From Bradyrhizobium sp. 186 (lineage in GTDB: Bacteria; Pseudomonadota; Alphaproteobacteria; Rhizobiales; Xanthobacteraceae), in the NCBI RefSeq assembly GCF_023101685.1, contig NZ_CP082164.1:9362001-9426000 (forward strand): a stretch of DNA of 64,000 nt, in the 5' to 3' direction. The notes beneath the pieces are model-generated. The model did no database searches. It saw only the letters and a program-made list of their open reading frames with translations, and was not told the DNA's origin. Shown here one piece after another: positions 1 through 64,000 of this stretch. Made by a program: the position numbers and the translations under genes. Position 1 is the stretch's first letter. Each line of letters starts with the position of its first letter.

Positions 1-44
1 AATGCGCCGGTCAAACCCCAGCGCTGAAACAACGAGAGGTGAAC

Positions 45-569
45 ATGATCCGACCCGAGATGTCTCCGGACTCCGTCAAGCCACAATCATTTGCACGAGG
101 TCGTCATCTTGCGGCAATTGCCGCGGCGCTGTTTCTCGCCGTGACGTTCTCGTCAGGTGGACGCGCGCTGGCTGCCGCAAATGATGCCGAGGCGCGAACC
201 ATCTTCGAAAAATTCATTGCCGCACAGAATGCGCATAACGCGGACAATGTGAGGGCCATGCTCTGGAATTCGCCCAGCACGCTCTTGTTTGCGAGAGGCA
301 TCGATACGAGAGGCCGTGATGCGGTCGCCGACCGCTTCAAGGCGTATTACGAGGGCACTTGGCATCTTGAACCCGACATGTCGCAATTCCGTGTCGCTGT
401 GATCTCGAACGAGGTCATACAGATCCTCGTCCCCATCGTTTTCACGCGAGGTCTTCCGGGCAAGCCACCCCAACAAAATACGTTTCTGATCAGCCAGACA
501 TACGTTGAAGATGCGAGCGGCTGGCACGTCGCCTCCATCCTGCCGGTCGCAAACACGGAACTGAAATAG
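45..569 (+). CDS. Secreted NTF2/SnoaL-like (SgcJ/EcaC-type) protein
   Basis: This gene encodes a 174-residue protein with a long polar N-terminus, then a hydrophobic stretch (about residues 22-42) ending in Ala-rich residues, which reads as a signal peptide. The rest has the layout of the NTF2-like fold often annotated SgcJ/EcaC: a helix beginning EARTIFEKFIAAQ, then beta-rich segments. A catalytic role cannot be assigned, because this fold is used by enzymes, binding proteins and orphan domains alike. I chose ATG 45 because a GAGAGG ribosome site lies five bases upstream; the in-frame GTG at 39 overlaps that site. Its upstream context is outside the window. Confidence 0.75.
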   Translation: MIRPEMSPDSVKPQSFARGRHLAAIAAALFLAVTFSSGGRALAAANDAEARTIFEKFIAAQNAHNADNVRAMLWNSPSTLLFARGIDTRGRDAVADRFKAYYEGTWHLEPDMSQFRVAVISNEVIQILVPIVFTRGLPGKPPQQNTFLISQTYVEDASGWHVASILPVANTELK

Positions 570-599
570 CCGCCTTAGCTGGGGGCGAAAAGCCCGCCT

Positions 600-651
600 G
601 CGCCTGTTCGGCTTCGGCGCGGCATCCTTCTCTCGCTTCGCGAGCGAAGGA
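600..651. repeat. Palindromic repeat downstream of tRNA-Val
   Basis: Between the NTF2-like gene and the tRNA lies a GC-rich stretch with an imperfect hairpin (ATCCTTC arm near 625, GAAGGAT arm near 646, with GCTCGC-type pairing inside). It sits directly after the tRNA 3' end in the tRNA reading direction and could help terminate or process the transcript, but there is no T-run on that strand. Confidence 0.4.
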
Positions 652-726
652 TGGTGGGCACGACAGGGATCGAACCTGTGACCCCTACCATGTCAAGGTA
701 GTGCTCTCCCGCTGAGCTACGTGCCC
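652..726 (-). tRNA. tRNA-Val (GAC anticodon)
   Basis: The reverse complement folds as a complete cloverleaf: a 7-bp acceptor stem GGGCACG/CGTGCCC, a D-arm GCTC/GAGC, an anticodon stem CTACC/GGTAG with a seven-base loop carrying GAC, a TTCGATC T-loop closed by CAGG/CCTG, discriminator A, and an encoded CCA end (652-654). Anticodon GAC reads valine GUC/GUU codons. It lies between the NTF2-like gene and cpdR. Confidence 0.97.
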
Positions 727-800
727 TAGAGGTCGTCTAGATCGGGTGGGGTCCCTATAACGGCTCAGTGGAGCCGGCGCAAGGACAGACGCTGGCCGAT

Positions 801-1160
801 TTAGGCCGCCAGCATCTTGTTCACTTCGCTCACCAATTCGCGCAGGTGCACAGGTTTCGACAGCACCTTGGCGTTCTTGGGGGCGTCCGAATCCGAGTTC
901 AGCGCCACCGCGGCGAAGCCGGTGATGAACATGATCTTGATGTCGGGATCGAGTTCCGAGGCCCGGCGGGCGAGCTCGATGCCGTCCATCTCCGGCATCA
1001 CGATGTCGGTCAGGAGCATCTCGAACGGCTCTTCCCGCAGCCGCTGATAGGCGGCCATGCCATTGTCATGGGACGAGACCTGAAAACCGGCGTTTTCCAG
1101 CGCCTTGACCAGGAAACGGCGCATGTCGTTGTCGTCTTCGGCGAGCAGGATCTTTGGCAT
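801..1160 (-). CDS. cpdR: Single-domain response regulator CpdR
   Basis: This is a 119-residue stand-alone receiver domain with no output domain. It shows the acidic pair at residues 9-10, the phospho-acceptor Asp52 in LLTDIVMPEMDG, the TGFAA switch segment and the conserved Lys in LSKPVHLREL. Length and sequence match CpdR, the alphaproteobacterial regulator that in its unphosphorylated form primes the ClpXP protease for cell-cycle substrates such as CtrA and PdeA in Caulobacter. The ClpXP role is known for the family and inferred here. It stands alone between tRNA-Val and a divergent amidohydrolase gene; no kinase gene is adjacent, as expected because CckA-ChpT are encoded elsewhere. Confidence 0.92.
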   Translation of the reverse strand: MPKILLAEDDNDMRRFLVKALENAGFQVSSHDNGMAAYQRLREEPFEMLLTDIVMPEMDGIELARRASELDPDIKIMFITGFAAVALNSDSDAPKNAKVLSKPVHLRELVSEVNKMLAA

Positions 1161-1510
1161 GGCAGGAACGTCGAATCCTCAAAGCACATCAGCAGAGGTC
1201 ACTAAGCCCGACAGAGGGTAAATTTCGGGTGAAAATCTTTACCCTGAGCGAGACCCTTGGCGAGCTGCGCGGGCGCCCCTTGTGAACCGGAATGCGGCTG
1301 GAAGCAATCGAGCCGCTCGGAGAGAACCCGCTCCATCCCCGCAGGGTTAAGATACGTTCCAGCGCCGATCACATCTTTTCGCTTGGCAGACTGGTTGCGA
1401 TTCCGGACAATGAGGGCACATAAGAGCCGCTCGACCGGCCGAATCGATTCGATCCGGACCTTGCCGGATCTTTCCGGATCTTGCGGCGCGAAGGGACGAA
1501 GCCTGAGAAG

Positions 1511-2401
1511 ATGACCCGGTTTGACGGCGACATGTCGCCAGCCTTCGAGATCGTGGAGCCCGCCGAATGGCGCGCGCCGGTCATCTTCAACTCGCCCCAT
1601 TCCGGCTCGACCTACCCCGACGAATTCCTGCTGGCCTCGCGGATCGACCTGCCGACGCTGCGGCGGTCGGAAGATTCCTTTATGGACGAGCTGATCGGCC
1701 ATCTCAGCGATCGCGGCTTTCCGACCGTGCGGGTCAACTTTCCCCGCTCCTATGTCGACGTCAATCGCGAGCCCTATGAGCTCGACCCGCGGATGTTCTT
1801 CGGACGCCTGCCGAGCTTCGCCAATACCCGTTCGATGCGGGTGGCGGGCGGGCTCGGCACCATCCCGCGCGTGGTCGGCGACGGCCAGGAGATCTATCGC
1901 GAGCGCATTCTGGTCGACGACGCGCTGGGGCGGATCGAGACGCTCTACAAGCCCTACCACCGCGCGCTGCGCCGGCTGATCAACAAGGTGCACCAGATGT
2001 TTGGCACCGTGGTGCTGGTCGACTGTCACTCGATGCCCTCGGTCGGCGTCTCCCGCGACGAGCCGCGGCGGCCCGACATCGTGATTGGCGACCGCTACGG
2101 CACAAGCTGCACGCCGCTCTTGCCGGACCGGGTCGAGGACACCCTGAGCAGGCTCGGCTATTCGATCGGCCGCAACAAGCCCTATGCCGGCGGGTTCATC
2201 ACCGAGCATTACGGAAATCCGGCGAGCGGCCTGCACGCGGTGCAGCTCGAGCTCAACCGCGGGATCTACATGGACGAGCGGCGGCGCGAGCGCAGCCCGC
2301 GCTTTGCGCAGGTGGCCTCCGACTTCGCGGCGCTCGCCGACGTGCTGGCAACCACGATCCCGTTCGGCGATCTCGGCCCGTTCCAGGCCGCGGCGGAATA
2401 G
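1511..2401 (+). CDS. N-formylglutamate amidohydrolase family protein
   Basis: The protein is 296 residues and belongs to the N-formylglutamate amidohydrolase fold (HutG/FGase type), zinc-dependent enzymes that release formate from N-formylglutamate, the last step of one histidine-degradation route. Visible family features are FNSPHSGSTYP near the N-terminus, the VNFPRSYVDVNREPYELDPRMF block, DCHSMPS in the middle and the late ITEHYGNPASGLHAVQLELNR segment. ATG 1511 follows a purine-rich GAGAAG; a TTG at 1481 would only add ten basic residues. No hut genes are nearby, so the real substrate is uncertain. It runs divergently from cpdR, and its stop is about 100 bp from a small-RNA terminator on the other strand. 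Confidence 0.85.
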   Translation: MTRFDGDMSPAFEIVEPAEWRAPVIFNSPHSGSTYPDEFLLASRIDLPTLRRSEDSFMDELIGHLSDRGFPTVRVNFPRSYVDVNREPYELDPRMFFGRLPSFANTRSMRVAGGLGTIPRVVGDGQEIYRERILVDDALGRIETLYKPYHRALRRLINKVHQMFGTVVLVDCHSMPSVGVSRDEPRRPDIVIGDRYGTSCTPLLPDRVEDTLSRLGYSIGRNKPYAGGFITEHYGNPASGLHAVQLELNRGIYMDERRRERSPRFAQVASDFAALADVLATTIPFGDLGPFQAAAE

Positions 2402-2499
2402 CGCTCGCTTTTCTTTGTGATCAGATCGCGCGCGCATCTGGCGCGAGCATGTTTCGCTTCGCACCGTTGCGCGCGCGAAAATGAAAACAGCAGGCCCAA

Positions 2500-2587
2500 G
2501 AAAAAAGGGCCGCTTGTTATGAACAAGCGGCCCAAGTCTAGGGAGGAAACGCCCAAGGAGGGCAGCGGTAACGCAAAGCGCTACCGC
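2500..2587 (-). ncRNA. Probable trans-acting small RNA with anti-Shine-Dalgarno loops
   Basis: On the minus strand there is a self-contained small-RNA architecture of about 88 nt with no convincing ORF. It opens with a 10-bp hairpin with a three-base loop (2565-2587). A 4-bp hairpin whose loop is UCCUU follows (2551-2563), then an unpaired stretch containing UCCUCCC (2541-2547), and it ends in a 12-bp terminator stem (2507-2533) followed by six T residues. CU-rich exposed segments complementary to ribosome-binding sites are a known hallmark of several alphaproteobacterial sRNA families. The 5' end is set by a promoter-like pair at 2594-2624. Family membership is not established here. Confidence 0.7.
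2501..2533 (-). terminator. Rho-independent terminator of the small RNA
   Basis: The stem GGGCCGCTTGTT pairs perfectly with AACAAGCGGCCC around a three-base loop (2507-2533) and is followed on the minus strand by TTTTTT (2501-2506). No protein gene on the minus strand ends here, which is why an RNA gene is proposed. Confidence 0.88.
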
Positions 2588-2593
2588 ACCGCA

Positions 2594-2624
2594 ACAATAT
2601 GCGGCCGCGACGCACAAAGTGCAA
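2594..2624 (-). promoter_or_regulatory. Candidate promoter of the small RNA
   Basis: The minus strand shows TTGCAC (2619-2624), a 19-base spacer and TATTGT (2594-2599). Initiation about seven bases further would fall at 2587, exactly the first paired base of the first hairpin. The spacer is longer than the usual 17, so this is moderate evidence. Confidence 0.45.
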
Positions 2625-2925
2625 GGGCTTTTGAGCCGTTTCCCATGCAAAACACACATGGCTCGGTTGCTTCCAGAGAAACCCAGATTCAGTTCTTTTA
2701 ATAAGGAATTTCAATGGCTTGATAGTCATTTGCATACGAACAAGGCATGTTCGGAACTAAGTATTCAACTCAATGATCGATATTTGGCCAACCTATGATT
2801 TGTTTGAGGCAGCGAGGCGCGGCATCCAAAATACCAGGGTGCAAATCAAGACACCGCTGCCCGCCACAGGCGAATTGAGATAGGCAGATGCGAGCTTCAC
2901 CCGACTTTCGTTTCGAGGATGTGCC
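2625..2925. other. Intergenic stretch without a recognised gene
   Basis: Between the small-RNA promoter and hisN the sequence is locally AT-richer (around 2690-2800) and carries only short out-of-context ORFs. I see nothing further here beyond the likely hisN promoter region. Confidence 0.5.
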
Positions 2926-3708
2926 GTGACGGTGATCGACTTCTCAGCCTTCATCGGACGGCTCGCCACCGCTTCCGGCGAAACTATCCTGCCGTTCTTC
3001 CGCACCTCGCTCTCGATCGACGACAAGAGCAAGACCAAGGATTTCGATCCCGTGACCGAGGCCGACCGCGCCGCGGAAGCGGTGATGCGGCGGCTGATCA
3101 AGGCCAACTTCCCCCAGCACGGCATCGTCGGCGAGGAATTCGGCAACGAGCGCGAGGATTCGGACTATGTCTGGGTGCTCGACCCCATCGACGGCACAAA
3201 ATCCTTCATCGGCGGCTTTCCGATCTGGGGCACGCTGATTGCGTTGCTGCACAAGGGCGCGCCGGTGTTCGGCATGATGCATCAGCCCTTCATCGGCGAG
3301 CGCTTCTCCGGCGACAACGGCTCGTCCAATTATAAGGGCCCCTCCGGCGAGCGCCGGCTCCAGGTCCGCCGCTGCGCCTCGCTGTCGGAGGCCACGACCT
3401 ACACCACCAGCCCGCTGCTGATGAACGAGCGCGATCGCACCATTTTCGGCCGCATCGAGAAGGGCGCGCGGCTGTCGCGCTATGGCGGCGACTGCTACTC
3501 CTATTGCATGCTGGCGGCAGGTCACGTCGATCTCGTGGTCGAGACCGAGCTGAAGCCCTATGACATCGCAGCGCTGATCCCGATCGTGACCGGTGCCGGT
3601 GGCGTCGTCACCACCTGGGAAGGCAAGCCGGCCCAGGGTGGCGGCCGCATCGTCGCCGCCGGCGATGCGCGGGTTCACGAAGAAGCGCTGAAGCTGCTCA
3701 ACGGATAG
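2926..3708 (+). CDS. hisN: Histidinol-phosphatase, inositol monophosphatase-type (HisN)
   Basis: This 260-residue enzyme of the Mg-dependent inositol-monophosphatase superfamily carries the three metal-site segments: VTEADRAAE (about 40-48), GEEFG (about 66) and LDPIDGTKSF (about 84), plus the late YGGDCYSYCMLAAGHVDLVVE block. In alphaproteobacteria this branch is the HisN type histidinol-phosphatase, which dephosphorylates L-histidinol phosphate in histidine biosynthesis; a broader sugar-phosphatase role is the alternative. It starts with GTG 2926, chosen because GAGGA lies six bases before it. The next gene begins 18 bp after the stop, so the two may be cotranscribed, although the partner has no clear link to histidine. 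Confidence 0.85.
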   Translation: MTVIDFSAFIGRLATASGETILPFFRTSLSIDDKSKTKDFDPVTEADRAAEAVMRRLIKANFPQHGIVGEEFGNEREDSDYVWVLDPIDGTKSFIGGFPIWGTLIALLHKGAPVFGMMHQPFIGERFSGDNGSSNYKGPSGERRLQVRRCASLSEATTYTTSPLLMNERDRTIFGRIEKGARLSRYGGDCYSYCMLAAGHVDLVVETELKPYDIAALIPIVTGAGGVVTTWEGKPAQGGGRIVAAGDARVHEEALKLLNG

Positions 3709-3726
3709 GCGACAAAGGGAGCTTGG

Positions 3727-4692
3727 ATGAAAAACTGGCGCAAGTTCGTCCTCGCGACCCTGTTGCTGTTTCCGGCGCTCGCGTCGGCGCAGAATTTTCC
3801 GGCCAAGCCGATCCGTCTGGTGGTGCCGTTCCCAGCCGGCGGCCCCAACGACATCATCGCGCGGGTGATCGGCCAGCGCATGTCCGAACTCGCCGGTCAG
3901 CCGGTGCTGATTGACAATCGCGGCGGCCAGGGCGGCGTGCTCGGCACGGATGCGGTCGCAAAGGCCCCGTCCGACGGCTACACCATCGCGATCTCCAGTG
4001 CCGGCGCGCTCGCGATCAGCCCGAGCATGGAGAGGGTCGCCTACGACACGCTGTCCGACCTGACGCCGGTGACGCTGGTTGCGACCGTGCCGGAAATGCT
4101 GGTGGTCGCGACCAACGTGCCCGCAAAGGACATCGGCGAATTGATTGCGTTGGCGAAGGCGCAGCCCGGAAAGCTCAACTTCGCCTCCTCCGGCCCCGGC
4201 AGCCTGCCGCATCTCGCCGGCGAATTGTTCAAGCTGACGGCGAAGATCGACATCGTGCATGTGCACTATCGCGGCGCCGCGCCTGCGGTGAACGATCTTC
4301 TGGGCCAGCAGGTGCAGATGACCTTCCTCGACCTCCCGGTGCTGCTGCCGCAGATCAAGGCAGGCTCCTTGCGCGCCGTCGCGGTCGGCTCGGCGGAACG
4401 CGCACCGACTGCGCCTGATGTGCCGACCACGGCGGAAGCCGGCTTTCCGGACCTCCGCATCGAGAACTGGTACGGCATGGTGGCGCCCAAGGGCACACCG
4501 ACAGAGATCGTCACGGCGCTGCATCGTCTCGCGACGCAGGCGATGGCGGATCCGGCGGTGAAAGAGAAGCTCGCGGCGCAAGGCGCAACGCTGATCGGCG
4601 ACACGCCGGAGCATTTTCGGCAGTTCATCGCGGACGAGACCGCGAAATGGGCGAAGGTGATCAAGGACGCCGGCGTGGAGACGGCGAAGTAG
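3727..4692 (+). CDS. Bug-family tripartite tricarboxylate transporter binding protein
   Basis: A 321-residue periplasmic solute-binding protein of the Bug (TctC) family. It has a signal peptide cleaved after ASA (about residue 21), then the family hallmarks: FPAKPIRLVVPFPAGGPNDI at the mature N-terminus, IDNRGGQGGVLGTDAVAKAPSDGYT (about 60-85), and a C-terminal segment EHFRQFIADETAKWAKVI. Such proteins bind small carboxylates or related anions and are far more numerous than the TctAB membrane partners; none is encoded here, so it may be an orphan receptor or use a distant transporter. It lies 18 bp behind hisN and is followed by an inverted repeat region. Confidence 0.88.
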   Translation: MKNWRKFVLATLLLFPALASAQNFPAKPIRLVVPFPAGGPNDIIARVIGQRMSELAGQPVLIDNRGGQGGVLGTDAVAKAPSDGYTIAISSAGALAISPSMERVAYDTLSDLTPVTLVATVPEMLVVATNVPAKDIGELIALAKAQPGKLNFASSGPGSLPHLAGELFKLTAKIDIVHVHYRGAAPAVNDLLGQQVQMTFLDLPVLLPQIKAGSLRAVAVGSAERAPTAPDVPTTAEAGFPDLRIENWYGMVAPKGTPTEIVTALHRLATQAMADPAVKEKLAAQGATLIGDTPEHFRQFIADETAKWAKVIKDAGVETAK

Positions 4693-4731
4693 CGAACGGA
4701 ATCAGGAACGCCGCCACGACAAAAGTGCGTT

Positions 4732-4876
4732 CCCTCCCCCCTTGCGGGGGAGGGTTAGGGAGGGGGGTGCCACACGGGGACTGTCTCGATTCGCGCGAGC
4801 GCTTGTTAGCCTACTAAACACGCACCTTTTCCTGGGCTACCCCCCTTCCACGCCCTCCCCCGCAAGGGGGGAGGGA
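4732..4876. repeat. Pair of inverted C-rich/G-rich palindromic repeats
   Basis: Two copies of a CCCTCCCC-CTTGCG-GGGGAGGG palindrome lie in opposite orientation (4732-4767 and 4841-4876), so the whole stretch is itself an inverted repeat. Related sequences recur at 26921-27069. They look like dispersed intergenic palindromes of the REP type lying between two converging genes, where they may also act as a transcription barrier. Confidence 0.75.
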
Positions 4877-4927
4877 GCAGAGCGGGGATCGCGGCCACAC
4901 TGCGAGCCCACATCACTGCGGCACCCC

Positions 4928-5818
4928 TCACATCGCCGCTGCGCGCAGATGCTCCACAAGCATCTTCGCCGGCCGCGGCAGCGTCTTGAAGCTGCGCGCG
5001 CAGATCACGAGCCTGCGGTTGGCCCAGGCGTCGCGCAGGCGGACCATGGCGAGCGGCATCAGCTTGGCGCAGCGGCGGGCGGCGGCTTCGGGCACCAGCG
5101 CAACGCCGACATCGGCGGCGACCATCTGGCAGATCGCGTCGAAGTCGCGCAGGCGGGCGCGGAAATGTGGGCGCATGCCGAGCCGCGCGGCATGCTTGGA
5201 AATGTGGACCTGAAGCGCGGTGGCGCTGGTCAGCCCGACGAACTCGCAATCACCCGCCTCCTGGAAATCGATCTGGCGGCGACCGGCGAACGGGCCGCGC
5301 CGCGACGTTACCAGCGTCAGGCGGTCCTCGCTGAAGGGAAACCGCTCGATATGGTCGGGCAGCGCGTGCTCGGCGGCGAAGCCGAGGTCGGCGGCGCCGG
5401 CGGTGATCGCGGCGGCAATGTCGGTGCTCTCGCGCTCCTCGATGTCGATGGCGACGTCGCGATGCTCGCGCAGGAAGCCCGCGAGCGCCTTCGGCAGATG
5501 CTCCGACAGGCCTGAGGTGTTGGCGAGGAAGTGCACGCTTGCCCGCACGCCGCTGGCAAAGCCCGCCAGATCGCCGCGCATGGCGTCGATCTGGTGGATC
5601 ACGAGGCGGGCGTGATCGAGCAGGCTCTCGCCCGCCGCGGTCAACTCCACGCCGCGGCGCCCGCGCTTGAGCAGCGCGACGCCGAGCGCATCCTCGAGCC
5701 CCTTGATGCGTGCGCTCGCCGAGGCCAGCGCCAGGTGCGACCGCTCGGCGCCGCGGGTGATGCTGCGCTGGTCAGCCACCGCAATGAAGAGCTGGAGATC
5801 GACGAGATCGAAGCGCAT
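4928..5818 (-). CDS. LysR-family transcriptional regulator
   Basis: This 296-residue LysR-type regulator has the N-terminal winged helix-turn-helix (residues 1-60, beginning MRFDLVDLQLFIAVADQRSI and including ALASASARIKGLEDALGVALLKR) followed by the periplasmic-binding-like co-inducer domain. It is transcribed away from the TauE-type gene that starts 94 bp to the right, the classic arrangement in which a LysR protein controls its divergent neighbour; the inducer could then be an organosulphonate, sulphite or similar anion. That link is inference from position. A CDS for the Bug-type protein converges on its 3' end across the palindromic repeats. Confidence 0.9.
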   Translation of the reverse strand: MRFDLVDLQLFIAVADQRSITRGAERSHLALASASARIKGLEDALGVALLKRGRRGVELTAAGESLLDHARLVIHQIDAMRGDLAGFASGVRASVHFLANTSGLSEHLPKALAGFLREHRDVAIDIEERESTDIAAAITAGAADLGFAAEHALPDHIERFPFSEDRLTLVTSRRGPFAGRRQIDFQEAGDCEFVGLTSATALQVHISKHAARLGMRPHFRARLRDFDAICQMVAADVGVALVPEAAARRCAKLMPLAMVRLRDAWANRRLVICARSFKTLPRPAKMLVEHLRAAAM

Positions 5819-5912
5819 GGGAGGCTTCCTCCGCTTAGCCTTCGTCCAAGGCGAAGGCAGTCTCCGTAACCTCCAGATTGTGCCGGCACGCGGCTTCGGT
5901 CAATGTGGCGGC

Positions 5913-6665
5913 ATGATCGACCCGCTCCTCATCGTCATCGCCGCCGTCTTCCTGATCGCCGGATTCGTCAAGGGCGTGGTCGGGCTCGGCCTGCCGACCG
6001 TCTCTATGGGCCTGCTCGCGGTGAGCATGGCCCCGAGCCGCGCGATCGCTATCGTGATCGTGCCCGCCATCGTCACCAATATCTGGCAGACCTTTGTCGG
6101 CCCCTATCTGCGCGACATCCTCAAGCGGCTGTGGCCGCTGATGATCGGCACCGTGATCGGATGCTGGCTCAACGCCGGCGCGCTCACTGGTCCCCATGCG
6201 CGCTACGGCACGATCGTGCTCGGCGTCCTGCTCGTCATCTACGCCGCGATCGGGCTGAACAAGTTCCAGTTCCGCGTCGCGCCGAAGAACGAGAAATGGG
6301 TCGGCGGCGTGGTCGGCGTCGTTACCGGCGTGATCTCGGCTTCGACCGGCGTGCAGGTGATCCCCTCGATGCCGTTCATGCAGGCGATCGGGATGGAGAA
6401 GGACGAGCTGGTGCAGGCGCTCGGCGTGTTCTTCACAGTGGCAACGCTGGCGCTGGCCTTCAACCTCACGGCGGGCGGCTTGATGACCCCGGCCAACGCC
6501 ATGCCCGGCGCCATCGCCATGGCCTGCGCCTTTGCCGGCATGTTCATCGGCCAGTCGGTGCGGGCGCGGATGCCGGCCGAGGCGTTTCGCCACTGGTTCC
6601 TGATCGCGATGGTCCTGCTCGGCCTCTATCTGGCCGGCAGCGCGCTGCTGAAGGAGTTTGCGTAA
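5913..6665 (+). CDS. TauE/SafE-family sulphite/organic-anion exporter
   Basis: A 250-residue integral membrane protein with about seven to eight hydrophobic helices. The first helix carries FVKGVVGLGLPTVSMGLLA, the glycine-rich signature of TauE/SafE transporters; a second-repeat counterpart GVVGVVTGVISASTGVQVIPSMPF follows in the centre. Family members export sulphite, sulphoacetate or related anions. The start is ATG 5913, where the hydrophobic protein begins; the open frame continues upstream into the LysR promoter region but without membrane-protein character. Regulation by the divergent LysR protein is likely. A convergent LysE gene ends seven bases after its stop. Confidence 0.88.
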   Translation: MIDPLLIVIAAVFLIAGFVKGVVGLGLPTVSMGLLAVSMAPSRAIAIVIVPAIVTNIWQTFVGPYLRDILKRLWPLMIGTVIGCWLNAGALTGPHARYGTIVLGVLLVIYAAIGLNKFQFRVAPKNEKWVGGVVGVVTGVISASTGVQVIPSMPFMQAIGMEKDELVQALGVFFTVATLALAFNLTAGGLMTPANAMPGAIAMACAFAGMFIGQSVRARMPAEAFRHWFLIAMVLLGLYLAGSALLKEFA

Positions 6666-6671
6666 AAGAAG

Positions 6672-7307
6672 TTACCGCGTCTCCAGCATGGCGACGCGGA
6701 TGCCGAGATAGATGAAGAGGCCGCCGAGGGTACGGTTGATCCAGGCGATCACGCCCTCGGACTGCCGGAGCCGGTGGGCGGCCTTCGCCGCAAACGCCGC
6801 CAGCACCAGGCACCACAGCGTTCCCGTGCAAATGAAGATCAGGCCCAGCGTCAGGAAGGCGAGCGGCTTGTGCGGCGCATCGGCTGCGACGAATTGCGGC
6901 AGGAAGGCCAGGAAGAACAGCGCCACCTTGGGATTGAGTGCGTTGGTGAAGACGCCCTGGAGGAAAACGCGCCGCAGCGAGCTGCGGTCGTCCTCGCCGG
7001 TCACGGGTGCGGCGAGCGTGGGCCGCGACCACAGCATCTGGAGGCCGGTGAACAGAAGATAAGCCGCGCCGACCAGCTTCAGGATCGAGAATGCGGTGGA
7101 TGAGGCCATCAGCAGCGCCGAAAGGCCGATCGCCGCGCCCGCGACGTGGAAAAAGCAGCCGCAACTGATGCCGAGCGCGGCGGCGGCCCCGCCTCGCCAG
7201 CCCATCTGCATGCTGCGGCCGATGATGTAGACGGTATCCGGCCCCGGCGTCACATTAAGCAGCACGCCCGACAGGACGAAGAGCCAGAGTTCGTGAATGC
7301 CCAGCAT
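6672..7307 (-). CDS. LysE/RhtB-family amino-acid exporter
   Basis: This 211-residue membrane protein starts MLGIHELWLFVLSGVLLNVTPGPDTVYIIGRS, the conserved LysE/RhtB N-terminus with the TPGPD motif between helices one and two. Six hydrophobic segments can be traced, ending in IAWINRTLGGLFIYLGIRVAM, the usual C-terminal signature. The family exports amino acids or homoserine lactones in exchange for protons. The substrate cannot be told from sequence. It stands alone, convergent with the TauE-type gene. Confidence 0.9.
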   Translation of the reverse strand: MLGIHELWLFVLSGVLLNVTPGPDTVYIIGRSMQMGWRGGAAAALGISCGCFFHVAGAAIGLSALLMASSTAFSILKLVGAAYLLFTGLQMLWSRPTLAAPVTGEDDRSSLRRVFLQGVFTNALNPKVALFFLAFLPQFVAADAPHKPLAFLTLGLIFICTGTLWCLVLAAFAAKAAHRLRQSEGVIAWINRTLGGLFIYLGIRVAMLETR

Positions 7308-7533
7308 GTGAGGTCCCCCGCCGCCCGATCGGGCGGTCTCGAGGGATTCGGCTTAATCGGTTCGGCCCGCACCGTCCACCGCCGCGATTGCGTAGAATTT
7401 ACCTCGAATTTGCAATGCGGATCATACTTTCGCTCGGCCTCATCTGCTCTATAAAGGCAGGGTTCTCAAATTGCGGGATTCGAGGCAACTGCCACGCCGT
7501 GGCCGGTCCGCCATCCCTTGGAGATCCGAGGAT

Positions 7534-9330
7534 ATGGAAAGACGCCTGGCTGCCATCGTCTGCGCCGATGTCGCCGGCTATTCGCGCATGATGGGCAGCG
7601 ATGAGGCCGGTACCCATGCCGCCTTCAAGGCCCATCGCAGCGCGATCCACCCCATCATCCTCAATCATGGCGGCCGCGTCGTGAAGAACACCGGCGACGG
7701 ATTCCTGCTGGAGTTCCCCAGCATCGTCGGCGCCACCGAAGCCGCCATCGCGATGCAGACGGTGATGGCGGAGCGCAACCATCATCTGCCCGCCGATCGC
7801 GCCATGCAGTTCCGGCTCGGCATCCATATGGGCGACGTCATCGCCGACGAGGACGAGGTGTTCGGCGACGATGTCAACATTGCCGTCCGCCTCGAATCCG
7901 TGGCGAGCCCCGGCGGCTTCGCCATCTCGGCCAAGGCCTACAAGGAGGCGAGCAAGCATCTCACCGTGCCGCTCGTCGATGCCGGCAATCATCGCTTCAA
8001 GAACATCAAGGACCCGGTCGGCGTCTGGACCTGGATCCACGAGGGCGCACCGGCGCTTGCGCCCGCGCTGAAGGAGGCATCCGCCCTCTCGCAGCAGTAC
8101 CGGACCGCGATCGTCGGCGTGCTGCCCTTCGCCAATCTCAGCGACGCCCAGGACGAATATTTCTCCGACGGCCTGACCGAAGACCTGATCCACGCGCTGT
8201 CGCTGCAATCATTCTATCGCGTGCTGAGCCGCAACTCGACCTTCGCGTTCAAGGGCAAGAACACAAGCACCCGCCTGATCGCGCGCGAGATCGACGCGAG
8301 CTATTTGATCCAGGGCTCGGTGCGGCGTGCCGGAGCCAAGATCCGCGTCACCGCCGAGCTGATCGCGCCGGAGACCGGCGAGCAGCTCTGGACCGGCCGC
8401 TACGACCGCGACATCGGCGATTTCTTCGCGATGCAGGACGAGATCACCACGAACTTGTCCGCCGCCATCGCCACCGAGATCGTCCGGGCCGAGGCCTCGG
8501 CGCCGGCGCGGCTCTCGACCGACGTGACCGCCTGGGACCGTTTCCTCAAGGGGCTGTCCCACTACTACCGGCAGACCAAGGAGGACCTGAACGCCGCCGT
8601 CGAGCTGTTCCGGCAGGCGATCAGGCTCGAGCCCAAACTGTCGATCGCGCATGCCTATCTCGCCACGATCCAGATCCAGAGCATCCAGTTTGGCTGGGTC
8701 AAGGGCACGCGCCAGATGTGGGCCGAGGCGATGAACCTTGCCGAAACCAGCGTCCGGCTCGACCCGCGCTCCTCCTTCGCGTTCTCGATCCTGTCCTGGG
8801 CTCACGCCATGGAGGGGCATGACGAGGCCGCGATGGACGCCGCCAAGCGCGCGGTCGCCCTTAATCCGTACGACATGGGCGCGCGCGGCGTGCTTGGCAT
8901 CTGCCATTTCGTCATCGGCGAGCACCGGGAGGCGATCGAGCTGTTTTCCATGGCCGCGCAGCGCGACAACAGCGACCCGCGCTACCAATGGGCGGCGCTG
9001 AACGCGTTCAGCCATTATCTCCTGGGGCAGTATGACGCGACCCTGTCGTGGGCCCGCGAGCAGCTCTACGTCAATCCCAATCACCTGCAGGCCTTGGCGA
9101 TCCGCGCCGCGGCGCTGGCGCAATTGAGGCGGACCGCCGAAGCGAACGAGGCCACCGGGGTGCTCATGGGCAACTACCCGACCCTGAATGTCGACCGCCA
9201 CTTGCGCAATTTTCACTGGAAACGGCCCGAGGACATCGCCCATTACCGCGAGGGCCTTCTGAAAGCAGGCGTGCCGCTCGGCAAATTGACCCTGGTCCAG
9301 AGCAACGTCAAACGCGCCGCCGAATCCTGA
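7534..9330 (+). CDS. Class III adenylate cyclase with TolB-like and TPR domains
   Basis: The 598-residue protein is modular. Residues about 1-175 are a class III nucleotide cyclase domain with the metal-binding Asp of CADVAGYSRMM, the NTGDGFLLEF strand and the FGDDVNIAVRLES segment. Residues about 195-310 resemble the TolB N-terminal/FlgO-like domain (VGVLPFANLS...DGLTEDLIHALS). Residues about 335-560 are tetratricopeptide repeats. It would make cAMP in the cytoplasm, with the TPR part as a protein-interaction platform. ATG 7534 follows GGAGAT and GAGGAT. Many such genes occur per genome in Bradyrhizobium. It is monocistronic, and no downstream effector is visible here. Confidence 0.9.
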   Translation: MERRLAAIVCADVAGYSRMMGSDEAGTHAAFKAHRSAIHPIILNHGGRVVKNTGDGFLLEFPSIVGATEAAIAMQTVMAERNHHLPADRAMQFRLGIHMGDVIADEDEVFGDDVNIAVRLESVASPGGFAISAKAYKEASKHLTVPLVDAGNHRFKNIKDPVGVWTWIHEGAPALAPALKEASALSQQYRTAIVGVLPFANLSDAQDEYFSDGLTEDLIHALSLQSFYRVLSRNSTFAFKGKNTSTRLIAREIDASYLIQGSVRRAGAKIRVTAELIAPETGEQLWTGRYDRDIGDFFAMQDEITTNLSAAIATEIVRAEASAPARLSTDVTAWDRFLKGLSHYYRQTKEDLNAAVELFRQAIRLEPKLSIAHAYLATIQIQSIQFGWVKGTRQMWAEAMNLAETSVRLDPRSSFAFSILSWAHAMEGHDEAAMDAAKRAVALNPYDMGARGVLGICHFVIGEHREAIELFSMAAQRDNSDPRYQWAALNAFSHYLLGQYDATLSWAREQLYVNPNHLQALAIRAAALAQLRRTAEANEATGVLMGNYPTLNVDRHLRNFHWKRPEDIAHYREGLLKAGVPLGKLTLVQSNVKRAAES

Positions 9331-9515
9331 GGGCAAGCTGGGGCTGCGCGACGATCACACGTCGGTTTTGTTGACAGCACAGTGAATTCAGCCACACTTT
9401 GTCACACGCTGAAGTAGTATAGTCCGCGGCGTCCGCACTGCCTGTTTGTTAGGAATTTCCGCGCTCTGTCGGCGTGTCTGCTTTTCACGATTCGCTGTTT
9501 TCAGGATTTTGGGCC

Positions 9516-12269
9516 ATGCATGACCCCACCTCGAAACCCTTCGTTCCATCGATCGAAGTATCGCCGGACAATCCCTGTCCGTTCCTGCGCGGCCTCGTCG
9601 GCGAGGGTTTTGTCGCCGGCGGGACTGTGCCGCTCGGCACGCTGTCGCAGACCATCGCGGATGCGAGCGGGGAGAAGGGACTGAAGAAAGCTCTCGCCCG
9701 CGTCCAGGTCCGCTGGGTGGCGCTCATCGCCAACGGTATCGGTCACATCCTCAAGAGCATGTGGTCGGGCGCGCAGCTCGACGCGCTACGCGGCGGTCCC
9801 CTCGACAAACGCGGAGCCGGCTCGCGCATTCTCAGCGTCGACGGCAAGGTCAACGAGGACGAGATCGCGCGCCTTGCGAACTTCGGCCGAAATTACGCCG
9901 ACCCGAACGGCGGCACCGAGCCCGGCCTCAACGCCTCGGAAATCGACGTCTTCATGCGCGACAACCTCAAGCGCGCCGGCAGCGCCGCGCGCTGGTACGA
10001 CCCCCTGCTGATGAAATTCGAGTGGCCCATCCTCCTGAAGATCATAGGAAAGGGCGAAGGCGAGGACCGCTATCTCAGCGTGGCCGACGTGCGCACGCTG
10101 TTCAATGAGCGGAAATTCCCTGCTCGCATCAACCAGCGGCTGCTGTCGCAGCCGGTGCTGTCGGCCTGCCAGCGCACAGTGCGGGGCGGCCTCAAGGTTG
10201 CGGCGTGGCTGCTCGCCGCCGGTCTCGTGACTTATGTTGCCGTTGCCGAATTTCCCGATCAGGTCAGGGCCGTCCTACCGGGAAAGGCGGCGCAGGTACT
10301 GCCGCCGCCTTTGCCCAAGCTCCAGGAGACGACGGCCGCCTATTGGCTCGAACAGAACTGGTCGCTCCAGGACCGGAACTGGTTCCATCACACCAGCCAG
10401 GGCACGGCCACGTTTCCAGTCCCATACAACTGGTTCACCGCGTTGGAGCAGCCCCGGCTTCGCCTGTTCTCGCAGCCGGGAATGTTGAAGGACAGCGCTT
10501 ATCTCGAGCGCTTCGGCTTCATCCCGAGCCCGCAGTCGATCGGCACCGACACCGCGACGCTACGCCGCTTCGGCTACGCCAATGTCTATGAGACGACGCA
10601 GGTGCCGGACGTGTCGACCGGGTGGCCGAAAGCCGAGAATGTCGACGGCCTGCCGGTCGGCTTTGCGCGGTTGACCGGCGTCGTCGACCCCTCTACGGGA
10701 CGCCGCGAAGAGGACAAGATCGGCCTGACCTGCGCCGCCTGTCACACCGGCCAGATCCACTACAAGGGCGTCGACGTCCGCTTCGATGGCGGCCCGGCGA
10801 TGACCGACCTGAAGAAGCTCGAGCTCACGACCGGCCTATCCATCGTCTACACCGTGTACGTGCCGTTCCGCTTCAAGCGCTTTGCCGATCGCGTGCTCGG
10901 TCCTGAAGCGAGCGATGACGACCGTGCGGCGCTCAAGCAACAGCTGCGCGGCATCGGCAAGTTCCTGCTCGGCTGGGCCACGAGCTATGAGAAGACGATC
11001 GAGAGCAAGAAGACCTGGGACGGCAAGCAGCAGAAGGACACGGAGGAAGGGTTTGGCCGCCTCGATGCCCTCAATCGCATCGGAAACCAGGTCTTCGCGC
11101 AGGATTTTGCACTGAGCGGCGTCCGCGGATTCGAGAAGAACCTGCATGCCCAGGACGCGCCGGTGAGCTATCCGCCGATCTGGACCGTGCCGTGGTTCAA
11201 ATTCGCCCAGTACGATGCCTCGATCGAGCAGCCGCTGATCCGCAACGCCGGCGAAGCGTTGGGCGTGACGGCGCTGCTCAATCTGTCCGACGCTTATCCC
11301 GAGAACAGGCTGTGGCGGTCGTCGGTCGACATCCGGACCCTTGGCTGGATCGAGGATCTGCTGCGGGGCCCGGATCCCTTCAAGACCTCCGACCCCGACA
11401 AGAAGTTCGGCGGGCTGCTGGCACCGAAATGGCCGTCGCAATACTTTGCCGATGACGCATGGAAGCTCGATTCCAAGCGGGTCGACCGGGGCCGCGCGAT
11501 CTACGCGGAGATGTGCGCGGGATGCCATCTGCCGTCCCTCAACGAGCCGGCCTTCTGGTCCTCGTCGCATTGGCAGGCCAGCGGGACCAGCAAGATGCTG
11601 GATGCGGTGACGATACCCGTCGACGAGATCAGGACGGACCCCGAACAGTCCCTGGTGCTGGGCAACAGGACACTGCAGATTCCCGGCTATCTCAACGTGC
11701 AGACGAGCGACCTGAAGACGTGGTGGAAATGCGACACGTCGACCGATAGCTCCGCGACGGAAATGTCCTACGCGCTCGGCTTGATGACCGTGGTCGATCT
11801 CGTCGCCCGGAAGTGGATGACGGACAAGAATGTCTCTGAGGCCGAACAGGCCGAGATATGGAATCTCTCGCGCAAGAACTGTCCCAATACGGCGCGCGGA
11901 CCGCGCTATCGCGCGCGTCCGCTGAACGGCATTTGGGCCACGGCGCCCTATCTTCACAACGGCTCCGTGCCATCCCTCTACTGGATGCTGAAGCCGGCGA
12001 ACGAGCGCCCGCAGAAATTCTGCATGGGCCGTCGTGACTACGATCCGAAGGACGTCGGCTTCGCCGTTGCCGAGGGCGAGACCTGCAAGACGGGCGAAAC
12101 GCAATTCTCGACAATGGGGACCGACGAGCAGCCGATCAAGGGCAACAGCACATCCGGCCATTCCTTCGAGCGGAAGCCGGGCGAGGAGAAGCGTCCGGGC
12201 GTCATCGGCCGCGGCTTCAAGGACGACGCAGAGCGCTACGATTTGATCGAGTATCTGAAGACGCTGTGA
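9516..12269 (+). CDS. RoxA-like dihaem cytochrome c / peroxidase with N-terminal extension
   Basis: This 917-residue protein has two CxxCH haem c sites, CAACH (residue 406) and CAGCH (about 667), plus a late APYLHNGSVPSLYWML segment typical of dihaem cytochrome c peroxidase/MauG and RoxA-like oxygenases. Relatives are usually about 600-700 residues. Here roughly 235 residues precede a single hydrophobic helix (about 228-248, LKVAAWLLAAGLVTYVAVA). The first part begins with a CPFLRGLV segment and holds Asp/Asn-rich, EF-hand-like stretches (DGKVNEDEI, NASEID). The layout suggests a cytoplasmic module tethered to a periplasmic oxidase. GTG 9474 is an alternative start. Function may be peroxidase or oxygenase; it has no operon partners. 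Confidence 0.75.
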   Translation: MHDPTSKPFVPSIEVSPDNPCPFLRGLVGEGFVAGGTVPLGTLSQTIADASGEKGLKKALARVQVRWVALIANGIGHILKSMWSGAQLDALRGGPLDKRGAGSRILSVDGKVNEDEIARLANFGRNYADPNGGTEPGLNASEIDVFMRDNLKRAGSAARWYDPLLMKFEWPILLKIIGKGEGEDRYLSVADVRTLFNERKFPARINQRLLSQPVLSACQRTVRGGLKVAAWLLAAGLVTYVAVAEFPDQVRAVLPGKAAQVLPPPLPKLQETTAAYWLEQNWSLQDRNWFHHTSQGTATFPVPYNWFTALEQPRLRLFSQPGMLKDSAYLERFGFIPSPQSIGTDTATLRRFGYANVYETTQVPDVSTGWPKAENVDGLPVGFARLTGVVDPSTGRREEDKIGLTCAACHTGQIHYKGVDVRFDGGPAMTDLKKLELTTGLSIVYTVYVPFRFKRFADRVLGPEASDDDRAALKQQLRGIGKFLLGWATSYEKTIESKKTWDGKQQKDTEEGFGRLDALNRIGNQVFAQDFALSGVRGFEKNLHAQDAPVSYPPIWTVPWFKFAQYDASIEQPLIRNAGEALGVTALLNLSDAYPENRLWRSSVDIRTLGWIEDLLRGPDPFKTSDPDKKFGGLLAPKWPSQYFADDAWKLDSKRVDRGRAIYAEMCAGCHLPSLNEPAFWSSSHWQASGTSKMLDAVTIPVDEIRTDPEQSLVLGNRTLQIPGYLNVQTSDLKTWWKCDTSTDSSATEMSYALGLMTVVDLVARKWMTDKNVSEAEQAEIWNLSRKNCPNTARGPRYRARPLNGIWATAPYLHNGSVPSLYWMLKPANERPQKFCMGRRDYDPKDVGFAVAEGETCKTGETQFSTMGTDEQPIKGNSTSGHSFERKPGEEKRPGVIGRGFKDDAERYDLIEYLKTL

Positions 12270-12288
12270 GCTGCCGCGGCCAGCCCTC

Positions 12289-13236
12289 TCACTTGAACAG
12301 CGGCGTGCCCGGCACGAAGGCGTCGAAGGCGGCCCAGAACTGGGCGCGGTAGCGGTCCTGCTCCTGGAGGATCTCGTGCTTCGAGCCGGCGATGACGAGG
12401 TGAGAGCCGGCCCGCAGATGATAGGCGAACTCCTCGATCGCCGCGGTCGAGACCACCTTATCGTTGGACGCCGCCAGCATCAGGATCGGCTGGCGGATCT
12501 CGGACGGGTAGCTCATGCCCTTGAAGGTGTTCATCGCCCTGAAGGCGGTATCGGCCCAGGCGACCGTCGGTGAGGCCAGCCCGAGCGTCGGATCCTCCTC
12601 CAGGATCGCGGCATTGCGCGCATAGCGCACGGGGTCGCTGGTCAGGGGATTGTTGATGAAGGGATCGAGCCCGGTGAGGCGGTCGTTGCCGCCGGGAATG
12701 TAGCGGCCGCCCTGCCCCATCAGGCGCATCGTCTTGAGCAGCGTGCGTACCGGAAACGAGGTGGCGCGGCCCGGCAGGTCGATCATCGGCGCCGACAGCA
12801 CCATGCGATCGAACCAGCGTTTTCCCGCATGCGCCACCCGCAGCATCACCGCGCCGCCCATGGAATGGGCGAGTGCGAAGAAGGGCGGCGGGCAATCCGG
12901 CAGCACCACCTGCTGCACGAAGGTCTCGACGTCGATCTCGAAGTCGGCGAAGTCGCGCACATAGCCCTTGCGCGGATCGCGCAGCCGGCGCGAGGAATGG
13001 CCCTGCCCGCGCCAGTCGATCATTGCCACCGCAAAGCCGCGGTCGCGCAGATCGCGCACCGTCTCGAAATATTTCTCGATCTGCTCGCTGCGCCCGGTGA
13101 AGACGCAGACGGTCCCCTTGCGGTTCGACGGCGGCGCCCAGCGCGCAAAGCGCAGCTCGGCGCCATCGGGCGTCTTGATGGTGCCGCTGACGACGTCTTC
13201 GGGCGCGGGGTTGGAAGGGATCGAAACCAACGTCAT
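12289..13236 (-). CDS. Alpha/beta hydrolase, lysophospholipase/monoacylglycerol lipase type
   Basis: The protein has 315 residues with the serine-hydrolase core: IDWRGQGHSSR (oxyanion/loop region), the nucleophile elbow LAHSMGGAVML, an acid-region Asp near SNDKVVST and a C-terminal His in GSKHEI. The overall pattern matches the PldB-like lysophospholipase/monoglyceride-lipase group (Hydrolase_4). No signal peptide is seen, so it probably acts in the cytoplasm on lipid esters; the substrate is unproven. It converges with the dihaem gene, 19 bp between stops, and is divergent from the heat-shock gene with the heat-shock promoter lying between. Confidence 0.87.
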   Translation of the reverse strand: MTLVSIPSNPAPEDVVSGTIKTPDGAELRFARWAPPSNRKGTVCVFTGRSEQIEKYFETVRDLRDRGFAVAMIDWRGQGHSSRRLRDPRKGYVRDFADFEIDVETFVQQVVLPDCPPPFFALAHSMGGAVMLRVAHAGKRWFDRMVLSAPMIDLPGRATSFPVRTLLKTMRLMGQGGRYIPGGNDRLTGLDPFINNPLTSDPVRYARNAAILEEDPTLGLASPTVAWADTAFRAMNTFKGMSYPSEIRQPILMLAASNDKVVSTAAIEEFAYHLRAGSHLVIAGSKHEILQEQDRYRAQFWAAFDAFVPGTPLFK

Positions 13237-13295
13237 GGGCGGGAAGTGCTGAAATCAAGGGGGCGGGAGCGCCGAAAAGGCGCGAGTGCCGCCCT

Positions 13296-13323
13296 CTTGA
13301 ACGCAGTTTCCCAAAACCCATAT
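13296..13323 (+). promoter_or_regulatory. RpoH (sigma-32) type heat-shock promoter
   Basis: CTTGAA (13296-13301), 15 bases, then CCCATAT (13317-13323) fits the sigma-32 consensus CTTGAAA-N11-16-CCCATNT closely. Transcription would start near 13330, giving an untranslated leader of about 110 bases before the hsp20 gene. Confidence 0.85.
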
Positions 13324-13329
13324 CATCAT

Positions 13330-13441
13330 GGTGCAGGCCGCTACCAGTGTTTCGGGACCGGAACATCAGGCTGCACACAGACTAAGCCCGGCCCGATAGG
13401 CGGGCGGGTTACCAAACAGTCGCTCAATGGAGGACTTGACC
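13330..13441 (+). promoter_or_regulatory. ROSE-type RNA thermometer in the hsp20 leader
   Basis: The leader ends in a hairpin (13418-13436) in which AGTC-G-CTC pairs with GAGGACT and buries the whole Shine-Dalgarno GGAGGA. One unpaired G (13422) interrupts the stem. TCGCT opposite AGGA with a single unpaired G is the recognised signature of ROSE elements, whose last hairpin melts on heating to free the ribosome site. A further stem-loop (GCCCG/CGGGC) lies at about 13386-13408. ROSE elements were first described in Bradyrhizobium small heat-shock genes, so the identification fits the organism. Confidence 0.8.
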
Positions 13442-13906
13442 ATGCGTACCTACGATCTGACCCCCTTCTACCGTTCCACCGTCGGCTTCGACCGTCTCTT
13501 TAACCTGCTCGACCAGACGAGCTCGGACGGCAGCCCCGGCTATCCCCCTTACAACATCGAGCGTACCGGCGAGAACGCCTACCGCATCACCGTTGCAGTC
13601 TCCGGCTTCGCCAAGGATGAGCTCTCCATCGTCGCGAAGGAAAACACGCTGACGATCAAGGGCGGGAAAGTCGCCAACGAGAACAGCAAATCTGAAGTGC
13701 TCTACCGCGGCATCGCTGCGCGTGCCTTCGAGCGCGCCTTCCAGCTTGCCGATTTCGTGCAGGTGAAGGATGCCTCGCTCGAGAACGGCCTGCTCCACGT
13801 CGACCTCGTGCGCGAGATTCCCGAGGCCAAGAAGCCGCGCCAGATCGCGATCAACACCGGTGCGCAAGGCGCGCAGGTGATCGAGAGCTCGCAGGCCGCC
13901 GCCTAA
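13442..13906 (+). CDS. Small heat-shock protein, Hsp20 / alpha-crystallin family
   Basis: A 154-residue ATP-independent holdase of the Hsp20 family. The N-terminal arm MRTYDLTPFYRSTVGFDRLFNLL leads into the alpha-crystallin domain (about residues 35-130) with YRITVAVSGFAKDELSI, the FERAFQLADFV segment and the GLLHVDLVREIPE stretch containing the C-terminal I-x-I/V-like contact. It is of the class A rhizobial type, similar in size to HspA/HspB. ATG 13442 is chosen, not 13427, because GGAGGA lies directly before it and is the element sequestered by the thermometer. Expression should depend on RpoH and temperature. A strong terminator follows. Confidence 0.93.
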   Translation: MRTYDLTPFYRSTVGFDRLFNLLDQTSSDGSPGYPPYNIERTGENAYRITVAVSGFAKDELSIVAKENTLTIKGGKVANENSKSEVLYRGIAARAFERAFQLADFVQVKDASLENGLLHVDLVREIPEAKKPRQIAINTGAQGAQVIESSQAAA

Positions 13907-13933
13907 AGCACGCACCACTTTCCAGGTTCGGAA

Positions 13934-13966
13934 AACGCCCCGGTGCCCCGGGGCGTTTTTTGTTTG
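13934..13966 (+). terminator. Rho-independent terminator after hsp20
   Basis: AACGCCCCGG (13934-13943) pairs with CCGGGGCGTT (13948-13957) around a TGCC loop and is followed by a T-rich tail. It lies 28 bases after the hsp20 stop. Confidence 0.88.
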
Positions 13967-13984
13967 TCCTTGCCCCATCCCGGC

Positions 13985-14115
13985 CGTCGTCCTGGCGAAG
14001 GCCAGGACCCATTACCCCAGGAGAATGTTTGGCGAAGACTTGTCGTTCGGTACTCCTACCGCGCACGATCGGCAGACCTCGCGGTATGGGTCCTGGCTTT
14101 CGCCAGGACGACACC
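13985..14115. repeat. Long inverted repeat element with GTCGTCCTGGCGAA ends
   Basis: The element begins GTCGTCCTGGCGAAGGCCAG and ends with the matching inverse sequence ending CCAGGACGAC at 14115, giving arms of about 26 bp around roughly 80 bp. Each arm is itself palindromic. A short single copy of the same arm lies at 15088-15113. This is a dispersed intergenic repeat; no coding capacity is evident. Confidence 0.75.
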
Positions 14116-14241
14116 GTTTGCTTGGCGGTCTTTTTGCCTAGCTGTTTTCGCACCGCATCACAGAGCGGTGAAGTGGCGTAACGCCGCCGCCCCGCGCTCC
14201 GTCCTTAGGGCATCGAACCCAAAATAAAACGGAGAACGATC

Positions 14242-15012
14242 ATGAAACTTTGGCGCAACCTTTTCGTCGCCGCGGGCCTGCTGGCCGCTCCCATCAGCCT
14301 TGCTCACGCGCAGATGCCGCAGACCGTGAAAGCCAAGAATATCGTACTGGTGCACGGCGCCTGGGCCGACGGCTCGAGCTGGTCGGAAGTGATCCCGATC
14401 CTTCAGGCTGCCGGGCTGCACGTGACCGCCGTGCAGAATCCGCTGAGCTCGCTCGCCGAGTCAGTCGAGGCGACCAAGCGCGCGCTGGCCGAGCAGGACG
14501 GCCCGACGGTGCTGGTCGCCCATTCCTGGGGCGGCACCGTGATCAGCCAGGTCGGCACCGACCCGAAGGTCTCCGGGCTCGTCTACATCGCCGCACGCGC
14601 GCCCGATGCGAACGAGGATTTTGTCGCGCTCTCGAAGCAGTTTCCGACCGGCCCCGTCCGCGCCGGCATTGTCGAACGCGACGGCTTCACGAAGCTGTCG
14701 GAAGACGCGTTCCTGAAATATTTCGCCAACGGCGTGAAGCCGGAGCAGGCGAAGGAGCTCTATGCCGTGCAATGGCCGACGGCGGCCTCGATCTTCGCCG
14801 GCCGCACCACAGAAGCCGCTTGGCACACGAAGCCGAGCTGGTACGCGGTGTCGAAGAACGACTACACCATCAATCCCGATTTCGAGCGCTACCTCGCCAA
14901 GCGCATCAACGCCACCACCGTCGAGCTCGACGCCGGCCACCTCTCGCTGGTGTCGCATCCGAAGGACGTGGCGAATTTGATCCTGGAAGCGGCGGGGTAT
15001 GGGCGGAGCTGA
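14242..15012 (+). CDS. Secreted alpha/beta hydrolase (EstC/salicylate-esterase-like)
   Basis: This 256-residue protein has a signal peptide (MKLWRNLFVAAGLLAAPISLAHA, cleavage near residue 23). The mature part follows the small plant-esterase-like alpha/beta hydrolase pattern: VLVHGAWADGSSW oxyanion segment, nucleophile elbow AHSWGG, a late Asp (VSKNDYTINPD) and catalytic His in DAGHLSLVSHP. Proteins of this group are often annotated as alpha/beta hydrolases of unknown ester substrate. It should act in the periplasm or outside the cell. ATG 14242 follows a GGAG ribosome site. It is monocistronic, with its own terminator after the stop. Confidence 0.87.
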   Translation: MKLWRNLFVAAGLLAAPISLAHAQMPQTVKAKNIVLVHGAWADGSSWSEVIPILQAAGLHVTAVQNPLSSLAESVEATKRALAEQDGPTVLVAHSWGGTVISQVGTDPKVSGLVYIAARAPDANEDFVALSKQFPTGPVRAGIVERDGFTKLSEDAFLKYFANGVKPEQAKELYAVQWPTAASIFAGRTTEAAWHTKPSWYAVSKNDYTINPDFERYLAKRINATTVELDAGHLSLVSHPKDVANLILEAAGYGRS

Positions 15013-15036
15013 GGGGCGGTTGCCTTGACGCGAGAA

Positions 15037-15069
15037 GGCGCCCGGAATTTTCGGGCGCCGTTTGTTTTG
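15037..15069 (+). terminator. Rho-independent terminator after the secreted hydrolase
   Basis: GGCGCCCG (15037-15044) pairs with CGGGCGCC (15052-15059) across a seven-base loop and runs into GTTTGTTTTG. Confidence 0.8.
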
Positions 15070-15087
15070 CTCTGCTCTTCCCCCGCC

Positions 15088-15113
15088 GTCGTCCTGGCGA
15101 AAGCCAGGACGAC
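15088..15113. repeat. Single palindromic arm (GTCGTCCTGGC family)
   Basis: A perfect 26-base palindrome with GTCGTCCTGGC and GCCAGGACGAC arms, the same family as the ends of the 13985-14115 element. Confidence 0.75.
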
Positions 15114-15168
15114 ACCGAAAGTGTGGCACCAGCTCACGTCACAACGACAATTCGATCACCGGTAGCGC

Positions 15169-15933
15169 CTAATCCAACCCCTGCGCGGCAGGCATGTCCT
15201 GGGTCGGCAGGATCGTCGAGGCGGGCTTGGCCTGGTCGACGGTTGGCGCGGCGGTCTGTGGCGCTGCCTCGGCGGGCTTCGGCTGCGCAGCGGCCGTCTG
15301 CTGCACAGGCTGCGCAGGCTGAACCTGCGCGGCAGGCGCCGGCTCGGGCGATGCCGGTTTGGCGGCGGCCACCGGCGTCTCGCCGCGCGGCGGGGCGGCC
15401 TTGGGCAGCGGCACGGTGCGGCTTGCGACGTGCGGGATCGGGGCTGGCGGCCGCGGCGGGCCGCCGCGGATCGCGGTCGGCGGCGGCAACGCGCTTTGCG
15501 GCCCGTAAGGCACGACCGCGCGCTCCTCATAGGCTGGCGCCATGCCGAAGGCGTCATAGGCCGGCATGAAGCGGAGGATCCGCCCGTCGCGAGCATCGAT
15601 GACCAGCCGGCCGTCGTCGCCGCGGCGGTCGATCACGGAGATGGTGTAGACGGCGCCGCGCAGGCGCGGGATGCCGAGCGGCGAGAAACCATTTTCGCGC
15701 AGTACCGCGTAGACTTCGGTTGCCGGCAGCAGCGCGGGCGCGCGCTCGTCGCCGTAGCCATAACCGTGGCGCGGCGGCGGAGGGGCGGCTTCGGGCGGCC
15801 CGTACGGTCCGTCGAAATCCGACACGGCGACATAGGCCCCCCGCGCCGCCTCGTTCGCCGGTACCTGCGCCTCAGCGGCCGTTGCCACCAGCGCCAGCAC
15901 GGCGGCAGCCACACATCCTGTGAAAAACTTCAT
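15169..15933 (-). CDS. Secreted Pro/Ala-rich protein with PepSY-like segment
   Basis: This is a 254-residue exported protein. A signal peptide (MKFFTGCVAAAVLALVATAAEA) is followed by a linker rich in Pro and Tyr, then a short folded region (about residues 75-135) with YAVLRENGFSPLGIPRLRG and RLVIDARDGRILRF, which resembles a PepSY-type repeat. About 120 residues of low-complexity Pro/Ala/Gln sequence complete it. Function is unknown; such proteins are common in Bradyrhizobium and are presumably periplasmic or cell-wall associated. ATG 15933 is preferred because AGGAG precedes it and it begins the signal peptide; the frame stays open upstream without sense. Confidence 0.75.
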   Translation of the reverse strand: MKFFTGCVAAAVLALVATAAEAQVPANEAARGAYVAVSDFDGPYGPPEAAPPPPRHGYGYGDERAPALLPATEVYAVLRENGFSPLGIPRLRGAVYTISVIDRRGDDGRLVIDARDGRILRFMPAYDAFGMAPAYEERAVVPYGPQSALPPPTAIRGGPPRPPAPIPHVASRTVPLPKAAPPRGETPVAAAKPASPEPAPAAQVQPAQPVQQTAAAQPKPAEAAPQTAAPTVDQAKPASTILPTQDMPAAQGLD

Positions 15934-16422
15934 GGTCGAAACGCTCCTGTCAGGCCCCCGAACGTCTCGCGCTCTTTCGCTTCTATCGGCGTGGCGCGCC
16001 TTCCGAAGGGTTGATCGAAGCTTCGTTGGGGATTCCGGCGGCGCTTGGGCCGGATCGGGGCGCGTTTGCTTCAAAACCGGGGCCGCGCGCCGTGCGGAAA
16101 GCGGTGATTGACACGTTGGGAATCGGGACTTTCGCGCGCTTGTGTGATAGACAAAAATTTGGCAAGGTGATGGTTAGGACAGGTAGACTGTCTCAATTTT
16201 GCTTGCGGTTCCGGCATAGGGATTGCAACGAAAGTCGGTGCTTTCGAGCGCCAGGAAGATAACAGGCAAAGCCGTTCTCGGGGACGTAGAACGCCTTGGC
16301 CTGAATTTAAGAAAATGCGGCTCGCAGCGGACGAGCGGTGACCCAGAAGCGGGTGCCGCGGAACGCCCAAGGTGCGCCGAAGATGGCGGTGAGGAAGCTT
16401 GCCGCATGGAGAGGACGAGGAC
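15934..16422. other. Long divergent intergenic region before gltB
   Basis: About 490 bases separate the PepSY-like gene and gltB. The stretch holds a short perfect inverted repeat (GACAG-N5-CTGTC, about 16178-16192) and an AT-richer zone near 16150-16200, a likely promoter/operator region for gltB. No sigma-54 or EcfG-type promoter is convincing, and I find no RNA gene or coding region. Confidence 0.45.
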
Positions 16423-19400
16423 ATGAACGGGTCGCAATTCGAGCGGGCAAGCATCGTGGCAGAAGAACTGTCGGCGACGGTCGCCTCGAAAACGACCGAT
16501 CCGATTCAGGAACACAATTCGCGTCCGCCGGCCGTAGGGCTCTACGATCCGAGTCTGGAAAAGGATTCCTGCGGCGTCGGCTTCATCGCCAACATCAAGG
16601 GCAAGAAGTCCCACGAGATCGTCGCGGACGCGCTCAACATCCTCTGCAACCTCGAGCATCGCGGCGCTGTTGGCGCCGACCCGCGCGCCGGCGACGGCGC
16701 CGGCATTCTGGTGCAGATCCCGCACGCGTTCTTCACCCGCAAGGCCAAGGAGCTCGGCTTCACGCTGCCCAATCCCGGCGAGTATGCGATCGGCGCGCTG
16801 TTCCTGCCGCGCGACACCGCCTGGCGCAACGTCATCAAGAGCATCATCGCCGACCAGATCAAGGCGGAAGGCCTGACGCTGCTCGGCTGGCGCGACGTGC
16901 CGACCGACAATTCCTCGCTCGGCGTCACCGTGAAGCCGACCGAGCCGGCCTGCATGCAGGTGTTCATCGGCCGCAACGGCACCGCCAAGACCGAGGACGA
17001 TTTCGAGCGCCGGCTCTACATCCTGCGCAAGTCGATCTCGCAGGCGATCTACCAGCGCCGCGACCGCGGCCTTGCCGGCTATTATCCCTGCTCGATGTCG
17101 TGCCGCACCGTGATCTACAAGGGCATGTTCCTCGCCGACCAGCTCGGCAAGTACTATCCCGACCTGCACGAGAAGGACTTCGAGAGCGCGCTGGCGCTTG
17201 TGCATCAGCGCTTCTCGACCAACACCTTCCCGGCCTGGTCGCTGGCGCATCCCTACCGCATGATCGCGCATAACGGCGAGATCAACACGCTGCGCGGCAA
17301 CACCAACTGGATGGCGGCGCGCCAGGCGTCCGTCAGCTCAGACCTCTATGGCAAGGACATCAGCCGGCTCTGGCCGATCTCCTACGAAGGCCAGTCGGAC
17401 ACCGCCTGCTTCGACAACGCGCTCGAATTCCTGGTGCAGGGCGGCTACTCGCTGCCGCACGCCGTGATGATGATGATTCCGGAAGCGTGGGCCGGCAATC
17501 CCTTGATGGATGAGACGCGCCGCGCCTTCTACGAATATCATGCGGCGCTGATGGAGCCGTGGGACGGCCCCGCCGCGATCGCATTCACCGACGGACGCCA
17601 GATCGGCGCCACGCTCGACCGCAACGGCCTGCGGCCGGCGCGCTATCTCGTGACCAAGGACGATCGCATCGTGATGGCGTCCGAGATGGGCGTGCTGACG
17701 ATCCCCGAGGACCAGATCATCACCAAGTGGCGGCTTCAGCCCGGCAAGATGCTGCTGGTCGACCTCGAACAGGGCCGCCTGATCCCCGACGACGAGATCA
17801 AGGCCGAGCTCGCCCGGAGCCATCCCTACAAGAAGTGGCTCGAACGCACCCAGATCGTGCTGGAAGAGCTGCCGAAGGTGCCGACCACCGGCGTGCGCTC
17901 CAACCTGTCGCTGCTCGATCGCCAGCAGGCGTTCGGCTACAGCCAGGAAGACATCACCATCCTGATGACTCCGATGGCCTCCATTGGCGAGGAAGCCGCG
18001 GGCTCGATGGGCAACGACACGCCGATCTCGGCGCTGTCGAATAAGGCTAAGCCGCTGTTCACTTACTTCAAGCAGAACTTTGCGCAGGTCACCAACCCGC
18101 CGATCGACCCGATCCGCGAGGAGCTGGTGATGAGCCTGGTCTCGATCATCGGACCGCGGCCGAACCTGTTCGATCTCCAGGGGCTTGCCACCACCAAGCG
18201 GCTCGAGGCGCGGCAGCCGATCCTGACCGACGCGGACCTCGAAAAGATCCGCTCGATCTCGGACGTGGCCGAAACCCACTTCAAGTCGCGCACGCTCGAC
18301 ACCACCTTCCACGCCGGCCTCGGTGCGGCCGGCATGGACCAGGTGCTCGACGAGCTCTGCGCACGCGCTGAAAGCGCCGTGCGCGAAGGCGTCAACATCA
18401 TCATCCTGTCCGACCGCATGGTCGGCACCGACCGCGTGCCGATCCCGTCGCTGCTCGCCTGCGCCGCCGTGCATCATCATTTGATCCGCACGGGTCTTCG
18501 CACCTCGGTCGGCCTCGTCGTCGAATCCGGCGAGCCGCGCGAAGTTCATCACTTCGCCTGTCTCGCGGGTTACGGCGCGGAAGCGATCAACCCCTACCTC
18601 GCGTTCGAGACCATCATCGCGATGAAGGACCGCCTGCCCGGCTCGCTCGACGATTACGAGATCGTCAAGCGCTACATCAAGTCGATCGGCAAGGGCCTGC
18701 TCAAGGTGATGTCCAAGATGGGCATCTCGACCTATCAGTCCTATTGCGGCGCGCAGATCTTTGACGCCATCGGCCTCAAGGCCGACTTCGTCGGGAAGTT
18801 CTTTGCCGGCACCCATACCCGCGTCGAGGGCGTGGGCCTGGCGGAGATCGCGGAAGAGGCGGTGCGCCGCCATGCCGACGCGTTCGGCGAGGCGCCGGTC
18901 TACAAGACCGCGCTCGACGTCGGCGGCGAATATGCCTATCGCAGCCGCGGCGAGGATCATGCATGGACCGCGGAGTCGGTGGGGCTGCTCCAGCATGCCG
19001 CGCGCGGCAATTCGCTGGAGCGCTACCGCGCCTTCGCAAAAATCCTCAACGAGCAGTCGGAGCGCCTGCTGACGCTGCGCGGCCTATTCCGGGTCAAGAG
19101 CGCCGAGGAAGAGAAGCGCAAGCCTGTAGCCCTCGATCAGGTCGAGCCGGCCAAGGACATCGTCAGGCGCTTTGCCACCGGCGCGATGAGCTTCGGCTCG
19201 ATCTCGCGCGAGGCGCACACCACGCTCGCGATCGCCATGAACCGGATCGGTGGCAAGTCGAACACCGGCGAAGGCGGCGAGGAAGCCGACCGCTTCAAGC
19301 CGCTGCCGAACGGCGACAGCATGCGCTCGGCGATCAAGCAGGTCGCCTCGGGCCGCTTCGGCGTCACCACGGAGTATCTCGTCAACTCCGACATGATGCA

Positions 19401-21156
19401 GATCAAGATGGCGCAGGGCGCCAAGCCCGGCGAAGGCGGCCAGTTGCCCGGCCACAAGGTCGACGCGACCATTGCAAAGGTCCGGCATTCGACGCCGGGC
19501 GTCGGCCTGATCTCGCCGCCGCCGCACCACGACATCTACTCGATCGAGGATCTGGCGCAGCTCATCTACGACCTCAAGAACGTCAACCCGACGGGCGACG
19601 TGTCGGTGAAGCTCGTCTCCGAGATCGGCGTCGGCACGGTGGCCGCGGGCGTCGCCAAGGCGCGCGCCGACCACGTCACCATCGCGGGCTTCGAGGGCGG
19701 CACCGGCGCCTCGCCGCTGACCTCGATCAAGCATGCCGGCTCGCCCTGGGAAATCGGCCTCGCCGAAACCCACCAGACGCTGGTGCGCGAGCGGCTGCGC
19801 AGCCGCATCGTGGTCCAGGTCGACGGCGGCTTCCGCACCGGGCGTGACGTCGTGATCGGCGCGCTGCTCGGCGCCGACGAGTTCGGCTTTGCCACCGCGC
19901 CGCTGATCGCGGCCGGCTGCATCATGATGCGCAAGTGTCATCTCAACACCTGCCCGGTCGGCGTCGCGACGCAGGATCCCATCCTGCGCAAGCGCTTCAC
20001 CGGCCAGCCCGAGCACGTGATCAACTTCTTCTTCTTCGTCGCCGAGGAAGTCCGCGAGATCATGGCATCGCTCGGCTTCCGCACCTTCAACGAGATGATC
20101 GGCCAGACCCAGTTGCTCGATCAGACCAAGCTGGTCGCGCATTGGAAGGCCAAGGGTCTCGACTTCTCGAAGCTCTTTGTCCGCCAGAAGGAGGAGAAGG
20201 GCCAGAAGATCTACCATTCCGAGCGCCAGAACCACCATCTGGAAGCCGTGCTCGATCGCACGCTGATCGAGAAGGCCACGCCCGCGCTCGACCGCGGCGC
20301 GCCGGTGAAGATCGAGGCCGGGATCAACAGCACCAACCGTTCCGCCGGCGCGATGCTGTCGGGCGCGCTCGCCAAGATCTACGGCCATGCCGGCCTGCCG
20401 CATGACACCATCCATGTCAGCCTCAAGGGTACCGCGGGCCAGGCCTTCGGCGCGTGGCTGGCGCAAGGCGTCACCTTCGAGCTCGAGGGCGAAGCCAACG
20501 ACTATGTCGGCAAGGGACTCTCCGGCGGCAAGATCATCGTCAAGCCGCCGAGGAACAGCGGCATCGTGCCGGAAGAGAGCATCATCGTCGGCAACACCGT
20601 GATGTACGGCGCGATCCAGGGCGAGTGCTACTTCCGCGGCGTTGCCGGCGAACGCTTTGCCGTGCGCAACTCCGGCGCGGTCGCCGTGGTCGAAGGCGCC
20701 GGCGATCATTGCTGCGAGTACATGACCGGCGGCATCGTGGTCGTGCTCGGCAAGACCGGGCGCAACTTCGCGGCCGGCATGTCCGGCGGCATCGCCTATG
20801 TGCTCGACGAGAGCGGCGAGTTCGACAAGCTCTGCAACATGGCGATGGTCGATCTCGAGCCGGTGCTGTCGGAAGAGCTGATCAATGCCGGCACCTATCA
20901 TCACACCGGGGACCTCGAGGCGCACGGCCGGGTCGACGTGTTCAACAACCTGCTCGATTCCGACGTCGAGCGGCTGCATGTCCTGATCACGCGCCACGCC
21001 AAGGCGACCGGCTCCAAGCGCGCGGCCGACATCCTTGCCAATTGGAAGGACTGGCTACCCAAATTCCGCAAGGTGATGCCGGTCGAGTACCGGCGCGCGC
21101 TGCGCGAAATGGCCGCCAACGCGGACGCCGAGCCGAAAATCGCGATCGGGGCGTAG
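16423..21156 (+). CDS. gltB: Glutamate synthase (NADPH) large subunit
   Basis: GltB has 1577 residues, full length for the family. It makes glutamate from 2-oxoglutarate and glutamine with GltD. The N-terminal class II glutaminase starts at Cys50 (KDSCGVGF) after a propeptide that is cut off in relatives; [10 protein letters not shown] and [10 protein letters not shown] follow. The central domain leads to the FMN-binding synthase domain (about 850-1230: [32 protein letters not shown] loop, GGTGASPL). The 3Fe-4S cysteines lie in CHLNTCPVG. The C-terminal GXGXG beta-helix (about 1290-1540) completes it. ATG 16423 has a GAGGACGAGG ribosome site. gltD follows after 142 bp containing a palindromic repeat. 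Confidence 0.98.
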
Positions 21157-21167
21157 GTATCAAAGCT

Positions 21168-21253
21168 CGTCATTGCGAGCGAAGCGAAGCAATCCAGCAT
21201 CTCTCCGCGGGAACAGCCTGGATTGCTTCGTCGCTTCGCTCCTCGCAATGACG
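21168..21253. repeat. Palindromic repeat (CGTCATTGCGAGC family)
   Basis: An 86-base imperfect palindrome begins CGTCATTGCGAGCGAAGCGA and ends with the inverse CGCAATGACG, with AATCCAG/CTGGATT inside. A second copy lies at 25866-25945. It sits between gltB and gltD and would form a strong hairpin in their shared transcript, so it could tune the relative amounts of the subunits. Confidence 0.88.
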
Positions 21254-21298
21254 ATGAGGAAGAAACAGACGAATTAAGCGGCAGGGACTTCGGGTTTA

Positions 21299-22750
21299 AT
21301 GGGCAAGATCACGGGTTTTCTCGAAATCGAACGGAATGACCGCAAGTACACCCCGGTCGCCGAGCGCGTGAAGCATTTTCACGAATTCGTCGTTCCCCTC
21401 TCCGAGAAGGAAACGCGCAACCAGGCCGCGCGCTGCATGAATTGCGGCATTCCGTATTGCCACGGCACCGGCTCGGTCGCGCCCGGCACGCCCGGTTGCC
21501 CGGTCAACAACCAGATCCCCGATTTCAACGACCTCGTCTACCAGGGCAACTGGGAAGAGGCCTCGCGCAATCTGCACTCGACCAACAATTTTCCGGAGTT
21601 CACGGGCCGCATTTGTCCTGCGCCGTGCGAATCGTCCTGCACGCTCAACATCGACGACAACCCCGTCACCATCAAGACCATCGAATGCGCGATCGTCGAC
21701 CGTGCCTGGGACAATGGCTGGCTGAAGCCGGAGATCGCGGCGGTCAAGACCGGCAAGAAGGTCGCGGTGATCGGCTCGGGTCCGGCCGGCATGGCCTGCG
21801 CACAGCAGCTCGCGCGTGCCGGTCACGACGTGCATTTGTTCGAGAAGTACGCCAAGGCCGGCGGCCTGCTGCGCTATGGCATTCCCGACTTCAAGATGGA
21901 GAAGGGCATCATCGACCGCCGCGTGGCGCAGATGGAAGGCGAAGGCGTCACCTTCCGCTACAACAGCCATGTCGGCGCTGACGGCAATGTCGATCCGCGC
22001 GAGATGCTCAACGAGTATGACGCTGTGGCGCTGACCGGCGGCGCGGAAGCTCCGCGCGACCTGGCGATCCCCGGCCGCGATCTCGACGGCATCCACTATG
22101 CGATGGATTTCCTGCCGCAGCAGAACCGCCGCGTCTCCAGCGAGCCGCTCGACGGCGTCACCGAGATTTTGGCCGGCGGCAAGCATGTCGTCGTCATCGG
22201 CGGCGGCGACACCGGCTCTGACTGCATCGGCACCTCGCTGCGCCAGGGCGCGCTCTCCGTGACCCAGCTCGAGATCATGCCGGCTCCGCCCGAGCACGAG
22301 AACAAGGGCCTGACCTGGCCGAACTGGCCGCTCAAGATGCGGACGTCCTCCAGCCAGGCCGAAGGCGCGATCCGCGAATTCGCGGTGCTGACGCAGAAGT
22401 TTTCCGGCGAGAACGGCAAGGTCAAGAAGCTGCACTGCGTCCGCGTCGACGACAAGTTCAAGCCGCTTCCCGGCACCGAGTTCGATCTCGACGCCGACCT
22501 CATCCTGCTCGCCATGGGCTTCGTGCATCCCGTGCACGAGGGCCTGCTCAAGATGCTCTCGGTCGAGCTCGATCCGCGCGGCAACGTCAAGGCCAACATG
22601 CTGGATTACCAGACCTCGCGCCCGAACGTGTTCTCCGCCGGCGACATGCGCCGTGGGCAATCGCTGGTGGTGTGGGCGATCCGCGAGGGCCGGCTGTGCG
22701 CCCGGTCGATCGATGCGTTCTTGATGGGGAAGACGGATCTGCCGCGATAG
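21299..22750 (+). CDS. gltD: Glutamate synthase (NADPH) small subunit
   Basis: GltD, 483 residues, is the electron-input subunit of glutamate synthase: it takes electrons from NADPH through FAD and passes them by iron-sulphur clusters to GltB. The N-terminal cysteines [11 protein letters not shown], the later CPVNN and [10 protein letters not shown] (about residues 45-110) bind the 4Fe-4S clusters. The FAD motif [18 protein letters not shown] starts near 160, and the NADPH motif [13 protein letters not shown] lies near 300. The C-terminal [20 protein letters not shown] closes the FAD site. It lies behind gltB in the same orientation, across the palindromic repeat. Confidence 0.97.
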
Positions 22751-22788
22751 GTTTTCGCTCCGCTGCTAGATTTTGAATGAGCTGTCAT

Positions 22789-22904
22789 CGCCCGCCTTGT
22801 GCGCACTTGCGCACTGGAGCGGGCGATCCAGTATTCCAGAGACACAGTAATTGAGCCGAGAGGCCGCGGCGTACTGGATGCCCCGCCTTCGCGGGGCATG
22901 ACAG
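22789..22904. repeat. Composite palindromic repeat downstream of gltD
   Basis: This stretch contains GTCATCGCCCGCC and GCGGGCGATCCAG arms and ends in a 9-bp hairpin ATGCCCCGC/GCGGGGCAT (22878-22899). It lies between two converging genes, and the hairpin could stop transcription from either side, though no T-run follows. Confidence 0.7.
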
Positions 22905-22910
22905 CAGGGG

Positions 22911-24653
22911 CTAATTCTGCATCCTCACGCCCAGCATCACCACCGTGCCCTGCGAGCTCGATCCCGGCTGGTTCGAGTCCAGGATGTCGTGGCGGAACGT
23001 GCCCTTGATCCAGAGGTTGCGGTTGAGCTTGTAGATCAGGTTGCCTTCGAGCGAGTAGGTCTTGTCGTTGCGATTCTGGCCCTGATAGTCGTAGGTGCCG
23101 TAAGTGAACTTGCCAACGGCCGTGAGCCAGCGGCGGAAGTCGTGATCGACCTCGGCGGCGTAGGTGCGCACCAGCACGCCGGACGAGCCGGGGATGGTGG
23201 TTTCGGCGATCTGGGTGTCGGTGAAGAATTTCACCGTGGTCAGGCCGCTCGCGTTCCAGATCAGCGAGCCCGAGGTGAGGAAGCCCGCGAGCTGGCTCAG
23301 GCGCGGGTCGACATAGTTGCGCGCGGAATAGCCGACCGAGACCTCGCCGGTGAGGATGCGCGAGAACTCGAAGGACGAGCCGACCTTGCCATAGCCGCCG
23401 GATGAATCACGGAAGTAGCCGTTGCGGTCGGCGGCCTGGTCGTGCACGCGGCTGTCGCCCTGGATCTCGACGAACGGCTTCAGGCCCGGCTTGAGCTCGT
23501 AGGAGAAGCGGCCGACGCCGCCATACTGATTGAAGTCGCGGTCGTCGTTGCTGAAGGTGGAGCCGTCGGTCAGCTTGGAGTTGGTGTAGGCGGTGCGATC
23601 GACGGTGGCGCCGGCCGCGACCTGGAAGCGATTAAAAGTCTGGTCGAAGCCGAAGGTGCCGCCATAGCTGGCGTAGATCGGATATTTCTGAAGGCCTGCC
23701 TGCACGTTCGGGCTGCCGGGATTGTCGGTGGCGAGCCGCAGCCGGAATTGCGAGGTCAGCTTGAGGTCGCGATTGACGTCAAAACGGCCGTCGACATGGC
23801 CGGTGAAATCGGGACGGTCGATATCGACCGGTGACGGCGAAGCAAAACCGTCAATCGTCGCCGGCATCTGATTGCCGTAGCCCGAGAACGAGCCGCGCAG
23901 ATCCGCGACCAGCGCGTGGCGCTCCCAGTCCGACATCACGAGGAGGTCGGGCGCGACCACGTAAACCGGCGAGCCGATCGGCTTTTGGAGACGCGCCGGA
24001 TTGGTGTCGTAGCCGGCGGAGAGCTCGAGCCCGCCCTTGATCAGGAAGCTGCCGGCATAGTCGCCGACCGCGCCGAACGGATCGTCGTCGAGCCTGAGGC
24101 GGCGGCGCAGCGGCTGGCCCGGCACGGTGCCGGCCATCGCCCGCGGTATCGGCGTTTTGTTCGCGGTCTCGGACGGCGGCGGCGCGATGCGCGGCGGACC
24201 GAGGCTGGTGTCCGGCGCGGCAGCAGGCACCGGCGAGCCGGGCCCGGCGGCGCGCTTCGGCTTCGGCTGCCCCGGATGAAGCTTGGGCTGCTGCCGCTTG
24301 CGGTTGAGCGAGTCGTAGCCGGAGCTGCTGGCTCCGTTGGCGGCAGGCAGGCCATAGGTCGGGACCTGCCCGATGCGCGAGGCCGCCGGCGTCTCGCGGC
24401 TCTTGCGCGGATCGGCATTGGGATCGGGCGGCGTCGGAATCGCATCCGACGGCGCCCGCGGCACGCCCGCCGTACGGCGCGTCGGCAGTGTGTCGGGCGC
24501 GGCGAAGCCACCGCGGTTGGGATTGAAGAGGTCGGGCGTGAGGCTCTGGGCCGCTGCCGGTGCGCTTTCCAGCACAGCCAGCAGCAGGCATGGCAAAGCG
24601 GCGCGAAAGGCGTACGCGCGACTGCTCCGGCCCCTGCCTGGAGGCGACCCCAC
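22911..24653 (-). CDS. Outer-membrane beta-barrel protein
   Basis: This is a 580-residue exported protein. A basic start and a hydrophobic core (AFRAALPCLLLAVLESAPAAAQ) form the signal peptide. Residues about 35-190 are a Pro/Arg-rich low-complexity linker. From about 195 to the end the sequence alternates as in beta-barrels (for example YDYQGQNRNDKTYSLEGNLIYKL) and closes with an aromatic-polar C-terminus, as in the beta-barrel porin-2/BBP2 family. The start is GTG 24653, with GGAG ten bases before it. It may be a surface-polysaccharide or capsule-associated barrel; the divergent gene is a Kdo-pathway-type isomerase, which fits an envelope theme, but that is inference. Confidence 0.78.
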   Translation of the reverse strand: MGSPPGRGRSSRAYAFRAALPCLLLAVLESAPAAAQSLTPDLFNPNRGGFAAPDTLPTRRTAGVPRAPSDAIPTPPDPNADPRKSRETPAASRIGQVPTYGLPAANGASSSGYDSLNRKRQQPKLHPGQPKPKRAAGPGSPVPAAAPDTSLGPPRIAPPPSETANKTPIPRAMAGTVPGQPLRRRLRLDDDPFGAVGDYAGSFLIKGGLELSAGYDTNPARLQKPIGSPVYVVAPDLLVMSDWERHALVADLRGSFSGYGNQMPATIDGFASPSPVDIDRPDFTGHVDGRFDVNRDLKLTSQFRLRLATDNPGSPNVQAGLQKYPIYASYGGTFGFDQTFNRFQVAAGATVDRTAYTNSKLTDGSTFSNDDRDFNQYGGVGRFSYELKPGLKPFVEIQGDSRVHDQAADRNGYFRDSSGGYGKVGSSFEFSRILTGEVSVGYSARNYVDPRLSQLAGFLTSGSLIWNASGLTTVKFFTDTQIAETTIPGSSGVLVRTYAAEVDHDFRRWLTAVGKFTYGTYDYQGQNRNDKTYSLEGNLIYKLNRNLWIKGTFRHDILDSNQPGSSSQGTVVMLGVRMQN

Positions 24654-24844
24654 GATGGAACAACTCCAACGAAATCAGATACTTCGACGACGACCTCCCG
24701 CGCACAGCGGGAACCATCGTTAATGGAGTTAAAACAATTATGGTTAATGACCGGTTGAGGGCCTTGGAGGTCGCGTCGCCTCGAAGGCCACGGCGTGCTA
24801 AGCAGGCGCCAATCGGGCAATCGCCCACTTCCCTGGATTGATGC

Positions 24845-25852
24845 ATGCCGAGTTCGAAACCGCTGATGACCCAATCATCCGGCCCCACCCCCGCCAGCGT
24901 CGAGTCGGCGCTCCGCACGCTGGAGACGGAGAGCGGCGGCATCAACGCGCTGGCAGCAGCGCTACGCGGCCCGCTGGGCGAGACCTTTGCCAAGGCTGTC
25001 GACCTGATCCGGCAGGCCAAGGGCCGCGTCATCGTCACCGGGCTCGGCAAGTCCGGCCACATGGCGCGCAAGATCGCGGCGACGCTGGCCTCGACCGGCA
25101 CGCCCGCTTTCTTCGTGCACGCGGCCGAAGCCGGCCATGGCGATCTCGGCATGATCACGACTGACGACGTCATCATGGCGCTGTCCTGGTCCGGCGAGCA
25201 GCCGGAGATGAAGAACCTCGTGAACTATTCGGCGCGCTTTGCGATTCCCATGATCGCGGTGACGTCGAACGCCGCCTCCTCGCTGGGACAAGCCGCCGAC
25301 ATCGTGATCGAGCTGCCGAAGGCGCGCGAGGCCTGCCCGCACAATCTCGCGCCGACCACCTCGACCCTGATGCAGGCCGCGATCGGCGACGCCATTGCGA
25401 TCGCGCTGCTCGAAGGCCGCGGCTTCACCGCGCTGGAGTTCGCGCATTTCCACCCCGGCGGCAAGCTGGGCGCGATGCTGAAGTTCGTCCGCGACTATAT
25501 GCGCACCGGCGCGGAGATCCCGGTGAAGCCGGCGGGCACGAAGATGTCGGACGCCGTGATGGAGATGTCGGCCAAGGGCTTGGGCTGCGTCTGCATTGTC
25601 AACGCCGCCGGCGAGGCGGTTGGCATCATCACCGACGGCGATCTGCGCCGTCACATGCGGCCTGATCTGCTGACGGCGTCGGTCGACGACATCATGACAA
25701 ACCAGCCGAAAACCGTACCGCCCTCGATGCTCGCAACCGAGATGATCGATGTCCTGAACACGCGCAAGATCACGACGCTGGTCGTGACCGAGGCGAACAA
25801 GGTCGTCGGCATCGTGCATCTGCACGACCTGCTGCGAGCGGGCGTGGCGTAG
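24845..25852 (+). CDS. kdsD: KpsF/GutQ-family D-arabinose 5-phosphate isomerase
   Basis: A 335-residue SIS-CBS enzyme. The SIS domain (about residues 45-180) has GRVIVTGLGKSGHMARKIAATLASTG and the conserved HAAEAGHGDLGMI loop with SWSGEQPEMKNL. Two CBS repeats (about 210-330) carry GIITDGDLRRHMRPD and VGIVHLHDLLRAGV. Relatives interconvert ribulose 5-phosphate and arabinose 5-phosphate, the first step to Kdo for lipopolysaccharide or capsule. Length and both domains match KdsD. The symbol is by family; a capsule-specific KpsF paralogue is possible. It is transcribed away from the outer-membrane barrel gene and ends just before a palindromic repeat. Confidence 0.88.
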   Translation: MPSSKPLMTQSSGPTPASVESALRTLETESGGINALAAALRGPLGETFAKAVDLIRQAKGRVIVTGLGKSGHMARKIAATLASTGTPAFFVHAAEAGHGDLGMITTDDVIMALSWSGEQPEMKNLVNYSARFAIPMIAVTSNAASSLGQAADIVIELPKAREACPHNLAPTTSTLMQAAIGDAIAIALLEGRGFTALEFAHFHPGGKLGAMLKFVRDYMRTGAEIPVKPAGTKMSDAVMEMSAKGLGCVCIVNAAGEAVGIITDGDLRRHMRPDLLTASVDDIMTNQPKTVPPSMLATEMIDVLNTRKITTLVVTEANKVVGIVHLHDLLRAGVA

Positions 25853-25865
25853 GTCGCAACTTCGT

Positions 25866-25945
25866 CGTCATTGCGAGCGCAGCGAAGCAATCCAGACCGC
25901 CTCCGCGGATAGATTCTGGATTGCTTCGCTGCGCTCGCAATGACG
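25866..25945. repeat. Palindromic repeat (second copy of the CGTCATTGCGAGC family)
   Basis: An 80-base palindrome closely related to 21168-21253: same ends, same AATCCAG/CTGGATT internal arms, different centre. It lies between the converging kdsD-like and CMD-type genes. Confidence 0.88.
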
Positions 25946-25950
25946 GGCGG

Positions 25951-26508
25951 TTAGACCTGTGCCGGAAACCGCGCCGCCTTGTCCTCCAGCGGCAATCGCA
26001 GCCCATTCGCGAGATACGACACGGTGCGATAGAAGCCGCACAGCAGCATGATCTCCAGAATCTGCGGCTCGTCGTAATGCGCCGAGAGCGCGGCGAACTC
26101 GGCATCGGCAAGCGTCGCGCGGTGATGCAGCGCGTCGACCGCGGCGATCAGCGCCTGCTCGGCCGGCGACCAGCACGCTGACATCGCATCGCCCTGCACG
26201 GTGGCGCGGATCTCATCCTCAGTGAGGCGCGCGGGCCCCGCAAAAATCGCGACGTGCACGCCCCATTCATATTCGCATCTATTCAGCGCGCAAGTGCGGT
26301 CGATGACGATCTCGCGCTGGCGCAAGGACAACGGCCCGGGATCGAGCAGGCCGCCGGCGCGAAACTTGTCCCAGGCGCGGGTGTGGCCTGCCATCACCCG
26401 GAACAGCATCAGCGGCGGTGCACCGCGCATGATGCGATCAAACTGCGCCTGAATCGCCGGGGGATAAGGCGGCTCGAGCGGCGCGATGCGCGGCATGATT
26501 TGAGACAT
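25951..26508 (-). CDS. Carboxymuconolactone decarboxylase (CMD/AhpD-like) family protein
   Basis: A 185-residue all-helical protein of the CMD superfamily. The central helix pair contains REIVIDRTCALNRCEYEWGVHVAIF, the position of the active-site region; the His of the CxxxxxxxH-type motif is kept, but the paired thiol of AhpD (CxxC) is not clearly present, so peroxidase activity is doubtful. Relatives are often small redox or lactone-type enzymes of unknown substrate. It is transcribed divergently from an HxlR regulator with a double operator between the two starts, which suggests that the regulator controls it in response to a reactive compound. Confidence 0.82.
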   Translation of the reverse strand: MSQIMPRIAPLEPPYPPAIQAQFDRIMRGAPPLMLFRVMAGHTRAWDKFRAGGLLDPGPLSLRQREIVIDRTCALNRCEYEWGVHVAIFAGPARLTEDEIRATVQGDAMSACWSPAEQALIAAVDALHHRATLADAEFAALSAHYDEPQILEIMLLCGFYRTVSYLANGLRLPLEDKAARFPAQV

Positions 26509-26521
26509 AGGCCGCCTCCAT

Positions 26522-26562
26522 TGCTACAATTAACGTAGCACGACGCTACATTATCCGTAGCA
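26522..26562. promoter_or_regulatory. Tandem HxlR-type operator
   Basis: Two near-identical 19-bp palindromes lie 22 bp apart: TGCTAC-N7-GTAGCA (26522-26540) and CGCTAC-N7-GTAGCA (26544-26562). The two-turn spacing puts both on one face of the helix. They fill the gap between the divergent CMD and HxlR genes, a fitting place for an autoregulating dimeric repressor. Confidence 0.75.
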
Positions 26563-26580
26563 AAACGCAAGGGGACATCG

Positions 26581-26907
26581 ATGGCGAAACAGGCCGCCTC
26601 CAGGACCAGCAACGTCCGCGGCTCGCGCACCGGACGACCGATCATGGTCCTGCTAGACCTGCTCGGCCGGCGCTGGAGCTTGCGGATCCTCTGGGAATTG
26701 CGCGATGCCCCCCTCACCTCCCGCGCGCTGCGCACCGCGTGCGACGAGGCCTCGCCGACGGTATTGCAAGCGCGATTGACGGAGTTGCGCGAGGCGGGGT
26801 TTGTTGAGCTCGGCGACGCCGGAGGTTACAGCCTGACGCCGCTGGGCCGCCACTTGTGCGAGACGTTCATGCCGCTGCACAGGTTTGCGGAGAGGTGGCG
26901 GAAGTGA
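26581..26907 (+). CDS. HxlR-family winged-helix transcriptional regulator
   Basis: A 108-residue regulator with the HxlR domain: LLDLLGRRWSLRILWELRDAPLTSRALRTAC forms helices one to three and SPTVLQARLTELREAGFVE is the recognition helix and wing start. No conserved redox Cys of the YodB/HypR type is obvious apart from one in RTACDEA. Such proteins sense electrophiles or oxidants and usually regulate a divergent neighbour, here the CMD-family gene. The start ATG 26581 lies 18 bases from the second operator half. Confidence 0.87.
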   Translation: MAKQAASRTSNVRGSRTGRPIMVLLDLLGRRWSLRILWELRDAPLTSRALRTACDEASPTVLQARLTELREAGFVELGDAGGYSLTPLGRHLCETFMPLHRFAERWRK

Positions 26908-26920
26908 GCTGAGACGCCGG

Positions 26921-27069
26921 TTGTCTCCCTCTCCCCGTTCTTACGGGGAGAGGGTTGGGGTGAGGGGCTGCTTCCGCAAACAATGTGAGAGACGGACTCG
27001 CGGAGACTCCCCCTCACCCGGATTGCATCTTCGATGCAATCCGACCTCTCCCCGCGAGCGGGGCGAGGT
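26921..27069. repeat. Composite palindromic repeat between HxlR and NfeD genes
   Basis: The first palindrome (about 26921-26967) has CTCTCCCC/GGGGAGAG arms around GTTCTTAC. The second (about 27009-27069) nests GGATTGCAT/ATGCAATCC inside CCCTCACCC and CTCTCCCCGC arms. Both resemble the 4732-4876 family and separate two converging genes. Confidence 0.72.
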
Positions 27070-27078
27070 AAGAAAAGA

Positions 27079-27522
27079 CTAAGCCGCGGCCACCGTCAGA
27101 TTCGCACCATCCACCTGCACCACCTTCACCCTGGTCCCGGCCGGCGTATCCGGGCCGGTGACGCGCCAGACGGTGTCGCCGATGCGCACGGTGCCGTTGC
27201 CGTCGATGATCGGCTTCTCCAGCGTGAACTCGCGTCCGAGCAGCGCCTCGGTGCGCTTGTTGAGGAAGGGGCTCGCGCTCGCACCCAGCTTCGGCCGGGC
27301 GAGCCGGCGCCACACCGGCACGGCAGCCGCGGCGAACACCGCGAACATCACGAGTTGGATCTGCCAGGACACGACAACAGCGAACGAGATCAGGCCGACC
27401 AGCAGCGCGGCGAGCCCCAGCCAGAACAGGAACACGCCCGGCGCCAGCACCTCCAGCGCCATCAGGATGAAGCCGAAGATCAGCCAGTTCCAGGTGCCGA
27501 GCGATACGAACATGTCCGTCAT
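27079..27522 (-). CDS. NfeD-family membrane protein
   Basis: The protein has 147 residues: hydrophobic helices at about 10-75 (WLIFGFILMALEVLAPGVFLFWLGLAALLVGLI) with the conserved glycine/proline turns, then a soluble OB-fold (about 90-145) with GNGTVRIGDTVWRVTGPD. This is the short NfeD1b type, which partners with SPFH/stomatin proteins. The stomatin-like gene lies just upstream on the same strand (78 bp gap with a palindrome), so the two presumably form the usual membrane-microdomain quality-control pair. It has no protease domain. Confidence 0.9.
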   Translation of the reverse strand: MTDMFVSLGTWNWLIFGFILMALEVLAPGVFLFWLGLAALLVGLISFAVVVSWQIQLVMFAVFAAAAVPVWRRLARPKLGASASPFLNKRTEALLGREFTLEKPIIDGNGTVRIGDTVWRVTGPDTPAGTRVKVVQVDGANLTVAAA

Positions 27523-27542
27523 GACACGACCTCATTGTATTG

Positions 27543-27591
27543 GCGCATGACCCCATCGGAAAACCGGTGTCCACTTTTCCGGGTCATGCGC
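27543..27591. repeat. Palindromic repeat (GCGCATGACCC family)
   Basis: GCGCATGACCC ... GGGTCATGCGC arms enclose GGAAAACCGG/CCACTTTTCCG, a widespread Bradyrhizobium-type intergenic palindrome. A related longer form is at 51511-51585. It lies between the stomatin and NfeD genes. Confidence 0.72.
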
Positions 27592-27600
27592 ATGATGCCG

Positions 27601-28596
27601 TTATCGCGGCGGCACCGCCGGCGGCGTGGGACTGGATGAGGGCACCGAGCCGCGGCGGGCGGCAGCCGCGGCGGATGCGGCGCTTTCGCCGAACGTCGCT
27701 TTGGCGATTTCGCCGATACCGGCGAGCGAACCCAGAATGCTGGTCGCCTCGATCGGCAGCATGAGGATCTTCTGATTCGGTGAGTCGGCCAGTTGCCCGA
27801 ATGCCTTGATGTATTTGTCGGCGATAAAGTAATTCAGCGCGGCCACGTCGCCCTTGGCGATGGCCTCGCTGACCATCTGGGTTGCCTTGGCCTCGGCTTC
27901 CGCGGAACGTTCGCGGGCCTCGGCGTCGCGGAAAGCGGCTTCCTTGCGGCCCTCGGCCTGAAGGATCTGGCCTTGCTTGGCGCCCTCGGCGCGCAGGATC
28001 TCGGACTGGCGCGCGCCTTCGGCCTGGAGGATGTCGGCGCGCTTGACGCGCTCTGCCTTCATCTGGCGGCCCATCGCCTCGACGAGATCGGCCGGCGGCA
28101 CGATGTCCTTGATCTCGATCCGGTTGACCTTGAGGCCCCAAGGCGAGACCGCGGCATCGACCACGCGCAGCAGGCGCTCGTTGATCTCGTCGCGATGCGA
28201 CAGCACCTGGTCGAGATCCATCGAGCCCATCACCGAGCGGATGTTGGTCATGGTCAGCACGATGATCGCCTGCTCCAGGTTGGAGACCTCGTAGCTCGCC
28301 TTCGCCGCGTCGAACACCTGGAAGAACGCGACGCCGTCGACCGTCACGGTGGCGTTGTCCTTGGTGATCACCTCCTGCTCGGGAATGTTGATCACCTGCT
28401 CCATCATATTGATCTTGCGCCCGACCCGATCGAAATAGGGCACAATCAGATTGAGCCCGGGTGTCAGCGTCTGGGTGTATTTGCCGAACCGCTCGATGGT
28501 CCAGTCATAGCCCTGCGGCACCGTCTTCACGCCGGCAATCAGCGTAACGATGACGAGCAATACCAGAACAATCGCGAAAATATCGAAACCGCTCAT
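27601..28596 (-). CDS. SPFH/Band 7 (stomatin-like) membrane protein
   Basis: A 331-residue stomatin/QmcA-like protein: a single N-terminal membrane helix ([22 protein letters not shown]) followed by the SPFH domain (about 25-190, [18 protein letters not shown] to [13 protein letters not shown]), then a long charged Ala/Glu/Arg coiled coil (about 190-260) and a C-terminal tail rich in Ala and Pro. Such proteins oligomerise in detergent-resistant membrane domains and scaffold proteases. The start is ATG 28596 (SD GGAGG). It is cotranscribed with nfeD downstream. Confidence 0.92.
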
Positions 28597-28836
28597 ATTT
28601 CCTCCAAGGCAGGAAAAAACCTTTCCCGCGCTGTCATTGGTCGGGATCACGACCCCAAGGGTTCAGCAGTGGGTTCAGCGGCCGCGACTCACGTCGGCAT
28701 CCGCGCAATTCTGCACAAGACGCACGGAGAGGGAACGGTCACGATTAAGTATTTGCAAGACGCTCTTGAAAGCGTGTAGGCGCAGACCTAGCGGCGGAAG
28801 TTGGCAAATCCGGCCATACCGCCTGTCACGGACACC

Positions 28837-29802
28837 CTATTCGATGACGTCGTTTGCCAGTGCGAGCAGGCTGGGGGGAATGGTGACGCCGAGAGCTTTG
28901 GCCGCCTTCAGGTTGATCGCGAGCTCGAACTTGGTGGGATTCTGGACCGGGAGGTCGGCGGGCTGCGCGCCCTTCAGGATGCGATCGATGTAGGAGGCCG
29001 CGCGGCGCAACTGCTCGACGCTATCGGTGCTGTAGGACATCAGCCCGCCCTCGTCGACGAAGCTGCGGCTCCAGAACACCGCAGGCACGCGCGCCTCGGC
29101 GATCGCCGCCAACAGATGCGCGCGATTGGCCATGGTGAAGAAGTCCGGCAGGATCAAGAGGCCGCCGTCCTTGCGCGATGCCAGCGCGGCGATCGAGGCG
29201 TCGTCATGCACCGGCGCGGGCTCGACGGTCACACTGAGCGTCCGCGCGGCGTCCTCGATCGTGCGCAGCATGAGGCCGGCGAACGGCGCAGTGGCGGGAT
29301 TGTAGACGACGAAGACGCGAGCTACGTGCGGCGTGACCTGCATCAGCATCTCCAGCCATTTGCCGGCCAGCGGACCGTCATAATCGGTGAAGCCGGTGAT
29401 ATTGCCGCCGGGATGGGCGAGGTTTTGGACAAAACCCTGGCTGACGGGGTCGGTCACCACGGCGAACACGATCGGCGTCGTCGCGGTGCGCCGGCGCAGC
29501 TCTTCCACCGACGGCGTGCCGACCGCGAGCAGGATGTCCGGCTTGAGTGCGATCAGCTCATCGGCAAGCCACTCGATGCGCGCCCGGTCGCCAGCCCCGC
29601 TGCGCCAGTCGATCGTGAGGTTGCCATGCTCCTTCCAGCCGTGGGCGGCGAGCGCCTCGGCCAGGCGGGTCTGCCCGATCACGTCGTCGGCCACAACCGA
29701 GAGCACGCCGAGCCGGCGCGTCCCGTTCGGCTGTTGCGCCAGCACTGAGGACGGCAGCGCCGCGATCGTTCCAAGAAGCGCCAGGAGTTCGCGGCGATTC
29801 AT
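28837..29802 (-). CDS. ABC transporter substrate-binding protein (TrpX/YtrF-like)
   Basis: This 321-residue protein belongs to the ABC_sub_bind family. A signal-type N-terminus (MNRRELLALLGTIAALPSSVLAQ) is followed by the two-lobed domain with RRLGVLSVVADD, LLAVGTPSVEELRRRTATTPIVFAVVTDPVSQGFVQNLAHPGGNITGF and the late PAVFWSRSFVDEGGLMSYS. Family members often bind aromatic or amino-acid-like ligands (TrpX type), but many rhizobial copies are orphans without permease genes, as here. It is transcribed with hemH upstream (10-bp gap) although the two have no evident functional link. Confidence 0.88.
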   Translation of the reverse strand: MNRRELLALLGTIAALPSSVLAQQPNGTRRLGVLSVVADDVIGQTRLAEALAAHGWKEHGNLTIDWRSGAGDRARIEWLADELIALKPDILLAVGTPSVEELRRRTATTPIVFAVVTDPVSQGFVQNLAHPGGNITGFTDYDGPLAGKWLEMLMQVTPHVARVFVVYNPATAPFAGLMLRTIEDAARTLSVTVEPAPVHDDASIAALASRKDGGLLILPDFFTMANRAHLLAAIAEARVPAVFWSRSFVDEGGLMSYSTDSVEQLRRAASYIDRILKGAQPADLPVQNPTKFELAINLKAAKALGVTIPPSLLALANDVIE

Positions 29803-29812
29803 CGGGCGCCCA

Positions 29813-30850
29813 TCAGATCCAGCCCTGAAGCTCGCGCAGCACCAGGATGCGGATCACATCCATGCCGGGCGCGCTGTCGTTGAGGCAGGGGATCGCGGAA
29901 AACTGCTCGCCGCCATGATGCTTGAAGATCTCGGCATTCTCCTGCGCGATCTCCTCCAGCGTCTCCAGGCAGTCGGCGGAAAAGCCCGGCGTCACCACCG
30001 CGATGTGGCGCACGCCTTCCTTGGCGAGACGCTCCATCGTCTTGTCGGTGTAGGGCTGGAGCCATTCATCATTGCCGAAGCGCGACTGAAAGGTCAGCAG
30101 CAGTTTTGTCGTGTCCATCCCGAGCCGGCGGCGTAGCGCCTCGGTGGTGGCGACGCAGTGGCCCTGATAGGGATCGCCCTTGTCGACATAGGATTTCGGC
30201 ATGCCGTGGAAGGAGGCGACGATCAGCTCCGGCTTGAAGGGCAGCGTGGCGAGATGCGCCTCGATCGAGGTCGCGAGCGCCTCGATATAGGCCTCGTCCT
30301 CATAGTAAGGCGGCGTCACCCGCAGCGTCGGCTGCGCCCGCAGGCGGGAGAGCACGCGGAATACTTCGTCGCAGACGGTCGCCGAGGTCGGGGCCGAATA
30401 TTGCGGATAGAGGGGTACGGCGAGGATGCGTTCGCAACCCTTCGCGATCAGCGCTTCGATGCCCGACCGGATCGAGGGATTGCCGTAGCGCATCGCCCAG
30501 TCCACCACGACGTGCTCGCGGTCCAACAGCGTGGCTGCGAGCTTGTCGCTCTGCGACCGCGTGATGGTCTTGAGCGGCGACTCGTTCTTTTCGGTGTTCC
30601 AGATTTTCTGGTAGTCGAGCGCCTTGGTGCGGGGCCGGCTGCGCAGGATGATCCCGTTCAGCACGAACTGCCAGATCAGGCCCTGGTCCTCGATCACGCG
30701 GGGATCGGAGAGGAATTCCTTTAAGTAAACCCGCACGCCGGGGGCGTCGGCGGTATCGGGCGTGCCGAGATTGACCAGCAGCACGCCGACACGGGGCAGG
30801 CCGGATTGGACGCCCGGCTTCGCTGCCTCGATGGGGACAATCGTCGTCAT
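29813..30850 (-). CDS. hemH: Ferrochelatase
   Basis: HemH, 345 residues, inserts Fe(II) into protoporphyrin IX in the last step of protohaem synthesis. Evident motifs are VGVLLVNLGTPDTAD (about 25), the FLSDPRVI segment, LYPQYSAPT, the catalytic-His loop VASFHGMPKSYVDKGDPY and the EIAQENAEIFKHHGGEQFS C-terminal block. 345 residues is the length known for Bradyrhizobium HemH, supporting ATG 30850; a TTG at 30886 would add 12 residues. It is encoded on the minus strand, divergent from the MAPEG gene. Confidence 0.95.
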   Translation of the reverse strand: MTTIVPIEAAKPGVQSGLPRVGVLLVNLGTPDTADAPGVRVYLKEFLSDPRVIEDQGLIWQFVLNGIILRSRPRTKALDYQKIWNTEKNESPLKTITRSQSDKLAATLLDREHVVVDWAMRYGNPSIRSGIEALIAKGCERILAVPLYPQYSAPTSATVCDEVFRVLSRLRAQPTLRVTPPYYEDEAYIEALATSIEAHLATLPFKPELIVASFHGMPKSYVDKGDPYQGHCVATTEALRRRLGMDTTKLLLTFQSRFGNDEWLQPYTDKTMERLAKEGVRHIAVVTPGFSADCLETLEEIAQENAEIFKHHGGEQFSAIPCLNDSAPGMDVIRILVLRELQGWI

Positions 30851-30930
30851 AGTCCGTTGCGTCGCGCGTTGCTCCGAACTTGTCAAGATTGGGCCGATTT
30901 GGCTAGGGTCGGCGTGGAGGGGGAGGAACC

Positions 30931-31326
30931 ATGACGCTGGCGGAATGGTGCGTATTCGGGGCGCTGCTGCTCTATCTCACGACGATCGCCTCGATCAAAT
31001 GGATCCGGTTTCGCGGATTCGACAATTCCCGGCCGCGCGATCCCGCCTTCTATGAAGACGCCATCGCGCAGCGCGCGCTCGGCGCGCACCAGAACGGCAT
31101 CGAGACCTTCCCGTTCTTCGCCTTCGCCGTACTGCTCGCCGAATTCCGGGATTCGCCGCAGCGCCTGATCGACGAGCTCGCCGTGCTGTTCCTGATCGTG
31201 CGGGTCGCCTACGTTCTGACCTATCTCGGCAACCGCCCGACGCTGCGCTCCATCCTCTGGAGCATCGGCTTTGCGATCAATCTCGGGATCTTCTTGATGC
31301 CGATGTTGAAGCGGTTTTTGCCGTAG
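30931..31326 (+). CDS. MAPEG-family membrane protein
   Basis: A 131-residue protein with about four membrane helices (EWCVFGALLLYLTTIASIKW; FPFFAFAVLLAEF; LAVLFLIVRVAYVLTYL; SILWSIGFAINLGIFLM). The sequence between helix one and two contains DNSRPRDPAF and QRALGAHQNGIETFPFF, which matches the membrane-associated eicosanoid/glutathione metabolism (MAPEG) fold, with RVAYVLTY as the third-helix signature. Bacterial members are of unknown or glutathione-transferase-like function. ATG 30931 follows a GGAGGAACC ribosome site. Its stop codon overlaps a palindromic repeat. Confidence 0.88.
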   Translation: MTLAEWCVFGALLLYLTTIASIKWIRFRGFDNSRPRDPAFYEDAIAQRALGAHQNGIETFPFFAFAVLLAEFRDSPQRLIDELAVLFLIVRVAYVLTYLGNRPTLRSILWSIGFAINLGIFLMPMLKRFLP

Positions 31327-31404
31327 CCCGGATGGAGCGAAGCGTAATCCGGGGTCCTTCCGCGATGGCACTGTCCCGGATTGCGCTTCGCTCCATCCGG
31401 GCTA
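31324..31404. repeat. Palindromic repeat (TAGCCCGGATGGAGCGAAGC family)
   Basis: TAGCCCGGATGGAGCGAAGC and its inverse GCTTCGCTCCATCCGGGCTA bracket about 80 bp with an inner TCCGGG/CCCGGA pair. It starts at the stop codon of the MAPEG gene, so the repeat supplies the stop TAG. Confidence 0.85.
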
Positions 31405-31416
31405 CAAGGCCTGCAC

Positions 31417-32523
31417 TCAAAAACACGTCGTCCGTTCAGCCGCGATGTAGCCGAACAGCAGGCCCGCGCCGAACAGCAGCACGAGGCCGGCGGCGCCGAA
31501 TTCGATGCCGCGCATGAACAGCGCGCCGCCGCCGTCGCGGGCTCCGCTCAGGCGGCCGGCGATGTCCTTGGCGGAAACGGCGACGAGCGCGATGGCCGCA
31601 ACCGTGATCGCGGTGCCGAGCCCCATCAACAAGGTTGCGGCGATGCCGGCCCAGAACAGGCCCTGGGCCAACGCGAACACCAGCACCAGGATCGCGCCCG
31701 AACAGGGGCGGATGCCGACGGTGAGGATCGCGCCAAACCCGCGACGCCAGCCGCCGGGCCCGGCAAGCTCGCTCGGCGCGGGGCCGTGGGAATGGCCGCA
31801 ATGCTCGTCATGGACGTGGTCAGGCCCGTGGTGGGTATGGGCGTGATCGTGGTCATGATGATCGTGGTCACCATGATCATGCGCATCATGATGATGGTGA
31901 TGATCGTGATCATGGTGATGCGGCACGCCGGCGATCGCCGGCACCGGCTGCGCCGCCTGGAGCGCGCGGATGAAGGTGCCGCCCTTGACCCAGACCAGGC
32001 GCAGGCCGAACGCCGCGATCAGCGCGTAGCTTGCGATCTCGATCGCGCCTTCCGCCTTGCACATGGTCTTTGCGGTCGCGTTCAGCACCCAGGCCGAGAT
32101 ACCGACGATGAGGATCGCCACCAGCGACTGCATCAAGGCGGACGCGAACGACAGCACGATGCCGCGCCGCGCGGTCTCGCGGTTGGCGACGAGATAGGAG
32201 GCGATCACCGCCTTGCCGTGGCCGGGACCGGCGGCATGGAAGATCCCGTACGCAAAGGAGATGAAGAGCAGCGTCCACACCGCCGAGCCGTCGGTCTTGG
32301 CAGCGCGGATGGTCGCGGACATCTGCCGATAGAATTCCGACTGCTTGGCGAGCAGCCAGCCGATGAGGCCGCCGGCCTCGGGCTCGGCCGCCGGTCGTGG
32401 CGCGCCAAACGGATTTTGCGCCAAAAGATCGTGGAGCGCCGCATCGGCCACGCCGGCGACGAGGAGAACCGCAGCGCAGGCGATGAGCCCGCGCGCAAGT
32501 GGGGACTGGAGGCGCGGGGTCAA
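31417..32523 (-). CDS. NicO-family nickel/cobalt transporter with His-rich loop
   Basis: A 368-residue membrane protein of the NicO/RcnA type. A signal-like first helix and conserved helix regions AAGPGHGKAVIASYLVANRET and GIRPCSGAILVLVFALAQG flank a cytoplasmic or periplasmic loop (about residues 205-255) with dozens of His and Asp residues, typical of RcnA-like metal efflux or NiCoT-like transporters. TTG 32523 is proposed, overlapping the DUF1007 stop as TTGA with GGTGG upstream; TTG 32529 is an alternative. It is the third gene of the M3-peptidase / DUF1007 / NicO operon. Zinc or cobalt are also possible substrates. Confidence 0.85.
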   Translation of the reverse strand: MTPRLQSPLARGLIACAAVLLVAGVADAALHDLLAQNPFGAPRPAAEPEAGGLIGWLLAKQSEFYRQMSATIRAAKTDGSAVWTLLFISFAYGIFHAAGPGHGKAVIASYLVANRETARRGIVLSFASALMQSLVAILIVGISAWVLNATAKTMCKAEGAIEIASYALIAAFGLRLVWVKGGTFIRALQAAQPVPAIAGVPHHHDHDHHHHHDAHDHGDHDHHDHDHAHTHHGPDHVHDEHCGHSHGPAPSELAGPGGWRRGFGAILTVGIRPCSGAILVLVFALAQGLFWAGIAATLLMGLGTAITVAAIALVAVSAKDIAGRLSGARDGGGALFMRGIEFGAAGLVLLFGAGLLFGYIAAERTTCF

Positions 32524-33158
32524 GGGCAATCCACCGTGATCTTGTTGGCGAACATCATGCCGAAATTGGCGTTCTCGCCGCTCATGAAGGTCTGCTCGTT
32601 GAGCTTCTGGGCGCTGGCGGTGCCGTCGCTCGGGCGCTCCAGCTTCATCTGGCAGCCGGCGGGCGCGCCGACCAGCTTGACCGGATTGTCCTTGGCCATC
32701 TGGAAGTCGATGAAGAAGGAGCGGTCGAACACTTCGAACATCAGTTGCCTGGGCTTGACCGGATTCTTCAGCGGCAGCGTGAAGTGCAGGGTCAGCACCG
32801 TATCCTTGTAGTCGAGGAAGTAATCGACCGGCTCCTGGAATCGCTCCTTCTTGCCGTCGGCTCGCGCGAAGGTGAAGTAGGCATATTCCTTCAGCGACTC
32901 GACATTGGTCTGCGCCAGCGGCGCCAGTTCCTCGCGCGAATAGGCGCCCTTGGTCTTGCCCTCGAGCCCCTGCACCGCATAGGCCGAGAACATGTCGTCA
33001 AAGGTCCAGGCGTGGCGGACGCCGGTGATCGTGCCGTCCTCCGCGTACAGCAATTCGCTGGTTGCGGTAATCCAGACATGCGGATGCGCGCTCGCCGCAC
33101 CCGCCGCGAGCGACAGGCCAACGGCGAGCAGCAATCCGAACAGGGCACGCATACCCAT
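32520..33158 (-). CDS. DUF1007 periplasmic protein (zinc/nickel-linked)
   Basis: This 212-residue exported protein has a signal peptide (MGMRALFGLLLAVGLSLAAGAASA) followed by HPHVWITATSELLYAEDGTI, the hallmark N-terminus of DUF1007 with the His-x-His-x-Trp start, a potential metal site in the mature protein. The rest is beta-rich with FLDYKDTVLTLHFTLPLKNP. DUF1007 genes usually neighbour NicO-family transporters; here it overlaps the transporter start by four bases. It overlaps the M3 peptidase by one base (TGATG), so translation is probably coupled through the whole operon. It likely delivers or senses the metal in the periplasm. Confidence 0.85.
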   Translation of the reverse strand: MGMRALFGLLLAVGLSLAAGAASAHPHVWITATSELLYAEDGTITGVRHAWTFDDMFSAYAVQGLEGKTKGAYSREELAPLAQTNVESLKEYAYFTFARADGKKERFQEPVDYFLDYKDTVLTLHFTLPLKNPVKPRQLMFEVFDRSFFIDFQMAKDNPVKLVGAPAGCQMKLERPSDGTASAQKLNEQTFMSGENANFGMMFANKITVDCP

Positions 33159-35239
33159 CAGGCCGCCTTCGCGCCGTCGAGCAGACCACGCCGGCGCAGC
33201 AGCGCGTCGGGCTCCGGCGGGCGGCCGCGGAAGGCTTCGTAAGCGGCTTCCGGGTCGACCGATCCGCCCGAGGAATAGATGTCGTCGTGCAGACGCTTGG
33301 CAACCGCCGGATCGAAGATGTTGCCGGCCTCCTCGAACGCACCGAAGGCGTCGGCGTCCATCACCTCCGACCACATGTAGCTGTAATAGCCCGCGGCATA
33401 GTGGTCGCCGGAGAAGATGTGGCCGAATTGCGTGGGCCGGTGACGCAGCGAGATCTCCTCGGGCATGCCGATCTTCTCCAGCTCCTTCTTCTCGAACGCC
33501 CTCACGTCCTGCGCGGCCGCGGCCGGCTGGGTGTGGAATTCGAGATCGACCAGCGCCGAGGAGACGAACTCGACGGTGGCAAAGCCCTGGTTGAATTTGC
33601 GCGCGGCAAGAAACCGTTGCAGCAGGTCGTCAGGCAGCGGCTCACCGGTCTGATAGTGACGGGCGAACTGCTGGAGCACTTCGGGCCGCTCCTGCCAGTG
33701 CTCGTAGAGCTGCGACGGCAGCTCGACGAAGTCGGTGAACACGGAGGTGCCCGACAGCGACGGGTAGGTCACGTTGGAGAGCATGCCGTGCAGGCCGTGG
33801 CCGAACTCGTGGAACAGGGTGCGGGCGTCGTCGGGTGACAGCAGCGACGGCTCGCCGCCCGCGCCCTTGGCGAAGTTGCAGACATTGATGATCAAGGGCG
33901 CGATCTCGCCGTCGAGCCTCTGCTGGTCGCGCAGCGAGGTCATCCAGGCGCCGGAGCGCTTTGACGGGCGGGCATAGTAGTCGCCGTAGAACAGCGCCTT
34001 GTGCTTGCCGTCCGGCCCCTTGACCTCCCAGACACGGACGTCCGGATGCCAGGCCGGGACATCCTTGCGCTCGGCGAAGGTGATGCCGAACAGCCGCGTG
34101 GCGCAGTCGAAGGCGGCGGCGATCATGTGGTCGAGCGTGAGATACGGCTTGATCGCTGCGTCGTCGAAATTGGCGCGCTGAAGGCGCAGCTTCTCGGCGT
34201 AGAAGCGCCAGTCCCAGGGCGCGAGCTTGAAGTTGCCGCCCTCGGCCGTGATCAGCGTCTGCATCTCGTCGCGGTCGGCTAGCGCTCGCGCCCGAGCCGG
34301 CTTCCAGACCCGCTCCAGCAGGCCCCGCACCGCGTCCGGCGTCTTGGCCATGGAATCCTCGAGCCGGTAGGCGGCGAAGGTCGGGTAGCCCAACAGCTGG
34401 GCGCTCTCCTCGCGCAGCTTCAGGATCTCGACGATGGTCGTGTTGTTGTCGTTCGAATTGCCGTTATCGCCGCGCGCGGTGAAAGCCTTGTAGACCTTCT
34501 CGCGCAGGTCACGCCTCGCCGAGCTCTTCAGGAACGGCTCGACCGAGGAGCGCGACAGCGTGACGATGGCCTTGCCGGCCATCCCGCGTTCTTCCGCCGC
34601 GGCCTTGGCGACAGCGACGAAGCTCTCGGACAGGCCCTGGCGGTCGGCCTCGCCGAGCTCCATGAACCATTCCTGCTCGTCGCCGAGCAGGTGATGGCTG
34701 AAGCCGGTGCCGAGCTGGGCGAGCTTCTCGTTGATCTCCGCCATCCGCGTCTTGGCCTGGTCGGAGAGGCCGGCGCCGGAGCGGTGGAAGCGGGTGTAGG
34801 TGCGCTCCAGCAGACGAAGCTGCTCCGGCGTCAGACCGAGATTGGCGCGGTTCTCGTGCAGCTGGGCGATGCGGCCAAACAGCACGGCGTTCATCGTGAT
34901 CGGATTCCAGTGCCGCGCCATCCGCAAGGAAACCTCCTTGTCGATCTCCAGGATGGCCGGATTGGAATGCGCCGAGACGAGGTCGTAGAAGACGGCCACG
35001 ACCTTGTTCAACAGCTTGCCCGAGCGCTCCAGCGCCGTGATGGTGTTGGCGAAGTCGGGCACGGCCGGATCATTGGTGATCGCCGCGATCTCGCCGGAAT
35101 GGTCGGCAAAGGCCTGCTCGAAGGCCGGGAGGAAGTGCTCCGGCTTGATCTCGTCGAAGGGCGGGGTCGCAAACGGCGTGACCCAGGCCTTCAGCAGCGG
35201 ATTGGTCTCGGAGTCCGTAGTTTGGCGGGGTTCTGACAT
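33158..35239 (-). CDS. prlC: M3-family metallopeptidase, oligopeptidase A type
   Basis: A 693-residue zinc metallopeptidase of family M3 (oligopeptidase A/PrlC or dipeptidyl carboxypeptidase Dcp). The zinc motif HEFGH (in RTLFHEFGHGLHGML) and downstream helix SQLYEHWQERPEVLQ lie in the last third, and the N-terminal half is helical with KPEHFLPAFEQAF. It degrades short cytoplasmic peptides, including cleaved signal peptides. ATG 35239 is chosen because the longer open frame upstream lacks family character. It begins a three-gene operon with DUF1007 and NicO, an association that is unusual and may be merely positional. Confidence 0.93.
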   Translation of the reverse strand: MSEPRQTTDSETNPLLKAWVTPFATPPFDEIKPEHFLPAFEQAFADHSGEIAAITNDPAVPDFANTITALERSGKLLNKVVAVFYDLVSAHSNPAILEIDKEVSLRMARHWNPITMNAVLFGRIAQLHENRANLGLTPEQLRLLERTYTRFHRSGAGLSDQAKTRMAEINEKLAQLGTGFSHHLLGDEQEWFMELGEADRQGLSESFVAVAKAAAEERGMAGKAIVTLSRSSVEPFLKSSARRDLREKVYKAFTARGDNGNSNDNNTTIVEILKLREESAQLLGYPTFAAYRLEDSMAKTPDAVRGLLERVWKPARARALADRDEMQTLITAEGGNFKLAPWDWRFYAEKLRLQRANFDDAAIKPYLTLDHMIAAAFDCATRLFGITFAERKDVPAWHPDVRVWEVKGPDGKHKALFYGDYYARPSKRSGAWMTSLRDQQRLDGEIAPLIINVCNFAKGAGGEPSLLSPDDARTLFHEFGHGLHGMLSNVTYPSLSGTSVFTDFVELPSQLYEHWQERPEVLQQFARHYQTGEPLPDDLLQRFLAARKFNQGFATVEFVSSALVDLEFHTQPAAAAQDVRAFEKKELEKIGMPEEISLRHRPTQFGHIFSGDHYAAGYYSYMWSEVMDADAFGAFEEAGNIFDPAVAKRLHDDIYSSGGSVDPEAAYEAFRGRPPEPDALLRRRGLLDGAKAA

Positions 35240-35375
35240 CGCAAGTCCGGTTTTTTGAGCTGATTTGTTGGAGCCAGCTATAGCACGCGATGGGGCTTTT
35301 TTGGGCCATTTGGCCTTGCTCCCGGCTGCCTTTTCAGAGAGATTGCGGCCCCTAGAGACCACGGATCCTGAGCCC

Positions 35376-35630
35376 ATGAACGCGCCTTCCTCGTCCTCCC
35401 GTCAGATCGTCTGGTGGAGTGTCATCACCGTCATCAGCGCCGCCATCCTGATCGGTGCCGAAGTGTTCGGCGCCGCGTTTGCCGGCGGCTGGGCGCTCGC
35501 GATCCTGTTCGGGCTCGGCGATCAGGGCGCCCATATCCTCCAGGCCGTGCTGTTCGCGCTCGGCGTGCTCGTCATGACCGCCTTCATCCGCACAGCTCAG
35601 CGCGTCGAGCCGTTCACGAAGCGCGGCTGA
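35376..35630 (+). CDS. Small membrane protein of unknown function
   Basis: An 84-residue protein with two hydrophobic helices (about 14-36 VWWSVITVISAAILIGAEVF and 39-76 WALAILFGLGDQGAHILQAVLFALGVLVM) and short polar ends. It is not recognised as a named family. ATG 35376 has only a weak purine-rich upstream stretch. It is divergent from the M3 peptidase and followed by a 650-bp region that belongs to the ornithine decarboxylase leader. Confidence 0.65.
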   Translation: MNAPSSSSRQIVWWSVITVISAAILIGAEVFGAAFAGGWALAILFGLGDQGAHILQAVLFALGVLVMTAFIRTAQRVEPFTKRG

Positions 35631-35745
35631 AGCGCGCGACACGCGCGCTGCACAGAAAAACTTAACGCCTGTTCATCTTCAGTGGCGCTCGCGCATCACG
35701 GCGCAAGCAGATGTTAGGCAATTCTGTTCTCAACCTAAAAAAATT

Positions 35746-35774
35746 CTTGCGAAGCAGAGTCAAAACGCTTATTT
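35746..35774 (+). promoter_or_regulatory. Candidate promoter of the ornithine decarboxylase leader
   Basis: CTTGCG (35746-35751), 17 bases, TTATTT (35769-35774) in an AT-rich context. Initiation near 35781 would give a leader of about 500 bases before the decarboxylase start. Confidence 0.5.
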
Positions 35775-35780
35775 GCGGAC

Positions 35781-36281
35781 TTGCCCAATTTCGCACGTGC
35801 CTGTGGTCGTGTGTCAGTCGGTAGGTATCCGGACAAGAGGCCGGACAGCCGCCAAGGGGCGAAGAAGCCGAGGGGCTCTTCGGAGATGCAGAAGTCGCTA
35901 GACGACGGAAGCCAGACCGAAGCGTCCAGCATCTCTCTCAAGAGATGCCTTCTCGAAGGTGACTTCGCTCTTTGCAACCGTGACTGGCAGCCGGAGGCGA
36001 ACCGGCGCACCCCGCTCTCAACGGGGGACGCGACTTAAAGCAACGACGGATCGGGCTTTTTTGGTCTCTACCGGCATTCCAACGCCGGCGCGGGCTACTG
36101 AAAAGGCTTGTCCTTCATTGCCAGGTGTGCGGGCGGGAAATTCCCAACCAATCCACGGCAGCACAGTCTGGTTTGAGTCTTTGGCTTCGTCGCGCCTCCA
36201 TCGCGCGATCTGGCCGGAGCGCTCTTATCCGACGTCATTTTTTGAACGGATCCCCGTCGCTGGGCCGTTTGGGAGAGTGCT
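35781..36281 (+). ncRNA. Structured 5' leader of ornithine decarboxylase (speF-leader type)
   Basis: About 500 bases upstream of the decarboxylase are unusually structured. They include a GAAG-A-AGCC/GGCT-CTTC hairpin (about 35860-35882), a 7-bp GCATCTC/GAGATGC hairpin (35929-35948), CGAAG/CTTCG, CCCCG/CGGGG and CCGGC/GCCGG stems, and a T-run near 36056-36062. An earlier GAGATGC (35883-35889) can compete for the same GCATCTC arm. Position and design fit the conserved speF leader RNA known upstream of alphaproteobacterial ornithine decarboxylases, which is thought to be regulatory. A 50-codon ORF (35886-36038) lies inside. Confidence 0.65.
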
Positions 36282-37424
36282 ATGACCGAACGTATCCAGG
36301 AATTCCTGCGCAACCGCCGCAGCGAGGGCCTCGACACCGAGCCGTGCCTCGTCGTCGACCTCGAGGTCGTGCGCGACAATTACCAGACCTTTGCCAGGGC
36401 GCTGCCCGACAGCCGTGTGTTCTATGCCGTCAAGGCGAACCCGGCGCCGGAAGTGCTGGCTCTGCTCGCCTCCATGGGCTCCTGCTTCGACACCGCGACG
36501 GTCGCCGAGATCGAGATGGCGCTGGCCGCGGGTGCGACGCCCGACCGCATCTCCTTCGGCAACACGATCAAGAAGGAGCGCGACATCGCGCGCGCCTTCG
36601 CGCTCGGCATTCGGCTGTTCGCAGTCGACTGCGCCGCCGAGGTCGAGAAGGTCGCCCGTGCCGCCCCGGCTGCGAAGGTGTTCTGCCGCATCCTCTATGA
36701 CTGCGCCGGCGCCGAGTGGCCGCTGTCGCGCAAGTTCGGCTGCGACCCGGAAATGGCCGTCGAGGTGCTCGACGTCGCCAAGCGTCTGGGCCTGGAGCCG
36801 TGCGGCATCTCGTTCCATGTCGGCTCGCAGCAGCGCAAGGTGAAGGCGTGGGACCGTGCGCTGGCGATGGCCTCGCAGGTGTTCCGCGACTGCGCCGAGC
36901 GCGGCATCAACCTGACCATGGTCAACATGGGCGGCGGCTTCCCGACCAAATACCTGAAGGACGTGCCGCCGGTCGTCACCTACGGCCGCTCGATCTTCCG
37001 CGCGCTGCGCAAGCACTTCGGCAACCAGATTCCGGAGACCATCATCGAGCCGGGCCGCGGCATGGTGGGCAACGCTGGCATCATCGAATCCGAGGTCGTG
37101 CTCATCTCGAAGAAGAGCGACGAGGACGAGGTGCGCTGGGTCTATCTGGACATCGGCAAGTTCGGCGGTCTCGCCGAGACCATGGACGAGTCGATCCGTT
37201 ACGCCATCCGCACCCCGCATGACGGGGCGGACATGACGCCGTGCGTGCTCGCAGGTCCCACCTGCGATAGCGCCGACGTGCTGTACGAGAAGAACCCGTA
37301 TCCGCTTCCCGTGACGCTCGAGATCGGCGACAAGCTGCTGATCGAAGGCACCGGGGCCTATACGTCGACCTACTCGTCGGTGGCGTTCAACGGCATCCCG
37401 CCGCTGAAGACGTATCACATCTGA
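36282..37424 (+). CDS. Ornithine decarboxylase (PLP fold III)
   Basis: This 380-residue PLP-dependent decarboxylase has the fold III barrel typical of eukaryote-like ornithine decarboxylases, here a lysine/ornithine type. Lys51 in YAVKANP should bind PLP; FHVGSQ, NMGGGFPT and the EPGRGMVG phosphate-binding loop follow. Catalytic Cys328 (PTCDSADVL) comes from the partner subunit in relatives, and GAYTSTYSSVAFNG closes the C-terminus. It makes putrescine. Further genes of the same block (GNAT, RidA, homospermidine synthase) follow in the same direction, so putrescine presumably feeds homospermidine synthesis, the rhizobial polyamine. Expression is likely set by the structured leader. Confidence 0.92.
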   Translation: MTERIQEFLRNRRSEGLDTEPCLVVDLEVVRDNYQTFARALPDSRVFYAVKANPAPEVLALLASMGSCFDTATVAEIEMALAAGATPDRISFGNTIKKERDIARAFALGIRLFAVDCAAEVEKVARAAPAAKVFCRILYDCAGAEWPLSRKFGCDPEMAVEVLDVAKRLGLEPCGISFHVGSQQRKVKAWDRALAMASQVFRDCAERGINLTMVNMGGGFPTKYLKDVPPVVTYGRSIFRALRKHFGNQIPETIIEPGRGMVGNAGIIESEVVLISKKSDEDEVRWVYLDIGKFGGLAETMDESIRYAIRTPHDGADMTPCVLAGPTCDSADVLYEKNPYPLPVTLEIGDKLLIEGTGAYTSTYSSVAFNGIPPLKTYHI

Positions 37425-37469
37425 TTTGCCACATCTGATCCGCCTCTCTTTCGAGGCCTGACGAACCCG

Positions 37470-37489
37470 GGAGCCGGCGTGCCGGCTCC
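37470..37489 (+). terminator. Possible terminator or attenuator after ornithine decarboxylase
   Basis: GGAGCCGGC pairs with GCCGGCTCC almost without a loop (37470-37489), followed by a pyrimidine-rich but not pure T tail. It could partly stop transcription between the decarboxylase and the GNAT gene. Confidence 0.4.
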
Positions 37490-37568
37490 TCCCTGACATT
37501 TTCGATTTCTGACGACGCCTTGGACCGGCGTGCTCTCGCACGCAGGTTCAAGCGGGGACTGATGCGCC

Positions 37569-38156
37569 ATGACTGCTCTTCGGAAGACACAAATTGCCCT
37601 CACTTCGAAAGCCGCTCCGTTCGCGATCCGTGCGGAACGTGCTGCCGACGTTGCGATGCGTGAAGCGCTGCTCGATGCGTCCTTTGGCGAGAACCGCCAT
37701 GGCCGCACCTGCCAGCGCCTGCGCGACGGACGTGCACCCGCCACCGGCCTCGCGCTGGCTGCGGTGCACGAGGGGAAGCTCGTGGGAACCGTGCGTCTGT
37801 GGCACGTCAGCGCCGGAGGCAGGCCCGCTTTGGTCCTCGGACCGCTCGCGGTCGATCCTGCCTGCCGCGAGCTCGGGATCGGCGCCGCGCTGATGCATCA
37901 AGCGCTGGCCGCCGCCCGGGCGCGCGGGCACGCCGCCGTGATCCTGCTCGGCGATGCCCCCTACTACGCCCGCTTCGGCTTCTCGGCTGAGAAGACCGCT
38001 GAGCTCTCGCTGCCCGGCCCGTTCGAGCGCGGCCGCCTGCTCGCGCTGGAATTCACTGAAGGCGCGCTCGACGGCGCGTCCGGAATGATCGTCCCGACCG
38101 GCGCGGTCTTGCCCAAACGGCGGGCGGCTCGCGCCCTGCAAGCGCACGCGGCTTAA
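37569..38156 (+). CDS. GNAT-family N-acetyltransferase
   Basis: A 195-residue acetyltransferase. The acetyl-CoA binding region reads LGPLAVDPACRELGIGAALMHQALAAARARGHAAVILLGD (about residues 95-135), the RxxGIG/A motif of GNAT enzymes, followed by YYARFGFSAEKTAEL, typical of the YhbS-like group. The substrate is unknown; its position between ornithine decarboxylase and homospermidine synthase genes makes polyamine acetylation an attractive but untested idea. ATG 37569 lies about 145 bp behind the decarboxylase. Confidence 0.87.
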   Translation: MTALRKTQIALTSKAAPFAIRAERAADVAMREALLDASFGENRHGRTCQRLRDGRAPATGLALAAVHEGKLVGTVRLWHVSAGGRPALVLGPLAVDPACRELGIGAALMHQALAAARARGHAAVILLGDAPYYARFGFSAEKTAELSLPGPFERGRLLALEFTEGALDGASGMIVPTGAVLPKRRAARALQAHAA

Positions 38157-38299
38157 GGGATTGCCATCATGGCGAAGACCGACGCCGTATCCGGCGGCGG
38201 CTCGGCCGTGCCTGCGTTGACGCCTGTTCCTTTGGGGTTGCGCAAGCCAGCGAAACGCCCTTTAACCCGCGAAACACCCCCTCAGTCGAGGCCGAAACC

Positions 38300-38689
38300 A
38301 TGTCCCGTCGCCTGATCTCCACCGGCTCTCCCTTCGAGAAGACCGCCGGCTACAGCCGCGCCGTGATTGATGGCGAGTTCGCCTTCGTCGCGGGAACCAC
38401 CGGCTATGACTACACCACGATGACAATGCCGGCGGATGTCACCAGCCAGTCACGCAACTGCTTCAAGACCATCGCGGCCGCCCTGAAGGAGGGCGGTTTC
38501 GAGATGGCCGATATCGTCCGCGTGACCTACTACCTCACCGATGCCAAGGATGCCGACGCCTATTTCGCGGTCTGCGGCGAAGTCCTTGGCGACATCCGCC
38601 CGGCGGCAACGCTTCTCGTCGTCTCGGCGCTCTACAAGCCCGAGATGAAGGTCGAGATCGAAGTGACCGCGAAGCGCCGCAGCGCCTGA
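38300..38689 (+). CDS. RidA-family protein (enamine/imine deaminase)
   Basis: This 129-residue protein of the RidA/YER057c/UK114 family carries GEFAFVAGTTGYDYTT, NCFKTIAAALKEGGFEMADIVRVTYYLTDA and the C-terminal IRPAATLLVVSALYKPEMKVEIEVTA, with the conserved Arg that positions the substrate. RidA proteins hydrolyse reactive imine/enamine intermediates released by PLP enzymes; lying after a PLP decarboxylase and before homospermidine synthase, which itself forms imines, it plausibly protects this pathway. The specific subgroup is not determined. Confidence 0.9.
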   Translation: MSRRLISTGSPFEKTAGYSRAVIDGEFAFVAGTTGYDYTTMTMPADVTSQSRNCFKTIAAALKEGGFEMADIVRVTYYLTDAKDADAYFAVCGEVLGDIRPAATLLVVSALYKPEMKVEIEVTAKRRSA

Positions 38690-38737
38690 TTCACCCCTCA
38701 CCATTTGTCCGCCAGCACTTCCCGGAGAAGCCATCCC

Positions 38738-40180
38738 ATGAGCCCCGCCTCGCAGATCTACGCGAAGATTACCGGCCCCATCGTCATGGTCGGCTTCGGC
38801 TCCATCGGCAAAGGCACGTTGCCGATGATCGAGCGGCATCTCGATTACGACAAGTCGCGCATCACCGTGATCGATCCCAAGGACGAGGGTCGCAAGGCAC
38901 ATTGCGAGAAGCACAATGTAAGATTCATCCAGCAGGGCGTGACCAAGGACAATTATCGCGACTTGCTGACCCCGCTGCTCACTGAAGGCGGCGGCCAGGG
39001 TTTTTGCGTCAATCTCTCGGTCGATACCGGCTCTACCGACATCATGGAGCTCTGCAACGAACTTGGCGCTCTTTATATCGACACCGTCAACGAGCCCTGG
39101 CTCGGCTTCTATTTCGATTCTTCGAAGGGCCCGGAAGCGCGCTCCAACTACGCCCTTCGCGAAGCGACGCTGGCCGCCAAGAAGGCGCGCCCCGCGGGCT
39201 CGACGACGGCCGTCTCCTGCTGTGGCGCCAATCCCGGCATGGTCTCCTTTTTCGTCAAGCAGGCGCTACTCAATGTCGCCGCCGATCTGAAGCTCAATGC
39301 CCCCAAGCCGAAAACCAAAGCCGAATGGGCGGACTTGATGCGGCAGGCTGGTGTCAAGGGCATCCACATCGCCGAACGCGACACCCAGCGCTCCAAGTCA
39401 CCGAAAGAGCCGGACGTCTTCGTCAACACCTGGTCGGTGGAAGGCTTCCTGTCGGAAGGCGTGCAGCCGTCCGAACTCGGTTGGGGCACTCATGAAAAAT
39501 GGATGCCCGAGAATGCGCGTAGCCACGAAGCTGGCTGCGGCGCCGCCATCTATCTGATGCAGCCTGGCGCCAACACGCGCGTGCGCACCTGGTGCCCGAC
39601 CCGCGGCGCGCAGTATGGCTTCCTCGTCACCCACAACGAATCGATCTCGATCGCCGACTATTTCACAGTGCGCGACGCATCGGGCACGGTGATCTATCGG
39701 CCGACCTGCCACTATGCCTATCATCCGGCTGACGATGCCGTGCTGTCGCTGCATGAAATGTTCGGCCGCGCAGCGAAGATGCAGGAAAAGCACCACATCC
39801 TCGATGAGAACGAAATCGTCGATGGCATCGACGAACTCGGCGTGCTGCTGTTCGGCCATGACAACAATGCCTACTGGTACGGCTCGCAGCTCTCCATCGA
39901 AGAGACCCGCAAACTCGCGCCCTATCAGAACGCCACCGGCCTGCAAGTGACCTCCGCCGTGCTCGGCGGCATGGTGTGGGCGCTGGAAAACCCGAACGAA
40001 GGCATCGTCGAAGCCGACGAGATGGATTTCGATCGTCTGCTGGAAATCCAGATCCCGTATCTCGGCCCGGTGAAGGGTTTCTACACCGACTGGACGCCGC
40101 TGACGGATCGTCCGGGACTGTTTCCAGAAGATATCGATACGAGCGATCCCTGGCAGTTCCGGAATATTTTGGTGCGCTGA
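38738..40180 (+). CDS. hss: Homospermidine synthase
   Basis: Homospermidine synthase, 480 residues, joins two putrescine units in an NAD-dependent reaction to give sym-homospermidine, a major polyamine of rhizobia. The N-terminal Rossmann motif GFGSIGKGTLPMI starts near residue 16; SVDTGSTDIMELC and SCCGANPGMVSFFVKQAL are typical of bacterial HSS. The C-terminal part holds WMPENARSHEAGCG and MEL-type segments around YHPADDAVLSLHEMFG. ATG 38738 is preceded by GGAGAAG at an eight-base spacing. It closes the polyamine gene block that begins with ornithine decarboxylase. A palindromic repeat follows. Confidence 0.93.
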   Translation: MSPASQIYAKITGPIVMVGFGSIGKGTLPMIERHLDYDKSRITVIDPKDEGRKAHCEKHNVRFIQQGVTKDNYRDLLTPLLTEGGGQGFCVNLSVDTGSTDIMELCNELGALYIDTVNEPWLGFYFDSSKGPEARSNYALREATLAAKKARPAGSTTAVSCCGANPGMVSFFVKQALLNVAADLKLNAPKPKTKAEWADLMRQAGVKGIHIAERDTQRSKSPKEPDVFVNTWSVEGFLSEGVQPSELGWGTHEKWMPENARSHEAGCGAAIYLMQPGANTRVRTWCPTRGAQYGFLVTHNESISIADYFTVRDASGTVIYRPTCHYAYHPADDAVLSLHEMFGRAAKMQEKHHILDENEIVDGIDELGVLLFGHDNNAYWYGSQLSIEETRKLAPYQNATGLQVTSAVLGGMVWALENPNEGIVEADEMDFDRLLEIQIPYLGPVKGFYTDWTPLTDRPGLFPEDIDTSDPWQFRNILVR

Positions 40181-40196
40181 GGCGGACTCACTCCGC

Positions 40197-40306
40197 CCGT
40201 CATTCCGGGGCAACGCATTGGCGCCGAGCCCGGAATCTATCGGGCGTCAGAGTTTGCAGATAAATGGATTCCGGGTTCGCGACTACGTCGCGCCCCGGAA
40301 TGACGG
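40197..40306. repeat. Palindromic repeat (CCGTCATTCCGGGG family)
   Basis: CCGTCATTCCGGGGC ... GCCCCGGAATGACGG arms with inner CCGGAATC/GATTCCGG define a 110-bp inverted repeat between the converging hss gene and the small anchored-protein gene. A second member is at 47643-47726. Confidence 0.87.
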
Positions 40307-40312
40307 AGATAG

Positions 40313-40645
40313 CTACTTCTCCTTGATCGGCGGAGCGATCTTCTCCGCGGGCGCCTGCGGCAGCGCCGGCTTGGTGGCTGCGCCTTGGGTCTGCGGATCG
40401 GGGCGCGCGGGTTCCGGCGCCGGCGTGGTCGGCCGGTCGCCGCCAGGCTTGGATTCCGCGGGCGTCTTGTTCTGATCGTCCGACGGCGTGCCCTGGAGCG
40501 GCCCCGTCGCCTGCGCCATCTCCATCCGGTTTTCGGCGCGGATTTGCGCCAGCGACAGGCCGGACACCACGATGCCTGCTGCGAACAGCGAGCAGGCGAT
40601 CATCAGGTCGAGCTTCAGTCTGCGTTTGTCATTATTGCCGTGCAT
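40313..40645 (-). CDS. Small membrane-anchored, Pro-rich protein with an EcfG-type promoter
   Basis: A 110-residue protein of unknown family: a basic start (MHGNNDKRRLKLD), one hydrophobic helix (about residues 14-32, LMIACSLFAAGIVVSGLSLA), then a periplasmic low-complexity tail rich in Pro, Ala and Gln. ATG 40645 is selected; the open frame continues upstream without protein-like sequence. An exact EcfG promoter motif stands about 30 bases before the start, so it is probably a general-stress gene. No function can be assigned. Confidence 0.72.
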   Translation of the reverse strand: MHGNNDKRRLKLDLMIACSLFAAGIVVSGLSLAQIRAENRMEMAQATGPLQGTPSDDQNKTPAESKPGGDRPTTPAPEPARPDPQTQGAATKPALPQAPAEKIAPPIKEK

Positions 40646-40673
40646 ATCGATCACCGCATTTGTCCGCGGGATC

Positions 40674-40698
40674 AACGAAGTTGTCCGACTGCAGTTCC
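40674..40698 (-). promoter_or_regulatory. EcfG (general stress sigma factor) promoter
   Basis: On the minus strand GGAAC (40694-40698), exactly 16 bases, then CGTT (40674-40677) matches the GGAAC-N16/17-CGTT EcfG consensus perfectly. Transcription would begin about 20 bases before the ATG of the 110-residue protein. Confidence 0.75.
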
Positions 40699-40746
40699 GT
40701 GCCGGGCAAGGCGGGAACCGTCCGTTCGCGCGCCAAAACGCCGCGT

Positions 40747-41463
40747 TCACTCCGTGGTGCTGACTTCCCAGGTGGCGTGACGCACGCCGGGCAGGTGCTG
40801 CAGGTCGGTCGCCACGGCGTTCAGCTCGTTCGGGTCGACTGCGGTCGCGACCAGCTTTGCGACGATCTCGATCAGATCGTCGCCGGTCTCGACCACATCG
40901 ATATCGGCCACCGGATACTTTGCACCCTCGAGCTTCTCGACGAGCCGGTCGCGCATGTCGGGCAGGGCGTCCGGCGCGACCGCGAGCTTGAAGTAGTAGG
41001 TCGCCTCGGAGGCCTTCTCGTTCAGCGGAATGCGATTGATGGCGTTGACCAGCGGGCGCAGCATGGTGTTGCCGGCGATGACGAACACGGTCAGCGCCGC
41101 GGCTTGGGCGACCATGTCGGCGCCGGCGCAGGAGCCGACCGCGGCGGACGCCCGCAGTGTCGCCGCGGTATTGAGCCCGCGCACGTCCATGCCCTGCTTC
41201 ATGATGACGCCGGCGCCGAGGAAGCCGATGCCGGAGACGACATAGGAAATCACGCGGACCGCACCGTCGGCGCCCGTCAGATGCATGGCGAGATCGACGA
41301 AGGCGGCAGCCCCGACCGCAACCAGCACGTTGGTGCGCAGTCCCGCGGTGCGCTGCCGGTATTGCCGCTCGGCACCGATCAGCGTGCCCAGCACGAAGGC
41401 CGTGAACAGGCTGACCAGCGTGTCGAGGAAATCAGCAATCTGGAAAGTCGTCAGAAACCGCAT
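40747..41463 (-). CDS. MgtC/SapB-family membrane protein
   Basis: The protein is 238 residues: an N-terminal MgtC domain of about five helices (DFLDTLVSLFTAFVLGTLIGAERQYRQRTAGLRTNVLVAVGAAAFVDL, ISYVVSGIGFLGAGVIMKQG, VRGLNTAATLRASAAVGSCAG) and a C-terminal soluble ACT-like domain (about 160-235). The segments match MgtC, linked to magnesium stress and, in pathogens, to ATP-synthase inhibition; RGLNTAATLRASAA carries the conserved WxTAA-like region with LRAS. In soil bacteria it likely helps growth at low magnesium. It is a single gene. Confidence 0.9.
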   Translation of the reverse strand: MRFLTTFQIADFLDTLVSLFTAFVLGTLIGAERQYRQRTAGLRTNVLVAVGAAAFVDLAMHLTGADGAVRVISYVVSGIGFLGAGVIMKQGMDVRGLNTAATLRASAAVGSCAGADMVAQAAALTVFVIAGNTMLRPLVNAINRIPLNEKASEATYYFKLAVAPDALPDMRDRLVEKLEGAKYPVADIDVVETGDDLIEIVAKLVATAVDPNELNAVATDLQHLPGVRHATWEVSTTE

Positions 41464-41493
41464 GGCCCCCTATACGGTCAGAACGATGACAGA

Positions 41494-42513
41494 TCAAAGC
41501 TCCAGAAGTCCGCCGTCCCCGTTTTCATCCGCGAACGCGAGCAGCGTGCCCTTCGCGTTCCAGGCGAGCGCGGCCACGGGCGGGGTGCCGTTGCGGCGGA
41601 CCAGGATTTCGGCGCCATCCTCCAGCCGTACCATCAGCACGGTGCCGTCGCTGTAGCCCGCGGCAAAGATGTCGTTCTTCGGGTGGCAGGCAACCCCCGA
41701 CACGCGCGCCTGGAGCGGCGCGAGCATCGCGGGCTCCTTGCCCATCGGGCCGTCCTTGCTGGCGAACGGCCACAGGATGACGCTGTCGGCGCCTGATGTC
41801 GCTAGCGACTTGCCGCCCGCGCTCCAGGACATCGAGCGGACGCGGCCGGGATAGCCGGTCATACGCATGTGGCGGTTGTCGGCAAGCCGCCAGCCGTGCA
41901 GCGCCGCCTCGTGCATGGTGGTGACCAGGAATTTGTTGTCCGGGCTGAAGGTGACGCCGAGATGCGAACCGGCCCAGGGCAGGAATTCCGCACCCGCCGC
42001 CATGTTGGGGAACCACAGCGTCGCGCCGTTGTAGTGCGCGATCGCGAGCCGCAGGCCCTTCGGCGCAAAGGCAAGCCCGCCGACGGTCGAGGGCACCTCG
42101 ATCGATTTTTCCTCTAGCTTGCCGCTCTTGACGAAGGCGAACTTCCCGGCCGACCAGGCGAAGGCGCCGTCCGAGTGCAGCGCCACCGCATCGATCCAGC
42201 GCCGCTTCGGGTCGGTCGCGAGCAGCGTCACCTCGCCCTTGGCATCGAGGGCTATGACCTTGCCGTCGTCGCCGCCCATGACGATGCGCTTGCCATCGGA
42301 CGCCGTTGAGAGAATGCCGCCGCTGTGCACGGCGACCTTGCTGATCTCGCCCTGGCTATCTACCAGCGCAACGTTCTCCTCGCCGCCGACAAAGGCGGCG
42401 CGGTCGCCGAGGAAATGGACCGAGGTCACGCCCATCCCGAGCGCGAGCGGCTTGACGCGGTCGGTGACGGAGACGATCGAGGCTGAATCGGGAGCCGGCG
42501 TAAACTCTTTCAT
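41494..42513 (-). CDS. WD40-repeat beta-propeller protein of the zinc operon
   Basis: A 339-residue soluble WD40-type propeller. Repeated blades end in patterns such as GDRAAFVGGEENVALVDSQG, DGAFAWSAGKFAFVKSGK, DNKFLVTTMHEAALHGWRLADN and AGGKSLATSGADSVILWPF. No signal peptide is present, so it should be cytoplasmic. ATG 42513 overlaps the CobW stop (TGATG), implying coupled translation at the distal end of the zinc operon. Its role is unknown; a scaffold or chaperone partner for the zinc GTPase is a guess. It could be read as a GTG start at 42516, adding one residue. Confidence 0.8.
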   Translation of the reverse strand: MKEFTPAPDSASIVSVTDRVKPLALGMGVTSVHFLGDRAAFVGGEENVALVDSQGEISKVAVHSGGILSTASDGKRIVMGGDDGKVIALDAKGEVTLLATDPKRRWIDAVALHSDGAFAWSAGKFAFVKSGKLEEKSIEVPSTVGGLAFAPKGLRLAIAHYNGATLWFPNMAAGAEFLPWAGSHLGVTFSPDNKFLVTTMHEAALHGWRLADNRHMRMTGYPGRVRSMSWSAGGKSLATSGADSVILWPFASKDGPMGKEPAMLAPLQARVSGVACHPKNDIFAAGYSDGTVLMVRLEDGAEILVRRNGTPPVAALAWNAKGTLLAFADENGDGGLLEL

Positions 42514-43550
42514 CACGAGACGATGCAGCTCTCGAAGCCCGTGCGAATAAGCTCTTCGGGCAATTCGCGACCGATGAAGACGAGGCGGCTCTCGCGCGGC
42601 TCGCCGTCATTCCATTTGCGCTGGTGGTTGCCCTCCAGCATCATGTGGACGCCCTGGAAGACGTAGCGGTCGTCATCGTCGTGGAAGGCGAGGATACCCT
42701 TCGAGCGCAAAATCTTTTGGCCTTCGACCTGTACCAGGTTCTGGAGCCAGGGCATGAATACGTTCGGATCAAGCGGCTTGTCGGTCTTGAGCGACAGCGA
42801 CTGCATGTCCTCGTCGTGATAGTGCTTCAGGCCGTGGCCGTGATCATGATGATGGTCGTGGCCATGATGGTGATGATCATGGTCGTGGTCATCGGCTTCC
42901 AGGAAGTTCGGCTCGATGTCGAGGATGCGGTCGAGGTCGAAGGCGCCGCGATCGAGCACGTCGGTCAGCGCCACCTGGCATCGCTCGGTGCGATGAAGCT
43001 TGGCGTAGGGGTTGATGCCGCGGATGCGGGCTTCGACCTCGGCAAGCTCGGCCTTGGTGACGAGATCGGTCTTGTTCAGCACGATTACGTCGGCGAACGC
43101 GATCTGGTTCTTGGCCTCTGGCGCGTCCTTCAGGCGCTCGGACAACCATTTCGCGTCAGCAACCGTGACGACCGCATCGAGCCGGGCGTTCTTCTGCACG
43201 TCCTCGTCGACGAAGAAGGTCTGGGCCACTGGCGCCGGATCGGCGAGCCCGGTGGTCTCGACGATGATGGCGTCGAACTTGCCCTTGCGCTTCATCAACC
43301 CGTCCAAGATGCGCACGAGATCGCCGCGCACGGTGCAGCAGATGCAACCATTGTTCATCTCGAACACTTCCTCATCGGCGCCGATGATGAGGTCGTTGTC
43401 GATGCCGATCTCGCCGAATTCGTTGACGATGACGGCGTACTTCTTGCCGTGGTTTTCCGACAGGATGCGGTTCAACAGCGTGGTCTTGCCGGCGCCGAGA
43501 TAGCCGGTCAGAACGGTCACGGGAATTTTTGGGGAGGTCGCTTCAGACAT
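42513..43550 (-). CDS. CobW/COG0523-family zinc GTPase (ZigA-type)
   Basis: This 345-residue metallochaperone GTPase has the Walker A GYLGAGKTTLLNRIL (about residue 16), the CxCC metal site in NNGCICCTVRGDL (about 65), Walker B-type ETTGLADPAPV and the guanine motif NKTDLV (about 157). A His/Asp-rich insertion (DHDHDHHHHGHDHHHDH-type, about 220-250) precedes the C-terminal CobW_C domain. ATG 43550 has GGAG upstream. Its placement after znuA under a Zur-like operator fits a role in allocating scarce zinc to client enzymes, as for ZigA/ZNG1-type proteins; the clients are not known. Confidence 0.9.
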   Translation of the reverse strand: MSEATSPKIPVTVLTGYLGAGKTTLLNRILSENHGKKYAVIVNEFGEIGIDNDLIIGADEEVFEMNNGCICCTVRGDLVRILDGLMKRKGKFDAIIVETTGLADPAPVAQTFFVDEDVQKNARLDAVVTVADAKWLSERLKDAPEAKNQIAFADVIVLNKTDLVTKAELAEVEARIRGINPYAKLHRTERCQVALTDVLDRGAFDLDRILDIEPNFLEADDHDHDHHHHGHDHHHDHGHGLKHYHDEDMQSLSLKTDKPLDPNVFMPWLQNLVQVEGQKILRSKGILAFHDDDDRYVFQGVHMMLEGNHQRKWNDGEPRESRLVFIGRELPEELIRTGFESCIVS

Positions 43551-43605
43551 AACAACTCCGGACATCGGGCTTTTTCGCGCGACGCGAGGCGGGGTGGCCC
43601 CTGCC

Positions 43606-44469
43606 CTAATGGTCAAGCGCGCTGGTCAGCGCCTTTATATTGTGCCTGACCATGTCAATGTAAGTGGGGGCAGGTCCCTTTTCGCCGGTCAAACCGTCCG
43701 AAATCAGGATCCCGCCGACTTTCGAGCCGGTCTCGGCCGCGATCCGCCGGATCAGCCGGTCATCGCTGATATTCTCTAGGAACACGGCCGGGATTTTTTG
43801 GGCCTTGACCTGGCCGATGATGCCGGCAATGTCCCGCGCGCTGGGCTCGGTTTCGGTGGAGACCCCCAAGGGCGCGATGAACTGGACGCCATATTCGGCG
43901 GCGAAATAGCCGAAGGCGTCATGGGTCGAGATCACCTTGCGCCGGTCCGGGGGGATTTTGGCGACGGCCTCACGCACCTCGCGGTCGAGCGTTTCGAGCT
44001 TTTCCAGATAGGCTTTGGCCTGGGCGCGGAAGAAGTCCGCGCCATCCGGGTCAGCGGCGGCCAGCGCATTGGCGATGTCGGTCACGTAGATCTTGGCGTT
44101 GGGGACGGATTGCCAGGCATGCGGATCGGCGGCCGCGCCGAGCTTCAGGGGCGTGATGCCGGCGCTTGCGGTCACGACCGTCGCCTTGCTGCCCGAGGAC
44201 TGCACCAGCCGCGGCAGCCAGCCTTCGAGGCCGAGCCCGTTGACGATGACGAGCTTCGCGTCCGCGACCCGCTTCGCATCACCGGGCGCTGGCGTATAAA
44301 CATGGACGTCGCTGTCGGCCCCGACCAGCGTCGTCAGGCTGACGCGGTCACCGCCGACATTGCGGACGAAATCGGCGAGGATCGAGAAGCTCGCGACGAC
44401 GTTGAGCCGCTCGGCGGCATGCAGCGGCGAGGCGATCAGCAAGAGCACACAAAGAAGGATACGCCGCAT
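43606..44469 (-). CDS. znuA: Zinc ABC transporter substrate-binding protein (ZnuA-type)
   Basis: The protein has 287 residues: a signal peptide (MRRILLCVLLLIASPLHA) and the cluster A-I metal-binding fold. Likely ligands are His in SDVHVYTP, His in ADPHAWQS, His in STHDAFGYF and Asp in LISDGLTG, a three-His-one-Asp pattern also seen in manganese-binding relatives. The His-rich flexible loop of enterobacterial ZnuA is missing. The next gene upstream (znuB) ends seven bases before its start. Zinc is favoured over manganese because the operon is headed by a Zur-like box. Confidence 0.88.
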   Translation of the reverse strand: MRRILLCVLLLIASPLHAAERLNVVASFSILADFVRNVGGDRVSLTTLVGADSDVHVYTPAPGDAKRVADAKLVIVNGLGLEGWLPRLVQSSGSKATVVTASAGITPLKLGAAADPHAWQSVPNAKIYVTDIANALAAADPDGADFFRAQAKAYLEKLETLDREVREAVAKIPPDRRKVISTHDAFGYFAAEYGVQFIAPLGVSTETEPSARDIAGIIGQVKAQKIPAVFLENISDDRLIRRIAAETGSKVGGILISDGLTGEKGPAPTYIDMVRHNIKALTSALDH

Positions 44470-44475
44470 CGGTCG

Positions 44476-45345
44476 TCACGCTTCCAGATGCCGGCCGGGA
44501 AATATCTGCCTGACGACACCGCCGACGCGGCCAAACAGGACCGAGACGATGTAGAGCGCGCTCGCCACGAGAATGATCGCAGGTCCCGACGGCACGCGGG
44601 TCTGGAACGACAGCACGAGGCCGGCATAGCCCGAGACCGCCGCGGCGATCACGGCGATGCAGATCATCACTGTGAGATCGCGCGACCAGAACCGCGCGAT
44701 GCCGGCGGGCAGGATCATCAGGCCGACCGCCAGAAGCGTGCCGAGCGCCTGAAAGCCGTTGACGAGATTGATGACGACCAGCGCAAGGAAGGCGAGGTGC
44801 GCAGGGCCGCCGGCGCGGCTCACGGTACGCAGAAATAATGGATCGACGCTCTCGATCACCAGCGGGCGATAGATCACGGCCAGCACGAGCAGCGTAACCG
44901 TGGCGTTAAACGCGACCACCAGCAGCGTCTGGTCGTCCATCGCGAGGACGTTGCCGAACAGCACGTGCAGCAGGTCGATATTGGTGCCCTTGATCGAAAC
45001 GATGGTGACGCCCAGCGCCAGTGAGGCCAGGTAGAAGGTCGCCAGCGAGGCGTCCTCCTTCAGCCCGGTCGAGCGCGAGACGAGGCCTGCGAGGATCGCC
45101 ACGGCAAAGCCCGCGATCAGGCCGCCGGCCGTCATCGCGAACAGATTGAGGCCGGAGAGCAGGAAACCGACGGCCGCGCCCGGCAGGATCGCGTGCGCCA
45201 TGGCGTCACCGACGAGGCTCATCCGCCGCAGCATCAGGAACATGCCGATCGGCGCCCCCGCGAGCGACAGCGCGATGACGGCCGCGAGCGCACGCCGCAT
45301 GAACTCGAATTCGGTGAACGGGCCGATCAGCGCGTCGTAGAGCAT
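44476..45345 (-). CDS. znuB: Metal ABC transporter permease (ZnuB-type)
   Basis: A 289-residue integral membrane permease of the ABC-3 family: FEFMRRALAAVIALSLAGAPIGMFLMLRRMSLVGDAMAHAILPGAAVGFL is the family N-terminus, with the SLVGDAMAHA segment contacting the ATPase, and LGTLLAVGLMILPAGIARFWSRDL marks a late helix pair. Seven to nine helices can be traced. It forms the membrane pore of the ZnuABC uptake system and sits between znuC and znuA with gaps of only six bases. Confidence 0.92.
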   Translation of the reverse strand: MLYDALIGPFTEFEFMRRALAAVIALSLAGAPIGMFLMLRRMSLVGDAMAHAILPGAAVGFLLSGLNLFAMTAGGLIAGFAVAILAGLVSRSTGLKEDASLATFYLASLALGVTIVSIKGTNIDLLHVLFGNVLAMDDQTLLVVAFNATVTLLVLAVIYRPLVIESVDPLFLRTVSRAGGPAHLAFLALVVINLVNGFQALGTLLAVGLMILPAGIARFWSRDLTVMICIAVIAAAVSGYAGLVLSFQTRVPSGPAIILVASALYIVSVLFGRVGGVVRQIFPGRHLEA

Positions 45346-45351
45346 CAGTTA

Positions 45352-46107
45352 TCACGCCGCCCGCGAGCGGGCATCATCGGCCGCGCAGGCCGCGGCACTG
45401 TCGTCGAAGGCCTCGCACATCCGCATCGCAACCATCAGGTTTTCCGGCGTCAGCACCTCCGCCGTCGGCCCCCACGCCACGGGCCCGCGCGCCAGCACCA
45501 GCGTCTCGCTGAAGTGCGTTCGCACCATCTCCAGGTCGTGCAGCGCGGCCAGCACGGTGCGGCCCTCGCCGTGCCAGTGTCTTACCAGCGCAAGCAGGTC
45601 AGCCGTGGTCTTGCTGTCGATGGCGTTGAAGGGTTCGTCGAGCACGATCAGGCTCGCGTCCTGGAGCAACACGCGCGCGAACAATACCCGCTGCATCTGC
45701 CCGCCGGAGAGCGTGCCGATCGGGCGGTTCTCAAAACCGTTGAGGCCAACGGCCGCAATTGCATGCAGGATCTTTTCGCGCGCGGCCTTGCCGATGCCGC
45801 CGAACAGGCCGGTCGCGCGCCACAGTCCGGTGGCGACGAAATCGAACACGGAGATCGGGAAGCTGCGGTCGATCTCCGCGCTCTGCGGCAGATAGGCGAT
45901 ATCGCGGGAGTCGAGGCCGCCGAGATGGATGCTGCCGTCGAGCGGCCCGAGGATGCCGACGATGCCGCGCAGCAGCGTCGACTTGCCGGCGCCGTTCGGT
46001 CCGATCACGGCAACCAGCGCGCCCGGTGCGACCTCGCCATTAAGGTGGTGCACGGCCGGATGCCGGTCGTAGCCGAGCGTGACATTGTGGAAATGCAGCC
46101 CCGCCAT
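45352..46107 (-). CDS. znuC: Metal ABC transporter ATPase (ZnuC-type)
   Basis: ATP-binding subunit of the zinc importer, 251 residues. Walker A is VIGPNGAGKSTLLRG (about 34), the Q-loop lies in AYLPQS, the signature is GTLSGGQMQRVLFARVLLQ (about 130), Walker B is LIVLDEPFNAID, and the switch His is in ALHDLEMV. The C-terminus is short and lacks the extended His-containing tail of some ZnuC proteins. ATG 46107 has GAGGTG just before it; upstream in-frame residues are not conserved in character. It is the second gene of the zinc operon, directly after the His-rich peptide gene. Confidence 0.93.
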   Translation of the reverse strand: MAGLHFHNVTLGYDRHPAVHHLNGEVAPGALVAVIGPNGAGKSTLLRGIVGILGPLDGSIHLGGLDSRDIAYLPQSAEIDRSFPISVFDFVATGLWRATGLFGGIGKAAREKILHAIAAVGLNGFENRPIGTLSGGQMQRVLFARVLLQDASLIVLDEPFNAIDSKTTADLLALVRHWHGEGRTVLAALHDLEMVRTHFSETLVLARGPVAWGPTAEVLTPENLMVAMRMCEAFDDSAAACAADDARSRAA

Positions 46108-46109
46108 GG

Positions 46110-46328
46110 TCACCTCATCGCCAGCCACACGGTGCCCCACAGCACTGCGCAGACGGCAAGTGCGGCCGAGAGGCGTGCCATCACGGTCATGCGCAGGATC
46201 GACCAGGGCGCCGCCTGAGCCGGATGCGGCACTGCTGCGTCATGGACGTGGGCGTGCGAGTGGTCATGCCCATGGGCATGGTCATGGGAGTGGTCGTGAT
46301 GGTGGGCGTGGGACGCGGCGGGAACCAT
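46110..46328 (-). CDS. Histidine-rich single-pass membrane peptide heading the zinc operon
   Basis: The peptide is 72 residues. The first half (about residues 7-35) carries 14 histidines alternating with Asp, Ser and Ala; the second half has one hydrophobic helix (about 51-70, ARLSAALAVCAVLWGTVWL). It probably sits in the inner membrane with the His tract free to bind zinc. ZnuA of this operon lacks a His-rich loop, so this peptide may take over metal capture, which is inference. An in-frame TAA lies four codons upstream of ATG 46328, so the start is certain if the gene is real. There is no clear ribosome site. The stop is three bases before znuC. Confidence 0.72.
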   Translation of the reverse strand: MVPAASHAHHHDHSHDHAHGHDHSHAHVHDAAVPHPAQAAPWSILRMTVMARLSAALAVCAVLWGTVWLAMR

Positions 46329-46336
46329 TTGAGGAC

Positions 46337-46354
46337 GTTATATTATAACATTAC
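46337..46354 (-). promoter_or_regulatory. Zur box overlapping the -10 element of the zinc operon
   Basis: On the minus strand the 18-base near-palindrome GTAATGTTATAATATAAC closely matches the Zur operator of alphaproteobacteria. It contains a TATAAT -10 sequence and ends nine bases before the ATG of the His-rich peptide. Zinc-loaded Zur should therefore block RNA polymerase directly, and the transcript would be leaderless or nearly so. Confidence 0.82.
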
Positions 46355-46370
46355 GCCTGTCCACGCCCGC

Positions 46371-46871
46371 TCAGGGCTTGCCGATCACCATTGCGATGGC
46401 GGCGGCCACGAACGGGAACGGCACTGAAACCGCGCAGCGGAACCAGACGAAACGGGCCGGCATGAACGGGATTTCCCACAAGATCACCCGCTGGAAGGCG
46501 AACAGCGCCCAGGCCACGACATAGGCGACCACCTGCGGCACGCCGCCGCCCGACTTCAGCGCCACCGTCCCAATCGAGAAACCGATCACCGGCCCGCCCG
46601 GCGTGGCGGCTCCGGCGACCACGGCGGTCGCAACCCCAAGCCAGCCGCTGTCCGGCCCGAGCCAGCCGGTGATCACCTCCTGCGGGATGATGGCGGCGAT
46701 ATAGCCGGAGCCGATCACCCCTAGCGCAATCCGCGGCACGATGTTGATGAAGTCCATGGAACCTTCGCGCAGCGAGGCCTTGAACACCGGAGGGCCGCGG
46801 CGGAAGGCGATCAGGCCAACGCCGAGCACCGAGCCCCACAGCAGGATGTCGATGAGAAGCGCGGCGCTCAA
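46371..46871 (-). CDS. Membrane permease, second half of a split YraQ/ArsP-like transporter
   Basis: A 166-residue membrane protein starting at a TTG whose TTGA overlaps the stop of the preceding gene; GAGGAG lies five bases upstream. Hydrophobic helices include ALLIDILLWGSVLGVGLIAF, a conserved GSGYIAAIIPQEVITGWLGP loop and ATPGGPVIGFSIGTVAL, the same PGGP motif seen in its partner. This is the second-half type of permeases in the DUF318/YraQ superfamily, which includes the arsenical exporter ArsP. It is presumably a heterodimer with the 203-residue protein. The substrate is unknown. Confidence 0.72.
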   Translation of the reverse strand: MSAALLIDILLWGSVLGVGLIAFRRGPPVFKASLREGSMDFINIVPRIALGVIGSGYIAAIIPQEVITGWLGPDSGWLGVATAVVAGAATPGGPVIGFSIGTVALKSGGGVPQVVAYVVAWALFAFQRVILWEIPFMPARFVWFRCAVSVPFPFVAAAIAMVIGKP

Positions 46872-47479
46872 TTCGTCTCCTCGTCGCTCGCACGCCTCGG
46901 ATAGAGCCGGACATAGACGAAGCGGCCGAGCGCGCCGGCGAGCACCGGCAGCGGCAGCGAGATGACGATGCGCCACAGCGTGAAGTCGGTGCCCATGATC
47001 GGGATTTCCCAGGCGACCGCGCGGCCATAGCCGATCAGGGTCCAGCTCACGACCATGGCGATGGTGGCGCCGAAATCGGCCCCGACCGCGAGCAGCGCGC
47101 TCGCCACCGGATAGGCGGTGAACGGTCCGCCCGGCAGGATCGCGCCGAAGGCGGTGCCGATCAAAAGCCCCTTCAGCCCGGACTTCGGTCCGAGCGAGCG
47201 CGACACCCTTTCGTGCGGCAGGATTTCCGAGATGAATGCGCCGAGCAGGCAGCCCGCGAGCACGCGGGGCAGGATGCCGCCGAACAGCGAGAGGTCGTGG
47301 GTCAGGATGTCCAGAACGCCGCTGGTGCCGTCACGCCGCCAGACCAGCGCCGCGCTCACCGCCACCAGCACCGCGATCATGATCGTCGACCAGCCGATCG
47401 GCTTGCGCACACGCCCCGGCCGCGGCTCGGACTCGGCGTCCGCGGCAGGCGCCGGGTCTTTTGCGGAAGGTTCTGACAA
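46868..47479 (-). CDS. Membrane permease, first half of a split YraQ/ArsP-like transporter
   Basis: This 203-residue permease has about five helices: TIMIAVLVAVSAALVW, LFGGILPRVLAGCLLGAFISEILP, then the conserved loop RVSRSLGPKSGLKGLLIGTAFGAILPGGPFTAYPVASALLAVG, and GATIAMVVSWTLIGYGRAVAWEIPIMG. The PGGP-containing re-entrant motif recurs in the downstream gene, supporting an internal-repeat transporter encoded as two genes. The N-terminal tail (about 25 residues) is polar and Pro-rich. It is translationally coupled to its partner. It lies beside the zinc operon but its own promoter is not evident. Confidence 0.75.
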   Translation of the reverse strand: MSEPSAKDPAPAADAESEPRPGRVRKPIGWSTIMIAVLVAVSAALVWRRDGTSGVLDILTHDLSLFGGILPRVLAGCLLGAFISEILPHERVSRSLGPKSGLKGLLIGTAFGAILPGGPFTAYPVASALLAVGADFGATIAMVVSWTLIGYGRAVAWEIPIMGTDFTLWRIVISLPLPVLAGALGRFVYVRLYPRRASDEETN

Positions 47480-47605
47480 CGGGTTGGAATCGGCTCGGTG
47501 GGAGGCCTGTCCTGATTAAGGGCGACGCCGACGCGATGCAAACAGTACGATGACAGACCGATGCGCGCACTGCGCAGGGCTGGTTCGCTGCATTCCGCAC
47601 GGCAA

Positions 47606-47633
47606 AAAGGCGGCCGCGTTGGCGACCGCCTTT
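47606..47633 (-). terminator. Bidirectional hairpin terminator downstream of sodB
   Basis: AAAGGCGG pairs with CCGCCTTT (47606-47613/47626-47633). On the minus strand it continues into TTTTT, suited to end the sodB transcript; on the plus strand a weaker T-rich tail follows. Confidence 0.65.
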
Positions 47634-47642
47634 CATTTTCGC

Positions 47643-47726
47643 CATTCCGGGGCGCGCACGGCGCGAACCCGGAATCTCGCACCACAATTCTGGATTCCGG
47701 GTTCGCCCTGCGGGCGCCCCGGAATG
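47643..47726. repeat. Palindromic repeat (CATTCCGGGGCGC family)
   Basis: An 84-base inverted repeat with CATTCCGGGGCGC and GCGCCCCGGAATG ends and inner CCGGAATC/GATTCCGG, same family as 40197-40306, lying between sodB and its terminator. Confidence 0.85.
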
Positions 47727-47740
47727 ACCGAATGGCTAAC

Positions 47741-48337
47741 TCACGCCTTGTCGAACAGGGACTCGACGTATTCCCAGTTCACGAGGTTCTCGACGAACGC
47801 CTTCAGATAGTCCGGACGGCGGTTGCGATAGTCGATGTAGTAGGAGTGCTCCCAGACGTCGCAGCCGAGGATCGGGGTGGCGCCGTGCACCAGCGGATTC
47901 TCGCCGTTCGGGGTCTTGGAGATCTCGAGCTTGCCGTTCTTGACCTGGAGCCAGCACCAGCCGGAGCCGAACTGGCCGACGCCGGCCGCCTGGAAGTCCG
48001 TCTTGAACTTCTCGAAACCGCCGAGGTCCTCGTTGATCTTCTTCTCGAGCTTGCCCGGCAGCTTGGTGCCGCCGCCATTGGGCTTCATCCAGCTCCAGAA
48101 GTGGATGTGGTTGTAGTGCTGGCCGGCATTGTTGAACACGGCGGGGTTCTTGCCGAACGAGCCCTTGACGATCTCCTCAAGGGACTTGCCTTCCCATTCG
48201 GTCCCCTTGAGCGCGTTGTTGCCGTTGGTGACGTAGGCCTGATGATGCTTGTCGTGGTGGAATTCCAGCGTCTCCTTCGACATGAATTGCCCGAGGGCGT
48301 CATAGGCGTAAGGAAGTGGGGGCAGCGTGAATGTCAT
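47741..48337 (-). CDS. sodB: Superoxide dismutase (Fe/Mn type)
   Basis: SodB, 198 residues, converts superoxide to oxygen and hydrogen peroxide in the cytoplasm. Ligands are His in LEFHHDKHHQAYV (about 26-31), His in AGQHYNHIHFWSWM (about 75), Asp in GCDVWEHSYYIDYRNRR and the following His (about 157-161). AGVGQFGSGWCWLQV holds the family helix. WSWMKPNGG and the Gln position at AGQHYNH lean to the iron-type enzyme, but metal choice cannot be fixed from sequence. An exact EcfG-type promoter lies about 35 bases upstream, linking it to general stress. A hairpin terminator follows after a repeat. Confidence 0.95.
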   Translation of the reverse strand: MTFTLPPLPYAYDALGQFMSKETLEFHHDKHHQAYVTNGNNALKGTEWEGKSLEEIVKGSFGKNPAVFNNAGQHYNHIHFWSWMKPNGGGTKLPGKLEKKINEDLGGFEKFKTDFQAAGVGQFGSGWCWLQVKNGKLEISKTPNGENPLVHGATPILGCDVWEHSYYIDYRNRRPDYLKAFVENLVNWEYVESLFDKA

Positions 48338-48371
48338 GGGTTCTTGTCCGCAACTGATGGGAACGAGGCTT

Positions 48372-48397
48372 AACGGTCATCCCTTATAGAAGGTTCC
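48372..48397 (-). promoter_or_regulatory. EcfG-type promoter of sodB
   Basis: On the minus strand GGAAC (48393-48397), 17 bases, CGTT (48372-48375): an exact match to the EcfG consensus. The start site would fall near 48365, giving a leader of about 28 bases to the sodB ATG. Confidence 0.78.
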
Positions 48398-48566
48398 GCG
48401 GCCGTTAAATACCGCTATTTGCAATGCGGGCGCGACCTGGTTGCACAACTTCGCCGCAGGAATCGGGCGTCAACGGGCATGGTCGTTCGCCGTAAAATAT
48501 CATTGCCTTTGAAGCGGTTATGACAGAACGAACGCATCACGGAGCGGAGAGGCGAAAGGTAAAGCG

Positions 48567-49094
48567 ATGAGCATCGAGATCGATATTTTGAACGGCGACG
48601 CCTCGTGGTCGATCGCGGAGCCGCTGCATAGCGCAGTCTGGCCGCGCCACAGGGTCGAGAAGCAGCCCTGGGGTCACATCCTATGGGCCGATGCCGACCT
48701 TCGCGTGCTGATCGAGACACCCGAGGACGGCCTTGTCTGCCATGTCGGCATCTATTTCCGCACCATCAGCTGGAACGGACGCAAGGTGCATGTCGGCGGC
48801 ATCGGCGGCGTCTGCACGCGCGAGGATCGCCGCGGGCGCGGCTACGCGACGATGGCGATCGACGCGGCGGTGCACACCATGCGGGCCAACGAGGCGGTCC
48901 GCTTCGCGCTCCTGTTCTGCGAGCCGCACAATGTCGAATTCTACGAGGCCCGCAACTGGCACGCCTTTACCGGCGACGTCTATTGCGAGCAGCCGGAGGG
49001 GCGTATCCGGTTCGACCACATGGCGCCTTTCGTGTTCGACATCGCCCGCGCACCACGCCTGGGCACCATCGACCTATGCGGTCTGCCGTGGTGA
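48567..49094 (+). CDS. GNAT-family N-acetyltransferase
   Basis: The protein is 175 residues with the acetyl-CoA pocket VGGIGGVCTREDRRGRGYATMAIDAAVHTMR (about residues 72-102), containing the RRGRGYA loop of GNAT enzymes, and ending with FDIARAPRLGTIDLCGLPW. The catalytic His or Glu cannot be assigned. No partner gene is adjacent; it is divergent from sodB, with the EcfG promoter in the shared region but oriented toward sodB. The substrate is unknown. Confidence 0.82.
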   Translation: MSIEIDILNGDASWSIAEPLHSAVWPRHRVEKQPWGHILWADADLRVLIETPEDGLVCHVGIYFRTISWNGRKVHVGGIGGVCTREDRRGRGYATMAIDAAVHTMRANEAVRFALLFCEPHNVEFYEARNWHAFTGDVYCEQPEGRIRFDHMAPFVFDIARAPRLGTIDLCGLPW

Positions 49095-49243
49095 GGTTCT
49101 CGGGCTCTCGACCGCGGCCTCGGTCGCCTTCGTGCGCTGGGGCAAATGAGCGCAGGCAGATAAGCGCAGGAATGTGATTCCATCGGGCGTTGCACTATCC
49201 TGATGGGCTGCTATGGAGGCGCCTCCATTCCGGGGCTCTCTCC

Positions 49244-49681
49244 ATGACTTTCAGATTCGCCGTTCTGGCCGTTTTCCTGGCTGCGCTGTCCGGCGCACCC
49301 GCCCATGCGCAGAGCGCTGACGCGAGCGGCACCTGGCTGACCCAGGCGGGCGATGCGCGCGTGAAGATCAGCAAGTGCGGCAGCGGCGTCTGCGGCGTCA
49401 TCATCTGGCTGAGGGAGCCCTACGACACCGCGACCGGCCAGCCCGCGACCGACAGCAAGAATCCCAATCCCGCGCTCGCCAGGCGGGCGATGATCGGATT
49501 GCCGCTGTTCAGCGGCATGCAGCCCGCAGGCCCGAACAAATGGTCGGGCCAGATCTACAATGCCGATGACGGCAGCACCTATGCGAGCAGCGTCACCGTC
49601 ACGGGCGCGGACGCGCTGCGGGTCGAAGGCTGCGTCGGCGCGCTCTGCGGCGGCGAGACCTGGACGCGGGCGGGACGCTAA
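49244..49681 (+). CDS. DUF2147 secreted protein
   Basis: A 145-residue protein with a signal peptide (MTFRFAVLAVFLAALSGAPAHA, cleaved after AHA/AQS) and a DUF2147 domain: ASGTWLTQAGDARVKISKCGSGVCGVIIWLREP at the start, FSGMQPAGPNKWSGQIYNADDGSTYASSVTVTGADALRVEGCVGALCGGETWTR at the end. Four cysteines could make two disulphides. Function unknown; the family occurs widely in the envelope of Proteobacteria. ATG 49244 is chosen as the signal-peptide start. Confidence 0.85.
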   Translation: MTFRFAVLAVFLAALSGAPAHAQSADASGTWLTQAGDARVKISKCGSGVCGVIIWLREPYDTATGQPATDSKNPNPALARRAMIGLPLFSGMQPAGPNKWSGQIYNADDGSTYASSVTVTGADALRVEGCVGALCGGETWTRAGR

Positions 49682-50832
49682 CTCGCTCCCACCATCATCG
49701 CCTTCAGCGCCGTCGCCGCCGACGCATAACCGCCCCGCGCGCCGTCGATGAAGTGCACGTGATCGCTGCGCAGCGCCGACGGCGTGAAGCAGGTCATCAT
49801 CGCCGCGTCCTGCTGGTAGAGGCCGTAGCGCACGATGCCATCGCGCGCGGCAGCCGCGAGGCGATCGCTCAACGCGCGTTCGAGCTCCGGCGTGCAGTCG
49901 AGGATCATGCGCAGGCCGTCGTCATATTTGCGGAAGTCGGAGTTCTCGACCACCTGCCGCGTATAGAGCTTCGGCACGAAGCCGCCGACCTTGATGTCGA
50001 AGCGCATGATGAGATAGGCAAACAACGTGTAAGCGAGCACGCCGACGCGCCGCTGGAACAGCGAGCCGCCTCGCTTCGCGCGCGCCTCATACTCCAGCCC
50101 CTGCGGCGGCCATGTCAGCGGCGGCCCTTGCGACGGCACGGGCCGGCCGGCATCCGGACTGCGCTCGACCAGATGAATCACATCCTCGATCACCTTCCGG
50201 AACGCTTGCGCCTCGGTGCCGCGCGCCGGCACCACCAGCACCGACAAGATCAATCCGCGCGAGGCCGGAATCTCTTCGAATCGGCAGGAGAGCCCGGAGA
50301 GATCGGGCTGCGTCCCGGCGGGCGCTTCAGCGACGGCGAACTCGCCGCGCTTCATCGCGGCATCGGCCCAGCCCAACCCCCCGCCGGAGAACATCGCATA
50401 GGACAGGTTGGCCGACGGACCGAAGCGCGCGACACGCACGTCGAGGCCCTGCGCGCGAATGGCGCTCACCGGCACCAGCGCGACACGCATCTTCAGATCG
50501 AGATCCTCCCGCACCCAGGTCGCGGTCGCGGCCAGCGCTTCGCCGGCGCGATCGAGATCGCCGGGCGCGACCGCAAAGCTGGCACCGTCGCCGCCGAACA
50601 CGAAGGGGAATTCCCGCCCCTCCAGTGCATTCGTCACCGCCGCTATCACCGCGGCACCCGCCATGTTGACCGCCTTGTAGCGCTGCGCCGCGATCGCCTT
50701 GGTGGACTCGACTATGTCGGCGACGCCGATGGTCCAGTCGTCCGGCAGTGGCGAATAGAGCGCGGGATCCATCAGGCTGGTGAAGCCGCGGAAGACTGAA
50801 ATGCCGCCGTAGAAGGATTCGCCTGATGTCAT
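49678..50832 (-). CDS. DUF3095 protein (nucleotide-cyclase-like)
   Basis: A 384-residue cytoplasmic protein that covers the DUF3095 family. The N-terminal part reads like a class III cyclase core: LPDDWTIGVADIVESTKAIAAQRYKAVNMAGAAVIAA and FPFVFGGDGASFAV, the latter resembling the GDG metal-binding turn of adenylate cyclases. The second half (about residues 230-384) is an unrelated domain with FDIKVGGFVPKLYTRQVVENSDFRKYDDGLRMILDC. Whether it makes a cyclic nucleotide is unknown. ATG 50832 begins the recognisable protein; its 3' end overlaps the DUF2147 stop by four bases. Confidence 0.82.
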   Translation of the reverse strand: MTSGESFYGGISVFRGFTSLMDPALYSPLPDDWTIGVADIVESTKAIAAQRYKAVNMAGAAVIAAVTNALEGREFPFVFGGDGASFAVAPGDLDRAGEALAATATWVREDLDLKMRVALVPVSAIRAQGLDVRVARFGPSANLSYAMFSGGGLGWADAAMKRGEFAVAEAPAGTQPDLSGLSCRFEEIPASRGLILSVLVVPARGTEAQAFRKVIEDVIHLVERSPDAGRPVPSQGPPLTWPPQGLEYEARAKRGGSLFQRRVGVLAYTLFAYLIMRFDIKVGGFVPKLYTRQVVENSDFRKYDDGLRMILDCTPELERALSDRLAAAARDGIVRYGLYQQDAAMMTCFTPSALRSDHVHFIDGARGGYASAATALKAMMVGAS

Positions 50833-51082
50833 CGGGTGATGCCGGATGGTTGGGAAGCGCGTCCGAGAGAGATACGTGGCAGGGTCGATCCGGGTTCGCC
50901 AGCCAGCGCGCCCCCTCGAATTACCGATCATTGGCTGAAATGGACCCGGACAACAAGGTCACGCCGCGCCGCATTGCCGCAGTTCGTCATTGATCGGCAT
51001 CAAACAGTTGCCCGGCGATCGCTACTACGATTGGATCACTCATACCTTTAGCGGGATGATCGAGGTGTCTGACTTCGGCAAC

Positions 51083-51445
51083 ATGGATTCCACCTCTCCG
51101 ATGCGCCGGCGCACCGGGCTCGATGCGGTCAGCGCGGTGAAGATGCCGGAAGGACTGACCTCGGCCGTCGACGCCTGGGCCGAAGCTCATCATCTGACCC
51201 GTTCGGATGCGATCTGCAAGCTGGTCGAACTGGGCTTGAGGGCTGCACCCGCGGCACCGGCACCACCGCACTTGACGACCGGATCGGACGCCACCCGAAT
51301 CGAAGAGATCGCGGTGCACGAGATCGACCGGCTGCTCGATCCCGCGTTGCCGCAGGACGAACGCGAGCGCCGCATTCGCCGCCTCACCGAAGGACCGCCG
51401 GAGTTTTCACACGAACGGATCGATCTGCCGAAGCACGAACCGTGA
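51083..51445 (+). CDS. Ribbon-helix-helix-type small protein
   Basis: The protein of about 120 residues has one MetJ/Arc-like ribbon-helix-helix segment (about residues 14-45: VKMPEGLTSAVDAWAEAHHLTRSDAICKLVELGLRAA), which makes DNA binding likely. The C-terminal half is helical and charged (VHEIDRLLDPALPQDERERRIRRL). No toxin gene is next to it, so it is not an obvious antitoxin. The start is uncertain: ATG 51083 is used, but upstream in-frame ATG 51056 or TTG 50990 remain possible. It precedes the repeat/IS region. Confidence 0.6.
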   Translation: MDSTSPMRRRTGLDAVSAVKMPEGLTSAVDAWAEAHHLTRSDAICKLVELGLRAAPAAPAPPHLTTGSDATRIEEIAVHEIDRLLDPALPQDERERRIRRLTEGPPEFSHERIDLPKHEP

Positions 51446-51510
51446 GCGCCGATACACGCTAAATCGCGATGAGATGAGGATGAATCATCATCGCGCTTTA
51501 GGTGTTGTTT

Positions 51511-51585
51511 GAGCATGATCTCCGCGCAAGCGCGTCCCGCGTTTGTCGCGAGGGAAAACCGCTTCGCACTTTTCCGGATCATGCT
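51511..51585. repeat. Palindromic repeat (GAGCATGATC family) at the IS target
   Basis: GAGCATGATC and GATCATGCT arms enclose a GGAAAACC/ACTTTTCCG core resembling 27543-27591. Its right end lies at the insertion site of the IS701-like element. Confidence 0.7.
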
Positions 51586-53113
51586 TTAGTTCTACTGAGT
51601 CAGAAAGTCGCAGTACCAGGGATTCAGGAATCAGGTAGTGGGCGGGATTCAGGCCAGCGGTAGGGGCTGAGGATGGATCGCCGAAGGTTTAAGAGCAGTG
51701 AATCGCGATTTGCCGCCTATGTCGAGGGGCTTGCGAGCGTGATCGGGCACAAAGACCGAGAGCAGCCGCTTCGCGATTATTGCACCGGGCTGATGCTGCG
51801 AGGCGAGCGCAAGAGCGTCGAACCGATCGCAGCGGTCACGGCACCGGCGCGGGTGGCCGCCCAGCATCAATCGCTTCTGCATTTTGTCGGCGAGGGACGT
51901 TGGTCCGACGAACGCGTCTTGGCCAAGGTGCGCGAGAAGGTCTTGCCCGAGATCGAGCGTCACGGCCCGATCGAAGCGTGGATTATCGACGATACTGGAC
52001 TGCCGAAGAAGGGGCGGCAGTCGGTCGGTGTTGCGCGGCAATATTGCGGTCAACTTGGTAAGGAGGACAACTGCCAGGTCGCGGTGTCGCTGTCGATTGC
52101 CAACGAACATGCGAGCCTGCCGGTGGCGTACCGGCTGTATCTGCCGCAGGAATGGGCGGAGGATAGCGATCGTCTGCGCAAGGTGGGGGTTCCTGAAGAT
52201 ATTGGCTTCAAGACCAAGCATGAGATCGCGCTGGAGCAACTGCACTGGGCCTGCGCGGCTGGTCTGCCGCGTGGCGCGGCGCTGCTGGATGCCGGCTATG
52301 GCAATAACAGCAATCTGCGCGCCGACATCACGGCCCTGGGGCTGGCTTACGTCGCGGGCATTCTGTCGAATACGACGGTGTGGGCAGACGGGACGGGACC
52401 GCTGCCGCCGAAGACTTGGTCGGGCCGCGGACGGCCACCAAAGCGCCTGCAGCGCGACGCCAAGCATTGGCCGGTCTCAGTCAAAGACCTTGCACTCGGC
52501 CTGCCCAAGCGCGCCTGGCGCACCATCGAATGGCGAGAAGGTTCGGCGGAAACCATGTCTTCGCGCTTTGCGCGGGTGCGGGTGCGTGCCGCGCGGCGTG
52601 ACGAAAGGCGCCACGAGCCGTGCCCGCAAGAATGGCTCTTGATCGAGTGGCCCAAGGACGAGACCGAGCCGACCAAATACTTTTTGTCGACGCTTCCCGC
52701 CGATATCGCCTTTCACCGTCTGGTCTACTTCGCCAAGCTGCGTTGGCGCATTGAGCGCGACTATCAGGAGCTCAAGCAAGAAGTCGGCCTCGGGCATTTT
52801 GAAGGTCGGGGATGGCGTGGCTTCCATCATCACGCAACGCTCTGCATCGCAGCTTACGGATTCCTGATCTCCGAAAGGGAGACGATTCCCCCCTCAGGAC
52901 CTCGTCACGCCCCGATCTTCCCGCAACTTGCCCTTCCCGCAGGTTACCGACCCAGAGGTACTGCCGTTGCGGCCTGAACGTCACATCCCGAACTCAATCG
53001 CGACCATGCGCATCCGTTTGGCCAACGCGATCGCCAGAACCTTGCCGCGATGCCCGTGTTGCGGCCAAAGCAAAATGCGACCACGCCCGAAATTTGTGAC
53101 GCAGTAGAATTAG
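51586..53113 (+). mobile_element. IS701-like insertion sequence (1520 bp) with TTAG target duplication
   Basis: The element 51590-53109 has imperfect terminal inverted repeats: TTCTACTGAGTCAGAAA at the left and TTCTACTGCGTCACAAA at the right (read inward). It is bracketed by 4-bp TTAG copies (51586-51589 and 53110-53113), the duplication expected for IS701-type elements. It holds one transposase gene. The left duplication is also the edge of an older palindromic repeat, and the right duplication supplies the stop codon of the neighbouring minus-strand small gene. Confidence 0.88.
51673..53107 (+). pseudogene. IS701-family DDE transposase with a C-terminal frameshift
   Basis: The transposase is a DDE-type recombinase with Asp in WIIDDTGLPKKG (about residue 105), Asp in LLDAGYGNNSN (about 202) and Glu in DYQELKQEVGLGHFEGRGW (about 365). 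The first frame ends at 52977 (434 residues, ...GYRPRGTAVAA). Reading one base further at 52963 continues as PLRPERHIPNSIATMRIRLA, a family-like tail with a CPCCG motif, to a stop at 53105-53107 inside the right inverted repeat. It therefore looks frameshifted by one inserted base, or possibly uses +1 frameshifting. The catalytic residues remain, so activity is unclear. Confidence 0.82.
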
Positions 53114-53331
53114 TGCAGCTTCTCGTCCTGACGCTTGCGCAGCGAGGGGGCAGGTGCATCGTGGCAACCCACGAGCCGCACGAACTGCTGCGGATACATC
53201 TCATAGCCGTGACCGCCGGAATTTTGATGCGTCATCGGCGGGCAGTGGACGTCGTCCGGCTTCGCGCAGGATTGCTCGGTCCGGCCACGATTGGCGGTCG
53301 TGTTCGAAGCGGTCATGTTTGAGATGGTCAT
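53110..53331 (-). CDS. Small Cys/His-containing protein of unknown function
   Basis: A 73-residue protein starting at ATG 53331 with GGGAGCAGTCC upstream. It is polar, with four Cys-His region residues (QSCAKPDDVHC, GCHDAPAPS), no membrane segment and no recognised family. Its stop codon TAA is formed by the IS target-site TTAG (53110-53112), but the sequence just past the target site shows the stop would have existed before insertion too. Bradyrhizobium genomes contain similar small polar ORFs; the role is unknown. Confidence 0.5.
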   Translation of the reverse strand: MTISNMTASNTTANRGRTEQSCAKPDDVHCPPMTHQNSGGHGYEMYPQQFVRLVGCHDAPAPSLRKRQDEKLH

Positions 53332-53448
53332 GGACTGCTCCCTGTCGATTAGGGCAGATCGATTGACGTAACCCACTCGATCGCGGGGCATTTTACGACC
53401 AAATCCGGCTTGATGTCATTGAGCCGGATCAACTCAATTGTGGCGGGA
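53332..53448. other. Short intergenic region
   Basis: 117 bases between the small gene and the SDR gene on the same strand. I see no promoter or hairpin worth naming here. Confidence 0.4.
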
Positions 53449-54171
53449 CTACGCCGTGTTCCCCGCATCGATCGTAAACACGGTGCCGGTCACATTGCGG
53501 CCGCCGTCGCCCAGGAGATATTCCACCATGCGCGCGACGTCGTCCGTGTCCGGCAAGCGCCGCAGCGCGCTGCGGCCGGCGATGCGCTTGCGTCCCTCGT
53601 CGGACAGATTGTGCGTGAGCTCGGTGTCGATGAAGCCGGGCGCGATCGCGTTCACGGTGATGCCGAGCTTGCCGACCTCGCGCGCGAGCGAACGGGTGAA
53701 GCCGGTGGCGGCCGCCTTGGTCGCGCCGTAGACGGAGAGGCCGTTGTAGCCCGTCGTCGCGATGATGGAGGAAATGTTGATGATACGGCCCGCACCATCC
53801 GCCATCATCTGGCGCGCGACATATTTGGTGAGGATGATCGGCGACAGCACATTGAGCTGCACCAGCGCCTCGATCTCGGAATTGTGCATGGTCGCGAGCA
53901 GGCCTTCGGTGCCGAGACCGGCATTGTTGACGAGGCCATAGATCGCGCCGAATTCTTCGCGAACGAGCTTTGCAAAAGCCGGGATCGCATCGATCACGGC
54001 GAGATCGCAGGCGCGGAAATGCAGGCGTCCCTCGGACCCAGCGATCGCAGCCTTGAGCTCATCGCTCTCGCGCCGCGCCGCCGCGATCACGCTGTAGCCG
54101 GCGCCGGCCAGACGCTTGCCGATCGCGAGGCCGATGCCGCGGCTGCCGCCGGTGACGAGAATGTTATGCAT
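53449..54171 (-). CDS. SDR-family oxidoreductase (FabG-like)
   Basis: A 240-residue classical short-chain dehydrogenase/reductase: cofactor motif TGGSRGIGLAIGKRL (about 7-21), NNAGLG, the Ser of INISSIIATTGYNGLSVYGATKAA with the catalytic YxxxK (YGATK), and APGFIDTELT. It resembles 3-oxoacyl-ACP reductase FabG, reducing a keto group with NADPH. It overlaps the ligase gene by eight bases, so the two are read as one unit with an acyl carrier protein gene. The substrate is likely an ACP- or CoA-bound acyl group, but this is inference. Confidence 0.87.
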   Translation of the reverse strand: MHNILVTGGSRGIGLAIGKRLAGAGYSVIAAARRESDELKAAIAGSEGRLHFRACDLAVIDAIPAFAKLVREEFGAIYGLVNNAGLGTEGLLATMHNSEIEALVQLNVLSPIILTKYVARQMMADGAGRIINISSIIATTGYNGLSVYGATKAAATGFTRSLAREVGKLGITVNAIAPGFIDTELTHNLSDEGRKRIAGRSALRRLPDTDDVARMVEYLLGDGGRNVTGTVFTIDAGNTA

Positions 54172-55546
54172 CAGTGCGCGCCAGTTTGCCGGCCGGGGTG
54201 ACGTCGAGCGCCTCGACGAAACGGATCACCGCCGGCACCTTGTGTGACGCGAGTTGCGCGCGGCTCTGATTGACGATCTGCTCACGGATCTCTTTCGCCC
54301 GCGCCGGATCGGTGCCGTCGGCGAGGATCACGTCGGCGACGACGATGCCGCCGGTGATCGGGCTGCGCCGCGATTTCGCCCGTGACATCCGCACGTCCGG
54401 GTGACGGTTGATCACCGCCTCGATCTCCTCGGGATGAACCTTCAGGCCCCCGATGTTGATGATGCCGCCACGGCGGCCGACGAAGTAATAGCGGTCGCCG
54501 CGCAGCTCGACCATGTCGCCGCTGTCGACGAATCCGTCACTGTCGGTGAGCGCAGACGCGTCGCGACCGATATAGGCGTGCGCGGTACGGCTCGAGCGGA
54601 TGCGGAGCGAGCCGTCGACGACCTTCATCTCGACGCCATTGCGATCGCCGAGATAGTTTTCGGGAAAGCCTTCCAGCCCGTCATTGACGGCGAAGCCGAC
54701 GCCGGCCTCGGTCGAGGCATAGGCATGACCAACCGACGATTCCGGAAACGCCGCCTTCAATCCGTCGAGCACCGCCTGATCCGCGATCTCGCCGGAGAGA
54801 CGGACATAGCGCGGCGCGAAGTGCGCGGCCGAACCGCTCATCAACAGCTTGCGCCAATGCGAGGGCGTGCCGGAGATGTGCGAAACGCCACGAGCATTGA
54901 GCCGCGCGACGTGATCGGCGAGCGCCTCATGCGGGTCGGACAGCACCATCGAGCCGCCGGAAAGAACGGCGCGGAGAAAGATTTGCAGGCCGCCATAACG
55001 GCGGATGTCATAGAACGTGGCCCATACCGGCGCCGGTGCACGCGCGGGGCCTTCGGCAACGATCGCACCGGTCAACGCTTCCAGCGTATGCCCGGCGATC
55101 TTCGGCACACCCGACGTGCCCGAGGTAAGCATCAGCCATTCGGTGGCGCGCTCGGTCTGAGCGGGAACGGTTGATACGAGCGGCAATTGTGCGGTGACGA
55201 CCAGCGGAACGCCGGCATCCGCCCAGCGATCGGGCTCATCGGTGACTACGGCATCGATGCCGGCATCCGCGATCAGCGCGTCCAGATGCGCCGGGTTGAG
55301 ATCCGGCGGGCACAACAGCATGCGACGGGCGATGCCGTCGAGCTCGATCATGACAAGGCCCGACCGGAGCTGGTCGGATAGCTTCAGCAGGACCGCGCGG
55401 CCGGACAGCTCGCGCAGGCGGCCCCCCAGGACGGTCTGCGACAGGACGTCGGTCAGGGACACGACGTCGTGTGCATCAGACAGGGTACGGCCCTTCAGCT
55501 CCGCGCCGAGATGATCGCGAAGCGCAAAGATCTCACGCGGGGACAT
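54164..55546 (-). CDS. AMP-dependent acyl ligase of the ACP cluster
   Basis: This is a 460-residue class I adenylate-forming enzyme, shorter than typical acyl-CoA synthetases. P-loop A3 core WLMLTSGTSGVPK, the A5-type segment YASTEAGVGFA, A7-A8 SGDMVELRGDRYYFVGRRGGIINIGGLKVHP and the catalytic Lys motif TPAGKLART at the C-terminus are present. It probably activates a carboxylic acid for transfer to the ACP encoded directly upstream, whose 3' end its start overlaps by 14 bases. ATG 55546 is used; the long open frame upstream is the ACP gene read in another phase. Substrate unknown. Confidence 0.85.
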   Translation of the reverse strand: MSPREIFALRDHLGAELKGRTLSDAHDVVSLTDVLSQTVLGGRLRELSGRAVLLKLSDQLRSGLVMIELDGIARRMLLCPPDLNPAHLDALIADAGIDAVVTDEPDRWADAGVPLVVTAQLPLVSTVPAQTERATEWLMLTSGTSGVPKIAGHTLEALTGAIVAEGPARAPAPVWATFYDIRRYGGLQIFLRAVLSGGSMVLSDPHEALADHVARLNARGVSHISGTPSHWRKLLMSGSAAHFAPRYVRLSGEIADQAVLDGLKAAFPESSVGHAYASTEAGVGFAVNDGLEGFPENYLGDRNGVEMKVVDGSLRIRSSRTAHAYIGRDASALTDSDGFVDSGDMVELRGDRYYFVGRRGGIINIGGLKVHPEEIEAVINRHPDVRMSRAKSRRSPITGGIVVADVILADGTDPARAKEIREQIVNQSRAQLASHKVPAVIRFVEALDVTPAGKLARTDA

Positions 55547-55778
55547 TTTCGTAGGCCCGCACGAAATCGCCAACGGTGGCGGGGAACGCCGCGTCCTCGG
55601 AAATGGTGAAGGGATCGACGCCGGTCTCGTCCTCCAGGCGCGCGACCAGGATGGCGAAGGCGAGCGAGTCGAAGCCCGTCTCGTGCAGCGACAGATCGTC
55701 CGAGAGTTCGGGCAGCGCGACGTGCTGCTCTTTGGCGATCTGCTGGATCGCTTCAATGACTTTTAACCTTACCGACAT
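55533..55778 (-). CDS. Acyl carrier protein
   Basis: An 81-residue acyl carrier protein; the phosphopantetheine site is Ser in HETGFDSLAFAIL (about residue 38), preceded by ELSDDLSLHETG and followed by VARLEDETGVDPFTI, the usual helix II-III pattern. It is not the fatty-acid-synthesis AcpP, which sits beside fabG/fabF elsewhere; being with an AMP ligase and an SDR it is a dedicated ACP of a specialised acyl pathway. It is the first of three overlapping genes. Confidence 0.9.
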   Translation of the reverse strand: MSVRLKVIEAIQQIAKEQHVALPELSDDLSLHETGFDSLAFAILVARLEDETGVDPFTISEDAAFPATVGDFVRAYENVPA

Positions 55779-55921
55779 GGCTGGCTCGCTTCTGTTATCG
55801 TTCGTTCGTGTTGCGGCGGTTCTTGATGACCGCCTCCCTCGGCCGTGTTGTTTACCCGACAGAAGTAAATGGCCTCTTGGACAATTCAGATAAAATTGGA
55901 CCTATCTCCGGATTTGTGCCG

Positions 55922-57736
55922 CTACAGCCTGATCGAACCGTCGACGATCTGCGCATACACGCCGGGGTCCAGCGCGACATAGCCGTCGGATTTCGGCTCG
56001 GCCATGAACAACGGATCGGAGATCGCGTTCGGATCGAATCCCTCGCGCGCCAGTTCACTCTTCTTCTGCTTGAACGTCTCGGTCGCGTCGAGCTCCCGCG
56101 AGATGCGGATGAAAACCGGGTGGGCATAGGACGGCAGGCGCTGCGCCAGATGCGCGGGCAACGCTGCGATATCAAAGCCCTCGTTCACGACGATCGTGCT
56201 CATGCCGGCGCGGCCGTCAGTGCCGGGCATGCTGACGCCGTAGGTGGTGGCGTCGACCACGCCTGTGAAATCGCGCACGGCGTCGTTGACTTCCGAGGCC
56301 GCGACATTCTCGCCCTTCCAGCGGAAGGTGTCGCCGATGCGATCGACGAAATGGAAGAAGCCCTTGTCGTCGAGCCGCATCAAATCGCCGGTGCGGAACC
56401 AGGAATCGCCTTTGGCGAAGACATCGCGAAGAACCTTCTTCTCGGTTTCGCCAGCGTCGGTATAGCCCTCGAAGCGGCCACCGCCCTGGTCCGCCGTGCC
56501 GATGCGGCCGATGGCTTCGCCAGCCTCGCCCCGCGCGCAGGCAATGCAAAATCCGTCTTCATTGCGCAGCGGCGCACCGTTGTCGGGATCGAGCCTGACG
56601 AGGCTCGCCGGAAAGCGATGCGCGAGCAGCGGCGGAATGCGGCCGATCGCGCCCGGCTGCCCCTCGACGTTGAACAGCGAGAAATTGCCTTCGGTCGCAG
56701 CATAGAATTCGAGGATACGGGGAATGGCAAAGCGTCCCTGGAAATCCTCCCAGATGTCGCCGCGCAGGCCGTTGCCGCAGGCGAGCCGCACGTGGTGGCG
56801 GTTCTCGTATTCCGACGGCGGCGCTTTCAGAAGATAGCGGCAGAGCTCGCCGATATACTGGAATAGCGTGCAATCGTGCCGGACGATGTCCGGCCAGAAG
56901 TTCGAGGCAGAGAATTTTTCGGCGATCACCACCGAACCGCCGGCAGCCAGCATGCTGCAGGGTGCAACGATGCCGCCGACCGAATGAAACAGCGGCAGGC
57001 AGTCGTAGAGCCGGTCTTGCGGCGTGGCTCCCGTCAGGCCAGCGAACCAAAAGCCCCAGTTGAGGATGCGGCGATGGCTGATGCTGGCGGCCTTCGGCAG
57101 GCCGGTGGTGCCGGAGGTGTAGATCAGCAGCGCTCGGTCGTCGATGGTGACGTTGCCATGCTCTTCCGGCGAGAGCGGTCCGTCGTGGAGCGCGGCAAGC
57201 GCAACGTCGATGGCGCGCTCGCCGTGGGCATCGCCGTGTGTCCAGATTTTTGCTTCTGTCTTCAGATGCGGCGACGCACTGCCCAGCGTCTCGGTCAGCT
57301 CGTGCGCGACGATGATGTGCGACGGCTTTGCGACGTCGATGCAATGTGCCAGCGACTGCCCCACGAGCTTTGTATTGATCAGCGCCACCACGCCGCCGAC
57401 GCGGCTGATGCCGAGCCAGGCGGCGACGTAGTCGATGCCGTTCGGCATGATCAGGCCGACAGTGTCGCCCTTGGCCACGCCGACCGAGCGCGCCCAGCGG
57501 GCGTAGCGGTTGATGCGCTTCGACAGGCCCTCATAGTCGAGGCTTGCGTCATCGATGATCAGCGCGGCGCGGTCGGGTTGGCGCCGCGCCCAATCGGCGA
57601 CGACGTCAGCAAACAGGCGGCCCGGCAGCGTCTCGATGCGCGCGGTGAGCTCGATTGCCTTCAGCCAGATTTTTGAGGCCGAAGGCGCGCGCGCGGCTTT
57701 CGGTTGCTCGATGACGCCGGTGGTCATGCCGTTCAT
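55922..57736 (-). CDS. Long-chain acyl-CoA synthetase (FATP/FadD-like)
   Basis: The protein is 604 residues. The AMP-binding enzyme motifs are A3 LLIYTSGTTGLPKAASISHRR (about 210), A5 EFYAATEGNFSLFNVEGQPG, A8 region DSWFRTGDLMRLDDKGFFHFVDRIGDTFRWKGENVA and the late TETFKQKKSELAREG with the catalytic Lys. The pattern matches very-long-chain/FATP-type acyl-CoA synthetases (PRK08279-like). It forms acyl-CoA from free fatty acid, ATP and CoA. It is upstream of the ACP gene on the same strand with a 143-bp gap, possibly with a separate promoter. ATG 57736 or 57727 could be used. Confidence 0.9.
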   Translation of the reverse strand: MNGMTTGVIEQPKAARAPSASKIWLKAIELTARIETLPGRLFADVVADWARRQPDRAALIIDDASLDYEGLSKRINRYARWARSVGVAKGDTVGLIMPNGIDYVAAWLGISRVGGVVALINTKLVGQSLAHCIDVAKPSHIIVAHELTETLGSASPHLKTEAKIWTHGDAHGERAIDVALAALHDGPLSPEEHGNVTIDDRALLIYTSGTTGLPKAASISHRRILNWGFWFAGLTGATPQDRLYDCLPLFHSVGGIVAPCSMLAAGGSVVIAEKFSASNFWPDIVRHDCTLFQYIGELCRYLLKAPPSEYENRHHVRLACGNGLRGDIWEDFQGRFAIPRILEFYAATEGNFSLFNVEGQPGAIGRIPPLLAHRFPASLVRLDPDNGAPLRNEDGFCIACARGEAGEAIGRIGTADQGGGRFEGYTDAGETEKKVLRDVFAKGDSWFRTGDLMRLDDKGFFHFVDRIGDTFRWKGENVAASEVNDAVRDFTGVVDATTYGVSMPGTDGRAGMSTIVVNEGFDIAALPAHLAQRLPSYAHPVFIRISRELDATETFKQKKSELAREGFDPNAISDPLFMAEPKSDGYVALDPGVYAQIVDGSIRL

Positions 57737-57929
57737 TCTTTCGGAACGTGTCTGCTGTTTCGGCAGCTTAGACCGGCGAGCCCTGCCCAGGTGTTAAGAG
57801 ACAAGGTAAAACTCGGTTAGCTCACGATTAACTCCAGTCATCCTTTACCAGGCTGGCGGGATCGGCGTGCGGCTTAGGTGGTTTCTGCGATAGCAAAGCG
57901 AGTGACGTGCGATTCCGTTGCATGGCAAT

Positions 57930-58013
57930 GCCAACGAGTTCGGCAGCATGCTCACCGCGGAAATCGACCGCTGGCGAAAAGTGGTGGAACTGTCGGGGAT
58001 CAAGAACGATTAG
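57930..58013 (+). pseudogene. Gene fossil: C-terminus of a Bug-family binding protein
   Basis: The plus strand codes ANEFGSMLTAEIDRW RKVV ELSGIKND then stop, which matches the closing residues of Bug/TctC proteins (compare the intact copy ending ETAKWAKVIKDAGVETAK at 4692). No upstream remainder in this frame is recognisable, and a stop at 57903 precedes it. It appears to be the last 28 codons of a decayed transporter gene left between the acyl cluster and the DUF3551 genes. Confidence 0.65.
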
Positions 58014-58055
58014 CCGGAGGCTTGCGCGGTGAGCAAGTGGTGACCGCGCCCGGCG

Positions 58056-58325
58056 CTAGCCGCTTCTTCTGTGACGCCAGCGCGGCGGCGGTGCGTTGAC
58101 GGGATAATAGGGATTGAGATCACAGGTCGCGGCGCGGCCCGCCGCCGTGGCGCGGCACTGCAGCAGCGAGATGAAGGAGCAGTCGTACCACTCCCCGCCG
58201 CCACCGCTCGAGCCGGAATAGACGTGCATGCAGACGGGATAGCGGGGATCGAAGGTCTGCGCATGCAAGGGCGCGGCCATGAGCAACGCACCGAGGGTGA
58301 TGATCAGGCCGAATGAGCGACGCAT
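58056..58325 (-). CDS. DUF3551 family secreted protein
   Basis: The protein has 89 residues: a signal peptide (MRRSFGLIITLGALLMAAPLHA) followed by a mature part with QTFDPRYPVCMHVYSGSSGGGGEWYDCSF and CRATAAGRAATCDLNPYYPV, the DUF3551 pattern with four conserved cysteines and a Gly-rich loop. Such short proteins occur in many copies in Bradyrhizobium. Function unknown. ATG 58325 has GGGGAC upstream; an ATG at 58349 is possible. It is a tandem paralogue of the next gene. Confidence 0.85.
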   Translation of the reverse strand: MRRSFGLIITLGALLMAAPLHAQTFDPRYPVCMHVYSGSSGGGGEWYDCSFISLLQCRATAAGRAATCDLNPYYPVNAPPPRWRHRRSG

Positions 58326-58358
58326 GAAAATTGTCCCCGGAAGCCGCATCGCGGATCG

Positions 58359-58634
58359 CTACTGCACCCTCTTGTGACGCCGGCGCGGCGGCGGCGGTTC
58401 GTTGAAGGCGTAGTAGGGATTGACGTCGCAGCTTGCGGAGCGGCCCGAAGCCGTGGCTCGGCACTGCGGCAGCGAGGTGAAGGAGCAATCGTAATAGTCC
58501 CCGCCACCGCCCCAGTTGCCCGGCGAAAAGACGTGCATGCACACCGGATAGCGCGGATCGTAGGTCTGGGCGCTGGCATCCGCCGCAACAAACAGCGTGG
58601 CAATCGCAGTGAGGGTCAGGATCGGCAAACGCAT
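58359..58634 (-). CDS. DUF3551 family secreted protein (tandem copy)
   Basis: A 91-residue paralogue of the preceding gene, sharing PRYPVCMH, a Gly-rich loop (NWGGGGDYYDCSF) and CRATASGRSASCDVNPYY after its signal peptide (MRLPILTLTAIATLFVAADASA). ATG 58634 has AGGA nearby. A near-consensus EcfG promoter lies about 60 bases upstream, so the pair could belong to the general stress regulon. Confidence 0.86.
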   Translation of the reverse strand: MRLPILTLTAIATLFVAADASAQTYDPRYPVCMHVFSPGNWGGGGDYYDCSFTSLPQCRATASGRSASCDVNPYYAFNEPPPPRRRHKRVQ

Positions 58635-58694
58635 GGAGAAATCCTCGAATCGGTCATGTCGGCGGCTCGGATTACCGACGGCTTCATATGGCAT

Positions 58695-58720
58695 AACACC
58701 ACGCTGGAGGCGACTGTTCC
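58695..58720 (-). promoter_or_regulatory. EcfG-like promoter before DUF3551
   Basis: On the minus strand GGAAC (58716-58720), 17 bases, TGTT (58695-58698). One base differs from the CGTT consensus -10, so this is a weaker candidate than the sodB site. Confidence 0.5.
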
Positions 58721-58872
58721 TAGGTACAGATGACGGCAAGGTGAGCCTGGTGTAGCTCGCGCGACCGACGAATTTGCGCGGCGTTTTTGTGACGACGACG
58801 AGCCCGCCCTCCCCGCAACGGGCGAGGGAGCGCGGCGGAGCACGCGGCAATGGCGCACGTCTAAAGCGGCGG

Positions 58873-60750
58873 CTATCCGCCGAGCCCCTGCAACACGAGC
58901 CGGTTCAGCCGCGCAGCAAACGCAGCCGGGTCCTCCGGCAATTCGCCGTCCAGAATCTGCGCCTGTTCGAGCAGGAGCAGGCTGAGATCGTCGACCGCCT
59001 TGGAGCCGGCCTGAGCCCTTGTGATCGCAGTGACCAGCGCATGGCGCAAATTGATCTCGAGGATCGGCTTGGTCCGCATGCCGCGGTTCTGCTGCGCCAG
59101 GATGCGTTCGAGCTCGCGGCTCGGGCCCTGGCTGTCGGCGACGAGGCAGGAGGCGGAGCTGGTGAGGCGCGTCGAGGCCTTGACGTCGCTGACGCGGTCG
59201 CCGAGCGCGGCCTTGATCACGGCGATGGTGGCGGCCTCATCCGCCTCCGGCTCGTCCTTCTTCGCCTCGTCGGTCTCGTCGACGCGCGGGATCAGGTCGA
59301 GGTTGAGATCGCCCTGACTCAGCGACTTCAGCGGCTTGCCGTCGAACTCCGATGGCATCGAGGTCCAGAAGGCGTCGACGGGATCGGACAATAGCAGGAC
59401 CTCGATGCCGCGCGCGGTAGCCGCCTCCAGCCGCGGGCTCGACTTCAGCCGCTCGATGCTGTCGCCGACGAGATAGTAGATTTCGGTCTGGTTCGGCTTG
59501 AAATCCGCGATGACGTCCTTGAGCGAGCGTTTCTCACCCGAGGTGGTGGTGAAGCGCGACAGCGCGAGCAGCTTTTCGCGGCGCTCGAAATCCTCGTAGA
59601 TCCCTTCTTTCAGGACCGCACCGAAGGCGTCCCAGATCTTTGCAAAATTCTCGGCGTCCTTCTCGGCAAGGCTTTCGAGCTCGTTCACCACGCGCGTCGC
59701 CACCGCTTTACGGATCTGCACAAGCTGCGGATTGTTCTGGAGCATCTCGCGCGAGATGTTCAGCGGAAGATCCTCGCTGTCGACGACGCCGCGGATGAAG
59801 CGCAGATAGCCCGGCAACAGATCGGCGTCGTCCGTGATGAAGACCCGGCGGACGTAGAGCTTGACGCGACCTTTACGCGAGGGCTCGAACAGGTCGAACG
59901 GCTTGGTCGACGGCGCGAACAGCAGCACGGCGTAGGAATAGCGGCCCTCGGCGCGATAGTGCAGCGCCATTGCGGGATCGTCGAAGGCGGAGGCGATCTG
60001 CTGGTAGGCCCTCTTGTAGTCCTCCGCCGAAAGCTCCGATTTCGAGCGCTGCCACAGCGCGCTCGCAGAATTGATCTGGCGCGGCTCGCCCTCTTCCGGC
60101 ACGAGCTCGATAGGAAACAGGATGTTGTCGGAATAGGCCCCGACGATGCGCTCGATCTCGTAGGTCTCGAGATATTTCTTGGCGTCGTCCTTCAGGTGCA
60201 GGACGATCTCGGTGCCGCGCTGCACGCGCGCCGTGTCCTCCTCATCGGCGCGGGCGATCTCGAAGCCGGAGCCGCCGGAGGACGTCCAGGTCCAGACGTC
60301 GCTCTCGCCGGCGCGGCGGCTGAGGACGACGATCTTGTCGGCGACCATGAAGGCGGAATAGAAGCCGACGCCGAACTGGCCGATCAGGCCGAGACCGTCC
60401 TTGGCCTCCTTCAGCTTCGACACGAACGCCTTGGTGCCGGAGCGGGCGATGGTGCCGAGATGGTCGATCAGCTCCTGCCGCTCCATCCCGATGCCGTTGT
60501 CGGCGATCGTGAGCGTCCCCGCCGTCTTGTTGGGGTTGATGCGGATCTTGAGCGCGTCGCCCTCGCCTGATAGCGCCGGGTTGGCGATCGCCTCGTAGCG
60601 CAGTTTGTCGCAGGCATCCGACGCGTTGGAGACGAGCTCGCGCAGGAAAATATCGGTCTCCGAATAGACGGAGTGCACCATGAGGTGCAGAAGCTCGGAA
60701 ACCTCGGCCTGGAAAGGCTGCGTATGCGCAGCCGTATCTGACGTCGTCAT
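58873..60750 (-). CDS. htpG: Molecular chaperone HtpG (Hsp90)
   Basis: HtpG, 625 residues, is a homodimeric ATP-driven chaperone of the Hsp90 family. GHKL ATP-site motifs appear as [19 protein letters not shown] (about 40), DNGIGM and [17 protein letters not shown] (about 120); the middle domain includes [35 protein letters not shown] and the dimer domain follows. No MEEVD tail exists, as in bacteria. It is probably driven by a housekeeping-type promoter (60788-60814). A stress role is known for the family. Confidence 0.97.
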
Positions 60751-60787
60751 GCGTTTACCCGGTCAAAAGGAAGGGAAGAAACCCGGG

Positions 60788-60814
60788 ATATAACGCGAGG
60801 GGGCGGGGGATCAA
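60788..60814 (-). promoter_or_regulatory. Candidate promoter of htpG
   Basis: Minus strand TTGATC (60809-60814), 15 bases, TTATAT (60788-60793), about 40 bases before the start. It is not a clear sigma-32 site despite the heat-shock gene. Confidence 0.45.
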
Positions 60815-60888
60815 GTGACATGAAATATCGCCCTTCCCGGCGGGAGGGGCGATTTATCCATGGCCGCTGAGGATATGGCCGCTGAGGA

Positions 60889-61287
60889 TCAGGTCACACA
60901 GCGGCCGGGCTGGAGCAGCTTGGCGACCTCGGTCAGGGAGCTGACCATCGGCTCGCAGGCGATCGTTGGCTTGTTGCGGCCCTGCTTCTGCTTCTGGGGC
61001 GGGATCGGCGGCTTGGCATTGCCGGTTTCGATGACGGCAGGAATTCGCAGCAGCACTGACGTATCGGCGAGATCGTTCAGGCGCATCGAGACGGTGCGGG
61101 TGGCAACCGCCTCCGGCTTGAGATCGGTGAGCCGGTCCGCCTTGCCGGCGCGATTGACGACATTGCCGGATTGGTCTGCGACCGCCTGCCAGCGGTCGGT
61201 CAGATCATGGCCGAAGGCCAATTGCACCGCGCCGAGCGTCGCGACAATCGCGACCGCGCCCAAAAATCCCTTATAAATCTGTGACAT
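60889..61287 (-). CDS. Membrane-anchored protein of unknown function
   Basis: A 132-residue protein: a hydrophobic N-terminus (MSQIYKGFLGAVAIVATLGAVQLAFG, anchor or signal), then a polar region with VNRAGKADRLTDLKPEAVATRTVSMRLNDLADTSVLLRIPAVIE and a C-terminal part with two Cys (PTIACEPM, LQPGRCVT). It is not a recognised domain. ATG 61287 is used because the open frame upstream has no protein character. Terminal cysteines may form a disulphide in the periplasm. Confidence 0.65.
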   Translation of the reverse strand: MSQIYKGFLGAVAIVATLGAVQLAFGHDLTDRWQAVADQSGNVVNRAGKADRLTDLKPEAVATRTVSMRLNDLADTSVLLRIPAVIETGNAKPPIPPQKQKQGRNKPTIACEPMVSSLTEVAKLLQPGRCVT

Positions 61288-61419
61288 AGCTATCGGTCCC
61301 TCGCCCCATGCGATCGCGGGAACAACGCAAGCAGCGGACCAGGAGTTCTCAGCCGTTAAGATCACTTAACCGTGTGCGAAAAATCATCGCAGGCGGCACA
61401 AAAAAATTTTGCAACCGCT

Positions 61420-61537
61420 TGGAACGACTCCCGGGCCTTGGAGTCGTCCCAGAAGCCGGCTATTCCCCCCTGCCCCATAAGCCGGTGACGTAGGGCGCGA
61501 CCGTGGTGATGCCGGTCGCGCCTTACTTTTTTTCTGG
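61420..61537 (+). ncRNA. Candidate small RNA with C-rich loop and strong terminator
   Basis: On the plus strand, where no gene lies, an 8-bp hairpin (61424-61431/61440-61447) is followed by a second hairpin (CCGGCT/AGCCGG, 61456-61485) with an 18-base loop containing CCCCCCTGCCCC, and a strong GC terminator stem GGCGCGACC/GGTCGCGCC (61494-61522) followed by TTACTTTTTTT. A terminator without a protein gene ahead of it implies an RNA gene. The promoter is not clear. Confidence 0.45.
61494..61533 (+). terminator. Orphan Rho-independent terminator
   Basis: GGCGCGACC (61494-61502) pairs with GGTCGCGCC (61514-61522), extendable by an A-T and a G-T pair, followed by a seven-T run. The T-run is only on the plus strand, and no plus-strand gene ends nearby. 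Confidence 0.82.
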
Positions 61538-61540
61538 CGT

Positions 61541-62140
61541 CTACTTCGCCTTCCCCGCGAGCCACTCCCGCCCCTCGGCATAGAGCTTCTCGACCTCGGC
61601 ACCGGTCAGGCCCGGCATGTCGCGCTTGACCTTGTAGCCGATCAGCTCCTGCATGTAGGCGAGGTGGCGGTAGCCTTCGGGCAGCGCGGCCAGCGCCTGC
61701 TGGTCCAGGCGGAGGGTCGCGGCGGGATCAACCGGGTCGATCCGGTCCTTCTCGTAGATCGGCTGGCGGCGGACGATGCCCCATTGGCCCTGCCGCCTCT
61801 CCAGGAAATCATAGAAGCGCCCCGTGCAGACCACGTCGCAGAGCACGTCATGCACCGGCGCGCGCTGCGAGATGGTCATCTTGGTCTGCGCGATGGCGCG
61901 CTCGCCCTCGAGGTCGATGCTGGTGCCGCCGAGGAAATGCAGGATGCGCACGCCCTTGGCAAACCCCTCCTGGCTGACGCGGATGAAATCCAGCGCCGGC
62001 CCCTGAAACCACGTGGCGGACATCCAGCCTTCCTCATGCCAGACGGTCGCAAAGCGCGCCCAATCACCGGCATCACGCCAGACCGCCCAGTTCTCGACGA
62101 GGTCGCGGATGGCGAGGCGGTCGAGGAGTTGCTGGTCCAT
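61541..62140 (-). CDS. NTF2/SnoaL-like (ring-hydroxylating-dioxygenase-beta-type) protein
   Basis: A 199-residue cytoplasmic protein with an NTF2-like fold: MDQQLLDRLAIRDLVENWAVWRDAGDWARFATVWHEEGWM is the typical helical start with the WxDAGD region, followed by FLGGTSIDLEGERAIAQTKMTISQRAPV and a beta-sheet half. The C-terminus (about 175-199) extends past the fold. Members include scytalone-dehydratase-like and SnoaL-like enzymes; the role here is unknown. It stands alone, minus strand, left of the phyR locus. Confidence 0.8.
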   Translation of the reverse strand: MDQQLLDRLAIRDLVENWAVWRDAGDWARFATVWHEEGWMSATWFQGPALDFIRVSQEGFAKGVRILHFLGGTSIDLEGERAIAQTKMTISQRAPVHDVLCDVVCTGRFYDFLERRQGQWGIVRRQPIYEKDRIDPVDPAATLRLDQQALAALPEGYRHLAYMQELIGYKVKRDMPGLTGAEVEKLYAEGREWLAGKAK

Positions 62141-62321
62141 GAACACGTCTCCGATTGCACTGCGGCTGCAACGCGTCCGCTGCATGAGGTATGAGCGGCG
62201 AATTCGATGGCCGTCAAGCGCGGCAAACGACATGAAAAATCCGGCGCACCTTGCGGCACGCCGGATCAAATCACCATTCGCTAGATTCAGGCTCCTTCTT
62301 ACGACGCAGGCGCCTTTCTTA

Positions 62322-63128
62322 TTATGCCGCCGGTGCCTTCGACGTGCGGTTGCGCGAGTTGCGCTGGAAGAACAGCGCCTGGCTCGCCACCGCCGACACC
62401 ATCGCCGGCTGGAACGGCTTCGAGATCAGGAACGCCGGCTCGGGCCGCTCGCCGGTGAGGAAGCGCTCCGGATAGGCGGTGATGAACACCACCGGCACCT
62501 CGAAGGTTCGCAGCAATTCGTTGACGGCGTCCAGGCCGGACGAGCCGTCGGCAAGCTGGATATCGGCAAGGATCAGGCCGGGCCGCCTGTTCTTGGCGAG
62601 CGCCACCGCATCGGCATGGGTGCGCGCGACGCCGACGACGTTGTGCCCGAGATTCTTCACCAGGCTCTCGAGGTCCATGGCGATGAAGGTCTCGTCCTCG
62701 ATGATCAGCACGTCGGTCGCGATCTCGGCCGCCATCTCACGGCCCGCGGCATCCGCAAGCCGCCGCGTCTCGCCGACGTCGGTGCCGAGGATGTAGCCGA
62801 CTTCCTCTTCCGAGAATCCTTCGAGCGACAGCAGCAGGAACGCCTGCCGCGGCAGCGGCGTGATGTTCGACAGCCGCCGCTCCGGCGGCATCGGCAGGGT
62901 CGCCACTTCGGAATCATCGTTGACGGAGACCGAATTCCAGATCTGGGTGAACAGCCGAAACAGGCCGACGCGCGGTCCGTGGCTCTCGTCGAGCACCGAC
63001 GGATCCCCCAGCATGGCTTCCAACATGGCTGCGACATAGGCGTCGCCGGAGGCCTGGCTGCCCGTCAGGGCGCGCGCGTACCGGCGCAACAAGGGCAGGT
63101 GTTCAGCAACAAGCTGTGAACGGGACAT
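62322..63128 (-). CDS. phyR: General stress response regulator PhyR
   Basis: PhyR, 268 residues. The N-terminal half (about 1-130) mimics an ECF sigma factor: MSRSQLVAEHLPLLRRYARALTGSQASGDAYV is the sigma-2-like part and LPRQAFLLLSLEGFSEEEVGYILG the sigma-4-like part. The C-terminal receiver (about 140-262) carries acidic EDE and phospho-acceptor Asp189 in LILADIQLADG. When phosphorylated it binds NepR and frees EcfG. ATG 63128 has GGAG upstream; ATG 63143 is the alternative. It is divergent from nepR-ecfG, the conserved layout. The cognate HWE kinase gene is not in the window. Confidence 0.96.
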   Translation of the reverse strand: MSRSQLVAEHLPLLRRYARALTGSQASGDAYVAAMLEAMLGDPSVLDESHGPRVGLFRLFTQIWNSVSVNDDSEVATLPMPPERRLSNITPLPRQAFLLLSLEGFSEEEVGYILGTDVGETRRLADAAGREMAAEIATDVLIIEDETFIAMDLESLVKNLGHNVVGVARTHADAVALAKNRRPGLILADIQLADGSSGLDAVNELLRTFEVPVVFITAYPERFLTGERPEPAFLISKPFQPAMVSAVASQALFFQRNSRNRTSKAPAA

Positions 63129-63204
63129 CCCCACTCCATTCATCTTCAGGCCAAACTTCAACCAGCATAACCGCGGGGAGGCCCGGTTCCCCTGCACGAC
63201 TGAC

Positions 63205-63229
63205 TACGCTCCAAATCAACAAAAGTTCC
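63205..63229 (-). promoter_or_regulatory. EcfG-type promoter of phyR
   Basis: Minus strand GGAAC (63225-63229), 16 bases, CGTA (63205-63208), one base off CGTT. It lies about 80 bases before the phyR start and would give positive feedback. Confidence 0.6.
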
Positions 63230-63238
63230 GCGAGAGGG

Positions 63239-63263
63239 GGAACTTTTTATCGAACCTCGCATT
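63239..63263 (+). promoter_or_regulatory. EcfG-like promoter of nepR-ecfG
   Basis: Plus strand GGAAC (63239-63243), 16 bases, CATT (63260-63263), one base off CGTT. It stands about 80 bases before nepR and faces away from the phyR promoter. Confidence 0.5.
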
Positions 63264-63345
63264 GTGCCTATCCAGGGAACGGCTCCCGGTTGAGAAAACC
63301 TCTCGATTTCGCAGTGACTTAACTCGGGGAAACGTGGAACAGGTC

Positions 63346-63579
63346 ATGAAAGATCTCAAATCTCAAGCCAGCAGAAACACGACCCCCGGCAAGGGAGGCC
63401 TGACACCGGAGATCCAGTCCCGGATTGGGCACCAACTGCGCGCCATGTACGACGATGTCGTGCGGCAGGGGGTTCCGGACCGGTTCGCGGAGCTAATCAA
63501 GAAGCTTGATGCGCCGGGAGCGTCACCCCAAGTGGAAAATGACGGGGGCTCTAACGACAACAACACTGGGAGGGATTAA
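63346..63579 (+). CDS. nepR: Anti-sigma factor NepR
   Basis: NepR, 77 residues, binds EcfG and keeps it inactive until PhyR-P takes it away. The helical core LTPEIQSRIGHQLRAMYDDVVRQGVPDRFAELIKKLD (about residues 20-56) is the conserved NepR motif; the ends are polar and disordered. ATG 63346 is preferred; GTG 63334, preceded by GGGG, would add four residues. The stop overlaps the ecfG start by one base (TAATG), so translation is coupled. Confidence 0.93.
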   Translation: MKDLKSQASRNTTPGKGGLTPEIQSRIGHQLRAMYDDVVRQGVPDRFAELIKKLDAPGASPQVENDGGSNDNNTGRD

Positions 63580-64000
63580 TGCCTCTCACGAATTCCCTGC
63601 GCGACGATATCCTGGCGGCCGTGCCTAGCCTGCGCGCGTTCGCCATCTCACTCAGCGGCAATGCGGACCGCGCCGACGATTTGGTCCAGGAGACGCTGTT
63701 GCGCGCCCTCGCCAACATCGACTCGTTCCAGCCCGGCTCCAACCTGCCGGCGTGGCTGTTCACGATCCTGCGTAACCTGTTCCGCTCCGATTATCGGAAG
63801 CGGCGGCGGGAGGTCGAGGATGCGGAAGGCAACTATGCCAAAACGCTGAAGACGCAGCCCTCGCAGAACGCGCATCTCGAGTTTGAGGAGTTTCGCACGG
63901 CGCTCGACAAGCTTCCGCAGGACCAGCGCGAAGCCTTGATCCTGGTCGGCGCCTCCGGCTTCTCCTATGAGGATGCGGCTTCGATCTGCGGCTGCGCGGT
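63579..64000 (+). CDS. ecfG: ECF sigma factor EcfG (partial, cut by window end)
   Basis: The first 140 residues of EcfG (sigma EcfG/RpoE-type general stress sigma factor) are visible. Region 2 spans LRAFAISLSGNADRADDLVQETLLRALANIDSFQPGSNLPAWLFTILRNLFRSDYRKRRR, and region 4 begins FRTALDKLPQDQREALILVGASGFSYEDAASICGCAV. It directs transcription from GGAAC-N16/17-CGTT promoters. The start ATG 63579 has GGGAGG and overlaps nepR. The C-terminus lies outside the window. Confidence 0.95.
   Translation, partial: MPLTNSLRDDILAAVPSLRAFAISLSGNADRADDLVQETLLRALANIDSFQPGSNLPAWLFTILRNLFRSDYRKRRREVEDAEGNYAKTLKTQPSQNAHLEFEEFRTALDKLPQDQREALILVGASGFSYEDAASICGCA

Follow-up and report, generated by a model that had tools for sequence, protein, structure and literature searches.

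Among the bacterial small RNAs described so far, the closest to the locus studied here are those of the suhB/MmgR family. Corbino et al. in 2005 (PMC1273637) described the suhB RNA on the strand opposite to the suhB gene, with a promoter and a terminator, a short 5' helix and unstructured conserved stretches, and counted five copies in B. japonicum. In a review (PMC7143759), MmgR, of the α-r8 family, is presented as an sRNA of 77 nt that depends on Hfq, that carries an anti-Shine-Dalgarno (aSD) motif in its first loop, and for which, according to the same source, no direct target was known in 2020. Work in S. meliloti has shown that mmgR is repressed by PhaR, that MmgR depends on Hfq, and that it has an effect on phasins and PHB (PMC12542648, PMC7143759, PMC8401924). 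The PhaR site of this species is a palindrome with the core YGCRNYGCR, and EMSA has shown binding of PhaR to the mmgR promoter (PMC12542648); a conserved dyad lies between the -35 and -10 elements of mmgR (PMC8401924). An NtrC input and an RpoN entry are also reported for mmgR in that species. In B. diazoefficiens the PhaR consensus is given as TGCRNYGCASMA (PMC6201568) and, in a looser form, as NGCN3GC[GA] (PMC10888616). Conserved synteny for MmgR is cited in the GLASSgo paper.

In this study we focus on a locus of Bradyrhizobium sp. 186 that lies in a stretch of 64,000 nucleotides (NZ_CP082164.1, positions 9,362,001 to 9,426,000), referred to below as the window. An earlier note had read there a free-standing sRNA gene on the minus strand, and the promoter pair, stems, loops, UCCUCCC motif and terminator that it named were all found in place (Table 1). 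The start site of the transcript was placed from the spacing to the -10 element and from conservation. The 12-bp terminator stem is the longest of five terminator-like sites in 1000-4500, where 3.0 are expected. The promoter fails an E. coli-type sigma-70 scan, and its layout, as judged by eye, is similar in genus, family and many order loci. Minus-strand open reading frames across the sRNA locus are mechanical only. A plus-strand terminator serving the convergent gene was considered and rejected, the plus-strand copy of the hairpin being followed by AAGTCTAGGG and not by T. Elsewhere in the window, Rfam models identify a tRNA gene (RF00005, 655-726, minus strand) and a speF leader (RF00518, 36069-36226, plus strand, 56.8 bits).

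Table 1. Features of the sRNA locus and its neighbours (window coordinates).
Feature	Position	Strand	Details
MmgR/suhB sRNA gene	2501..2587	-	Inferred transcript of about 87 nt, start inferred; RF00519 match, fold z -5.8, family in 40/40 genus genomes
Promoter	2596..2624	-	TTGCAC 2624-2619, 17-nt spacer, CATATT 2601-2596; from sequence
PhaR/AniA-like box 1, TGCGTCGCG	2606..2614	-	Between -35 and -10; consensus from PMC12542648 and PMC6201568
PhaR/AniA-like box 2, TGCGGTGCG	2585..2593	-	Spans the inferred start site
5' hairpin	2565..2587	-	10-bp stem 2587-2578/2574-2565, with one G-U pair and a UUU loop; mostly not covered by the Rfam model
Second hairpin GCCC-UCCUU-GGGC	2551..2563	-	4-bp stem 2563-2560/2554-2551, CU-rich UCCUU loop; from sequence
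Linker GUUUCCUCCCUAGACUU	2534..2550	-	Main conserved motif; UCCUCCC at 2547-2541
Intrinsic terminator	2501..2533	-	Perfect 12-bp stem 2533-2522/2518-2507, 3-nt loop, T6 2506-2501
N-formylglutamate amidohydrolase gene (PF05013)	1481..2401	+	Convergent neighbour; Pfam 244.9 bits
Inositol-monophosphatase (suhB-like) gene (PF00459)	2926..3708	+	Divergent neighbour; Pfam 197.8 bits

The earlier note had proposed a search of Rfam, and a whole-window cmscan at gathering thresholds identified suhB/MmgR (RF00519) at 2493-2570 on the minus strand, with 74.1 bits for a cut-off of 41 and an E-value of 1.8e-13. The alignment covers positions 1-77 of the model completely, and the traits of the family are present, namely the short 5' helix, the conserved CU-rich stretch, the intrinsic terminator and the promoter, the latter by conservation only. 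The locus resembles the suhB RNA of Corbino et al. (PMC1273637) in its core sequence, its terminator, its place opposite a suhB-like gene and the presence of several copies per Bradyrhizobium genome: five RF00519 matches, four of them over the cut-off, were found in the own genome, compared with the five copies reported in B. japonicum. It differs from the Rfam family in that the model starts at window position 2570, leaving out most of the 5' hairpin. With S. meliloti MmgR it shares the family, a PhaR/AniA-type box in the core promoter, the aSD motif of the first loop and three stem-loops, whereas the reported length of MmgR is 77 nt and that of the predicted Bradyrhizobium RNA about 87 nt. 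In Bradyrhizobium, the locus represents the ortholog of the MmgR (suhB, α-r8) sRNA; this family is known from many related soil bacteria, and so the RNA is not new.

RF00519 matches (E 0.001) are widespread. They were obtained in all 40 genus genomes, with 1 to 12 in each, in 59 of 61 family genomes, the two misses being genomes 74% and 79% complete, and in 72 of 81 order genomes (63 of the 81 over the cut-off), the own genome being counted in all three sets alike. Searching named genomes with the exact core pattern gave 119 stretches, and the 80 matches listed include Bradyrhizobium, Rhodopseudomonas, Afipia and Methylobacterium as well as Xanthobacter, Ancylobacter, Bosea and Hyphomicrobium. 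The gene neighbourhood is also maintained: both flanking genes (PF05013 and PF00459) were present at 30 of 31 genus loci, at 25 of 29 family-search loci (one of the 29 from the same genus) and at 19 of 28 order-search loci, 23 of these 28 having at least one; since the family and order stretches span only about 3 kb, some missing flanking genes may be edge effects. At all 44 two-gene loci of the family and order searches, the PF05013 and PF00459 genes stand on opposite sides of the RNA. Rfam, synteny and conservation together support the reading of a free-standing sRNA gene with exposed CU-rich motifs.

The core promoter contains two matches to the broader PhaR core (boxes 1 and 2 in Table 1). 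The last letter of both window boxes is G, against A in the B. diazoefficiens consensus, and it is the broader S. meliloti consensus that fitted. A PhaR/AniA-like box was detected in the promoter zone of 76 of the 82 syntenic orthologs, i.e. those with at least one flanking gene (genus 30/30, family 27/29, order 19/23), while shuffled sequences averaged 1.2 with at most 6, and the count was 2-9 of 82 in seven flanking windows. The six orthologs without a box are L040, L041, L073, L077, L084 and L089. This count left out L006, which is without flanking genes, and L074, L083, L090, L091 and L092, where none was found; the box is nevertheless present in L006 and in four of these five loci. Furthermore, a stricter PhaR pattern had 31 matches in the own genome, some being one place read on both strands, compared with 5 for the reversed pattern, and it occurs upstream of three Pfam-confirmed PF09361 phasin genes. 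PhaR/AniA-like boxes are thus a conserved sequence feature of the core promoter, as in MmgR (α-r8).

The predicted structure is unusually stable. The fold of 2501-2598 (minus strand) has an energy of -49.1 kcal/mol compared with a shuffle mean of -29.0 (z -5.8, 0 of 200 shuffles as good). In a MAFFT alignment of 32 of the 88 loci, covering genus and family only, the core, which runs from GCCC to GGGCC, shows no variation; single core letters differ in order-level loci such as L071, L073 and L080. For the 32 orthologs RNAalifold keeps three hairpins, in which 12 of 24 pairs show at least one double-sided compensatory change; the 5' stem and the terminator, the latter in its upper stem, account for six each. 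In the same alignment, 1 to 5 cells are broken at several pairs of the 5' stem. As the 4-bp stem is constant in these orthologs, it carries no covariation information, and the covariation that the earlier note had predicted was observed for the 5' stem and for the terminator. Among paralogs the 4-bp stem does vary, as judged by eye.

Because the MAFFT alignment of the 5' arm was imperfect, an alignment-free count of the 5' stem was also made. A stem with a score of at least 7, ending just before the second hairpin, was found in 53 of 59 loci, whereas 100 composition shuffles averaged 7.4 such loci and never exceeded 15. This set holds mostly one row per distinct 5' segment; the non-syntenic L074, L083, L090, L091 and L092 were kept, and L006 and L081 were left out, the segment of L081 being that of L088. 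Folded alone, the short 5' segment of the window is not unusual (17 of 200 dinucleotide shuffles as good), and the same often holds for the short 5' segments of other single sequences. In L081 and L088 the loop of the 5' hairpin contains CUCCUCCC, which gives that lineage a third CU-rich motif.

The two CU-rich motifs, which the earlier note had read as exposed, are not equally conserved. Both the second hairpin and the linker are without variation in the 32 aligned orthologs. Across 45 further genus loci, a chosen part of the genus matches comprising 43 without flanking genes and two syntenic ones (L093 and L111), CCUCCY is kept in 44, whereas the exact UCCUU-loop hairpin is found in 15, which makes the linker the main conserved motif. 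In the minimum-energy fold of 2501-2598 a few long-range pairs join the upstream leader to the linker, and "unpaired" is therefore a local reading of the linker. With published MmgR work as a model, the CU motifs are probably able to mask the ribosome-binding sites of mRNAs.

The other copies in the genus differ at the promoter. The PhaR-like box is present in both syntenic loci (2/2) and in 1 of the 43 other copies; by class, it is found in 0 of 41 copies sorted by eye into classes and in 1 of 2 ortholog-like copies (L006). Eight copies (L005, L100, L119, L120, L123, L125, L126 and L130) form a terminator-bearing MmgR-like module in which the RF00519 match begins 1-3 nt past a stop codon. This stop codon ends the same coding letters in all eight, and the upstream gene is alanine dehydrogenase by Pfam in L005 and L100, the two that were scanned. 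In L005, which belongs to the own genome, the CU seed is degenerate. L003, L004, L115, L118 and L124 were grouped by eye as another paralog class; L004 is found about 0.2 kb before an aldehyde dehydrogenase frame; it is convergent with L005, at a distance of about 2 kb.

Copies are also carried by plasmids (L094, L095 and plasmid matches H3-H6), in records of B. elkanii, B. barranii and B. japonicum. In four Bradyrhizobium plasmid records, about 61% of the query is matched with 93.9% identity; these records list no feature at the copies, which means little, since RNA genes are not entered in the gene table. L094 is preceded by a DDE_3/HTH transposase-like frame, which we take to be IS630-like. 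A real possibility, though short of a probable one, is that in Bradyrhizobium the MmgR seed was copied into several regulons: one ancestral copy would have stayed under PHB/PhaR control, and the paralogs would have kept CCUCCC, lost the box and either acquired other promoters or come to ride on mRNA 3' ends, as in the copies just past the stop codon of alanine-dehydrogenase-type genes, with different signals converging on one seed.

CU-rich anti-SD motifs are likewise exposed by NfeR1 (α-r14). In the review of these sRNAs such motifs are common to several families, including AbcR1/AbcR2 (α-r15), in which they are exposed in unpaired regions (PMC7143759), and the models of SorY (RF02651) and Atu_C4 (RF02499) give sub-threshold matches at the locus. 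We nevertheless consider it very unlikely that the RNA is another CU-rich alphaproteobacterial sRNA (AbcR/α-r15, NfeR1/α-r14, SorY or Atu_C4) and not MmgR. In a permissive Rfam scan of 2300-2800, SorY scored 19.7 bits for a cut-off of 111 and Atu_C4 16.9 bits for a cut-off of 80, and no family other than suhB passes its cut-off at the sRNA locus; AbcR1/AbcR2 and NfeR1 are separate families by their descriptions, and the PhaR-like box fits MmgR. The old family name implies another reading, in which the RNA acts in cis on the suhB-like gene as its leader or as an antisense element, and an inositol-monophosphatase gene does adjoin the RNA in most examined loci. However, RNA and gene are on opposite strands, transcription of the RNA runs away from the gene and stops at a terminator of its own, and Corbino et al. 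(PMC1273637) reject cis action for such reasons; moreover, 43 genus copies are without both flanking genes in their sampled stretch. The cis-regulatory reading was discarded on strand and terminator, and it appears extremely improbable.

Among possible direct targets, phasin mRNAs were at first striking. The RNA could act mainly by pairing of its UAGACUU linker and CU motif with phaP1 mRNA: all 13 clade-2 genus loci, as well as L204 and L205, have AGUCUGGG ahead of the phaP1 start, L211 and L223 hold the perfect 9-mer AAGUCUAGG, and in an S. meliloti mmgR mutant the phasin protein was increased while its mRNA was unchanged (PMC8401924). The linker complement, however, failed the shuffle test both overall and in the window's own clade. 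For 58 phaP1 upstream regions the result was not significant, with 162 of 2000 shuffles as good; by group, 600 of 2000 were as good in the own clade (17 loci), where the signal is not seen, 85 of 2000 in clade 2, a marginal result among members related by descent, and 212 of 2000 in the other family genera. None of the 30 phasin loci of the order search has AGTCT in the 110 nt that precede the domain, and the search pattern had been drawn from phaP1 itself. Direct pairing with phaP1 as the main action is thus unlikely. Matches to this phaP1 pattern were obtained in 16 genomes; in the 10 that were compared with a placed phaP1 start, the match lies at this start.

The pairing energy of phaP1, -25.2 kcal/mol, ranks at about 13-18 of 63 window gene starts, most of which pair more weakly; the values of the two further phasins, -16.8 and -17.9 kcal/mol, are weaker than the median near -22.8. 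GGGAGGAAAC adjoining an ATG occurs at 11 places of the own genome compared with 1 for the reversed pattern, and since it resembles any good Shine-Dalgarno site it names no target. The 12-base linker complement near an ATG gave 11 rows in 9 of 40 genomes, 7 of the 11 being antisense to RF00519 matches. L191-L205 and L211 contain a conserved AGUCU[GA]GG island before the phaP1 start codon; in some of these leaders the ribosome site could also be covered by a small hairpin between AGUC and GACU.

As a whole, we consider it very probable that the locus encodes an MmgR ortholog that is released from PhaR by PHB granules and that lowers the translation of its targets through its CU motifs and Hfq. 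By analogy with the published S. meliloti work, PHB accumulation would provide granules that titrate PhaR off the promoter, allowing the MmgR RNA to be made. Together with Hfq, the RNA would then pair through its UCCUU loop and its UCCUCCC linker with purine-rich ribosome-binding sites, and the lowered translation of target mRNAs would limit phasin and PHB accumulation. Control by PhaR probably applies in this strain, and the window RNA probably acts in trans and binds Hfq, as published for S. meliloti MmgR. The term "suhB" was not found in the searched text of two B. japonicum transcriptome papers (PMC4842269, PMC5082802), and "sRNA" is absent from the main text of the B. diazoefficiens PhaR-regulon papers (PMC10888616, PMC6201568). 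An sRNA arm of the B. diazoefficiens PhaR regulon is therefore a testable prediction.

Our work ties a find made from sequence alone to a known PHB-linked regulator and shows that most of the loci examined across the order retain its PhaR-type box and its 5' hairpin. With a shared seed but not the box, the paralogs are a natural experiment for the way in which new inputs are acquired by an anti-SD sRNA. If the copying of the seed into several regulons holds true, different metabolic signals would converge in Bradyrhizobium on the same ribosome-site-masking seed.
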